Virus record (IMG/VR): IMGVR_UViG_3300031787_000364
Span: 1 to 37,719 of that record
Source: a virus
Length of the DNA: 37,719 nt
Direction: 5' to 3' (one strand)
The position numbers were made by a program, and so were the translations under genes. The notes beneath the pieces were generated by a model, which had not been told where the DNA came from, did no database searches, and was given only the letters and a program-made list of their open reading frames with translations. Below, piece by piece: positions 1-37,719 of this stretch; positions within the stretch are counted from its first letter, which is position 1; each line of letters starts with the position of its first letter.

Positions 1-128
1 GCGACCCACATCAGCCATTCAGGCTTGAGCGTCTGCCACGCATGATCCATGTCCCGACAGTTGGCCAACGCCCACTCGCGGCCTTCCGGGCAGGCATCGT
101 GACGATCGCAAAATTCGAGGACACTCAT
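1..128 (-). CDS. Conserved phage protein of unknown function, 3' end cut by window edge
   Basis: The ATG lies at 128 and the frame is open to base 1, giving the first 42 residues of a protein whose end is outside the window. The visible part begins MSVLEFCDRHDACPEGREW and carries a WALANC..M..AW......WLMW pattern. I recall this pattern (Cys, WA, then a Trp-rich WLxW segment) from small uncharacterised phage and prophage proteins; no function is known to me. The start codon overlaps the upstream stop in an ATGA arrangement, so it is probably translated together with the 69-aa gene before it. The reading is solid, the function unknown. Confidence 0.7.
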   Translation of the reverse strand, partial: MSVLEFCDRHDACPEGREWALANCRDMDHAWQTLKPEWLMWV

Positions 129-334
129 GGCTTGGCCTCCTTGGCTTGCTTCCATCCAAACCTAGAGGCGGCGTCGCAGTAGTGGTACATCGCATCTCCT
201 GCCTCCTCCAGCCTCTTGACGCGCTCGTTTGCTGCGTTGAGTTCGTGTTCCAGTTGGCGGGCGAAGTTGCGTGTCGAATCCAAATCGGAGTCATCAAACT
301 CCATTCCACAATCCGTCCTCGGTGTGTCGCTCAT
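125..334 (-). CDS. Small conserved phage protein, coiled-coil like (69 aa)
   Basis: It opens with MSDTPRTDCG and continues with a helical segment, FARQLEHELNAANERVKRLE, rich in Leu, Glu, Asn and Arg with heptad-like spacing. Small proteins starting MSDTPRTD and followed by FARxLExEL are widespread in phages and have no assigned function. The ATG overlaps the upstream stop (331-334) and its own stop overlaps the next start (125-128), so it sits in the middle of a coupled run. No membrane segment, signal or catalytic motif is visible. Oligomerisation through the helix is plausible but inferred. Confidence 0.75.
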   Translation of the reverse strand: MSDTPRTDCGMEFDDSDLDSTRNFARQLEHELNAANERVKRLEEAGDAMYHYCDAASRFGWKQAKEAKP

Positions 335-585
335 GGCTTTTCCTCCTTCAGCGCAGCGCGGACAAGCTGAAGCACCTCTGTGTAGTCATCTCCAAGCATT
401 CGGATGACGTTGGGCTCACGATTGGCGAATGCGATGGCAAGCTCGGCCTGCCTGAGCAGAGACAGGAGTTGTGCGTTCTGTCGCTCCAGCTTGGTCATTT
501 CCGTGACGCCACGAAAATGATCCTCCACCATTTTGTTGGCGTCACCAGAATGGTCAGCCCCGCACTTTGGACAGGTCTTGTTCAC
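331..585 (-). CDS. Small protein with N-terminal CxxC knuckle and helical body (84 aa)
   Basis: I chose the GTG at 585 because an excellent Shine-Dalgarno, GGAGG, lies just upstream and the GTG overlaps the TGA of the preceding gene (GTGA, 582-585). The frame is open further upstream, but that part is antisense-like noise over the secreted-protein gene. The protein starts with a CPKCGADHSGDANK segment, one Cys pair plus a His, which could hold a metal or be a remnant of a zinc ribbon. A Leu-rich helical part follows (LERQNAQLLSLLRQAELAIAF). Function unknown; the coupling suggests coexpression with the secreted protein before it. Confidence 0.7.
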   Translation of the reverse strand: MNKTCPKCGADHSGDANKMVEDHFRGVTEMTKLERQNAQLLSLLRQAELAIAFANREPNVIRMLGDDYTEVLQLVRAALKEEKP

Positions 586-1175
586 CTGCCACCTCCATCC
601 TTGTCCCCGTCCTTGTCGTCGTCCTTGTCCTTGTCGTCGCAGCGACCGTCGAACGTGTAGGCCACCGTTGCCACTGCGGACGCCCGCGTGTCCCAGCGCA
701 GACTGAAGTCTCCGGGACCACTGTACCAGGTGCGGGCCGTGGCCTGCGTCACCACCGGCAACGTGTTGGTCCCAACGAACACGCCAAGGTTCCGGTTGGT
801 CGATACCGCCCTGCCCAGAACCACCGCGAACGTGTCCACGTTGGTCACTCCAAATGTCACGCTGGCCGAGCCAGACACCGTGATCGAGTTGTTCGCAGTC
901 AGCGTCCCAACCCGCGCAGAAACCGCGTTGGTCACCGCCAGCGACACCGGCAATAGCCAGCCACGATCGAGCGACACGTACTCCGAGCGACCCGCTGCGT
1001 TTGCGTTGATGGTCACCTGTACTGAGCGCAGCGTCCCCAGCCTCGCATCGAACTGCGGCACACGATTCGTCACCGACCAGTCCGTCAGTGTTGGGTTCAC
1101 CGTCACCGTATGCACCACCGTTCCAGCACTCACCGCGCTGGCCAACACCATACCCACATACACAAGTTTCTTCAT
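582..1175 (-). CDS. Secreted protein resembling choice-of-anchor E family (197 aa)
   Basis: Residues 1-18 form a clear Sec signal peptide (MKKLVYVGMVLASAVSAG, with an AxA-type cleavage region). The mature part is beta-rich and contains FDARLGTLRSVQVTINA, matching the hallmark FDxxLGTLxSV segment of choice-of-anchor E proteins, which in environmental bacteria usually end in a sorting anchor such as PEP-CTERM. Here there is no C-terminal membrane anchor; the protein ends in an Asp/Lys/Gly tail (DDKDKDDDKDGDKDGGG). A good ribosome site (GGAAGG) precedes the ATG. Known: the family is extracellular and its ligand is unclear. Inferred: the phage makes a secreted or surface-attached protein in the infected cell, perhaps for exclusion or adhesion. 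The domain call comes from one motif plus overall look. Confidence 0.65.
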   Translation of the reverse strand: MKKLVYVGMVLASAVSAGTVVHTVTVNPTLTDWSVTNRVPQFDARLGTLRSVQVTINANAAGRSEYVSLDRGWLLPVSLAVTNAVSARVGTLTANNSITVSGSASVTFGVTNVDTFAVVLGRAVSTNRNLGVFVGTNTLPVVTQATARTWYSGPGDFSLRWDTRASAVATVAYTFDGRCDDKDKDDDKDGDKDGGGR

Positions 1176-1413
1176 AGCCTTCCAACTCTCACACTGTGTT
1201 CACAACCACAACCAAATAACCCCGCCTCGTCCACCCTTGAACACACCCTTACCGTAGACTCAGCGGGTCCCAACCACACGGTTGGTAAAATCAACAACCA
1301 CACACTACACAACCACTCCCACCCACACCATCCCCCATTCAGAGCATTCTCAAAACAAAAGCCCACCGCAGCACAAAGTGCCACAGTGGGCCAATCTCAA
1401 TACCATCACCACC
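1176..1413. other. Intergenic region, A/C-rich on plus strand, with a small dyad
   Basis: This stretch lies upstream of the secreted-protein gene and holds no credible gene. The plus strand is strongly biased to A and C, so the minus-strand transcript would be G/U-rich. A perfect 6-bp dyad, CCAACC-ACAC-GGTTGG, lies at 1270-1285. It has no U-tract on either side, so I read it as a possible protein site or RNA hairpin rather than a terminator. A promoter for the gene at 582-1175 probably lies here, but I could not find a convincing -35/-10 pair. Confidence 0.4.
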
Positions 1414-1629
1414 CTACTCAGCACCAGCAACACGCCACACCCCCCACACACGCTCACCCTCCACCACTCCATCACCCACCACACGAATCGACACACTCAC
1501 ACCGGCCTTCCGCGCAGTCGCATACCAACCAGTCGGATTCTTACCCGTCCACTCAAACATATCCCCCACCACCATCCTCCTCAACAACTCCAAGTTCTCG
1601 GACACCACAACACGACGACGCTTCGGCAT
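1414..1629 (-). CDS. Small basic protein of unknown function (71 aa)
   Basis: From the ATG at 1629 the protein begins MPKRRRVVVSENLELLRRM and continues through GDMFEWTGKNPTGWYATARKAG to a Val/Gly-rich end (VSVSIRVVGDGV). The layout (basic start, Leu helix, a W-T-G then WYA..RKAG segment, short beta end) looks like a small DNA- or RNA-associated phage protein, but I cannot name a family. The frame is open further up, with an in-frame ATG at 1659 and a TTG at 1677, so the start is uncertain. No Shine-Dalgarno is visible at any of them. The coding strand is unusually G/T-rich compared with the rest of the window. Confidence 0.5.
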   Translation of the reverse strand: MPKRRRVVVSENLELLRRMVVGDMFEWTGKNPTGWYATARKAGVSVSIRVVGDGVVEGERVWGVWRVAGAE

Positions 1630-1941
1630 CACAACACCAGTCTTGATCTCGTAACTCATGAAGAGCGAACGGTACAAGGGTAGGCCACAAGGACAAGTGG
1701 AAATCGAGGGGCGATGGAAGAGGGGGGGTACAGGTACAACCCACCCCCCCCGTGGGGGTCCCCCCCTCCCCCGTGGTCTTTCGGCAGGATCCCCCTGGGC
1801 GACCGCGTGGCGCCTGCCCCACTAGCCTCACCACTACAAGCTAGCCCCTACAAACTCCCCCCGCTTGTAATCCCGTTTTGCGTAACCTGTTGCAAATGAA
1901 GGAGGGGCGTTTGTACTGGAACTGAATATAATCATTATTGT
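1630..1941. other. Intergenic region with long G and C homopolymer runs
   Basis: No convincing gene is present between the TerS-like gene and the 71-aa gene. The stretch 1723-1776 has runs of seven or more G and several runs of C that can fold back on each other (G runs near 1725, C runs near 1743 and 1760), so a stable hairpin or a polymerase pause is likely on either strand. Short direct repeats CTAGCC (1822, 1841) and CTACAA (1834, 1848) lie nearby. An AT-rich patch at 1918-1946 contains TATAAT at 1927-1932 on the plus strand but no matching -35. Confidence 0.4.
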
Positions 1942-2454
1942 TCAAGCCCTCTCTGCGGGGTTTACCACCGCAAGTACCTGGTGTGCAATGGTCAACGACT
2001 TTCCGCCGGGGCCGGAGTGCTCGAGTTGCGCTTTGACGGTGTAACCTCGGGTGCGTTCAAGGATCCAGGCGGACCCTTGCCAACCATCTGAGGCCTGCCC
2101 AACCGTATCGATTAGCCCAACCTCACCCTCAACCCGGATCCGTTGCAGTTCGGCTGCGAACGACGGATTGCGCTGCAACAGCCTCTGCCAGCCTCCGGCA
2201 TTGCCATGGAATCCGCACAGGATGGCGATGCGTTCTTCGGGGATACCCAACTTAGCTGCGTGACATGCTTTTTTTCGCATGTCCTCCGATAGTGATTTAG
2301 GGACCCTTCCGAACCGGGATTCGATTTCGTTACCAGCCTTCCCCTTAACCTTGTCACAAGCCTTCCCATCCCCACCGCTAGCCACCAACTTCCCCCCCTC
2401 GTTTCCCCCTTCCAGCGTCTCCTTCCCAGCCTTCGCCAAAACTTTCTTTCGCAT
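1942..2454 (-). CDS. Putative terminase small subunit / DNA-binding protein (170 aa)
   Basis: The N-terminal 50 residues are low-complexity, rich in Lys, Gly and Ala. A helix-turn-helix-like region follows (KKACHAAKLGIPEERIAILCG, about residues 60-80), then a helical segment ending in GWQGSAWILERT at about 120-135 and a tail with AQLEHSGPGGKSL. The block W(Q)xxAWxLER near the C-terminus of an HTH protein is typical of many phage small terminase subunits. These bind the packaging site and load DNA on the large subunit. The large subunit here lies about 32 kb away, which is unusual unless the genome is circular or permuted. Alternative: a regulator with a similar fold. It begins a minus-strand block and faces a plus-strand gene across a divergent promoter region. 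Confidence 0.55.
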   Translation of the reverse strand: MRKKVLAKAGKETLEGGNEGGKLVASGGDGKACDKVKGKAGNEIESRFGRVPKSLSEDMRKKACHAAKLGIPEERIAILCGFHGNAGGWQRLLQRNPSFAAELQRIRVEGEVGLIDTVGQASDGWQGSAWILERTRGYTVKAQLEHSGPGGKSLTIAHQVLAVVNPAERA

Positions 2455-2588
2455 ATTACCCCAACAATCCCAACCGCTTGTGAACTAGGACAACCCCCAT
2501 CCTAAAATCTTTTGTTGTCCCTTGTCGTCTTCTGTCGCATCCTGTCGACTCGGTCGGTCGGTTCGGTTCAACAAAAAGAAAACAGCAA
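2455..2588. promoter_or_regulatory. Divergent promoter region with phased TGTCG repeats
   Basis: This 134-bp gap separates the minus-strand TerS-like gene from the plus-strand small-gene operon, so it must supply promoters for both. TGTCG occurs at 2523, 2533 and 2543, exactly 10 bp apart, with a related TGTCC at 2516. A CGGT-rich tract follows (about 2550-2567), then an A-rich leader directly before the ATG at 2589. Repeats one helical turn apart fit an operator bound on one face of DNA. I could not fix a -10/-35 pair with confidence. Confidence 0.5.
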
Positions 2589-2870
2589 ATGAAAATTCCC
2601 AACGAAAAAGAAGCAGTGTCCTTCCTGAACTTCCTCAGGAGCGAAGCGGATCCGACCATGGACAGCCGTAAGGAACGCACGCCGTTTTCAGCGGTTTATG
2701 CTGGCATCCAGAACGCGGATGACACTGTCGGTTGGGATGCGTCCATTGCATCCAATCCCCAGCACGCGGAATGGTGCCAGTTGGCGCTGGATTCAATCCG
2801 TTCAAATTGCTGTTACTCCGAACCTGAGGAGATTTGCCAGTGGTTCACATCCCGCGGTTTGACCTACTAA
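2589..2870 (+). CDS. Small acidic protein of unknown function, first gene of plus-strand operon (93 aa)
   Basis: The protein starts MKIPNEKEAVSFLNFLRSE and ends in a Cys- and Trp-containing region (SNCCYSEPEEICQWFTSRG). It is soluble and mildly acidic, with no motif I recognise. The ATG is preceded by an A-rich leader (AACAAAAAGAAAACAGCAA) with no Shine-Dalgarno, a pattern shared by the next plus-strand genes. It is the first gene after the divergent control region, a position typical of early genes that redirect the host, but nothing in the sequence proves that role. Confidence 0.6.
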   Translation: MKIPNEKEAVSFLNFLRSEADPTMDSRKERTPFSAVYAGIQNADDTVGWDASIASNPQHAEWCQLALDSIRSNCCYSEPEEICQWFTSRGLTY

Positions 2871-2891
2871 CCCCCAACCCCCAACCCCCTA
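2871..2891 (+). repeat. CCCCCAA heptamer repeat (about 3 copies) before a start codon
   Basis: Immediately after the TAA of the previous gene come two perfect CCCCCAA units and one CCCCCTA, then CCACC and the ATG at 2897. A longer array of the same unit occurs before the 3250 gene. The unit fills the whole spacer between stop and start, so it sits in the translation initiation region. Confidence 0.85.
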
Positions 2892-2896
2892 CCACC

Positions 2897-3208
2897 ATGA
2901 CCACCTACAACATCCGAAACGGAGTTATCCGATTCGCCCCCGGCGACGCAGTAGTCACCCCCATTGCTGATCGCGAGACCGTCGTCTCTTGTGACCTGCA
3001 TGGTTGCACGCTTTCAAACGGTGCCCGCTACGCGCCGGAGAGGTTGACCCTGTCAGCTATCACCCCTGACCAGATTCGTTCCCTCTCCCAGATTGGATAC
3101 CGCGTGACGGGTGAGGACCGTAAAAACGTTTGGCTGAGCGGCAACGGCGAGGACGTGCTGACTACCGTTGCGCACCTCCCTAAATTCATCGCAGAAATAA
3201 CGAACTAA
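2897..3208 (+). CDS. Small protein of unknown function (103 aa)
   Basis: I place the start at ATG 2897, after the previous gene's TAA and the CCCCCAA spacer; an earlier in-frame ATG at 2834 lies inside the previous gene. The protein begins MTTYNIRNGVIRFAPGDAV, has alternating hydrophobic and polar residues suggesting a small beta fold, and ends with a helical stretch (HLPKFIAEITN). Two Cys flank a SCDLHGCTL segment. I do not recognise a family. No Shine-Dalgarno is present. It lies in the plus-strand run of small, probably early, genes. Confidence 0.6.
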   Translation: MTTYNIRNGVIRFAPGDAVVTPIADRETVVSCDLHGCTLSNGARYAPERLTLSAITPDQIRSLSQIGYRVTGEDRKNVWLSGNGEDVLTTVAHLPKFIAEITN

Positions 3209-3210
3209 CA

Positions 3211-3238
3211 CCCCCAACCCCCAACCCCCAACCCCCAA
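3211..3238 (+). repeat. CCCCCAA heptamer repeat, four perfect copies
   Basis: Four perfect tandem CCCCCAA units fill the gap between the TAA near 3208 and the A-rich leader before ATG 3250. The complementary strand carries four runs of five G separated by TT, a pattern able to form an intramolecular G-quadruplex. It looks like a ciliate-type telomere repeat but is internal and short. Confidence 0.9.
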
Positions 3239-3249
3239 CCAAAACAACC

Positions 3250-3441
3250 ATGACTGCAACCATTGAAACCAATTCCAGGCGCGAGATTGTCGCGCTGGAT
3301 TCCAGTGGAAACGTAATCGCGAAACGCAGCCGGTACTGCAACCCTGTTGCTCTGCAGCAATTGGTCAGTTCCGCTGAAATAAAGGGCTATAAAATCGACT
3401 GGGAAAACTCAACCGTTGCCAACCCCCATGAAAATGAATAA
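3250..3441 (+). CDS. Small protein of unknown function (63 aa)
   Basis: It begins MTATIETNSRREIVALDSSG and ends ANPHENE. The body has a short beta-like start and a helical middle (NPVALQQLVSSAEIKGYK). No known motif, signal or membrane segment is seen. Its leader (AACCAAAACAACC) directly follows the four CCCCCAA repeats and lacks a Shine-Dalgarno. Its 3' end overlaps the start of a tiny membrane peptide in another frame. Function unknown. Confidence 0.55.
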   Translation: MTATIETNSRREIVALDSSGNVIAKRSRYCNPVALQQLVSSAEIKGYKIDWENSTVANPHENE

Positions 3442-3526
3442 ACGCGAAATGCTCCTCGAAATCCTCGGAGGCCTAGTCGTCATGGCCTCAATAGCCGTAA
3501 TCGTGATCGGCATGATGCTGTTGTAG
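3428..3526 (+). CDS. Tiny single-span membrane peptide (32 aa)
   Basis: The ATG at 3428 lies inside the end of the 63-aa gene; ATG 3434 is an alternative. After a short charged start (MKMNKREMLLE) comes one hydrophobic helix of about 20 residues (ILGGLVVMASIAVIVIGMML) ending at the stop. It is most likely an inner-membrane peptide. Tiny membrane peptides in early phage operons can modulate host membrane proteins or act in exclusion, but that is inference. Its size makes it easy to overlook. The coupling to the gene before it and the uninterrupted hydrophobic run argue that it is real. Confidence 0.5.
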   Translation: MKMNKREMLLEILGGLVVMASIAVIVIGMMLL

Positions 3527-3605
3527 CGGTTCCTATTCCCCCCTTGCTCCGGCAGGAGGGGAAAGGGAGCTTCTACGGCTCCGGAAACACTAACAGAAAC
3601 ACACA

Positions 3606-4166
3606 ATGCAAATTCACAAACTAGCCAAGATCGAACGGTGCGTGTCTACGGACGAAACCCGGCACGTGCTCACCCAACCCTATCTCGACATTCAGGATGG
3701 CGAAGGCCGCATGATTGCAACGGATGGGAAATGCATGGCGGTAGTCCCTGTTGACGTAGACGCGAACGACGTTGCTGGCCATGTCCCTGCGGAGAGTCTC
3801 AAAACTGCGCGGAAAGTCTGGGGGAAGCTCACGCTAAATACGTTGGCTGTCGGGGAGAGCGCGGTTTCAGTAGGTGACTACCAGTGGAAGCGGCCGTTGG
3901 ATATGGGTAAATTCCCCAACTGGCGAAACGTCATCCCGTCCCCCGAAAAGGACCGCACTGAAATCCTGCGTGTTGGAATCAACCCGGAGTTCCTTTCCCG
4001 CGTCGCGGAGGCAATCGGCGCCGGAGATCTCGTGAATCTTGAAATACCGATTGAAACCCAGGGCAGGTACAAGGGGCAGGTCCTCGGCGCCATCGTTGTG
4101 CGTCCGCGTGAAAATTGCGCGGTGGCCGGAGCGTTTGGGTTGGTAATGCCTGCGCGAATTGACTGA
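3606..4166 (+). CDS. Beta sliding-clamp-like protein (186 aa)
   Basis: The protein has the signature of phage DnaN-like proteins: a MIATDGKCMAVVPV segment (about residues 36-49), matching the ATDGxRLAxVPV strand of beta clamps, then a HVPAESLKTARK helix, a P-x-x-x-FPNW segment (about 100-106) and a second domain with a FLSRVAEAIGAGD helix. At 186 aa it is about half a bacterial clamp (about 370 aa), so it would need to oligomerise differently or act as a clamp mimic. Known: clamps tether polymerases and other DNA enzymes. Inferred: it recruits or competes for host replication proteins, since no phage polymerase is seen. The leader is A/C-rich without a Shine-Dalgarno. A terminator follows at 4188-4216. 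Confidence 0.6.
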   Translation: MQIHKLAKIERCVSTDETRHVLTQPYLDIQDGEGRMIATDGKCMAVVPVDVDANDVAGHVPAESLKTARKVWGKLTLNTLAVGESAVSVGDYQWKRPLDMGKFPNWRNVIPSPEKDRTEILRVGINPEFLSRVAEAIGAGDLVNLEIPIETQGRYKGQVLGAIVVRPRENCAVAGAFGLVMPARID

Positions 4167-4187
4167 ACCCCTGAGAACCTGAACCCG

Positions 4188-4216
4188 CCCCATCTCGCGA
4201 GGGATGGGGTTTTTTT
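4188..4216 (+). terminator. Intrinsic terminator after the clamp-like gene
   Basis: CCCCATC (4188-4194) pairs perfectly with GATGGGG (4203-4209) across an 8-nt loop and is followed by seven T (4210-4216). This is a textbook rho-independent terminator for plus-strand transcripts. The next gene starts only 9 nt later, so some read-through or a separate promoter is needed. Confidence 0.85.
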
Positions 4217-4224
4217 GAGCCAAA

Positions 4225-4503
4225 ATGCAAGCCATCGAAACTAGATATTTCGGCCCAACAAATACGTTGGGAAGTCGAATTAAAGCGTCCTGTGAGCGTG
4301 GGAGTCTGACCGTGCAATGGGATTACGGGATGGGAATCGAGGAAAACCATCGCGCCGCGGCGGCCCGGTTGCTGGCCAAGTTTGCCCAGGAGGATTCCGC
4401 GAAGTACGGGGGGGAATCGAAGGTCCACCATTGGGGGGAATTTTCGACGGGCACACTGCCGGACGGTAGATTTGCCCATGTCCTCACGGGGGGTATCCGA
4501 TGA
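4225..4503 (+). CDS. Conserved mobile-element protein of unknown function (92 aa)
   Basis: The opening MQAIETRYFGPTNTLGSRIKA followed by an NHRAAAARLLAKF helix and a GTLPDGRFAHVL ending is a pattern I recognise from many short uncharacterised proteins in phages and plasmids (IETxYxGPTNxxGSRIKA). No biochemical role is known to me. The ATG follows the terminator's T-tract within nine bases and has no Shine-Dalgarno. Its stop overlaps the next start (ATGA at 4500-4503), so the two are translationally coupled. Confidence 0.75.
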   Translation: MQAIETRYFGPTNTLGSRIKASCERGSLTVQWDYGMGIEENHRAAAARLLAKFAQEDSAKYGGESKVHHWGEFSTGTLPDGRFAHVLTGGIR

Positions 4504-4685
4504 AAATTCACCATGTCCCCGCGGAGGTAGATTCGGCCATCATGTCCCTCTGCGAGTCCCTCGGTGCGATGCTTGAGCATGCGGACATAGGCGAGGTCCG
4601 CGACGACGATACCAAGCAGGTAGTCGAGCGAGCCAAGCGCGTGCTCGCCACTGCCCACGCCTTGCGCCTATGCGTCGCGCAATAG
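4500..4685 (+). CDS. Small helical protein of unknown function (61 aa)
   Basis: It begins MKIHHVPAEVDSAIMSLCES and is predicted helical throughout, with acidic and basic stretches (DIGEVRDDDTKQVVERAKRV). No motif is recognised. It is coupled to the preceding gene by an ATGA overlap, and a tiny membrane peptide starts inside its 3' end at 4670. Function unknown. Confidence 0.6.
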   Translation: MKIHHVPAEVDSAIMSLCESLGAMLEHADIGEVRDDDTKQVVERAKRVLATAHALRLCVAQ

Positions 4686-4765
4686 CGTCGATCGCCCTGC
4701 GCCTTGCCCTACTGGTAGCCCTGTGGGCAATCATGGGGCTGGCGATGTTGGCTGACGCGGTTTAA
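4670..4765 (+). CDS. Tiny single-span membrane peptide (31 aa)
   Basis: The ATG lies inside the previous gene, in another frame. A basic start (MRRAIASIALRLA) leads into a hydrophobic helix (LLVALWAIMGLAMLA) and a DAV end. Size, frame overlap and topology repeat the arrangement of the 32-aa peptide at 3428-3526, although the sequences differ. A terminator follows 19 nt after the stop, placing it as last gene of the operon. Membrane location is a safe guess; the role is not known. Confidence 0.45.
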   Translation: MRRAIASIALRLALLVALWAIMGLAMLADAV

Positions 4766-4783
4766 TCCCCCCCCTTGACCCTC

Positions 4784-4814
4784 GCCCCCCTGCCGAAAGG
4801 TTGGGGGGCTTTTT
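4784..4814 (+). terminator. Intrinsic terminator closing the plus-strand operon
   Basis: GCCCCCC (4784-4790) pairs with GGGGGGC (4803-4809). An inner GCC/GGT extension around a GAAA tetraloop (4795-4798) adds stability, and five T follow (4810-4814). It marks the end of the plus-strand small-gene transcript. Confidence 0.9.
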
Positions 4815-4988
4815 CGTGCCTACTCCCCCCGCGTTCTGATTCCAGGCACGCGTCCGGCGCCCCCTGCCGGTACTCCCCGTTGACCAGGTGAAGGCCGCGC
4901 TCCTCGCTCCTCGCCCCTGCGCCCCTCGCACCCAGGCATCGCCCCCCGCCGGCACCCGCCTCCCCCCCTCCCCGCCCCCCCGCGCCTC

Positions 4989-5010
4989 ATCCCGAAACGG
5001 CTTTCGGGAT
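4989..5010. repeat. Perfect 9-bp dyad
   Basis: ATCCCGAAA (4989-4997) and TTTCGGGAT (5002-5010) form a perfect inverted repeat around CGGC. No T-tract follows on either side, so it is not an intrinsic terminator. It lies 30 bp before the repeat cluster at 5042 and may be part of the same control element. Confidence 0.8.
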
Positions 5011-5041
5011 CACGCCCCCGGTACCACCCGCCCCATTCCAG

Positions 5042-5123
5042 TTTCTGTGATTTCTGTCGTTACAGAAATGTCAGAACGTACAGTCATTTCAGAACGTACA
5101 GAACGTTCAGTACAAACTGAACG
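5042..5123. repeat. Cluster of direct and inverted repeats, iteron/operator-like
   Basis: TTTCTGT occurs at 5042-5048 and 5051-5057, the second paired with ACAGAAA at 5062-5068. TCAGAACGTACAG occurs twice, at 5071-5083 and 5089-5101, 18 bp apart. CGTTCAG (5104-5110) and CTGAACG (5117-5123) form a perfect dyad around TACAAA. All units share the core CAGAA/TTCTG, so one protein could bind several sites. This density in a non-coding gap fits an origin with iterons or a multi-site operator. Confidence 0.7.
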
Positions 5124-5208
5124 CTGGCGGCGGGGCGCTGGCTAGGCGCTGGCCCCCGTGTCCACGATCCCCCAGTAGGTACCCTTGTGGTGCGGTACTG
5201 TTGAACTA

Positions 5209-5236
5209 CCGAAATTCGGGTATTTGAATTTCAAAT
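5209..5236. repeat. Two AT-rich palindromes
   Basis: CCGAAATTCGG (5209-5219) is a palindrome around a central A, and ATTTGAA (5222-5228) with TTCAAAT (5230-5236) forms a second one around a single T. This is the most AT-rich patch in an otherwise GC-rich gap and could be a melting site or protein site next to the repeat cluster. Confidence 0.6.
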
Positions 5237-5277
5237 TGGGTAGGGTGGGTGGGTTTGTGGTGCGGTTGGGAGGGAGT

Positions 5278-5374
5278 GGTCACTCGCGCTCGCTTGTTTC
5301 CTATGGGTGAAACACTGTCCGAAAACCCCTGTCCCGAGGATCTCCCTTGGGCACCATGTTGAGAGCGAGTGACC
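5278..5374. repeat. Long-range 10-bp inverted repeat
   Basis: GGTCACTCGC (5278-5287) is the exact reverse complement of GCGAGTGACC (5365-5374), 77 bp apart. The enclosed segment has no coding sign. It could form a large stem-loop in RNA or single-stranded DNA, or hold two copies of an operator facing each other. Confidence 0.65.
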
Positions 5375-5775
5375 GGGGATGAGGATGGCATGGTGCGGTT
5401 GGGTTGGTCGATACCCCAAGTGGGGCATTTGTGTGGTGCGGTTGTGGTGTGTGGTTGTGGTGCTGGTGGTGGGCCAAGGGTGGGCCAATCCTGCGCTTGC
5501 CTCTCTGCCATCTGAACCCCCCCCATCCGCTGTCATCATACTCCCCAGCAAACAAAACGCATTGGCGACCCCTTTCCGGCGCGCCGTCGAGGCATCCTAC
5601 TACCGAACCAGACCCACCGAATCCATCTGCCGTCCATTCCTCTGGGTGGGCCAGTGTTGAGCTTGCTGGCTGGGGGCGACCACAAGCCTCGCTGACCCAG
5701 GTCGCCTCGTTGCCGTGCTGCCCGCTGACCTACCAAGCCTTGCTGCCTTGCCGCCTCGCTGCCTGCTTCACGGTT

Positions 5776-5856
5776 CGCAGCGCCACTGGTTCAACCGGGG
5801 GTCCCCGTCCGTTGCGGCGCTGCGACTCGGGTGGCCCGAAGGAGCCACTCCCCGAG
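5776..5856. other. Two consecutive strongly foldable segments, possible structured RNA or ssDNA element
   Basis: CGCAGCGCC (5776-5784) pairs perfectly with GGCGCTGCG (5816-5824) and encloses a smaller CGGGG/CCCCG hairpin. Directly after it CTCGGG (5826-5831) pairs with CCCGAG (5851-5856), with an inner TGGC/GCCA stem (5832-5835, 5844-5847) closing a CCGAAGGA loop. Two adjacent perfect stems in a non-coding gap suggest selection for structure, as in a small RNA, a single-strand origin or a packaging signal. Direction cannot be decided. Confidence 0.5.
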
Positions 5857-5880
5857 AGTTGCAGCGTCCAGCAATGGACA

Positions 5881-5922
5881 ACCCCTATTTAAGGGGTGTA
5901 TGAACACCCTCATAGGGGGTAT
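5881..5922. promoter_or_regulatory. Overlapping dyads, operator-like
   Basis: ACCCCT (5881-5886) pairs with AGGGGT (5892-5897). GGGTGT (5894-5899) pairs with ACACCC (5904-5909), sharing bases with the first. A further imperfect pair joins ACCCTC and GGGGGT (to about 5920). Such mutually exclusive dyads are typical of operators or attenuator-like switches. They lie about 170 bp before the plus-strand coiled-coil gene. Confidence 0.5.
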
Positions 5923-6019
5923 AGCGAAATTCACGTAGGTAGATTGAATCAACGCCACTCTTATTACCCTTTGATATGGCTAGTGAAGTTATCAGAACCT
6001 GAATTTTGTTCACCAGCTA

Positions 6020-6045
6020 TTGACAGCGGGTTCACTTTTTATCTT
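6020..6045 (+). promoter_or_regulatory. Weak promoter candidate before the coiled-coil gene
   Basis: A consensus -35, TTGACA, lies at 6020-6025, and an AT-rich stretch with TATCTT at 6040-6045 follows. The spacer is only 14 bp, shorter than the usual 16-18, so this is a weak call. The AT-rich character of 5935-6050 contrasts with the GC-rich flanks and supports a promoter somewhere here. Confidence 0.3.
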
Positions 6046-6092
6046 TTGGCTCTTGCCTTCATGGGGGGTGTTCTGGCCATCGTTTCGGCCTC

Positions 6093-6713
6093 ATGTACAT
6101 CAAAACGCGGGACGGCAAAACGTCCACTCTGCGGGCCTTGTTCCAACGCATGGCTCCACTCGCTCACCACTTCGAGCCTCAACAGAGTCTGGTGCTGGCC
6201 CACATCCGGGAGACGCTGGACTGCGACCTTCAGGAGGCGCAGCGGCACTTCAACTCGATGCGGCAGGGGAAGGTGGGTGTGTTGAGGTTCAATCGCGCCC
6301 AGGCTGCTTGGCACGGGTGCGAGTGGGTATCGGACGACGAAGAGGAATCGAAGCTGGAGGTGGCCCGCCACTTCGGAGTCATCGACAAGCGGTTGATGAA
6401 GCTGGAGTCCGCGCAGCGCAAAATACCCAAGGGCGGAGGCCGCGCAGCAAAGGAGGGTGACGACGCACTCGATGAAGAGTTGGATGGCCTGCGGAATGAC
6501 CTCGATGCATCGCGGGCTGCGCTGGCAGAAATGCAGAAAACCCTGTCCGCGTTGGCGGACAAGGTGAAGTCGATTGACGGTGACCTGACGACGGTCTACG
6601 GGCGCGTCGGGGAGTCCGAGGCGCAGATCCAGCACCTGTCTAAGGGCGTCTCTGTGCCCTTGCTCGATCTCTACGCGGCTGTGGAGGTTCCTGCTTTAGA
6701 GCAGCACCAGTGA
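6093..6713 (+). CDS. Coiled-coil protein with possible DNA-binding N-terminus (206 aa)
   Basis: The first 80 residues (starting MYIKTRDGKTSTLRALFQRM) look like a compact helical domain ending in a beta pair (GKVGVLRFNRAQAAW), compatible with a winged-helix fold though I cannot name one. Residues 105-190 are a long heptad coiled coil (LRNDLDASRAALAEMQKTLS). I prefer this frame to the antisense frame because of its ordinary composition and the operator-like dyads upstream. Its last 74 bp overlap the end of the primase-helicase gene on the other strand. A regulator or origin-binding protein is a reasonable guess, but only a guess. Confidence 0.6.
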   Translation: MYIKTRDGKTSTLRALFQRMAPLAHHFEPQQSLVLAHIRETLDCDLQEAQRHFNSMRQGKVGVLRFNRAQAAWHGCEWVSDDEEESKLEVARHFGVIDKRLMKLESAQRKIPKGGGRAAKEGDDALDEELDGLRNDLDASRAALAEMQKTLSALADKVKSIDGDLTTVYGRVGESEAQIQHLSKGVSVPLLDLYAAVEVPALEQHQ

Positions 6714-8460
6714 TTGCCATGGGATTCCACTCGGTCCACACGATGGAACCTCGTTCGCCGTGCGAGAGCGGGATCACGTTCCGTTCGAGTCGTCCGCCAC
6801 GCTTGCAGAAGTTGAGCCTGAACTTGCGTGGCGTTTGGTGGCCCACCTCCTGGATGACTGCGATCTCACGCGCCCAGTTGGTGAGTTCGCTTGATCCGAA
6901 GCCAGCGTAGGCCAGTTCCATCATGGAGGGTGGCTCGCCGTCGCGGTCCTTCGCTGGTTTGGCAATGTGGTGGATCCACATCCAGCAGACCTTGGTTTCC
7001 TTGAGTATCGGTTGAAGCTGGTTCCGTAGGAAACGCGACACGGATTCCTGGTTCGACAGGTCGCCACCGAAGTAGGACAGGAGTGGGTCGCAGATGACGA
7101 GGTCGAGCTTGGACTTGGTGACGAAGCGGCGGGCGTAGTCGAGGAACGCTGGTCCGGTGCGGACGGTCTCGGTGCGGAAGTGCAGGTTGGCTTTGACCAA
7201 GTCGCTCTTGTCCTTGGGCATGTTGATTCCCCTGACAACGCCCTGGAAGGCTTCTGCCAAGTCCCCGGTGTCGTTCTCTGCTTGGATGACTCCGATGCGG
7301 AGTGGTCGTACCGGGGCGATGCCGAAGAACGGTTGGCCAGCGGACCACAGGATGATGAGCTGCATGATCAGGCTGGACTTGCCGATGCCTGATCCGCCGG
7401 ACAGGACGATGGATGACCCGCGGGTGAGCCAGCGGTTACCGACGAGGTTGTCGGGATCGTTGGCTGGGACGAACGTCATCAGGTCCCGGATGGTGATGAC
7501 GGTGGCCTCGTCCTCGGACTGCTCGCGTTCGATGATCCAGTTCTCGAATGTGTCGCTGCCGAGTTTGGTGGCGAGCAGACGTTGCCGGGTGCCGGCGCGG
7601 TGGGCACCGGGGAGTCTCGAGTAGCGGGACGGGTTCTTGTTCTTGGGGTCGATTCCTTGGCCTGCCAAGTGGTTGTAGACGATGTCGCGGCGTTCGTCCC
7701 ATTGGGCGCGGTCGGCTGCGTCTACGCGGACCCATGCGTGGATGGACTTGCCACCGGAGTCGATGAGTACGGAGATGGGTAGGCCGGACTGGCGCAGGAT
7801 GGCGTTCTGTTTGTCCTTGGGCATGTCGTCCATCTCGACGAGGACATGGCGGTAGATGGATACGGACTTGTCGGCACCGGAGAACTCATTTGGTTGAAAC
7901 GGATTGATGCGGACGAACACGCCGTGGCTGTCGTTGGCCAACAGGGTTGAGCCTTCGTTGGCGAATCGGTCGAGCCATGCTTCGCGGGTCATGAATGACC
8001 CAGTGGAGTTGGGTTTGCCCTCGGGTGTGAGGTCGTTGCAGATGGAGATGATCTCGCCCTCGGCGAAGGCAGCGCGGAGGAACTCGGCGAACTCAATGTG
8101 TGGAGCGGTATCGGAGTGTTCGATGGGGAGTGGTTCTGGTTCCGGTGGTCTGTTGAAACGCACCCGTGTGATATCGACTTGGGAGGGTGCCGTGGAAGCG
8201 TTCAGCAGGAAGCCTCTGGGTTTGGAGTGGGGAGTGGAGATGGAGGACTTGATCTTGTGGTAGAGTTCTCGGTCGCTCCATGGCGGTTGGCAGGAGCGGT
8301 TCCAATCGCGCAGGAGATCCATGGTGGTGGACTCGTCGAGGCAGAACCCGTTGAGGAGGCCGGTGACAGCGGTGAACGTGGCGTTGTGACCGCCGGATCC
8401 AGAGATGGCGGGAGGGATGGAAGAGAGCCAAGCCTTGGCTCGGTCGATGGTGGTAGCCAT
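6640..8460 (-). CDS. Primase-helicase: AEP-type primase fused to RecA-like ATPase (606 aa)
   Basis: Residues 1-90 are a helical domain like the small C-terminal or accessory domains of plasmid primases. Residues 105-330 look like an archaeo-eukaryotic primase: LVEMDDMPK (acidic pair, E-x-D), then SGGKSIHAWVRVDA (the sxH-type motif) and NPSRYSRLPGAHR (conserved Arg). Residues 345-560 are a RecA-type ATPase with Walker A GGSGIGKSS, a Walker B strand LDLVICDP and WIHHIAKP. Such fusions prime and unwind DNA at phage forks. A host DnaG and DnaB could thus be bypassed. It is the last gene of the minus-strand replication block and starts 4 nt after the methyltransferase stop. No polymerase domain is evident. 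Confidence 0.8.
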   Translation of the reverse strand: MATTIDRAKAWLSSIPPAISGSGGHNATFTAVTGLLNGFCLDESTTMDLLRDWNRSCQPPWSDRELYHKIKSSISTPHSKPRGFLLNASTAPSQVDITRVRFNRPPEPEPLPIEHSDTAPHIEFAEFLRAAFAEGEIISICNDLTPEGKPNSTGSFMTREAWLDRFANEGSTLLANDSHGVFVRINPFQPNEFSGADKSVSIYRHVLVEMDDMPKDKQNAILRQSGLPISVLIDSGGKSIHAWVRVDAADRAQWDERRDIVYNHLAGQGIDPKNKNPSRYSRLPGAHRAGTRQRLLATKLGSDTFENWIIEREQSEDEATVITIRDLMTFVPANDPDNLVGNRWLTRGSSIVLSGGSGIGKSSLIMQLIILWSAGQPFFGIAPVRPLRIGVIQAENDTGDLAEAFQGVVRGINMPKDKSDLVKANLHFRTETVRTGPAFLDYARRFVTKSKLDLVICDPLLSYFGGDLSNQESVSRFLRNQLQPILKETKVCWMWIHHIAKPAKDRDGEPPSMMELAYAGFGSSELTNWAREIAVIQEVGHQTPRKFRLNFCKRGGRLERNVIPLSHGERGSIVWTEWNPMAITGAALKQEPPQPRRDRARAQRRP

Positions 8461-8464
8461 GTGG

Positions 8465-9484
8465 TCAGGTGAGTTGTGCTGAGAGTGTGCGGAACGCGAG
8501 CGCGGCGGTGGCGGGTACTACTCCGTTGCCGAGGAGGCGGAGTTCGTCGGTTCGATTATCACCGGAGACGCACAGCTTGGCATAGTCCATCCCACTGGCA
8601 GACCCATCAGGGTCTCCACCCAGCGCGGGTTGAGTTGGTTTTCTATCGCCAAAAACTCTTGGCGGCTCCCAGCTATGCTGCGCTTGGCTTGGTCCTGCTG
8701 CCCACGCTGACACTCTTCTCCCAAGCAACTCTCCTTCATTCTCTTTGTACTCAATCCCATCTTGGGTTGGCCCTGGACACCCGCAGTCTGCGTAGTAATC
8801 TCCACAGACTGAGCAGTTTCCGTATTCATCGCAGTCTGCTGAGAACGAGACCTTTTTCCATTCTCCACAATCCTGACTGCATCTGGAAGTAGATCCCCTC
8901 GCATCTTCCCATCCTTTCTCTCCAGCGTTTGATAACAACCCTTCCAGTCCCGCGCCGATGCGGTTGGCCAGGATGAAGACACGCTTTCGCTGGTGTGTAG
9001 CACCGCATTCAGCCGCGCTAAATACTCCCCACGTCGCTGCGTAACCAAGCTCTTCCAGATCGCTGATGACTGTGGAGAGTCCAATCGAGACGTGCCCGTC
9101 GACGTTCTCGAAGAAGCAGGTTCTGGGTCGCATGGCAGCAATTCCATCTGCGATCCATGGCCACAGGTGGCGAGGGTCTTCCGTCCCTGCCCGCTTCCCG
9201 GCTGCGCTGAATGGCTGGCAGGGATAACCGCCAGTGAGGATGTCCACTCGGTTGTGAAACGCTGCCCAAGGGAAGGTCTTAAGATCCGGCCAAACAGGTG
9301 CTGGGTCCAGGAGTCCCGCTTCCATTTTCGATACCAGGTTGGCAACGGCGAAGGCTTCGATCTCACAAAGAGCGACTGAGCGCAGATGCGGGATGACTCT
9401 TCGCAACCCAAGTTCAATGCCTCCGTATCCAGCGCAAAGGCCAACGTGTGTAACTGGCGTGGTAGTATCCATGTGTGCATACAT
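8465..9484 (-). CDS. C5-cytosine DNA methyltransferase (339 aa)
   Basis: All key C5-methyltransferase motifs are present: I (GLCAGYGGIELGL, cofactor binding), IV with the catalytic Cys (GGYPCQPFSAAGKR), VI (FFENVDG), VIII (QRKRVFILA) and X near the end (LLGNGVVPATAALAF). Between VIII and X sits a Cys-rich insert (CSVCGDYYADCGCPGP), probably zinc-binding, which I recall from related phage enzymes. It transfers methyl from S-adenosylmethionine to cytosine; the target sequence cannot be read. No restriction nuclease is nearby, so it is an orphan phage methyltransferase, likely protecting phage DNA from host restriction. The start at 9484 immediately follows the previous stop. Confidence 0.93.
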   Translation of the reverse strand: MYAHMDTTTPVTHVGLCAGYGGIELGLRRVIPHLRSVALCEIEAFAVANLVSKMEAGLLDPAPVWPDLKTFPWAAFHNRVDILTGGYPCQPFSAAGKRAGTEDPRHLWPWIADGIAAMRPRTCFFENVDGHVSIGLSTVISDLEELGYAATWGVFSAAECGATHQRKRVFILANRIGAGLEGLLSNAGEKGWEDARGSTSRCSQDCGEWKKVSFSADCDEYGNCSVCGDYYADCGCPGPTQDGIEYKENEGELLGRRVSAWAAGPSQAQHSWEPPRVFGDRKPTQPALGGDPDGSASGMDYAKLCVSGDNRTDELRLLGNGVVPATAALAFRTLSAQLT

Positions 9485-9685
9485 TCAGTGATTCTTGATC
9501 TGCCCGGACGATGCCACGCACTCCAGTCCGTACCAGAGTTGGACGTAGACGTTGTTCATGTTCTTGCTCACGTCGTCGGCCACGAACTGGTGATGGTCCT
9601 GCGACTGGTCTTCGCCTTCCACGTCGGCGACACCGGCCTCGACCATGAGTCCGTCTGGAGCCTCTACCCAAACAGAGAGCTTCAT
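9485..9685 (-). CDS. Small acidic protein of unknown function (66 aa)
   Basis: I start it at ATG 9685, which overlaps the TGA of the gene before (ATGA). The frame continues upstream, but there it only shadows the 56-aa gene. The protein begins MKLSVWVEAPDGLMVEAGVA and ends NNVYVQLWYGLECVASSG, suggesting a small beta protein. No recognised motif. It sits between the other small replication-block genes and the methyltransferase. Confidence 0.6.
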   Translation of the reverse strand: MKLSVWVEAPDGLMVEAGVADVEGEDQSQDHHQFVADDVSKNMNNVYVQLWYGLECVASSGQIKNH

Positions 9686-9852
9686 TTCTTGGCCTTCTTG
9701 TTCTCTTTGCGGTTGTTGGCGAACTTCTCGATGCGACCGAGTTCCTCGGTGAATCCTCTTCTGCGGAGCCAGCGCCGGTAGGCAATGTCCCATGACTTGG
9801 AGTCTCCGGTGTCCCCGGCGTCGGGCACGTCAATTTGCTGGATGGATCTCAT
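9682..9852 (-). CDS. Small basic protein of unknown function (56 aa)
   Basis: Translation from ATG 9852 gives a protein with SWDIAYRRWLRRRGFTEELG in the middle and a Lys/Asn-rich end (FANNRKENKKAKK). A GTG at 9828 is an alternative start after the upstream stop. The net charge is strongly positive, so nucleic-acid contact is possible. It overlaps the end of the 67-aa gene by 23 nt and is coupled to the 66-aa gene by ATGA. Without it there would be an unusual gap in an otherwise gapless block. Confidence 0.55.
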   Translation of the reverse strand: MRSIQQIDVPDAGDTGDSKSWDIAYRRWLRRRGFTEELGRIEKFANNRKENKKAKK

Positions 9853-10033
9853 TGGTGGAGTGCTTTACCCATCCGCGTTTGATTGCCACTGCCACGATGC
9901 TCTGCGCCTCGTCCTTGATCTCGTTGTAGTCGAACTTGAGGTGCTTCGCGATCTCGGGTTCGAGGTCGCCTATCTTGCGGTTCTGCACAAGGCGAGCCTT
10001 GTACCAGTTGGATTCCTTGAACGGTGTTCTCAT
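9830..10033 (-). CDS. Small protein of unknown function, winged-helix-like (67 aa)
   Basis: It begins MRTPFKESNWYKARLVQNRK and has two helical stretches (EPEIAKHLKFDYNEIKDEAQ and AQSIVAVAIKRGWV) followed by a short polar end. The spacing could fit a small winged-helix domain, but no family is recognised. ATGA overlap with the helicase stop (10030-10033) shows translational coupling, so a helper of the helicase is plausible. Confidence 0.6.
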   Translation of the reverse strand: MRTPFKESNWYKARLVQNRKIGDLEPEIAKHLKFDYNEIKDEAQSIVAVAIKRGWVKHSTNEIHPAN

Positions 10034-11523
10034 TTTCTGTTGAAGCGTTGGTTGATGATCTCACTGGCCTGCTTGAAGGAAATGGTTTGTGCGTTTGGGA
10101 TGCCGAACTTCGTCAGCAGGCGGACCTGCTTGGGTGTGGCGAGGTTGAGCTTCTGGCGGGACATGATGGCGTCGAGGATCACGGATGCGTGTCCCTTGTT
10201 GCGGATGTCCTCTTGGTTGAATCCGTATTTGAGGAGCATTGCAATCTGTTTGTCGGAAGCGGGTTCGCCCTGCCACGGGAACATGGGTTCGTAGTCCTGG
10301 ACTGCGGCACTGTGGATCGAGACGGAGAACTCGACCGGGTCGATGAAGTTGCCGGCGTTGCGCTTCTTGCGGGCCAACTCACGCAGGAGGGTCTGCTCGC
10401 GTTCGTGGGTGGCTTCCTTGACTGCGTCTTCGAGATCGAACTCGCCCTGCTCCGAGGTCATGCGGTCGGCCATGTCGGCGACTTCGCCCTCGGAGATGAG
10501 TGACGTGGGGCGGACAAGCCGGTGGCGTCCGGTGAGCCACAGGAAGTCGAGGATCGTGAGTTGGGTCTTGCCTGGGTGAAGCCGTGTGCCTCGTCCCACC
10601 ATCTGCGTGTAGAGGGCACGGGACTTGGTGGGGCGCAGGACGACGATGGTGTCGATGGATGGTTCGTCGTACCCCTCGGTGAGGAGCATGGCGTTGCAGA
10701 TCACGCCGCGGTCCTTGGCGGCGAACCTCTGGAGGATCTCGGCTCGGTCGGGTGAGTTGCCATCGACGTGTTCTGCATCCAGCCCCAGTCGATTGCAGAT
10801 CTCTGTCATCCGCTGGGAGGTGCGGATGAGTGGCAGGAAGATCATGGTCTTCTTGCCTCCGTACTTGGCGATCTCCGCGGCGATGCGTTCGAGGTAGGGT
10901 TCGATGGAGTCGCCTGCGTCACCGGCATCGAAGTCGCCCTTGGAGAAGTTGACCTTGGTGAGGTCGATGGACACGTCGCAGACGCGGGCCTTGATGGGAA
11001 CGAGGAACCCTTGGTGGATGAGGTCGAGCAGCGTTACCTCGAAGGCCACGGTGTCGAAGTGTTCGCCGAGTGCCCGCTTGTCGGCGCGGTCTGGTGTCGC
11101 GGTTACACCCAGCACCTTGGCCTGCTGAAAGTGGTTGAGGATCGACTGGTAGGTGTCTGCGGCAACGTGGTGCGCCTCGTCGATGATGATGTGGCCGAAG
11201 TCGTCCGGGGCGAAGTTGCCGGTGCGACGGACGAGAGTCTGGATGGATCCGACGACGACCTTGGCGTCAGGTGAGGCGCGTTGATCGGCGCGTTCGAGTT
11301 CTGCGTTGACCCCGGTGGCGCGGCGGATCTTGTCGATGGCCTGCTGAAGGAGTTCCTCGCGGTGGGCGAGGATGAGGGTGCGACCGGGAAGGGAGGCGGC
11401 AAGATTGGCGAAGATGATGGTCTTGCCGCCCCCAGTTGGGATCACAACGAGCAACCGCTTATGCTCAAGCCACTTCGCGTTGACTTGACCGATGCAGTCG
11501 GACTGATACGTTCTGAGGCGCAT
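10030..11523 (-). CDS. SF2 DNA/RNA helicase, DEAH type (497 aa)
   Basis: Superfamily 2 motifs appear in order: Q-like start RTYQSD, I (PTGGGKT), Ia (AHREEL), II (IIIDEAHH), III (TATPDRAD), IV-V (AMLLTEGYDEP) and VI (QMVGRGTR). The layout matches phage and bacterial helicases of the RadD/UvsW-like group. A C-terminal extension of about 90 residues contains ASDKQIAMLLKYGF and TPKQVRLLTKFGI, two related short units that may be a small DNA-binding repeat. It uses ATP to unwind or remodel branched DNA, fitting its position between recombination proteins and the primase-helicase. The start is ATG 11523 with a 71-nt gap, holding a hairpin, to the SSB-like gene. Confidence 0.88.
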   Translation of the reverse strand: MRLRTYQSDCIGQVNAKWLEHKRLLVVIPTGGGKTIIFANLAASLPGRTLILAHREELLQQAIDKIRRATGVNAELERADQRASPDAKVVVGSIQTLVRRTGNFAPDDFGHIIIDEAHHVAADTYQSILNHFQQAKVLGVTATPDRADKRALGEHFDTVAFEVTLLDLIHQGFLVPIKARVCDVSIDLTKVNFSKGDFDAGDAGDSIEPYLERIAAEIAKYGGKKTMIFLPLIRTSQRMTEICNRLGLDAEHVDGNSPDRAEILQRFAAKDRGVICNAMLLTEGYDEPSIDTIVVLRPTKSRALYTQMVGRGTRLHPGKTQLTILDFLWLTGRHRLVRPTSLISEGEVADMADRMTSEQGEFDLEDAVKEATHEREQTLLRELARKKRNAGNFIDPVEFSVSIHSAAVQDYEPMFPWQGEPASDKQIAMLLKYGFNQEDIRNKGHASVILDAIMSRQKLNLATPKQVRLLTKFGIPNAQTISFKQASEIINQRFNRK

Positions 11524-11553
11524 AGCAGGTGGTGCTATTGTGATGTTTGGTTG

Positions 11554-11592
11554 GCCGGGAGGAGGTGTGGTAGCCCCTCCCGGCTTTTGTTT
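11554..11592 (+). terminator. Strong hairpin with T-tract on the plus strand, antisense to the block
   Basis: GCCGGGAGG (11554-11562) pairs perfectly with CCTCCCGGC (11576-11584), and TTTTGTTT follows on the plus strand (11585-11592). On the minus strand, the direction of the genes, no T-tract follows. It would stop antisense transcripts before they enter the recombination genes, or act simply as a processing or pausing hairpin. Confidence 0.6.
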
Positions 11593-11594
11593 GC

Positions 11595-12017
11595 CTAGTA
11601 GGCTTCGTCGACTTGGGCGGCAGCCTTGGCCATCCCGCGGATCCGCATGGCCGATCCTTCGGTGCCGTCTTTCTTCGTGTACGCCTCGGTCTCCAGCGTG
11701 ACGGTGAGGCGTTGGTTGACGAACCGTGTGAGGAACGCGGTCAGGGCGCCGGAGCGCGAGAAGTCGAACTCCTCGCCGTCCTCGATGGGCAGGGCAGTGA
11801 CAGCCACCAGCTTCTGGAGCTTCCAGATCTGGTTGGGCTTGGCTTGGTAGCGGTCACTGATGACTTCGCCCTGGTCCCCGCGGAACGTGACCGTGGTGAC
11901 GGGATCCCCGTTGCGGTCGAGTGCGGCTTCCTTGACCGCTGCGATGGTTACGGTGTAGGTGCCGGGCTGGGTGAACGACTTGGTTTCGGCCTCGGCGCGA
12001 TTGACGATGAACTTCAT
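11595..12017 (-). CDS. Putative phage single-stranded DNA-binding protein, OB-fold-like (140 aa)
   Basis: The ATG at 12017 overlaps the exonuclease stop (ATGA), fixing the start. The protein is beta-rich with the layout of small phage OB-fold ssDNA-binding proteins (DUF669-like): a GTYTVTIAAVKEA strand, TVTFRGDQGEVISDRY, a W-containing loop NQIWKLQKLV, and a late basic/beta pair (RLTVTLETEAYTKKDG). It lacks a classical acidic SSB tail. Position directly after RecT and exonuclease genes supports a role in coating ssDNA during recombination. Without a structure search the family name is tentative. Confidence 0.6.
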   Translation of the reverse strand: MKFIVNRAEAETKSFTQPGTYTVTIAAVKEAALDRNGDPVTTVTFRGDQGEVISDRYQAKPNQIWKLQKLVAVTALPIEDGEEFDFSRSGALTAFLTRFVNQRLTVTLETEAYTKKDGTEGSAMRIRGMAKAAAQVDEAY

Positions 12018-12787
12018 GCTTCGATTGGTTTGACGTATTTCGGAAGGGACAGGGTCACGATCTCGGACTTGTACCCCGGCATCGACCCGAATGCGCGGCA
12101 GTCCCTGAAGATGTTGATGAGGTTGTCGATGTCTGCGTCGGCAGCAACGAGGGCCTCGGTGTCGATGGTGTACACGCCGGTTGCGTAGGGCGCGGTCTTC
12201 TCGACAGCGATGAACACGAACGGCAGGTCGATGAACCTGCGGTAGAAGGCAGCCTGCCAGTGGTACCGGAAGGATGCGATGGACCGGGCGAACCCGGCGG
12301 GTGAGGCGTCCTGCGTGGTCTTGATGTCGACGATGAACTCGTCGGTGACACCGTCCATGCGGGCCTTGAGGTCGATGCCATCGTTGAGTCGATGGAAGCA
12401 GGAGACCTCGGTGCGGAGCGTCTTGGTGTTCTGCTGCCACCAGAGGTTGGCCTCGACGGACTGAGCGACGCCTTGGATGGAGTTCCACTGTTCCTCGTTG
12501 AGTGGGATGCGACCGCTTTCCTCGATGTCAGCGAAGGCAGCCTTGCCTTCCTTGGTGCGCCGGTCACCGGTGAACTTGGCGTACTGGAGTGCGAACTTCT
12601 GGGGTTCGAGAACGGCCATGTGGACGGCGGTCCCGAAGAGCATGGCCTCGGTGGGAGCCTCCTTGTCGCGGTTCTCGGTCCAGTGCTTGAAGTGCATGGG
12701 CGACTTGGCCAACTGATCGAGACCGGACTTCGAGAGTGCGGAGATCGAGTGGTAGTCGTCGGCGGGAAGGTCGTAGATGATTCTCAC
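12014..12787 (-). CDS. PD-(D/E)XK exonuclease, RecB/ExoVIII-like (257 aa)
   Basis: Conserved elements of the phage recombination exonuclease family are visible: a HSISALSKSGLDQLAKSP start region, the GTAVHMAVLEP motif (G-x-x-H helix), and the catalytic core GIDLKARMDGV followed by FIVDIKTT (the D...D-x-K motif, with the Lys in IKTT). Such enzymes resect double-stranded ends to give ssDNA for the annealing protein. The start is GTG at 12787, overlapping the RecT stop (GTGA). Downstream it is coupled to the SSB-like gene. It forms a classical exonuclease plus annealase pair. Confidence 0.85.
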   Translation of the reverse strand: MRIIYDLPADDYHSISALSKSGLDQLAKSPMHFKHWTENRDKEAPTEAMLFGTAVHMAVLEPQKFALQYAKFTGDRRTKEGKAAFADIEESGRIPLNEEQWNSIQGVAQSVEANLWWQQNTKTLRTEVSCFHRLNDGIDLKARMDGVTDEFIVDIKTTQDASPAGFARSIASFRYHWQAAFYRRFIDLPFVFIAVEKTAPYATGVYTIDTEALVAADADIDNLINIFRDCRAFGSMPGYKSEIVTLSLPKYVKPIEA

Positions 12788-13557
12788 TCGACCACCTCGG
12801 CTTCCTGGGCGACGACCACCTTCGGCAGCTTCGCGAGCAACAGGTCCGGCTTGCTGGCCAACCTGCGGAGCGATTCGTCGGGCAGATCGCGGAACGTCTG
12901 CCCTTCGGTGATGCGCCGGTCAGCGACCAGCAGTGCGTTGATCTCGGCTTCGCGAGACTCGAAGGACTTCTCCAGCTTCGCAATAGCGTCCCAGTCGCGC
13001 ACCATGGGGTGCTGCGGGGCTTTCTCCGGTTGGCTGAAGTCGGACACCTCCTCGGGCGTGTAGACGCCCATGACGACTTCTGGAGCGAGCATCCTTACCG
13101 CTTTCGAGATGCAGCGTGCGCGGAGCATGGCAGCGGGATCCTTGCTCCAGCCGGTGCCGGCCTTGGCGGGCCAGAGACCTGCCTGCTTGGCGTCGTCGAG
13201 CGTGTAGCTGATCTCGACCTCGTTGCCGTCGTACTTCCAAGTGGCGATGGCAGCCTTCGCGTCGAACTGCTTCCAGATCACCTTGCCACCGCGCTGCCGG
13301 TATCCAGCGAGCATGGCGTCGGCTCGCATGGAGATCTGCCCTTGGATGAGGTGATAGGTGCGCTTGATGTCGAACGGCGACTTGCGCTCGGCCAAGCACT
13401 GGAGGGCCAAGATGTGGCCCTGCTCGACCTTGGTGCAGCCGAACATGCCGCTGCTGGCGATCCACTCGCCGAGTTGGGCGGTGGCGGAAACCGGGTCATT
13501 GATCCGGTCGTAGACGTTGACCGGCGGATTGCCGGACGTGGTAGTGAGTTCGTTCAT
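12784..13557 (-). CDS. recT: RecT-family single-strand annealing protein (257 aa)
   Basis: The middle of the protein matches RecT-type annealases: CTKVEQGHILALQCLAERK, YHLIQGQISMRADAMLAGYR, and the conserved RARCISKAVRMLAPEVVMG segment followed by VYTPEEV. RecT proteins anneal complementary ssDNA and promote strand exchange. I start it at ATG 13557, one base after the previous stop, giving MNELTTTSGN; an earlier GTG at 13608 would overlap the tiny HTH gene by about 50 nt. The C-terminal third is helical and variable, as in relatives. The exonuclease follows with a 4-nt overlap. Confidence 0.88.
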   Translation of the reverse strand: MNELTTTSGNPPVNVYDRINDPVSATAQLGEWIASSGMFGCTKVEQGHILALQCLAERKSPFDIKRTYHLIQGQISMRADAMLAGYRQRGGKVIWKQFDAKAAIATWKYDGNEVEISYTLDDAKQAGLWPAKAGTGWSKDPAAMLRARCISKAVRMLAPEVVMGVYTPEEVSDFSQPEKAPQHPMVRDWDAIAKLEKSFESREAEINALLVADRRITEGQTFRDLPDESLRRLASKPDLLLAKLPKVVVAQEAEVVE

Positions 13558-13558
13558 G

Positions 13559-13726
13559 TTACTGATGTTTTGATGCGATGAGTTTTTCCAAGTCGTCTTG
13601 GCGCACACGGATCACCCGTGGGTTGACCTTGACGGCTGGGATCCACCCCCGCCGGACCCATCGCCGCACGGTCTCGGGGCAAACCCCGATGGCCGCAGCG
13701 GCTTCCTGAATACGGAGAAGTTTCAC
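13559..13726 (-). CDS. Tiny HTH protein, excisionase/MerR-like (55 aa)
   Basis: Starting at GTG 13726 the frame reads MKLLRIQEAAAAIGVCPETV then RRWVRRGWIPAVKV and a basic end, the typical HTH_17 pattern: helix, turn (IGV), recognition helix (ETVRRWVRRG), then a wing (IPAVKVNPRVIRV). Such proteins are excisionases or small transcription regulators. No integrase is in the window, so a regulator of the recombination block that it heads is more likely. An in-frame stop upstream leaves GTG as the best start; no clear Shine-Dalgarno is seen. It is easy to miss because of its size and start codon. Confidence 0.7.
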   Translation of the reverse strand: MKLLRIQEAAAAIGVCPETVRRWVRRGWIPAVKVNPRVIRVRQDDLEKLIASKHQ

Positions 13727-13777
13727 GAGGACGAGTGAACATGAGGAGTCACTCGTCGCCTAGTGTTTTCTTGTCCC

Positions 13778-16700
13778 CTATTCTGGGGATGGTTCCTTGA
13801 GGCCGCGGCGTTTTCCGAGTGGCGTGAGCGACTGGCCGGAAGCTCTGAGTTCACGCATGAACTGCATCTTCCCGATGCGAAGTCCGCCTTCGTAGGCTTT
13901 GTCCAGCATGTCGATCTTTCGGTCGTCTCCGCCCTGCTGGTACGCCCCGCTCATGTAGACCCGCTCTGCGAGTGTGCGGCGGTTCTTCCCGACGAGTTCC
14001 GAGAATCGGTCGTACTGCTCCGGGGTCATGTCCTCGTAGGTCACGCCACCGAAAGTCATCTTTGGATTCGGGAGCGAAGGGATCGACTTGTTCTCTGCGG
14101 TCCTGCGCCAGACTTCGTAGATCGAAGTGTTGAGTTGGTCGGGTTCGATGGAGCGGCTCTTCCAGGCATCGAAGAAGTTCCAGAGATACGGGTTCTCGCC
14201 CTTGGGTGTCTGCTCGACGATATCACCCCACAGATCCCTGCGGGCTGGCATCTTGTTGGGATCCTTGGTGCCGGGGATCTTGAGTCCCAGCGCGGCGTAC
14301 CGCTGGTTCATTTCAGCGATTGCATCCTTGATGAACCCTTCTCCGTCGATAGCCGGAACCGTTGGGCGTTGAGCGCGGCGTAGTGCGGCAAACGTGTTGG
14401 GAGCCAGCGGCGATGCGGCGGTGACGGTGAGGCTCTTGAGCCAGCGATCAACAGCATTGCCGGACTCTTCGGACAGCAGCTTGATGAAGTCTCTGGTGCC
14501 CTTCAGGAACTGCTGCTCCATGACGAAGTTGATGCCGCTCAAGACTCCACCCTTCGCTATCGCGAGATAGTCTGGATCTCCTTCCCGGCTTCGTTCTTGG
14601 ATGCGCTTCGCAGAGGACACCATGATGGCCAACGCGCCAGCAGTCCCAAGAGCGGTCAGATCCTTCACTTCGTCACCTGACTTGAACTTGGGATCCTTGC
14701 CGGAAATCAATCGAAGTGAACCGGAGACATTGAAAGTTCCCGGAGGCTGAACTCCACCTGACTTGGCGAGTTCTCGGGCCTTCGAGGTTTCCCCTGGCGT
14801 ATCGAGGTTTGGAGCGATGACACCCTTGTTGGTCAGGTAATCAAAAGCCGCCATCATCATGCCGCCGACAACAAGCCTTGCGACCGCAGTGTTCTGGTCT
14901 CGTGGACTCAGCTTCCTCCAGTTGCGAAGGACTCCCGCAGGAGTGAATGAAAGAGCCTCTCCAGCGACGTTGATCGGAGTCTTCTGGAAGAGCGACAAGA
15001 GCCGGTATGGGATGTACCCGTAAGAGCCGGCCTTATCCCTGATGAAACGGTTTACCCCAGCAACAGCTTCAGTTGCCACGTTCTCCTGCTGGTACACAGA
15101 TCTGGCGGACTCGCGCTCGATGACTCCAAGATCGTCTTCGGTGAACCCCTTGGAACCTCTTGCCGCAGCCTCGTCGGTGATCAGGTAAAGCTCAGGCTTT
15201 CGGATGGCCACCTTCACCTGTGCGTCGTTCAGTCCGCGTTGCTTTCCAAGCTCGGACACAATCCTGGCCCGCTCGGCAGCGCGGAACGGAACATCGGTTG
15301 CTTGGGTCAACCGAAGGATGATGTCCGGCAAGACACCCACAGTTGCCTCGTACAGGTTGCGCGGGATTTGCGCCTTTTCGTAATCGCCAGCGAGCGCATC
15401 AACGATGTTCTTCCAAGCCCTCTGGAAGTTTAGCGGATTGCCAACATCTGTTCCGATTTCATACGGCATCGCCTCGGAACCCTTGAGCAAGATCTTCGCA
15501 GCATTTGGCAGCGAATTGCCGAACGCCTTTACCCGTTCAACGGTTCTGGACTGGATGTTGTATGTGTTGTTCTTGTTGCTGGATCGGACTCCATCCAGCA
15601 GTGAAGAAAGGATATCAGAGCTTTCCCTCAATGGCAGGTTGATCGTGTTGCCGAGGATGTTCCTGACGATGGAAAGCGGACCCATCACGGCACCCTGAAC
15701 GGTTGCAAGGTACAGGTCCGCAGCAGAAGACGGGTTGACCCTTGCGATGGCGCGATTCATCTCCACTTCGGACTCGTTCTTCAGCGCATCCGCAACCTTG
15801 GCCAACCCTTCGGAGATCTTGATGCGAGTCGGATCTCCTGACTCAGCCGCCTCTTTGAGTCTTCGGTCGGCGTTGTTGACGATCTCGGTGGACTTGTTGA
15901 GCCGATCCATCAACCGCGCAATCTCGGTTGCCTGTTCCGGCGTCATGGGCTTCTTGCCGGATTCTGCGAGGGACTGGGTAACGAGGCGAACGAGTCCCTC
16001 TGGGGTGGACGAGTTGAGTAGCTTGAACTGGTTGATGAGTTGGCCCCAGGTCGTTCCGCTCTTCGCCATTGCAAGAGCGGTTTGTGTGGCTCCTCCCATG
16101 TCGCCTGCGGAGATCTGCCGATTGAACTTCTCCATCGACGAAGCGACGCGGGTGTTCGACTTCGCGTTCGCGATGTCGGATTCGATCTGGGCGTCCGTCA
16201 TGGTGGAAGCCTGACGCACCACAGACTCCACGTTCTGCGGCTTGTACTGGGCCTCTGGTGAGACTGCGACGGCTTCCCGGATCACGGGTGGAACTCCGGG
16301 AGCGGCAGCAGTCCTTGCGGCGAACCTGCGAGGCTCCATGCCGGGTTCCGGCTTGATGGTCGAGGGTTTGAGGATCGTGGATCCGAGTTGCCGCGTGAAC
16401 TCGGTCTCGTCGAACTTGTCCTTGAAGTTCTCCTTGGCGTACCGGAGTCCTGCCTCGATGGCGTCGGCCACAGATCCGCCTGCCCTGATCAGGTTCTGCG
16501 CGACAACGATGGCTCCGTTCCAAGCGGTGCCCATGAGTTGCGGGAACGGGTTTGCGCCGAGGCCCGCTTCGACTTTCACGCGAGCAGACTCAAGCGACTC
16601 AGCGATCTCCTTCGCCCTCTTTGAGAACCGCTTCTTGGTGGGCGCAGCCTCTGGTTGCACCGGAGCCTCTGGTGCGGGTTCTGGCTGAACTGGAGGAGCC

Positions 16701-18199
16701 TCTGGTGCGGGTTCTCCTCCACCTTGCAGCGCCCTCTCCTTCGCGAGTTCTGCCGCTTCCCGGATGATGAGGCTTTCGCCAGCAGCTTGGCCGACAGGTT
16801 CGCGGCCAACACCAAGCGACTTCTCGATCATCCGCCTGCTGACGGTCGCCGGATCCAGAACCTCGGTTCCAGATTCAAGCTGCTCTGCGATGCGCGAAGC
16901 GGTCCTCTGACGCATCTGCTGCGCGAGGATGTCGTCGATGGATCTGAGCGGAGTGGATTCCCTCGGTGCTTCAACGACGGGTTCCTCGAAGACAGGCTCC
17001 ACTCGTTGAGCGAGCATTTGCTCTGCTGTCTTGAGAGTAGATGGGGCCTCCTCCGTTGGGATTCTCGAAGGGGTTGTTTCCCGCGGGCCTTCTCCAATCT
17101 GCTCGGGAGTGATGATCTCGCGCTCTTGAGCCTTCAGCTTCTCAATCGCGGGTTGCTCTCCGGTCTGGATCTTCTGCTGCGCTTCCTTGAGCGCCGTGTC
17201 CACAAGCGCCCTGGTTTCCGCCAGCGACTCCTCGAATCGCAACTGCTGGTCGGAGATCGGCGCGGTCTTCTCTTTCGGAAGCGTCGCTTCAAGAGCGTCA
17301 AGCTCGACCCTGGCCCGCTCCAGATTCTCCAACCCTTTCTCGATTCCAACCTTCTTGTCGGCCAGTGCTTCGATGGACTTGATGTACTCGGAGGCTCCCT
17401 TCGATCCGCCCTCTTTGAGTCCGGCTCCAACGAGTGAAGCCATCAGTACCGACACAGCAGCCTCGGTAGCAGCGCGGGTCTTGTCTTCTGGAGTCGAGTC
17501 CTTGTCGAGGAACACGTCGGTTGCTCGGGCTGTAGACTGAGCTACACCGGAGACCGCTTGCGGAGTGAATGCCGCTGCGATTCCTAGTTCTGCACCCCTA
17601 CTCAACCGCGCTGCGTTTGCTGCTGCGGCGACATCCGCTGCCGTTACGGCTTCACCAATGCGGGCCAGTGTTGCTGGAAGCCTCGCGGCTTGGCGACCGG
17701 CACCGAGAGTTCCAAGCGTTGCGACGTTCAGCGGGGTGAGAAGGTCAGCGGCAACTTGGCCAACCACTCCACCGGCAGCCGCCGTCTTCGGACCAACTAC
17801 ACCACCGATTGACTCGCCGATTTGCTTGCCGGTCTCGCGATCTTCAGGCGAAGCGGTAAGCAGCGCCATGAGTCCCTCGCGATCCAAGCGAGAAGCCTCT
17901 GGCAGCATCTGCGGCTTCGGCTCCGGTTCGAGGGCCTGACGAACTGACCGGGTTACGGTCTGGATGTCTGAAACAGAAGGCGCACCTACAAGTGGGGTGG
18001 CCACCCTTGCGAAGGATGGCAACACATCCATTGCGCGTTCAACGAGCGTAGGAGCAGCGCCAATCGTTGGAGCTTCAGGATGCTTGGATCTTCCGATGGC
18101 AGCGAATGCTTTTGAAACGTCATCTTGAGACGGAGGATTCTCTCCCTCCATCTTGATTGCCATCCCGGTTGATTTCTGAGTTACCTTGTAGATTGGCAT
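13778..18199 (-). CDS. Large internal virion (ejection) protein (1473 aa)
   Basis: The start MPIYKVTQKSTGMAIKMEG followed by a PSQDDVSKAF segment is a common opening of large podovirus internal proteins (MPIYxVxxPxGxxxxxEG). Residues 110-270 hold Ala/Gly-rich hydrophobic stretches (GGVVGQVAADLLTPL). Residues 280-520 are charged coiled coil and a Pro/Ala/Glu linker. A block with GTAWNGAIVVAQNLIRAGG and ADAIEAGLRYAKENF appears near 560, which I know from other phage virion proteins. The remainder is mostly helical. No lysozyme or transglycosylase motif is recognisable. It probably leaves the capsid with the DNA and forms part of the conduit through the cell envelope. Last of three adjacent ejection-type genes. 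Confidence 0.7.
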   Translation of the reverse strand: MPIYKVTQKSTGMAIKMEGENPPSQDDVSKAFAAIGRSKHPEAPTIGAAPTLVERAMDVLPSFARVATPLVGAPSVSDIQTVTRSVRQALEPEPKPQMLPEASRLDREGLMALLTASPEDRETGKQIGESIGGVVGPKTAAAGGVVGQVAADLLTPLNVATLGTLGAGRQAARLPATLARIGEAVTAADVAAAANAARLSRGAELGIAAAFTPQAVSGVAQSTARATDVFLDKDSTPEDKTRAATEAAVSVLMASLVGAGLKEGGSKGASEYIKSIEALADKKVGIEKGLENLERARVELDALEATLPKEKTAPISDQQLRFEESLAETRALVDTALKEAQQKIQTGEQPAIEKLKAQEREIITPEQIGEGPRETTPSRIPTEEAPSTLKTAEQMLAQRVEPVFEEPVVEAPRESTPLRSIDDILAQQMRQRTASRIAEQLESGTEVLDPATVSRRMIEKSLGVGREPVGQAAGESLIIREAAELAKERALQGGGEPAPEAPPVQPEPAPEAPVQPEAAPTKKRFSKRAKEIAESLESARVKVEAGLGANPFPQLMGTAWNGAIVVAQNLIRAGGSVADAIEAGLRYAKENFKDKFDETEFTRQLGSTILKPSTIKPEPGMEPRRFAARTAAAPGVPPVIREAVAVSPEAQYKPQNVESVVRQASTMTDAQIESDIANAKSNTRVASSMEKFNRQISAGDMGGATQTALAMAKSGTTWGQLINQFKLLNSSTPEGLVRLVTQSLAESGKKPMTPEQATEIARLMDRLNKSTEIVNNADRRLKEAAESGDPTRIKISEGLAKVADALKNESEVEMNRAIARVNPSSAADLYLATVQGAVMGPLSIVRNILGNTINLPLRESSDILSSLLDGVRSSNKNNTYNIQSRTVERVKAFGNSLPNAAKILLKGSEAMPYEIGTDVGNPLNFQRAWKNIVDALAGDYEKAQIPRNLYEATVGVLPDIILRLTQATDVPFRAAERARIVSELGKQRGLNDAQVKVAIRKPELYLITDEAAARGSKGFTEDDLGVIERESARSVYQQENVATEAVAGVNRFIRDKAGSYGYIPYRLLSLFQKTPINVAGEALSFTPAGVLRNWRKLSPRDQNTAVARLVVGGMMMAAFDYLTNKGVIAPNLDTPGETSKARELAKSGGVQPPGTFNVSGSLRLISGKDPKFKSGDEVKDLTALGTAGALAIMVSSAKRIQERSREGDPDYLAIAKGGVLSGINFVMEQQFLKGTRDFIKLLSEESGNAVDRWLKSLTVTAASPLAPNTFAALRRAQRPTVPAIDGEGFIKDAIAEMNQRYAALGLKIPGTKDPNKMPARRDLWGDIVEQTPKGENPYLWNFFDAWKSRSIEPDQLNTSIYEVWRRTAENKSIPSLPNPKMTFGGVTYEDMTPEQYDRFSELVGKNRRTLAERVYMSGAYQQGGDDRKIDMLDKAYEGGLRIGKMQFMRELRASGQSLTPLGKRRGLKEPSPE

Positions 18200-18217
18200 A
18201 ACATCTACTCAACCCGC

Positions 18218-19027
18218 TTACTGAATTTCCTCAATATCAAACCCTTCAATCGAAATCTTCTTTCGCTTGTTTGGGTCAACTGGCGCAGGTGCAGGCGCAG
18301 GCGCAGGTGCTTTCGATCCCCTGCCAGAAAACACTTTAGAGATGATTTCTTCGCGGCGTTCAGGGGTTACGTTCTTATTGAATTTGATCGCCCGTTTGAT
18401 TTCCCCAGTCAATGAGTCCTCTGATACGGACTCGGAGTACTCATCATTTGATACACTTGGTTCGCTGGCGAGGACTCTTGCGAGCGAGGGAATAGTCTTC
18501 CCCATTTCCATGAGTTGCTCGCGAGTTCCACCGAACGTACCCAAGCCTTCAACATTGACCTGAATATACCCGGACTTCTTCTTCGCGTCCTCTTGGCGTT
18601 GTTCAGACTCGGCTTTTGCCTGAGCGTACATCGACTCAAGCGTGTCGATATCAGGATCCCCAACGGACGTGTTTGGTTGCGCCATCAGGAACCCCTTCAT
18701 CTCGGGAGCCTTCTTCATCCTCTGGCGCTCGTCTGCTTCACGCTGGCGTTTGGCGGTAGCCTCCTCCTGCTGGGCGATGCGCTGGATCTCGTTGGTCAAC
18801 GACTCCTGTCTTCCGCGCTCAATCCGATCAAGCATCCGTTGCTGCTGGAGTTCCTGCATCCGGTTCTGCAACAGGAACTGCCGTGCCGTACTGGCATCCG
18901 CACTCTTCTGCGTCGTACCGGACGCCATCCCGTACAACCCGCCAGTCAGCAGGTTTGCGATCTGCGAAACAGCACCGGGCCGGTATTTCGCGGCCTGCTC
19001 CAAATCCTGAAGGTCTTGTTCAGCCAT
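18218..19027 (-). CDS. Putative internal virion protein with long coiled coil (269 aa)
   Basis: After a short start (MAEQDLQDLEQAAKYRPG) and a small hydrophobic glycine-rich stretch (IANLLTGGLYGMASG), residues 45-110 form a highly charged coiled coil rich in Gln, Arg and Glu (QRMLDRIERGRQESLTNEI). A Pro-Ala repeat linker (APAPAPAPAPV, about 245-255) precedes the basic end KRKKISIEGF. Size, composition and position between two other ejection candidates match a middle ejection protein of podoviruses. No enzymatic motif is seen. Confidence 0.6.
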   Translation of the reverse strand: MAEQDLQDLEQAAKYRPGAVSQIANLLTGGLYGMASGTTQKSADASTARQFLLQNRMQELQQQRMLDRIERGRQESLTNEIQRIAQQEEATAKRQREADERQRMKKAPEMKGFLMAQPNTSVGDPDIDTLESMYAQAKAESEQRQEDAKKKSGYIQVNVEGLGTFGGTREQLMEMGKTIPSLARVLASEPSVSNDEYSESVSEDSLTGEIKRAIKFNKNVTPERREEIISKVFSGRGSKAPAPAPAPAPVDPNKRKKISIEGFDIEEIQ

Positions 19028-19039
19028 GATGTGATCGGG

Positions 19040-20176
19040 TTATGGTTTGAAAGCGGCACGAGTATTGGCAGCGGAACTGGCCAACCCAGAGATTCCACCG
19101 ATAATCCCACCGGCAATCGCCAAAGGATTGCCAGCCTGCGACGCTTGGAACTCACCCTGGGCGTTCGACAACGCGAACTGCGAACCCGCACCAAGAAGCT
19201 GGCCGGGTCCCGCCTGCTGCATCCCCTGCATGTACTGCGGCTGCGCGAACGGCGAGGACCCCTGCTGCAATCCACCCAACTGCGCGGCCTGCGAGACGAT
19301 GGGCGCGAGTCCGAGGGCAGACTGCACGTTGGCGATGTTCTGCTGGCGTCCGGCTTGGCGCTGCTGCTGCGCGGCCATCTGACCGGCGAACGTCTGCTGG
19401 GCTGCCGTGTTGCGCTGGCCAGTAGCCGCCATGATGTTCTGGAAGGACTGCTGCGCGTTGCGGTTCGCCGTGTCCGAGGTCGTCTGACCGGACTGGAGCA
19501 GCCCAAGCGCCTGGGCGCGTCGTTGTGCGTCGGACTGCTGGATGGCCTGCGAAACGCCGAGTGCCTCGCGCAGCGCGGAAGCGTTGCCCAAGATGTTGCC
19601 GGTGGCTGCGCCGCGAGCGCGGAGGGCCTGCTCGGCTGCCCGCTGTAGGCCGGGAGGCAAGTTGCCGGCCTGTGCGAGTTCGCCGCTGATCTGGCGTTCG
19701 AGGTCTGCCCGCATCGACGCCGACATGCCGGTGTCGCGCATCTCCTGCGGAGTGGCCACCCGCTCGTACTCAGGTCCGGCGGGTGATCCCTCCTCGACGT
19801 TGCGGGCACCGGAGCGCAGGTCCGACAGGAACTGGTCGTACAGCTTGTACCGCTCGGGATCCGCGGTCTCAAGTTCCCGGCGACGTTGCTCGGCGAACTG
19901 GGTGCCGTACTCCTTTGACAGGTCGAGTTGGGCCTTGGTGAGTTCCGGTGCCAGCTTGGCCATCTCCCTCGCGGTCTCGCGGGTGAGGTCGATGTCCGAC
20001 ATGCCGGTGAAGTCGTAGGACCTCGTTTGGCCTGTGGCAGGATCAACGTAGGTGCCTTTGCGACCCAAGCGTGAGGCGGCTTCCATCTGGCGAAGCAGCG
20101 GGAACGTCTCGGTTTGAGCGTACACCGCTTCTCGGTTTGCCGCCGCCATGTCAGGTGCTTTGTAACTTCCGCCCAT
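19040..20176 (-). CDS. Putative internal virion protein, Ala/Gln-rich (378 aa)
   Basis: I start at ATG 20176 (MGGSYKAPDMAAANREAV); a second ATG at 20149 is possible, and upstream the frame merely overlaps the previous gene. Residues 120-300 are rich in Ala, Gln, Arg and Asn (QNIMAATGQRNTAAQQTF, AAQQQRQAGRQQNIANV), and the end has a glycine-zipper-like hydrophobic stretch (IAGGIIGGISGLASSA) able to enter membranes. This composition is typical of podoviral ejection proteins. It overlaps the preceding gene by 26 nt and is followed by two further ejection-type genes. Confidence 0.6.
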   Translation of the reverse strand: MGGSYKAPDMAAANREAVYAQTETFPLLRQMEAASRLGRKGTYVDPATGQTRSYDFTGMSDIDLTRETAREMAKLAPELTKAQLDLSKEYGTQFAEQRRRELETADPERYKLYDQFLSDLRSGARNVEEGSPAGPEYERVATPQEMRDTGMSASMRADLERQISGELAQAGNLPPGLQRAAEQALRARGAATGNILGNASALREALGVSQAIQQSDAQRRAQALGLLQSGQTTSDTANRNAQQSFQNIMAATGQRNTAAQQTFAGQMAAQQQRQAGRQQNIANVQSALGLAPIVSQAAQLGGLQQGSSPFAQPQYMQGMQQAGPGQLLGAGSQFALSNAQGEFQASQAGNPLAIAGGIIGGISGLASSAANTRAAFKP

Positions 20177-20573
20177 ATGTAATCCTGTTGTTGGAGAGCA
20201 GGGTGCAGTAACGGTTGAAATCGAACAAGCGGACCTTACCCGTGGCGAGATTGCGTCCGCCGATCTTGGTGACGCACGGCTTGCACCGGCCAACGAGCGC
20301 GGCCATGAGCGAGGCGACGGCTTGCTCCTTGTTGGCCACGACGATCTCGACCCAGGCGATGGTGCCGTTGGGTTCGTTGATCCTCCAGTCGCTGGACTGC
20401 GAGAGGTCGTTGATGAACCGCACTGCGCCGACGCCGCAGCATTCGCCGCTTTCGTCAGCGATGAACCCGATGCGTCCGTGGAAGTAGCTGATCCACGCGA
20501 GGATCTGGTCGTCTGACCAGTTGCGGCAGGTGTCCCACTTTTCCCGGAGCAGCCTGATCGCGCCGTCTGTCAT
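20151..20573 (-). CDS. Phage protein resembling an acetyltransferase-like fold (140 aa)
   Basis: The start ATG 20573 overlaps the stop of the tail stabilisation gene (ATGA). The body has FHGRIGFIADESGECCGVGAVRFI, then AWVEIVVANKEQAVASLMAAL and a C-terminal beta part (ATGKVRLFDFNRYC). The order, a strand with G-x-x-x-x-R, then WVEIVVA and a helix, recalls compact GNAT-like phage proteins that sit next to tail genes, but no clear acetyl-CoA loop is present, so I leave the function open. Several Cys (EC C, GRCKPC) could bind metal. Confidence 0.5.
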   Translation of the reverse strand: MTDGAIRLLREKWDTCRNWSDDQILAWISYFHGRIGFIADESGECCGVGAVRFINDLSQSSDWRINEPNGTIAWVEIVVANKEQAVASLMAALVGRCKPCVTKIGGRNLATGKVRLFDFNRYCTLLSNNRITYGRKLQST

Positions 20574-22546
20574 TGCTCGGGCCTGATCGAATCGAGGAAT
20601 CCGGTCGTCGTAATACTCTGCGGCATCATCCGCCCACCGATGTCCTGCGAGGTTTTGACCCTGAACTGGATGTTGTTCCATCTGCCGCGTGAAATGAGGT
20701 TGAACGACTTGAGGAACTTGAAGTCCTGTGGCTGAACATCGACGTTGGTTTCGAGAGTTGTCCACGTCTTGCCCATGTCGGTGGAGAACTCCATGTCGAA
20801 AGATCCGGTCCAGTCTGGGTTAGGGTTCTCCAGCGCGAACTGAGCATTGTAGCCGGTCTTCTGTGGGATCGGTTCGTTGAAGTTGAATGCCTTGGTGGTG
20901 ATCCGGCTTTCGTAGGGGTAGCCGGAATCGAAGAAGGCAGTGATCGGCGCGGGATCGGTGCGCGTGTTGGGCAGGTAATCGCTGAACGCCCAGACTTGGC
21001 TGGCACCGGAGTTCGCGGACAAGAGTTGGCCACCCCACATGAGGATGGGACCGTTGCTCGAGAACTGGGTGGGGATGAAGTCTGAGACGGACCAGTTGGT
21101 CCAGTAGCCGATCCATGCCTTGGCCAACAGGTGATAGACGAGCACGCAGTTGTTGGCGTCCTCGGAGCCGGTGAGGATTTCTTGGTCACTCTCGGTGAGG
21201 ATGTCCTGCATGTCCTCGGTGAGGAGGGACTCGAAGTCGAGGAGTGGAACGGCGAGGAGGTAGCGGTTGTTCCAAGCGACTGCCTCGCAGAGGTGGTACT
21301 TGGATCGGTTGATCTTGGAGACGATGTCCTTGATCGGTGCGGAGATCGGGAGGCCAACGTCGGTCTGGGTGCCCGCTTGGATCTGGGCGATTGACCGGAC
21401 GCCATCGCGGGAGAGGAACAGGATGTCAGCGCCGATGCCCACGATGGAGCGGTGGGAGACGCAGCCGATGTTCCCGGAGACGAGTCCTACGATCCAGTCT
21501 GCGGCGTCTTGGGTTGGGTCAGCATCGACGTACCAGATGGAGCGTTCCTTGAAGACGAGGATGCGGCTGCCGAACCAAGAGAATAGGCCGGTGATGGGAT
21601 CGCCGTCGCCGCCGACGCGGATGCTTCCGGCGGGGTCCCACGTTTCGCCGTCGAGGATGTCGGAGAAGTGAAGCGTGTCTGGAGTGATCGTGGTGTCCGC
21701 AGACGCACAGAACAGGCGTTGCGTGTGCGATACGAGGTAGATCGGCTTGTTGGGGGGATTGAGCGAAACGTAGGCTACGGCATGGGAACCGTTGGCCGGA
21801 CTGATCGTGATGGTTGGTGCTGTCGTGTACCCGGATCCCGGATTGGTGATTGTGACGGCAACCAAGCTGCCGTCACCGGAAACAACCGCCACGCCAGTTG
21901 CTGTAACTGATGGAGGAACTGTTACTGGAGGAGCAGAGAAGGTGATTGTCGGAATCGTCGAGTGGTTGCTGCTCTCGTTGATGACATCAACCCTGCTCAC
22001 CTTTCCAACGGTGATTGAAGCGTTGGTGTTGGTTGCGTCAATGTACTTGAGCGTGCCCACCCCATCCGAGTAGTAGAGCTTCTCGTTGAGTTGGGCGAAG
22101 TAGATGTAGGTGGCCGACGAACTGAAGGACGAACCGGAGATCGCTCCCCAAGCGGTCGTGGGGTTGCCGACGTACAGTTGGCGGGTTGCGCCACTGGGCG
22201 AGTACCCGGCGATGATCAACCGCTCGGACGCCGCGGTGTCGAAGTAGAACCCGGCGAGGATCTCGATGTCGGTGGGTAGGCCAGATCCCCAGTAGGTGGT
22301 GGTGAGTGCCTCCCAGTTGGAGACGATGCTTTCCCAGTTGGCGGCGAGACCGTTTCCGATGAACGAGATCGAGCCGTAGCGGGTGATCAGGTTTCCGAAG
22401 TCGTCGTAGTCCATGTTGACCGCATCCGAGAGGGATGTGGCCGGGATGCCGTCAGGTCGAGTGGCGGAGATGACGCCGTTGGGGAATCCGTTGGATCCGT
22501 CCAGGACGATCTGGTCATCGAGGGACTCTGACGATTGGAATGGCAT
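20570..22546 (-). CDS. Tail stabilisation / tubular protein, beta-propeller-like (658 aa)
   Basis: The protein resembles podoviral packaged-DNA stabilisation or tail tubular proteins (P22 gp10 / T7 gp12 type). After a short start it has RPDGIPATSLSDAVNMDYDD, then repeated beta units and the segment FGSRILVFKERSIWYVD with GNIGCVSHRSIVGIGADILF and SRDGVRSIAQ, typical of this group, where a screened start message is followed by a surface check. The C-terminal 120 residues are a beta sandwich (SFDMEFSTDMGKTWTTLE). It lies between the neck protein and the ejection genes and is coupled to both by ATGA overlaps. It likely forms the tail tube that holds DNA in place. Confidence 0.7.
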   Translation of the reverse strand: MPFQSSESLDDQIVLDGSNGFPNGVISATRPDGIPATSLSDAVNMDYDDFGNLITRYGSISFIGNGLAANWESIVSNWEALTTTYWGSGLPTDIEILAGFYFDTAASERLIIAGYSPSGATRQLYVGNPTTAWGAISGSSFSSSATYIYFAQLNEKLYYSDGVGTLKYIDATNTNASITVGKVSRVDVINESSNHSTIPTITFSAPPVTVPPSVTATGVAVVSGDGSLVAVTITNPGSGYTTAPTITISPANGSHAVAYVSLNPPNKPIYLVSHTQRLFCASADTTITPDTLHFSDILDGETWDPAGSIRVGGDGDPITGLFSWFGSRILVFKERSIWYVDADPTQDAADWIVGLVSGNIGCVSHRSIVGIGADILFLSRDGVRSIAQIQAGTQTDVGLPISAPIKDIVSKINRSKYHLCEAVAWNNRYLLAVPLLDFESLLTEDMQDILTESDQEILTGSEDANNCVLVYHLLAKAWIGYWTNWSVSDFIPTQFSSNGPILMWGGQLLSANSGASQVWAFSDYLPNTRTDPAPITAFFDSGYPYESRITTKAFNFNEPIPQKTGYNAQFALENPNPDWTGSFDMEFSTDMGKTWTTLETNVDVQPQDFKFLKSFNLISRGRWNNIQFRVKTSQDIGGRMMPQSITTTGFLDSIRPEQ

Positions 22547-23316
22547 CAGACGATGTCGTTGAAGTCGTAGGAGTAATCGGAATCCGGGATGATCCTGCTG
22601 ATCTGCTGCTGTTGGCCACGTTCCATGTCCTTCATGGTGGAGACGTGAGCAGTGCCTTCGGCGAACTTGGCTTGGGCCTTGGAGTACTGGCGGGAGTACT
22701 CGAGCAGGTCACCTTCGACGTAAGCCATGAGAGCGTTGTCGGCGCCCCGGAGGTCGATGGATCGGTTGAGCGTGATGGCTGCGGTCTCGCCGAGTTGCCG
22801 GACGCAGGACTGTTTCTTGCCGAGGATGAACAGGGTGCCGGCGGTGTTGGGAGTCGGTACGAGCTTGATGCGCGGGATGCCGGACTGACCGTAGGTGGTC
22901 GCGCCGTCGGTCATGAGGCGCGAGAGGTTGACGAAGTTGTTGGGTGTGGACTTCCGGGAGTCCACGTTGTTCCAGATGTTGGGATCGAGTTGGAAGAACG
23001 ACTGCCATTCTGCGGCTGGGATCTCGATGCCGTCGGTGTCACCGCTGCCGGTGAAGCGGATGGCGACGGGGAGATCTAGGTAGGATTCCTCGCCGGAGAA
23101 CGAGGCGTAGGAGGAGGTGACGAACGGGCTGATGTTGACGATCTCTTGGCCGTCGGTGATGGAGATGGAGACGACGCCGAGGGTATCGTTCCAGAGAGCG
23201 CCATCCCAGAGCATGGCGTACCTGCGGGCTGCGAACTTCTTGGCGAGCGCGAGTGTGGCTGAGTCGGTGAACGACAGCTTGTCGCAGGCAGCCTGGGCGA
23301 TTTCAGAGATGTTCAT
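22546..23316 (-). CDS. Neck/tail adaptor-type structural protein (256 aa)
   Basis: It opens MNISEIAQAACDKLSFTDSA and continues with AKKFAARRYAMLWDGALWND, a pattern I associate with podoviral head-closure or tail-tube A proteins. The middle is beta-rich (VSISITDGQEIVNISPFV, LDLPVAIRFTG) and a late helical stretch (LMAYVEGDLLEYSRQYSKAQ) is typical of this group. Position directly before the stabilisation protein fits a tail-tubular or adaptor role linking portal and tail. No enzymatic motif. The exact homologue (gp4-, gp11-like) cannot be fixed by eye. Confidence 0.6.
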   Translation of the reverse strand: MNISEIAQAACDKLSFTDSATLALAKKFAARRYAMLWDGALWNDTLGVVSISITDGQEIVNISPFVTSSYASFSGEESYLDLPVAIRFTGSGDTDGIEIPAAEWQSFFQLDPNIWNNVDSRKSTPNNFVNLSRLMTDGATTYGQSGIPRIKLVPTPNTAGTLFILGKKQSCVRQLGETAAITLNRSIDLRGADNALMAYVEGDLLEYSRQYSKAQAKFAEGTAHVSTMKDMERGQQQQISRIIPDSDYSYDFNDIV

Positions 23317-23320
23317 CAGA

Positions 23321-24619
23321 TCAGAACTCGATCAGTTCAAATTGGACCTTGGCGTTCTGCGAGGAAGAGTCGTTGTTGAACCAGTCAGCGTTTCCACCGT
23401 TGGTGTTCTGCGCGATGGTCATTGACGTTGTGGATCCGCTTGGTCCGAACCACACCTTGAAGGTGTGCGTTGCAGCCGTTGAAGTGAATGCGCCCTGGAT
23501 GATCATCACTGCTGGGAATCCACTTGAAACATACTGTCCGCACACCGCAACAACGTCCCCAACGGCACCCGAGTCTTTGACGATGGCAGCGTAAACCGTC
23601 ACGTCGTTTGAAGCTGTGACCGGGAGCGACACTTTCAGTAGAGCCTTGTTCCCGATGGTCTTTGGGGTCCAAGTGTAGGACCAATCCGAAGCGGATCCGC
23701 TTTGCTGCAACACTGCGTATCCACCCGCTGCAATGGATGCTGATTGCTCGGATCCTTGCGCCCTCGAAATCGTCTCCGAGTAGATGAACTTCGCCGCACC
23801 AACGGCGGAGGCCACAACGGTCTTGAGCTTGTTGGAGTCTGCCGAGTCGCGAACGAGGAACGTGTCCGCTGCAACGGTGGAAGACTTCGCTGCCAGATTT
23901 GTGAACGTCACCGTTGCAGCCCCAACGGTCACAGTATCGACAGCAGCGTCACCAATAACAGTGTTTCCGTTGAAAGTGCTTGGCCCCGAGACCGTGACGC
24001 TACTGTTGATAGCGGTTTGTCCGAGGGTAACACCTCCAACGGTTCCAATAATGGCGGCTCCGGTGTTCGTGAGCGTGCCGTTGTTCGTGATGCCGTTGAC
24101 GGTGAGCGCCGAGGTGAACGAGGTCGAGGAGTTGAACGTGACACCACCGTTGAAGACTGTCGCGCCTCCGACGGTGAACGCCCCGGCAATCGAACTCGAC
24201 GCGCCTGCGTTGCTTTGGACGATGTTGCCATAGACTGAGATGTTCCCGCCGGACGTGCTGATGTTGCTGGAGACGGCGAGCGTCGAGGACATGGTCACTG
24301 CCCCGGTGACGGCGAGCGTCGTGGACAGCGTGGTTGCGGCTGCGACAGCCAGTGTTCCGCCGACGGTCGTGTTTCCGGTGGCGGAGGCCACGATGAACTT
24401 GTTGGTGGCGACCGTGAAGTTGCCGGCTAGCGTCGTGTTGCCAGCGATGTCCAGCGTTGCGAGGAACGCGGCGGAGGTGCTGGCCAACTGGAAGGACGAG
24501 TTGTTGCCAGCGCCGTCGCAGATGGTCTTGAGGGTCGTGCTGAACGTGGTGGAGTCCGTCGTCTTCAGCAGGCTGCTGTACGTCGAGGCTACCGAGGATC
24601 CTGTAAGCGGCGTTCCCAT
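23321..24619 (-). CDS. Repetitive tail fibre (432 aa)
   Basis: The start is ATG 24619, right after the lipoprotein stop, with AAGA upstream as a weak ribosome site. Residues 50-260 are a long low-complexity beta region of Thr, Ser, Gly, Val and Asn with a loose unit TLAVxxxTTL and GNTTVxGTL, as in trimeric fibre shafts. The C-terminal 150 residues (from AKFIYSETISRAQGSEQSAS) form a globular beta domain ending in a W-containing strand, the likely receptor-binding tip. It lies next to the lysis cassette and the tail-tube genes. Receptor unknown. Confidence 0.75.
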   Translation of the reverse strand: MGTPLTGSSVASTYSSLLKTTDSTTFSTTLKTICDGAGNNSSFQLASTSAAFLATLDIAGNTTLAGNFTVATNKFIVASATGNTTVGGTLAVAAATTLSTTLAVTGAVTMSSTLAVSSNISTSGGNISVYGNIVQSNAGASSSIAGAFTVGGATVFNGGVTFNSSTSFTSALTVNGITNNGTLTNTGAAIIGTVGGVTLGQTAINSSVTVSGPSTFNGNTVIGDAAVDTVTVGAATVTFTNLAAKSSTVAADTFLVRDSADSNKLKTVVASAVGAAKFIYSETISRAQGSEQSASIAAGGYAVLQQSGSASDWSYTWTPKTIGNKALLKVSLPVTASNDVTVYAAIVKDSGAVGDVVAVCGQYVSSGFPAVMIIQGAFTSTAATHTFKVWFGPSGSTTSMTIAQNTNGGNADWFNNDSSSQNAKVQFELIEF

Positions 24620-24620
24620 A

Positions 24621-24854
24621 TCAGTCTTTTGGAAGTGCATACCATCCGGCGGGGATGGTCACGCGGTTTTGGCTGCGAACGAGTTTGCCGTCTGGAGCCA
24701 TGACGAAGACGTGGGCTTTGACGGGGTCAGCCAGGAGGACGGGTTCGCCTTCAGGAACGAGGATCACGCGGCTGGCGCAACCGCTGCTCATGGCGATCAA
24801 TGCGATCCCGCAGATTGCGGCGGAGATCGTCTTGGGGCTCTGCGAATTGGCCAT
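24621..24854 (-). CDS. Small lipoprotein, outer-spanin (Rz1)-like (77 aa)
   Basis: A good ribosome site (AAAGGA) precedes ATG 24854. Residues 10-25 are hydrophobic (ISAAICGIALIAMSS) and end in SGC, with Cys26 as a probable lipidation site; the -3 residue is Ser rather than Leu, so the lipobox is imperfect. The mature part is short and beta-like, with VPEGEPVLLADPVKAHVFV and a terminal IPAGWYALP, which I have seen in small phage lipoproteins. The gene starts inside the 57-aa gene in another frame, the nesting seen in Rz/Rz1 spanin pairs. An outer-membrane lysis role is plausible but not proven. Confidence 0.65.
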   Translation of the reverse strand: MANSQSPKTISAAICGIALIAMSSGCASRVILVPEGEPVLLADPVKAHVFVMAPDGKLVRSQNRVTIPAGWYALPKD

Positions 24855-24924
24855 GGGTATCCTTTCCGGCGAGTTCCTCAAGCCACTTGAGGATTGCGGT
24901 AACGATTTGACCGATGACGTTCAC
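24751..24924 (-). CDS. Small amphipathic protein overlapping the lipoprotein gene, possible inner-spanin-like (57 aa)
   Basis: GTG at 24924 overlaps the stop of the holin-like gene (GTGA), so it is translationally coupled. The product starts MNVIGQIVTAILKWLEELAG, a short amphipathic or membrane-associated helix, then turns into a strongly charged helix (DDLRRNLRDRIDRHEQRLRQ). The lipoprotein gene begins within it in a different frame and they share 104 bp. The combination of membrane helix plus periplasm-type charged coil with a nested lipoprotein recalls Rz/Rz1, although the hydrophobic stretch is weak for a true transmembrane anchor. The coding potential is supported by coupling and amphipathic design. 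Confidence 0.5.
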   Translation of the reverse strand: MNVIGQIVTAILKWLEELAGKDTHGQFAEPQDDLRRNLRDRIDRHEQRLRQPRDPRS

Positions 24925-25100
24925 TTCTCGGGCGTGGCGTCCTTGGCGGCGATGAGGCCGATGCCCGCGGTGACGGCGGCGATGACGGCGGCAATATCGA
25001 CGTTGGTGGAGGGATCGTTGTCGAAGAGTGCGCGGAGTGCTCCGCCGACTGCGACGAGGATGGCTCCGATACCGGCGATGGTGGTCTTTGTGTTCTTCAT
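24921..25100 (-). CDS. Holin-like two-span membrane protein (59 aa)
   Basis: From ATG 25100, which overlaps the previous stop (ATGA), the protein reads MKNTKTTIAGIGAILVAVGG, a hydrophobic helix at residues 7-25, a short polar loop (ALFDNDPSTNVD) and a second helix (IAAVIAAVTAGIGLIAAK), then a charged end. Two short spans, size about 60 aa and a place beside a lipoprotein and another membrane peptide match class II holins, which make the hole that releases or triggers the endolysin. It is a recurrent small phage protein by appearance. No endolysin is recognised nearby. Confidence 0.6.
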   Translation of the reverse strand: MKNTKTTIAGIGAILVAVGGALRALFDNDPSTNVDIAAVIAAVTAGIGLIAAKDATPEK

Positions 25101-25273
25101 GATTTGTCCCAGTTCCTGATGTGTTTGATGAGAATGACGATGCCGATGACGAGGCCGACCAGCAGAGAGGCGAACCGGATGTACGGACTGATGGCGTCGA
25201 TGAAAGAGATTGCGACGGATCCCGAGGTTGCGCTGGTGGCGATAATGCCGTCTCTGATGTCGTTAGTATTCAT
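25097..25273 (-). CDS. Single-span membrane protein, holin or antiholin candidate (58 aa)
   Basis: Starting at ATG 25273 the protein has a polar N-terminus (MNTNDIRDGIIATSATSGSV), then a hydrophobic helix (FASLLVGLVIGIVILI) and a basic tail (KHIRNWDKS). The layout (N-terminal amphipathic part, one strong span, basic C-terminus) resembles T7-type class II holins. It is coupled by ATGA to the second membrane protein, so holin and antiholin, or a two-component hole, may be made together. Sequence alone cannot decide which is the holin. Confidence 0.55.
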   Translation of the reverse strand: MNTNDIRDGIIATSATSGSVAISFIDAISPYIRFASLLVGLVIGIVILIKHIRNWDKS

Positions 25274-25276
25274 CGG

Positions 25277-25996
25277 CTAGAGAGTGTGAATGCGCCAGAC
25301 GCGACCCATCATTTGGAGGATTCGACGATCCATTGGGACTCCGGTGGTTTGGCCAATTGCAATCATTGCAATGTCACCGTTCAAATATTGCGTAACCGCT
25401 GGATACGGACCTCTTCCAACGTAGTCAGCATTGTAGCTGGATGAGCTATCCACCTTTTGTGACTGAACAGTGGTGTTTACTGTTGGAGTGATCTTTGTAT
25501 CCAGCTCTCGCTTTATGCACATTGCATAAGGACCTGTGGTTACAAGTGGGGAATTTGCATCAGTGTCATTCCATGTCGTTCCGTTTCCTGCAATGGAGAA
25601 TATTCCAGATGGAAGCGGCAGAGTCTGCGATAGATACCCGCAAGCGAAATAAACGTCGTTAGCTGATGAAACCATCCTTTGATAACCACTTGTAGAAGCA
25701 TCAACTGACGAGCAGATAAACATGCTTTGCCCCGCTGCAAACGCCGGAGGGTTGGTCATGTTGTCGATCAACCCCATTGATGACTCATAGAACCTTACGC
25801 AAGCCTGGCCATTGATATTGTACGGCTGCGGAGATATTGACAGCAACATGTCGTACATTTTGTACGTTGTGCCAACCCTTGCTGCTACTTCGCTGACGTA
25901 AGGATAGCCGGTCAACACCATGCCGAACCGTGAATCAACAACGGCGTGGCACCCAGCAGTTGCCGGATTGAAATGGCGTTGGCGTCGGCGTCCCAT
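25277..25996 (-). CDS. Putative tail or appendage protein (239 aa)
   Basis: It begins MGRRRQRHFNPATAGCHAVV and is mostly beta-rich (TTYKMYDMLLSISPQPYNI, AMCIKRELDTKITPTVNTT), with a C-terminal GDIAMIAIGQTTGV and RRILQMMGRVW. The last part resembles the end of LamG-like sequences (a segment with strand-turn-strand and a terminal helix), so a carbohydrate-recognising appendage is possible. It sits among fibre genes and just before the membrane cassette. The codon use is more AT-rich than its neighbours. No firm family. Confidence 0.5.
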   Translation of the reverse strand: MGRRRQRHFNPATAGCHAVVDSRFGMVLTGYPYVSEVAARVGTTYKMYDMLLSISPQPYNINGQACVRFYESSMGLIDNMTNPPAFAAGQSMFICSSVDASTSGYQRMVSSANDVYFACGYLSQTLPLPSGIFSIAGNGTTWNDTDANSPLVTTGPYAMCIKRELDTKITPTVNTTVQSQKVDSSSSYNADYVGRGPYPAVTQYLNGDIAMIAIGQTTGVPMDRRILQMMGRVWRIHTL

Positions 25997-25999
25997 AAA

Positions 26000-26626
26000 T
26001 CACCAGTAGATCCGCAGGCCAATGAATCGAGCGTCCGCGTTCAGTGTGTCCGAACCGTTCCCGGTCTTGCGGGCAATCTTCAGCACCAGAATGCGCGAGG
26101 CAGCAGCGGTTCCTCCAGCGGTAATTGCCGAGGTCGTCGGAGATTCGTGCAGGTCGCTGGCAGCCAGCAGAGTGTCGGTGGACGTGACCTCGCTGCCGAA
26201 CGCGGAGTCGATGGCATCATCGTTGGCCAAGAACCTGCCAGAGATCCCCCAGACCACTCCGCCGGAACCGGAATCAGCGGTCCACGTAACGGACGCCGTG
26301 AATGTGGTCCCAGTCCATCCCGTGGGGGTGCGGATCAGCACCGTGGCCGACTCTTCGGTGGTCTGGTCGAAGTCCACGGTGTCGTAGCCAACCTTGTTGG
26401 TGCTGGTCTCCGAGGTGTTGGAGGATGGCCCGTTGGTGATTGCCGGGATGATGTCGGCTGCCCACACGTCGTAGGAGTTGGAGCCGCCGCCGCCGCCGCC
26501 ACCGGCAGCCAACAGCGTAGCCACCGAAACCTTGCAGGTGGTTGACGTGCTGGCATCGACAATCGGCAGGACATCGTTTGCCGTGTCGATTGCCGGGATG
26601 GATGTGAGTGAGGAGATTTTAGGCAT
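26000..26626 (-). CDS. Putative tail fibre / appendage protein with Gly linker (208 aa)
   Basis: The N-terminus has PKISSLTSIPAIDTANDVLP and VDASTSTTCKVSVATLL, a short module common at the start of phage fibre or tail-attachment proteins (IxxLTxxxxxxxDxLPIVD). A Gly-rich linker (AAGGGGGGGSNS) leads to a C-terminal beta domain of about 150 residues that ends ARFIGLRIYW. This arrangement, an attachment peptide, a flexible linker and a globular head, fits a receptor-binding appendage. It is flanked by other fibre-type genes. Confidence 0.65.
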   Translation of the reverse strand: MPKISSLTSIPAIDTANDVLPIVDASTSTTCKVSVATLLAAGGGGGGGSNSYDVWAADIIPAITNGPSSNTSETSTNKVGYDTVDFDQTTEESATVLIRTPTGWTGTTFTASVTWTADSGSGGVVWGISGRFLANDDAIDSAFGSEVTSTDTLLAASDLHESPTTSAITAGGTAAASRILVLKIARKTGNGSDTLNADARFIGLRIYW

Positions 26627-26628
26627 GA

Positions 26629-26955
26629 TCAGGCCCAGGCGGTTTGCGGAGCGTTTTCAGGACGTGGGCCTTGCTCCGAGGTCCACACGATAAATTGGTC
26701 TGCGCCAGTTGGTACTTCGAGGTTTGCAGCGTCCCGGAAGAGGACCCAGTGCTTGCCGTCGGACACAAAGATTGGGTCGCCGTCTTCGTCGGTGCCGGTC
26801 TGGTGGATCCACGGACCGAGGATGGCCAGTGCGTAGGTGTGTGTTGCGAGTGTGGTGACGGGGTTGCCGTCCTCGTCGAAAGAGACGAATCCATTATCCA
26901 GCCCGAACTGGACTGCCTGCTCCTGGGTATCGAATTTGAGCAGGTAATCGATCAT
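26629..26955 (-). CDS. Phage protein of unknown function, fibre-associated (108 aa)
   Basis: It begins MIDYLLKFDTQEQAVQFGLD and has GNPVTTLATHTYALAILGPW, DGKHWVLFRDAANLEVP and a final IVWTSEQGPRPENAP. Proteins of this style often sit between fibre genes and may act as tail-fibre assembly factors or small structural parts. The ATG overlaps the stop of the LamG-like fibre (ATGA), so expression is tied to it. No enzymatic motif. Confidence 0.6.
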   Translation of the reverse strand: MIDYLLKFDTQEQAVQFGLDNGFVSFDEDGNPVTTLATHTYALAILGPWIHQTGTDEDGDPIFVSDGKHWVLFRDAANLEVPTGADQFIVWTSEQGPRPENAPQTAWA

Positions 26956-28262
26956 GGCGTTGAGAGGGCTTGGAGTTGGGCGTTGGTCTTGATGGTGTTG
27001 TAGTACTGGATGGATTGGATCCAGCCGCCCATGAAGCTGGAACTCAGTCTACTTCCGATGGTCATCTGCGTGTTGGTTGGAACTGTTCCAGACGTGTCGG
27101 TCACCACCGATCCTCCAGAAAGACTGAGAGCAAAGTCATTGAGCTTGTACCTGAATGCCATTCCGAACGGAGTCAGTGCTGGCACATTGATCCCAGACGT
27201 TACGGTAGCCTGAGCAACTCCGCCAACTGTAACCAGAGAGACTTCAGTGCCTACAAAATACAACAGAATACGCTCGTTTCCTGTGGCATTATCACACGCT
27301 ACATACGTGGTGCTAATTGATGGATTTGCTGATTGCTTCGATCCCTTGAATACAATGGATCCCTCCGTCTGGTTGTAAAACCCCGTAAACGCCGCCCCGG
27401 TGATGGAGCACGTGTCGGCGGAGCGGACTAGTGATCCAGTGGTCGTCGGGATGTAGGACGTGGCGAAGAAACCGGCTTCGAACTGGGCTCCCCAGATGAA
27501 GATGTCGGAGGTGGTTTGGCCGAGGTAGCTTGCTGGACTTGTTGTGTTTGTGTTGTTTGTAAACTCAATATAGTGAGACACAACGGTTGCTGACGATGTT
27601 GCTACTTTTGATAGCGAAACGCGCCACCAACCATTTGGAAATTGAGTTACCGATACGGTTGGAGATCCAACAACAACCCCCACTTGTCCTGTGGATACAT
27701 TGAATGCAACATTTGTTGCACCGAATGCACCCGGAAGCATGGATATCATTATCCAATCTGGAGCAGTCGATCCTGTACCTTTTTTAAGGAAAGTTGACTG
27801 TGTGTATGCAGTTCCAGATGTCGCAACTACAGATGAATTATTTATGACGTAGTGCCGTGCATTTGTTGCGGTTTCAGCCAAAATGTCGGCAGCTAAAACT
27901 CCAGATGGATCTGTTCCTTGATTTGTTGAGGCTGTTGAATCTACTTTCTGCCAAGTTGCGTTTCCTAGATCCTCACTCCTAATCGTCAGATTCGTCCTCT
28001 GCTCCTCAATCAGCAACCCACGGCAAAGACGAGTAACCGGGTCGAAGTCGATGCGCGGCACGTTTGTAGCCGCCGTCTTGATCAACCCATCGCTGCCAAC
28101 AAAGGTCCGCGTTGTCGACGCATTCGTAAACGTCGGCAGCGGACCAATGTTGGCCACATACGCCTGTCGAGCAGCGAATTGCAGGTCAAGCGTCAGCGCG
28201 GGATCGTATGGTGTCACCAACCCCTTCTGCGCGTTGAGCCGTAGACTGGTCGAGAGGCGCAT
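26952..28262 (-). CDS. Tail fibre/spike with concanavalin-like (LamG) domain (436 aa)
   Basis: The segment PRIDFDPVTRLCRGLLIEEQ (about 68-87) is a hallmark I know from phage tail and fibre proteins. The following beta-rich middle (about 90-280) reads like a carbohydrate-binding module. From about residue 300 a LamG/concanavalin-like jelly-roll is suggested by EGSIVFKGSKQ, TPFGMAFRYKLNDFALSLSG and QMTIGSRLSSSFMGGWI, with a final IQSIQYYNTIKTNAQLQAL helix. Such domains bind surface glycans, so this is a strong receptor-binding candidate. Base composition drops in the middle (27540-27980), a sign of exchange. Confidence 0.75.
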   Translation of the reverse strand: MRLSTSLRLNAQKGLVTPYDPALTLDLQFAARQAYVANIGPLPTFTNASTTRTFVGSDGLIKTAATNVPRIDFDPVTRLCRGLLIEEQRTNLTIRSEDLGNATWQKVDSTASTNQGTDPSGVLAADILAETATNARHYVINNSSVVATSGTAYTQSTFLKKGTGSTAPDWIMISMLPGAFGATNVAFNVSTGQVGVVVGSPTVSVTQFPNGWWRVSLSKVATSSATVVSHYIEFTNNTNTTSPASYLGQTTSDIFIWGAQFEAGFFATSYIPTTTGSLVRSADTCSITGAAFTGFYNQTEGSIVFKGSKQSANPSISTTYVACDNATGNERILLYFVGTEVSLVTVGGVAQATVTSGINVPALTPFGMAFRYKLNDFALSLSGGSVVTDTSGTVPTNTQMTIGSRLSSSFMGGWIQSIQYYNTIKTNAQLQALSTP

Positions 28263-28266
28263 GGAA

Positions 28267-28533
28267 TCAGAAGGTCATCTTGCCGTTGTACGCGATCACC
28301 GATCCGCTCGTAAGCTGGAAGCCGGTGATGCAACCAACGATCACCATGCCGGCGGGGATCGTGGTGGCGGACCAGGTGCCGCTTACGCCTTCGCCCGTGA
28401 TCGACGTGAACACCGCATTGGAGACCACCTGCAACGCGCAGTAATTGCCGGTCTGAGCCGCAGTGGAAGTCACCAACTGGAACCCGGAGATACCCATCCC
28501 AAGTTCAATAGCCGCATTTGACAGGTCGCTCAT
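28267..28533 (-). CDS. Small structural-type protein (88 aa)
   Basis: The ATG at 28533 directly follows the previous stop. The protein starts MSDLSNAAIELGMGISGFQL and is rich in Thr, Ser, Gly and Val (STAAQTGNYCALQVVSNAVF, ATTIPAGMVIVGCITGF), suggesting a small beta sandwich. It lies between the fibre and the neck-type small genes. It could be a fibre base or decoration protein; nothing specific is recognised. Confidence 0.55.
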   Translation of the reverse strand: MSDLSNAAIELGMGISGFQLVTSTAAQTGNYCALQVVSNAVFTSITGEGVSGTWSATTIPAGMVIVGCITGFQLTSGSVIAYNGKMTF

Positions 28534-28534
28534 A

Positions 28535-28789
28535 TCAGATATCCCAGATCTTTCGGATTTGTTTCTTCGTGAAAGTGCTTTCAAACCGGCTTCCTTGCCG
28601 GTCTTCCATCCTGCTGAACCCCCGCTTCACCTCGTCCTTGAGTTCAGATTCTCTGGCAAAGCCGGTGGCAGCGAACCGTGCAATCGGTTGACGCTGCCAC
28701 CGCTTCCCCTCAATAACGATGGAGTCGGTCCCCATTGGAGCGATCTGCTCAATGGTCCTGCCGCCGTTTTCAAAGGTGTAGATGGGCAT
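28535..28789 (-). CDS. Small basic protein of unknown function (84 aa)
   Basis: I start at ATG 28789 (MPIYTFENGGRTIEQIAPMG), a few bases after the stop of the preceding gene; the frame upstream overlaps that gene only as a shadow. It has an N-terminal beta hairpin and a basic helical end (RQGSRFESTFTKKQIRKIW). The opening recalls FmdB-type zinc ribbon starts (MPIYxF) but the Cys are missing, so I do not assign that family. Probably a minor virion or assembly protein by position. Confidence 0.55.
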   Translation of the reverse strand: MPIYTFENGGRTIEQIAPMGTDSIVIEGKRWQRQPIARFAATGFARESELKDEVKRGFSRMEDRQGSRFESTFTKKQIRKIWDI

Positions 28790-28793
28790 GGTG

Positions 28794-29060
28794 TCAGGAC
28801 TCCATCTCGCTGTCGTACTTCTCGACCATCTTCCGCATGGACTGCTCGTCCTCGGGCATTTCGGTCTTCTCGGTGTCCTTGTTCTCGTACTCGGCGGGCA
28901 TCCCACCGACAGAGAGGATCTCAACGTAGGCTTCGCCCTCTTCGATCTTCTTCACGCGGGCCTTGACCTCGGGCAGCGTGACTTCGTCGCCGATCTCGGG
29001 AGCAACATTGCTGTTGTCCTCTGCGTCGGTCGAGAGCGCCTCGACGGGAATAGAAATCAT
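28794..29060 (-). CDS. Small acidic protein of unknown function (88 aa)
   Basis: The start at ATG 29060 gives MISIPVEALSTDAEDNSNVA, which looks like a real N-terminus; upstream the frame runs through the capsid terminator. The protein is strongly acidic, with DEVTLPEVKARVKKIEEG (a small beta barrel-like part) and an acidic, Met-containing tail (KDTEKTEMPEDEQSMRKMVE). It is the first gene after the capsid terminator, so it needs read-through or its own promoter. Confidence 0.6.
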   Translation of the reverse strand: MISIPVEALSTDAEDNSNVAPEIGDEVTLPEVKARVKKIEEGEAYVEILSVGGMPAEYENKDTEKTEMPEDEQSMRKMVEKYDSEMES

Positions 29061-29104
29061 GGCGCGATCTTCGTTGGACTCTCCGCTCCCGCAAGCGGAA
29101 TGGG

Positions 29105-29134
29105 AAAAGGGGGCACCACCTCGGTGATGCCCCC
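29105..29134 (-). terminator. Intrinsic terminator after the capsid gene
   Basis: On the minus strand GGGGGCATCACC pairs with GGTGGTGCCCCC (plus-strand positions 29109-29120 and 29123-29134, with one G-U pair) across a 2-nt loop, followed by TTTT. It lies 48 bp after the capsid stop. This would keep capsid mRNA levels above those of the following tail genes. Confidence 0.85.
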
Positions 29135-29181
29135 CCGGTCCAACGGCTATCACCATGATGGTGGCCGTTTTCTTCATACGC

Positions 29182-30354
29182 TTACAGCGTGGTCGAGGTC
29201 TTCGTGCGATGCACCAGGTACCAGACCGGGTTGTTGGTGTTGGTTGCCGAGGTGTTACCGGCAGCCAGACGCAGCGCCGTGAAGTACAGCTTCACGCCGA
29301 CAGTGACCAACTGGTTGAGCGGGTCGGACTTGTCGGGCGTGTCGGTGATCACGATCTTCGGGGAGAGCGGATCATCGCCGGTCAGGTGCGGGATGCCGAA
29401 CGACTCGTTGCCGAAGAAGAACGAGGCGATGATGTCCTTGCCGGATGAGAGACCACCACCAGCGGGACTCGCCTGATAGACGAACTCGTCACCGGGAGTG
29501 CTGGAGCCGGTGGAAATGAACGAGTTGGTCTGGGTGACGACCTTACAGCCGTAGATGGAACCAACCTCACCCTTGTAGAAGGGTTGGCCCTTGTTGCCGT
29601 AGTTGGAGGCGTTCAACCAGTCGCCATCGCGCATCAGGTCGCGGGCCACACGAGGATCAGTCGCGAGGACGTAGCTGCCGTTGATGAGCGGAGCGCGATT
29701 GCGCTTCAGGCGGGTCATCGAGTCGAGGACCGCAGAAGCCGTCATGGTGGCGTCGGCAGCAGTGGTCGCGCCGTTGAGTGCGGCGAAACTCTGGGTGAGA
29801 GTACCAGTGACATTCAGCGTAGCGGGGTTGCCGTATACCTTGATGCCACCGGGGTTCTGGCCAGCCGTGTTGTTGATCGCGTCGTCGTTGGAGATCGACG
29901 ATTCAATCGCAGTGCCGATGGACGTACCGCTGGTGCTCAGATTGGAGCCGATCAGCGTGTTACGGATGACGGAGTCCACCCAGAGGGCCATGTCGAGACC
30001 GGAGGTCTTGGTGGCCTGCTGGAGGGAGTTGAACAGGTCCGTCGCACGGAGGATGTCCGTGAGGCCGATGACCTGACCGTACTGGGCGAGGTTCTTCTCC
30101 AGCTTGTTGAGGGCCAGCGCACGGTAGTTGCCGGACGTGATGGCAGTACCTTCCGTACCGATGGTCTGGACACCAGCGATGCTCGGAGCGCCGAAGCGGA
30201 ACATCGTGATGGCCTTGTTGCCGTTGTTCTTCGGGATCGGTGCCTTCATGGCGAACTGATCCAGAATGGTCTCCTGCTGGACGATGGAGAGCAGTTCCTT
30301 GCTGAAGTAGTTCTGGAACTGATTGGTAAGCGTGGTTGACGTAGTAACTGGCAT
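29182..30354 (-). CDS. Major capsid protein, N4-gp56 family (390 aa)
   Basis: The sequence fits the N4-gp56-type capsid family: an N-terminal LTNQFQNYFSKELLSIVQQE with FAMKAPIPKNNGNKAITMFR, the G-x-EGTAITSGNYRALALN segment, then AQYGQVIGLTDILRATDL, a central region with AVLDSMTRLKRNRAPLINGS and YVLATDPRVARDL, and the end GVKLYFTALRLAAG. This HK97-fold family forms the icosahedral shell. It follows the scaffold-like gene and is followed by a strong terminator, as expected for the most abundant structural gene. Confidence 0.92.
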   Translation of the reverse strand: MPVTTSTTLTNQFQNYFSKELLSIVQQETILDQFAMKAPIPKNNGNKAITMFRFGAPSIAGVQTIGTEGTAITSGNYRALALNKLEKNLAQYGQVIGLTDILRATDLFNSLQQATKTSGLDMALWVDSVIRNTLIGSNLSTSGTSIGTAIESSISNDDAINNTAGQNPGGIKVYGNPATLNVTGTLTQSFAALNGATTAADATMTASAVLDSMTRLKRNRAPLINGSYVLATDPRVARDLMRDGDWLNASNYGNKGQPFYKGEVGSIYGCKVVTQTNSFISTGSSTPGDEFVYQASPAGGGLSSGKDIIASFFFGNESFGIPHLTGDDPLSPKIVITDTPDKSDPLNQLVTVGVKLYFTALRLAAGNTSATNTNNPVWYLVHRTKTSTTL

Positions 30355-30377
30355 GGTATTGCTCGCTTTCTTTGCTA

Positions 30378-31310
30378 TCAGGATTCCCGGTCAAACTCTC
30401 GCGCAGCCTTCATGAGGCGTTCCCGTTGCTCCTTGATGGGCATCTTGGCAAAGTCTGTTTCCTCTGCCTTCAGCGGTTGGGTGGCCGTTCCTTTCCCGAT
30501 GGCGGTCTTCTTCTGGAGCTTATCCAACTGTTCCTTGAGCGACTTGTTCTCCGCGTCCAGAGACTGGGAGCGAGCGGCAGATTGCTGGAGTTTCACGATC
30601 TCGACGGCGTGTGCCAGACCGTCGGGCGCTGCCCTCAGGATCTGGAACCTGCCGATCAGGTCCACGGTGGACTTGTACAGGTCAGAGTTGGGATCCTTCA
30701 GATCCGGTTCCTTGTCGGACAGTCGGACGTAGGTGTCCTCCCATGCCTTGTTGAACCGTTCCTGCTGGACCTTTGTCTGGTGTTCACCCGCGGCCTTGCG
30801 AGCCTCTGCTGCCTTCTTACTCGCGGCTTTTGCGAGGTCTTTGTCGCCGTCGGCTTCAAATTCCTTCGCCGCCTTCTCGTAGTCGTCAGCGGTGAACCCT
30901 GCCTCGTCCCGGTACGTGTCGTTGGCTTTGGCCTCGGTTTGCTGCCGTTGCTTCTGCCACTCGTCACGTTCGCGGGCCAACGCTTCCTTCTCGGCCTTGA
31001 TGGCCTGCTTTTCGGCGTTGATCGTCTCCCAGGTCTTGGTCTTGCGGGCCTGCTCCTGGGCGAACTTCGACTCCTTCTTCTGCTCACCCTGCTTCGTCTC
31101 CTTCTGTGGAGCCTCTGCGGGCTGCGCGTCCTTGTCCGCTGCGTCCTCGGTGACCTCGGCTTTGGCAGGATTCTCTGTACGAGATTCCGTTGGCTCGGGC
31201 GCAGTGGTCTCTGTGGGAGCCTCTGCGGTTTCCCGGCTGTCAATATCGACGCCAGAATCGAAGTCTCTTGCGGCAGCAAGCAGACCGTCCGCACTCAACA
31301 CTTCACTCAT
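30378..31310 (-). CDS. Putative scaffolding protein (310 aa)
   Basis: After a start of MSEVLSADGLLAAARDFDSG the protein is extremely charged, with long Glu/Lys/Gln/Ala stretches (AKAEVTEDAADKDAQPAEAP, KQGEQKKESKFAQEQARKTK) and coiled-coil segments up to the end, which is basic and helical (KMPIKEQRERLMKAAREFD). No catalytic motif is seen. Position directly before the capsid gene and the composition are typical of capsid scaffolds, which guide shell assembly and leave before packaging. The C-terminal basic helix is probably the capsid-binding part. Confidence 0.75.
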   Translation of the reverse strand: MSEVLSADGLLAAARDFDSGVDIDSRETAEAPTETTAPEPTESRTENPAKAEVTEDAADKDAQPAEAPQKETKQGEQKKESKFAQEQARKTKTWETINAEKQAIKAEKEALARERDEWQKQRQQTEAKANDTYRDEAGFTADDYEKAAKEFEADGDKDLAKAASKKAAEARKAAGEHQTKVQQERFNKAWEDTYVRLSDKEPDLKDPNSDLYKSTVDLIGRFQILRAAPDGLAHAVEIVKLQQSAARSQSLDAENKSLKEQLDKLQKKTAIGKGTATQPLKAEETDFAKMPIKEQRERLMKAAREFDRES

Positions 31311-31328
31311 GGTTGCCTATTACTCGTC

Positions 31329-31350
31329 CAGTGACCGGCAAGAGTCACTG
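31329..31350. repeat. Perfect 7-bp dyad between scaffold gene and upstream gene
   Basis: CAGTGAC (31329-31335) and GTCACTG (31344-31350) form a perfect inverted repeat around CGGCAAGA. No T-tract follows on the minus strand. It lies in the gap ahead of the scaffold-capsid pair and could be a processing hairpin or regulatory site. Confidence 0.6.
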
Positions 31351-31364
31351 ACCGTAGATTGACC

Positions 31365-31688
31365 CTAGTTGAGCGTCTCAGAATCCGGGTCGGTATCCTG
31401 ATCCGAAATTGATTCAGCGTTGGCCATCACCTCGATGACCTTCACCAAACTGGACTGACCCATGGCGAAACCACAGGAATACTGCAACTGGTTTTTGTCC
31501 GTGATGGCCGATGCGTTCTGCATCAGTACGGTGTTGAGCAGCACCTCTTTGAATCGCTTTCCGGTCTCCGCTTTCAGGAACGATTCGAGGACCTCGGCAT
31601 CACGCTTTGACCATGAGCCTTGGTGGACCCACTTCTGGTGGCGGCTGAACTGCCAAGCAGCGCGGATGCGGTCGATGAATCCGATCAT
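31365..31688 (-). CDS. Small helical protein of unknown function (107 aa)
   Basis: It begins MIGFIDRIRAAWQFSRHQKW and is mostly helical (AEVLESFLKAETGKRFKEVL, YSCGFAMGQSSLVKVIEVM) with an acidic end (QDTDPDSETLN). The start overlaps the 52-aa gene stop (ATGA). It belongs to the string of small genes between portal and scaffold, which often encode assembly helpers. No motif recognised. Confidence 0.65.
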   Translation of the reverse strand: MIGFIDRIRAAWQFSRHQKWVHQGSWSKRDAEVLESFLKAETGKRFKEVLLNTVLMQNASAITDKNQLQYSCGFAMGQSSLVKVIEVMANAESISDQDTDPDSETLN

Positions 31689-31843
31689 CCCTTGGCCTTC
31701 TTTCGACCCGCAACGGAGCGTCGGACGAACTCCTTGGCACCGAGTTTCTTGCGACCGATGTATGCCGCGAGAGCCTTGGGATCATCTGCGCCCTCCTTCT
31801 TGAGTTGGCCAGCCAGCTTATCGAACTTCGATTGCTTCTTCAT
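31685..31843 (-). CDS. Tiny basic protein of unknown function (52 aa)
   Basis: The frame from ATG 31843 reads MKKQSKFDKLAGQLKKEGAD, then ALAAYIGRKKLGAKEFVRRS and a Lys-rich end. It fills the gap exactly, starting 4 nt after the upstream stop and overlapping the next start by 4 nt (ATGA), a strong sign that it is real. The shape (KFDKLAxxLxKEGxxDPxALAAYIGRKKxGxKxF) is one I recognise from small phage proteins next to portal or capsid genes, without known function. Confidence 0.75.
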   Translation of the reverse strand: MKKQSKFDKLAGQLKKEGADDPKALAAYIGRKKLGAKEFVRRSVAGRKKAKG

Positions 31844-31847
31844 AAAG

Positions 31848-32093
31848 TCACCATGCTTTGCAGGACCAGTGCCTCGGCGTCGTCTTGTCCGTTGCCGTGT
31901 CGCAGTTGTGTCTGGCGCGGAAGTTCTTCCGGCGCTCCGGGTTGTCGCGCTTAATCTCCATGTTGGGGTCTCCGAAGCGCACCTTGATCACGGTGCCCTT
32001 TGGGTTCCTCACATAGACAGCACTCTTCTTCTTCTCGCCGGGAGTGTAGAAGGGCTTGTTAAGGGTTACCTGCTTGCCTTGGTACTCCGCCAT
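31848..32093 (-). CDS. Conserved phage protein with DPNMEIKRDNPERR motif (81 aa)
   Basis: I start at ATG 32093 (MAEYQGKQVTLNKPFYTPGE). The protein has a beta-type first half and then the very conserved string DPNMEIKRDNPERRKNFRAR with HNCDTATDKTTPRHWSCKAW. This motif is frequent in phage genomes next to portal or capsid genes; the conserved Cys and His could bind zinc. Its function is unknown to me, but a structural or protease-adjacent role has been suggested by position. Basic and small. Confidence 0.8.
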   Translation of the reverse strand: MAEYQGKQVTLNKPFYTPGEKKKSAVYVRNPKGTVIKVRFGDPNMEIKRDNPERRKNFRARHNCDTATDKTTPRHWSCKAW

Positions 32094-32343
32094 GGGATGC
32101 CTGTTTAGATGGGATTGGCCTGTTGGAAACAATCGAAGCAGTAGGTCTCACCGGACTCGGAGAGGGCGGTTTGATTGACGGTGAAGGCGTCTCCACAACG
32201 CTTGCAGGTTTCAAGCCAGCCGCTTTGAACTCCCCACACCAGTCCTGCGGATTGACTGACGCAAAGCAGCTTGGCCTCCCGCTCGGTGGATACCTGTGGC
32301 AGTGTCCAGAATTGTGGAATTGGCATTGTGGACAGGTGTTCAT
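32059..32343 (-). CDS. Small zinc-ribbon-like protein (94 aa)
   Basis: The ATG at 32343 overlaps the portal stop (ATGA). The first 40 residues contain CPQCQFHNSGHCHRYPPSG and DWCGEF, the conserved pattern of a small phage zinc-binding family (CxxCxF...CHRxPP...DWCGEF). After residue 42 the frame becomes Ser/Pro-rich low complexity and runs past the start of the next gene by 35 nt. A second reading frame in the same segment shows another Cys set (see 32105-32239), so the true protein may end differently. Zinc binding is inferred from the Cys/His pattern. Confidence 0.65.
   Translation of the reverse strand: MNTCPQCQFHNSGHCHRYPPSGRPSCFASVNPQDWCGEFKAAGLKPASVVETPSPSIKPPSPSPVRPTASIVSNRPIPSKQASHGGVPRQAGNP
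32105..32239 (-). CDS. Overlapping frame with a second zinc-ribbon pattern (44 aa if started at GTG)
   Basis: In the -1 frame relative to the 94-aa gene, bases 32105-32239 read as a GTG-initiated peptide with WLETCKRCGDAFTVNQ and GETYCFDCFQQ, a CxxC...CxxC ribbon. An AGGA lies 4 nt upstream of the GTG. The frame ends at 32105, just 12 nt before the start at 32093, whereas the 94-aa frame overlaps that gene. Either this is a separate overlapping gene, or a frameshift joins the two Cys halves into one protein. No canonical slippery heptamer is present. Confidence 0.45.
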   Translation of the reverse strand: MWGVQSGWLETCKRCGDAFTVNQTALSESGETYCFDCFQQANPI

Positions 32344-34217
32344 GCTACGGGAGGCGCGGGTTGCTGCGGGATCTGTTGCTGTTGTTGGGACGGGAGCAGG
32401 CCAGAAGCCTCAAGGAACTTCTGGATCTCCTTGCGGAGCTTGCGGGCCTCGTTGGTGGAGACCTGCTCGTAGCCTTGCAGGAGCGAGTCGATTCGACCCA
32501 TGAACGCCTGCTGTGCGGCGGGCGTGAACTGCTGCCCCTGTTGGATCGCGCCGTTGAGGTACTGCATCAGGACACCGATGCGTCCGGCGAAGTTCTGACC
32601 GGGCTTGGCCGGCACCGGGATGCCGACGAGCAGCGTGGGGATGGTCTTGGACTCGTCCTCCAGTTCATCTTGGGCCTTCTGACCCGGATCCCGCAGCAGT
32701 CGCTTGATCAGGCTCGGGTCGTCCAGTTCCATGATCGACTTGTCCAGTTCAACCTGGTCAACCCACGCCGAGTTCATGAACAACTGCTTCCGACTGATCG
32801 CCTGCTGGATCATCATCTGGCGGCTCACCATGTCCATGCCGCCCTTGGGTTCCAACTCGTACTGGTCGTGGAGGGCCACGGGATCGGCATCGAGTGAGTC
32901 CTCGGCGAATCGGTAGCGCAAGCTCTTCGAGTCGTACTGGATGTAGAGGCTCCACGCCTGTCGGTAGAGCTTGCCGAGTGCCATGCGGAACAGCCGTGCC
33001 CGCAGGTCACCGGACTGCATGGACTGCGCGTTGATCGACTGGATCTCGGTGGCCGTGCGCCGGTCGCTGCCGCCGGACATCGCGGTGGACATGGCGTAGT
33101 CCGGGGATCCTATCCGGTTCTCGGCGATGGACCGGGTGGACATCATCTCTTGGTCGAAGGAGATCGGCGGCTGCGGCATGGTGACCGGGGCCACGCCGTA
33201 GGGAAGGATCTGACCGGGTTGGAACCGCAGGTTGATCGAGTTGGGGATCTCGCGCTCGGCCCGGAACAGCGGGCGGTTGTAGAGCGTCATGGCGTCGTGC
33301 TTGTGGTTCCACATCGACGTGAGGCTCAGCTCGAACGGCGCGAGGATCTCGCAAACGCCTCGGGGCGAGAACCAACCCTTGTCCTTGATTTCGTAGGGGA
33401 AATCGACGAACGGAGCCTGCCCATGGTCGTAGGGCAGTTCCATGGGATCGCGGAGGTCGAGGTCCACGGCAGCGGGCGAGTAGGTGTAGACCTCCCACTT
33501 GCCGTCGTCGCGCTTGCGGTAGACCTCCCACACGATCACGCCGTCGGTGTTGGTGGTGTAGGTGATGCCCTCGCGAAGCTGTTTGGCCGACGATTCGAGG
33601 CTGGTGCCGGGGATGTTGTCGTCGTTGGGGTTGCCGCGGATGCGCTCGATGGTCTTGGAGTCGGATTTCCATCCGTACTGCCGGGCCATGCGTCGGTAGG
33701 CGGCGATGGACATGGGCATGACCTGCACCATCCAGTCGGCGTCCTGAAGATCGACGGTGTAGGCCGGGACCAAGAAGTACAGGGGGTCGATGGCCTCGAA
33801 CCCGACACGTTTGTCGCCGGGGTTCCAGAAGCACTTGAGGACGCCGCGACCGCTCATGAGGGTGTAGTCCACCCAAGACAAGACTTCGTCGGTGAAGTTG
33901 GTCTTCTCGCGGATTTTATAGTTGAACCAGTCCTCGGCGACCTTGGTGTAGGCGTTCAACTGCTGTCGCATGGGTACGAAGGTGGCGACAACGTCCATTC
34001 CGAGCGCCTGCTGCAAAAACAGCGGTTTCAGCTTCTCGATTGCCGTGTCAATCAGGGGCCAGTGCAGGTCGGCTGCCTTGAGCCACGGCTTGTTCTGCCG
34101 GCGCAGGCCATGATGACGCAGTTCGTACCAGCGTGTCTGACGGGTTTCCCAAGGCTGCCGCTGATCAACGGCATCCTCGATCTGACCCTGCAAATTCTGC
34201 CTCTGTTTGTCCGTCAT
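32340..34217 (-). CDS. Portal protein, P22-like (625 aa)
   Basis: Size and motifs fit podoviral portals of P22-like type: an N-terminal helical stretch (QRQPWETRQTRWYELRHHGL, then PWLKAADLHWPLIDTAIEKL), a middle with GVLKCFWNPGDKRVGFEAID, the APFVDFPYEIKDKGWFSPRG region and a late helical part ending in Gln-rich tail (QQQQIPQQPAPP). The portal is the dodecameric ring through which DNA enters and leaves the head. Two adjacent ATGs exist (34220 and 34217). I take the second because the AGGAGG site is better spaced (5 nt). It is preceded by the large terminase and followed by the zinc-ribbon gene with ATGA overlap. Confidence 0.9.
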   Translation of the reverse strand: MTDKQRQNLQGQIEDAVDQRQPWETRQTRWYELRHHGLRRQNKPWLKAADLHWPLIDTAIEKLKPLFLQQALGMDVVATFVPMRQQLNAYTKVAEDWFNYKIREKTNFTDEVLSWVDYTLMSGRGVLKCFWNPGDKRVGFEAIDPLYFLVPAYTVDLQDADWMVQVMPMSIAAYRRMARQYGWKSDSKTIERIRGNPNDDNIPGTSLESSAKQLREGITYTTNTDGVIVWEVYRKRDDGKWEVYTYSPAAVDLDLRDPMELPYDHGQAPFVDFPYEIKDKGWFSPRGVCEILAPFELSLTSMWNHKHDAMTLYNRPLFRAEREIPNSINLRFQPGQILPYGVAPVTMPQPPISFDQEMMSTRSIAENRIGSPDYAMSTAMSGGSDRRTATEIQSINAQSMQSGDLRARLFRMALGKLYRQAWSLYIQYDSKSLRYRFAEDSLDADPVALHDQYELEPKGGMDMVSRQMMIQQAISRKQLFMNSAWVDQVELDKSIMELDDPSLIKRLLRDPGQKAQDELEDESKTIPTLLVGIPVPAKPGQNFAGRIGVLMQYLNGAIQQGQQFTPAAQQAFMGRIDSLLQGYEQVSTNEARKLRKEIQKFLEASGLLPSQQQQQIPQQPAPPVA

Positions 34218-34232
34218 CATTTCCTCCTAGCG

Positions 34233-35708
34233 TTATCCACCCACATCGCAACCCGCAAGCGGACCCGAATCGCCCTCCAGTGGGCCAATCTCATCCTCCA
34301 TGCGTTGAAGAAGGCTCCTGCCGTCATCGCCCATCGCCCGAAAGTACTCGTCCATGCGTTTTCCGCCGCCGCCGCAGAACGCCAGCACCAGTGCATCAGC
34401 CCGGTCTGGTGAATTGATTCCGCGACCGCGCAGTTCGTCCTTTGACTCGAGTGCCAGCTTCCCTTTTCCGTTGGTCCTGACCTTCCGATTGATGAACTGG
34501 TTGAGAACGATCTCGTCGGTGCCCGCTGGCCCCAGAACAAGCTCGTTCTTTTCGACGGACCTGCCGAACTCGATCCACATTTCAGCGCCCCGCGACACGA
34601 ACTGGTCTTCGCGGATGGCTTTGTCACCGAAGTTGACCCGGTTCACGTCCCATCCTTCGGCCTTGAGCGCATCGCACATGACAATGCCCATGCCGCCGGC
34701 ATCCGCGTACACGTCCTCGGCTTTGAGTCCCCACTTTCGGAACTGGTGGATGAACTTCCCTATGGAGTTCATGGTGTCCCGATCCCGCCAGCAGACGACT
34801 CCCTTGACCACATTGCCCTGGCGCACCGCCAGAACACTCTCGTCGCCACCCGCCGAGAAGTCGCACCCCGCAGTCAGTCGTTCCCCCTTCTCCTTGGGTT
34901 CCGGCGGCGACGAAACAGCCTTCTGCCACTCCGCGGTCTTGACGACCGTGAGGCTTCCGTCGTCCTCCATGAACTCGGCGTAGATCATCGAGCGTACCAG
35001 CGGATGGTTTTCGCCCCATCGCTCGATCTGGTCCTTGATCCACTCCTTCTTGATGTGCGGACAGTCGTGCGCCGTTACCGTGAACGTCTTCCACTTCCCG
35101 TCATTTCGACGGAAGATGTCGTAGAAATACCCGCTGGCACCACCGGGCGACGACATGAGCAGAGTGCGTGTCGGTTGGCACCGTTCCATGGACTGGAAGA
35201 TGCCGTCGGACACGGCTTTGGCTTCGTCCACGATGTACAGCAGGTTGTTGCCGGTGCCTTGACCGTGCCAGCCTTCGGCCTTCTCCGGGTTGGATGCGCT
35301 GAACCCGATGCATCGTGCCGGGGGCATGTTGCTGCCCTTGCGGTTGTAAGTGATCTCGCCGTCCACGATGCGGAACCCGACATCCTCACCGCCCAACCCG
35401 TTGGTGAGCTTCCGCAGGTGTGGCCACAGTGCGTCCTGAACCTGCCGATACACGCCGGCAGTGCAGACAACCAAGCTTCCGGGGAACTTGCACATGTGCC
35501 AGATGATCAGGCTGGCGGCGACGATGGAGGTCTTGCCCGAACCGTTGGCTGCCTTGAGGGCCACCTTGGAATGCTTGTAGTCGGCAGCATCCAGAACGGC
35601 TTCCTGCCACGGGTAGACCTCCATCCCGAACATCAGGCGCGGCCAGTTCTTGGCCAGATCCAGTTCCTTGATGATCTTGGCCTTCTGCCAGCCACTCAGC
35701 TTCGCCAT
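34233..35708 (-). CDS. Terminase large subunit (491 aa)
   Basis: The ATPase half has the adenine-type start WPRLMFGMEVYPWQ, Walker A-like LKAANGSGKTS and Walker B NLLYIVDEAKAV with the coupling motif LLMSSPGGASGYF. The nuclease half has acidic metal-binding positions in TAGCDFSAGGDESVLAV, VYADAGGMG and SPDRADALVLAF, as in RNase-H-like terminase nucleases. It pumps and cuts phage DNA during packaging. The start at 35708 has a good AAAGGA site lying inside the previous small gene, which overlaps by 13 nt. It precedes the portal, the standard packaging-head order. Confidence 0.92.
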   Translation of the reverse strand: MAKLSGWQKAKIIKELDLAKNWPRLMFGMEVYPWQEAVLDAADYKHSKVALKAANGSGKTSIVAASLIIWHMCKFPGSLVVCTAGVYRQVQDALWPHLRKLTNGLGGEDVGFRIVDGEITYNRKGSNMPPARCIGFSASNPEKAEGWHGQGTGNNLLYIVDEAKAVSDGIFQSMERCQPTRTLLMSSPGGASGYFYDIFRRNDGKWKTFTVTAHDCPHIKKEWIKDQIERWGENHPLVRSMIYAEFMEDDGSLTVVKTAEWQKAVSSPPEPKEKGERLTAGCDFSAGGDESVLAVRQGNVVKGVVCWRDRDTMNSIGKFIHQFRKWGLKAEDVYADAGGMGIVMCDALKAEGWDVNRVNFGDKAIREDQFVSRGAEMWIEFGRSVEKNELVLGPAGTDEIVLNQFINRKVRTNGKGKLALESKDELRGRGINSPDRADALVLAFCGGGGKRMDEYFRAMGDDGRSLLQRMEDEIGPLEGDSGPLAGCDVGG

Positions 35709-35878
35709 GTCATTCCTTTCGCCACCTCGCTGACCACACGGCGCTCGAAGGAGTCATCGAACTTCTGCCGTTCGCGCAGTGCTTCGAGTGCGGTCCACGG
35801 ATCTTCGTAGGCAGCGTTCCACCGGCACCACTCGCGGTTGGTGTTGAGGAACTCGACGTAGAACAGGAACTTGGTCAT
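35696..35878 (-). CDS. Small protein of unknown function before the terminase (60 aa)
   Basis: It begins MTKFLFYVEFLNTNREWCRW and continues with AAYEDPWTALEALRERQKFD, a short beta strand followed by an amphipathic helix. The end (EVAKGMTWRS) overlaps the terminase start and supplies its ribosome site, so the two are coupled. No family recognised. Confidence 0.6.
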   Translation of the reverse strand: MTKFLFYVEFLNTNREWCRWNAAYEDPWTALEALRERQKFDDSFERRVVSEVAKGMTWRS

Positions 35879-35883
35879 GTGGA

Positions 35884-36075
35884 TCAGTGATAGCGATAGA
35901 TGTACTCCGCATCAATGCGGGCTTGGGCGAGCGCACTCTCCCCCGAAGCGCGACCGCGCCGGTACGCCTCACGCAGGTCAGTGTCCTTGTGCCGGATCAC
36001 GTCCTTCGGAGCGTTGCGCGTACCGTCTTCCCATCCCCACAACCATGCGTGGACGAGCTTCTCGCGGTCGTTCAT
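35884..36075 (-). CDS. Small conserved phage protein (63 aa)
   Basis: I start at ATG 36075, overlapping the previous stop (ATGA). The pattern LVHAWLWGWEDGTR with a later LREAYRRGRASGESAL is found in small phage proteins of unknown function (WLxGWxDGxxxxxxxxxxxxYxxGRxxG). It is predicted helical and soluble. The upstream extension of the frame only shadows the neighbouring gene. Confidence 0.65.
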   Translation of the reverse strand: MNDREKLVHAWLWGWEDGTRNAPKDVIRHKDTDLREAYRRGRASGESALAQARIDAEYIYRYH

Positions 36076-36272
36076 GGGTTCCTCGCAGTCCATCCACGGA
36101 TGAACCACTGATGCTTGAGCCGATTGGCTTCGTCGGTCTTTAGCTGGTGCCTGATATCCTCCGCTTCAGAAAGCAGAGCCTCAAGATCCAGGCGCAACTT
36201 TGCCCGCTTTTTGTCGCTGAGAATATTCAGCTTCTCAGCAGCAAGCCCCTCGGAAATGGTCTTGTTGCTCAC
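36072..36272 (-). CDS. Small helical protein of unknown function (66 aa)
   Basis: It begins MSNKTISEGLAAEKLNILSD and is helical with a mix of basic and acidic residues (RAKLRLDLEALLSEAEDIRH), ending WFIRGWTARNP. Both ends overlap neighbours by 4 nt. It is one of a run of coupled small genes upstream of the terminase; no motif recognised. Confidence 0.6.
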   Translation of the reverse strand: MSNKTISEGLAAEKLNILSDKKRAKLRLDLEALLSEAEDIRHQLKTDEANRLKHQWFIRGWTARNP

Positions 36273-36502
36273 CCCTCAATCTCCTTCTCCAGCTTGCTGA
36301 TGGCCCACTCCAGATCCGAGGCAGACTTGTCAGCAGCCTTGGCCAACTCACGGTACGCATCGCGCTCAGTCTCAAGCGCGATCAGGTGCAGCCGCATCCG
36401 CCTCAAAGTTTTCCGCGGGTCCTCGGTCGAAACAGTTGAGGAACCCACGGTGCCGGCCTTGTCCGCACACGCGGCGGTCGGCGAAATCTCTTGGTCATTC
36501 AT
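36269..36502 (-). CDS. Small coiled-coil protein (77 aa)
   Basis: The first 30 residues are Ala/Thr/Ser/Asp-rich and probably unstructured. From RKTLRRMRLHLIALETERDA to the end (SASDLEWAISKLEKEIEG) the protein is a heptad coiled coil. ATGA overlaps on both sides. Likely an oligomeric accessory factor, perhaps to the neighbouring HTH proteins; no direct evidence. Confidence 0.6.
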   Translation of the reverse strand: MNDQEISPTAACADKAGTVGSSTVSTEDPRKTLRRMRLHLIALETERDAYRELAKAADKSASDLEWAISKLEKEIEG

Positions 36503-36903
36503 AGTCCAGCCTCCATCTGCGATATCAGATACCTCACAAGCCCCCGGCTCCAGCCGGTGATACGCACCACCTCACGCTTGGACGAGCCTCGTGCGATCAA
36601 TGTACGGATCCTCTCATGCCTCGCGGAATACCCCATTCTGGCCATCTTCGAGACAATGAAACATGCCTTCTGACACACCGAGATCGACCACCCGGTCGCC
36701 TCGGCAATCTCACTCAACTCCATCCCTTTCCAGCGCATCAACCGCATCTTCGCCGCCGTCTCCTTGGACAACGTCGCTCGCCGCGGAGCTTCACCAGGGC
36801 GACGCTTCACCCGCTTCGGCACCGGCACCGGAGCATCCGGCAGCACCCCACCGGGATGCAGCTTCCGCATGTACTCCAGCGACGGCAGATCGTTCCGGTT
36901 CAT
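36499..36903 (-). CDS. Double helix-turn-helix protein, paralogue of its upstream neighbour (134 aa)
   Basis: The N-terminus reads MNRNDLPSLEYMRKLHPGG. Two HTH-like units follow: MRLMRWKGMELSEIAEATG with WSISVCQKACF, and RIRTLIARGSSKREVVRITG with WSRGLVRYLIS, each a helix, a G-turn and a recognition helix. A basic linker (KRVKRRPGEAPRRA) precedes them. The neighbouring gene starts with a related DLPSxE block and has the same two-HTH plan, so they look like a duplication. Likely transcription regulator or DNA-packaging recognition protein. ATGA overlaps on both sides. Confidence 0.7.
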   Translation of the reverse strand: MNRNDLPSLEYMRKLHPGGVLPDAPVPVPKRVKRRPGEAPRRATLSKETAAKMRLMRWKGMELSEIAEATGWSISVCQKACFIVSKMARMGYSARHERIRTLIARGSSKREVVRITGWSRGLVRYLISQMEAGL

Positions 36904-37301
36904 CGCTCGCCCCTGATGATCTTGCCCACGGTCCTCTTGCTCAGGCGTGTGCGATCCGCAATCTCTTGGTACGTCGCACCCCGATCCCGCATCCGCAGGA
37001 TCTCATCGAGCTTCAGGTCCACATTGCTGGCCTTGAGCGCCGTGATGTCCACGCACGTCGTCTGCACCGCCGTGTACGAGCGCCCCACCTTCTTCGCAAT
37101 GTCGTGCAACGGCATCCCGTCCCGCGCCAACCGCCGGATCTCCACGATCTCATCGACCGTCAACCCCGGTGCCCGCGGCTTGCCCTTCAGTGGGTACGGC
37201 TTGTCGTCCCGCGCCACCGGCTTCGGCTCCGCTTTCACGGGATCCGCGAACCGCACCGATTGCCGGATGAACTCCGCCGACGGCAGATCAAACGTCTTCA
37301 T
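36900..37301 (-). CDS. Double helix-turn-helix protein (133 aa)
   Basis: It starts MKTFDLPSAEFIRQSVRFAD, sharing D-L-P-S-x-E-[FY]-x-R with the next gene. HTH unit one lies in VDEIVEIRRLARDGMPLHDI with AKKVGRSYTAVQTTC, and unit two in KLDEILRMRDRGATYQEIAD with RTRLSKRTVGKIIRG. The basic Pro-rich linker sits between the start and unit one. Two HTHs per chain suit binding of long or repeated sites. Possible roles are early/late switch regulator or small-terminase-like recognition factor next to the large terminase. Confidence 0.7.
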   Translation of the reverse strand: MKTFDLPSAEFIRQSVRFADPVKAEPKPVARDDKPYPLKGKPRAPGLTVDEIVEIRRLARDGMPLHDIAKKVGRSYTAVQTTCVDITALKASNVDLKLDEILRMRDRGATYQEIADRTRLSKRTVGKIIRGER

Positions 37302-37719
37302 TCCCAGTCCTCCGTGATTTCATTCTGATGGTTGCCAGTGGTTTGTTTAGGTTGGAACACTTCCAGAATGTGCAGCCGCTTGCTGGTCAATCCGGCAAAC
37401 TTCCATCCACACTGGTAAAAGCAATGTCCCCATGTTGGCCTTCCGGCTCTCATGGTTGGTGGAACGCCAAACGGATCGACGTAGGTGTACAGTCTTTCAC
37501 CTGGCCATCTATCCCATGCAATTCCCATCGCTTCGGAAAGCAGAACGCTTGCAGCAGGACCTGATTCTCGTCTGAAAACAGCGCAGCTTACGCCATCTTG
37601 GTTATCCATGGAGATGAACTTTCTCCAGACGCATATCGCACCAGCGTCTGCGGTCATAAGCACAATTTTGAATCCCGGACCTGCAAACAGTTTTGGAGTT
37701 CTACCGTCCTTGTAATGAT
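37298..37719 (-). CDS. Conserved phage protein with WPGERLYTYVDP motif, 5' end cut by window edge
   Basis: The frame is open to the right edge, so the start lies outside; the visible part begins HYKDGRTPKLFAGPGFKIVL. Features are ADAGAICVWRKFISMD, CAVFRRES, LLSEAMGIAWDRWPGERLYT and YVDPFGVPP with GHCFYQCGWKF near the end. This combination (WRKF, CAxFRNES, WPGERxxTYVDP, GxCFxxAGW) belongs to a widespread family in phages and bacteria whose function is unknown to me. Relatives start only a few residues before the visible part, so little is missing. ATGA overlap with the next gene. Confidence 0.8.
   Translation of the reverse strand, partial: HYKDGRTPKLFAGPGFKIVLMTADAGAICVWRKFISMDNQDGVSCAVFRRESGPAASVLLSEAMGIAWDRWPGERLYTYVDPFGVPPTMRAGRPTWGHCFYQCGWKFAGLTSKRLHILEVFQPKQTTGNHQNEITEDWE

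Follow-up and report, generated by a model that had tools for sequence, protein, structure and literature searches.

Viruses are known to use two frames of one stretch for overlapping genes on the same strand (compare the review PMC8227390). Two frames are also used in programmed -1 frameshifting of the dnaX type, in which an internal SD can stimulate the shift (PMC5009743). The phage locus described here resembles the viral overlapping genes in that one frame is widespread and the other is restricted to a clade, and it resembles dnaX in having an internal SD-like sequence together with a second frame in -1; unlike dnaX, however, it has neither a slippery heptamer nor a conserved stimulatory structure. 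Our analysis favours, with reasonable though far from complete confidence, two overlapping small genes on the same strand (gene 1 and gene 2), the second being started separately. Two features would set this pair apart from the viral overlapping genes: most of gene 2 lies opposite an unselected gene 1 tail, leaving only a short stretch that is truly double-coding (~4 to 14 codons, according to which start is used), and gene 2 seems to have arrived as foreign DNA rather than by overprinting of a conserved tail. Overlapping small phage genes are already known; what is new here is another member, with an odd start.

The DNA analysed (the window) is an IMG/VR virus record, a phage contig of 37,719 bases, whose minus strand carries the terminase, portal and major head protein genes as well as the two small frames described below. 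Gene 1, the frame 0 open reading frame of 94 amino acids (32059..32343), follows the portal protein gene (SU10_portal type, 32340..34220), and its ATG overlaps the portal stop. Alignments place its conserved core, CxxC...CHRYPP...DWCGEF, at 32227..32343; the frame 0 tail after DWCGEF occupies 32059..32226. An open -1 frame spans 32105-32326, ending in a TAA (32105-32107), 11 nt before the ATG at 32093 that opens the next gene (MAEYQGK..., phrog_7595, 31848..32093, stop at 31848); the same 11 nt are found in the relative L002. Gene 2, read from the favoured CTG to this TAA, would encode 54 amino acids (32105..32269), with GTG 32239 as an alternative start and ATG 32326 as the start of the longest possible product. 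Its putative zinc-finger module, C..C...C..C (CKRCG...YCFDC), lies at 32129..32206 and is recognised by its Cys pattern. An earlier, sequence-only reading had pointed to two Cys-rich frames on one strand at this place (CPQC...CHRYPP...DWCGEF in frame 0 and CKRCG...YCFDC in -1), to a neat -1 stop ahead of the next gene and to the lack of a standard slippery site, and all of these observations are borne out. The location between the portal and capsid genes invites the guess of a role in head assembly. Elsewhere on the minus strand, an open reading frame of 1473 amino acids (13778-18199) has no PHROG match at E 0.1.

A portal scan gave 249 relatives, 80 of which were kept for comparison, and the set of contigs with both small frames (clade A) was completed by IMG/VR scans with each small frame and with the Cys pattern. 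Besides the window, clade A consists of 13 contigs (L002-L009, L018, L082, L085, L093 and L096) and can be divided into three lineages: the window type, L005 and the L004 group. The frame offset is the same in the window and all 13 contigs, which come from ~12 metagenomes, and in every aligned member 20 nt separate GAGTTC from the TGC that comes first in the second module. The -1 Cys pattern is kept in 13/13 of the relatives found in IMG/VR.

The other 71 kept portal relatives (clade B) all contain gene 1 (71/71), as do distant phages. In the 68 clade B contigs that are uncut, DWCGEF is followed by an in-frame tail of 61-68 amino acids that is unrelated to the tail in clade A, and in the 40 contigs where a pattern search located the next ATG, this tail stops 1 nt short of it. 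A second C..C...C..C pattern after DWCGEF occurs in 0/71 clade B relatives in any frame, three of the 71 being cut by the contig end. The gene 1 family of distant phages (CxxC...C[KR]R[YF]P...QDWCGEF) carries different tails or terminates shortly after WCGEF (L117, L157 and L165), and its members lack the second module as a part of their own. Since relatives outside the clade are without the second module, that module is not integral to the family of the first protein. The earlier reading had named homologues that end after DWCGEF and lack the second module as evidence against its proposal; such homologues do exist outside the close clade, but within it the module is always present. In two distantly related phages (L117 and L129), a separate Cys-rich frame lies directly after, or overlaps the end of, the WCGEF gene. 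At the sensitivity used, neither IMG/VR nor a GTDB set with one genome for each species yielded gene 2 homologues outside the clade, a tblastn search of phage records gave only weak matches to the gene 1 half, and a scan of genomes with gene 1 gave no match. In distant homologues of gene 1, the N-terminal Cys part matches phrog_15838, a family of unknown function (E 1e-6 for the L157 protein), whereas gene 1 of the window has no match and its close relative reaches only E 0.13.

Selection differs on the two sides of DWCGEF. Before it, the substitutions between L005 and L004 number 0, 1 and 8 at the three codon positions of frame 0, the pattern that a coding frame 0 predicts. After it, pN/pS, computed from proportions and across three lineages only, takes pairwise values of 0.38, 0.59 and 0.53 in the -1 frame, while the same three lineage pairs give 1.43, 0.90 and 1.15 in frame 0 (0.9-1.4 for the tail). 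Past DWCGEF, purifying selection acts on the -1 frame only. This comparison of both frames across relatives had been proposed by the earlier reading, and its view that both halves are of a conserved type also holds, as each Cys module is kept in the window and its 13 relatives and the -1 frame is under purifying selection. Length differences among the lineages preserve the -1 frame, the conserved positions of gene 2 include Cys, CGD, LS, ET and CF, and the -1 stop precedes the ATG of the next gene by 5 or 11 nt in each of the nine contigs examined for this.

The frame 0 stop, by comparison, lies inside the next gene, by 35 nt in the window lineage and by 188 nt in the L004 and L005 types. When the -1 protein is recoded synonymously, frame 0 also stays open in 57-87% of cases, so the open frame by itself means little. 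With an unconstrained frame, a stop inside the next gene and an unremarkable openness, the low-complexity tail is thus an overrun without detectable selection: the sequence noticed earlier is real, but it carries no constraint in pN/pS. Translation of the tail would simply reflect the chance lack of a frame 0 stop. Standard gene callers could call the unselected frame 0 open reading frame of 94-147 amino acids and skip the selected one. The frame 0 tail (32059-32226 in the window, 3156-3458 in L004) has no selected stop, and gene callers would be misled by its 188-nt overrun into the next gene in the L004 group. The second protein looks genuine and is easily overlooked, having no ordinary start codon and being missing from most relatives.

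Within the favoured arrangement of two overlapping genes, gene 1 would encode a short CxxC...C[HR]R[YF]PP...WCGEF protein whose family is present in many phages. In clade A, the part after DWCGEF is wholly unlike that of the other portal relatives, its -1 frame encoding a second, treble-clef-like C..C...C..C protein. Gene 2 would be initiated inside gene 1 by a strong GGGAGG, most likely at CTG 32269 and alternatively at GTG 32239. The -1 start codons on offer are these two and an ATG or GTG at 32326, which has no ribosome site. The SD-like GGGAGG (32275..32280) lies 5 nt before CTG 32269 and pairs with the anti-SD at -9.6 kcal/mol (-10.3 in the L004 type, and -7.4 in L003); it is conserved across the lineages, with GGGAGA in L003. 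The SD energies of 21 presumed gene starts in the window range from -9.5 to +1.3, and 0/121 -1-frame NTG codons in 12 window genes match the SD strength of the CTG site. None of the start sites tested in the window is as strong as GGGAGG combined with this CTG. GTG 32239 has a weak CAGGA that is too close, and no ATG, GTG or TTG stands at good spacing from GGGAGG. CTG starts are rare and usually weak. This weakness counts against a start at CTG 32269, as does the low confidence of residues 1-16 in the predicted model.

The codons of the start site are partly set by gene 1 itself. In clade B the Arg codon in the GGGAGG site is likewise AGG or AGA, and TGG-TGY always gives GTG; GGGAGG with CTG is thus a good candidate but not proof. 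Across the three lineages, synonymous change over 32227-32280 is seen in 1/15 codons compared to ~31% in the flanking genes. With so few lineages, this low rate is suggestive of double coding, which it would fit, with recombination as an alternative, and no independent constraint is clearly seen in the -1 frame from CTG to GTG. Should the CTG prove to be the start, the locus would give phages another case in which a strong ribosome site is coupled to a poor start codon.

The two CxxC knuckles of gene 2 are invariant in all lineages, and the protein resembles small zinc fingers of the LIM/treble-clef type in its C..C...C..C spacing and in the predicted order of strand, strand and helix. It differs from them in scoring below Pfam cut-offs (16.9 bits against a cut-off of 22.9 for the LIM profile, other zinc families also falling below theirs), in being about half the size of a LIM domain, and in its low-confidence model. 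A profile built from the alignment finds its best PDB match in a LIM protein (E 8e-5). AlphaFold2 gave a poor model, with a mean pLDDT of 58, that predicts strand-strand-helix from residue 19. Judged by its Cys spacing and its weak profile matches, gene 2 would encode a treble-clef or LIM-like finger, and the cysteine patterns suggest that both proteins may bind zinc.

The earlier reading had left a choice between two overlapping genes and a -1 fusion. Two coding frames are indeed present, but the fusion is left without a heptamer, a conserved RNA fold or a fused homologue. A single fused protein, in which a non-canonical -1 frameshift near DWCGEF joins the two Cys modules with possible help from the internal GGGAGG, is therefore unlikely. 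The modules are conserved in the same order, and all three lineages have an unchanged run of ~22 nt spanning the end of the shared part; yet X_XXY_YYZ heptamers are missing from all frames of the window, L005 and L004, and the downstream RNA folds differ among these lineages (z-scores of -0.78, 0.99 and -1.97). Gene 1 of clade B runs to 1 nt before the next gene, and a fused product in clade A would end there too, but an IMG/VR pattern scan for in-frame fused homologues returned only clade A plus unrelated or separate-gene cases. SD-assisted -1 frameshifting does exist in bacteria (dnaX, PMC5009743); here, however, GGGAGG is too far upstream for any shift that retains DWCGEF, and a shift at the usual distance would lose this invariant motif. 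A more specific version, in which an SD-driven -1 shift joins the modules with no heptamer or downstream structure and the C-terminal module is swapped there between phages as an allelic cassette, has only a small probability.

Gene 2 could also be genuine and begin at the ATG or GTG at 32326 (offset 17), giving a far longer overlap. Every lineage has such a codon at this offset, in an open frame, but the codon is dictated by the CxxC sequence of gene 1, it has no SD, the probability that the frame is open there by chance is 0.43-0.46, and the upstream L005/L004 substitutions (0, 1, 8) track frame 0 only, which makes such a start very improbable. We give equally little credence to a fossil or chance frame that is unexpressed: the family matches are below curated cut-offs and gene 2 is known from sequence alone, but purifying selection in -1 and the conserved Cys, CGD, LS, ET and CF positions speak against it. 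An indel from assembly or sequencing, splitting what would be a single in-frame gene, had also been raised; beyond the two-frame appearance itself nothing further was found in its favour, and the identical offset in three diverged lineages makes it very hard to believe. Sequencing error was rejected, as the offset is the same in 14 contigs.

L005 and L004 are mostly 95-100% identical over 3.3 kb, except for ~120 nt over the specific part of gene 2 (L005:3352-3470 versus L004:3156-3270), where 60-nt bins drop to 66% and 51%. The edges of the divergent stretch fall in the conserved core of gene 1 and where the next gene begins; one edge comes directly after GGGGAGTTCA, with differences at offsets 118, 121 and 122. 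Judging from this identity profile, the second module looks to have been swapped as an allele within the reading frame of gene 1. Such a cassette swap would show that small genes are replaceable inside the reading frame of a neighbour. Between the window lineage and L004/L005, identity also dips to 63-68% amid 80-90% at 600-780 nt downstream of the gene 1 start (~31560-31740), which is possibly a second exchanged stretch.
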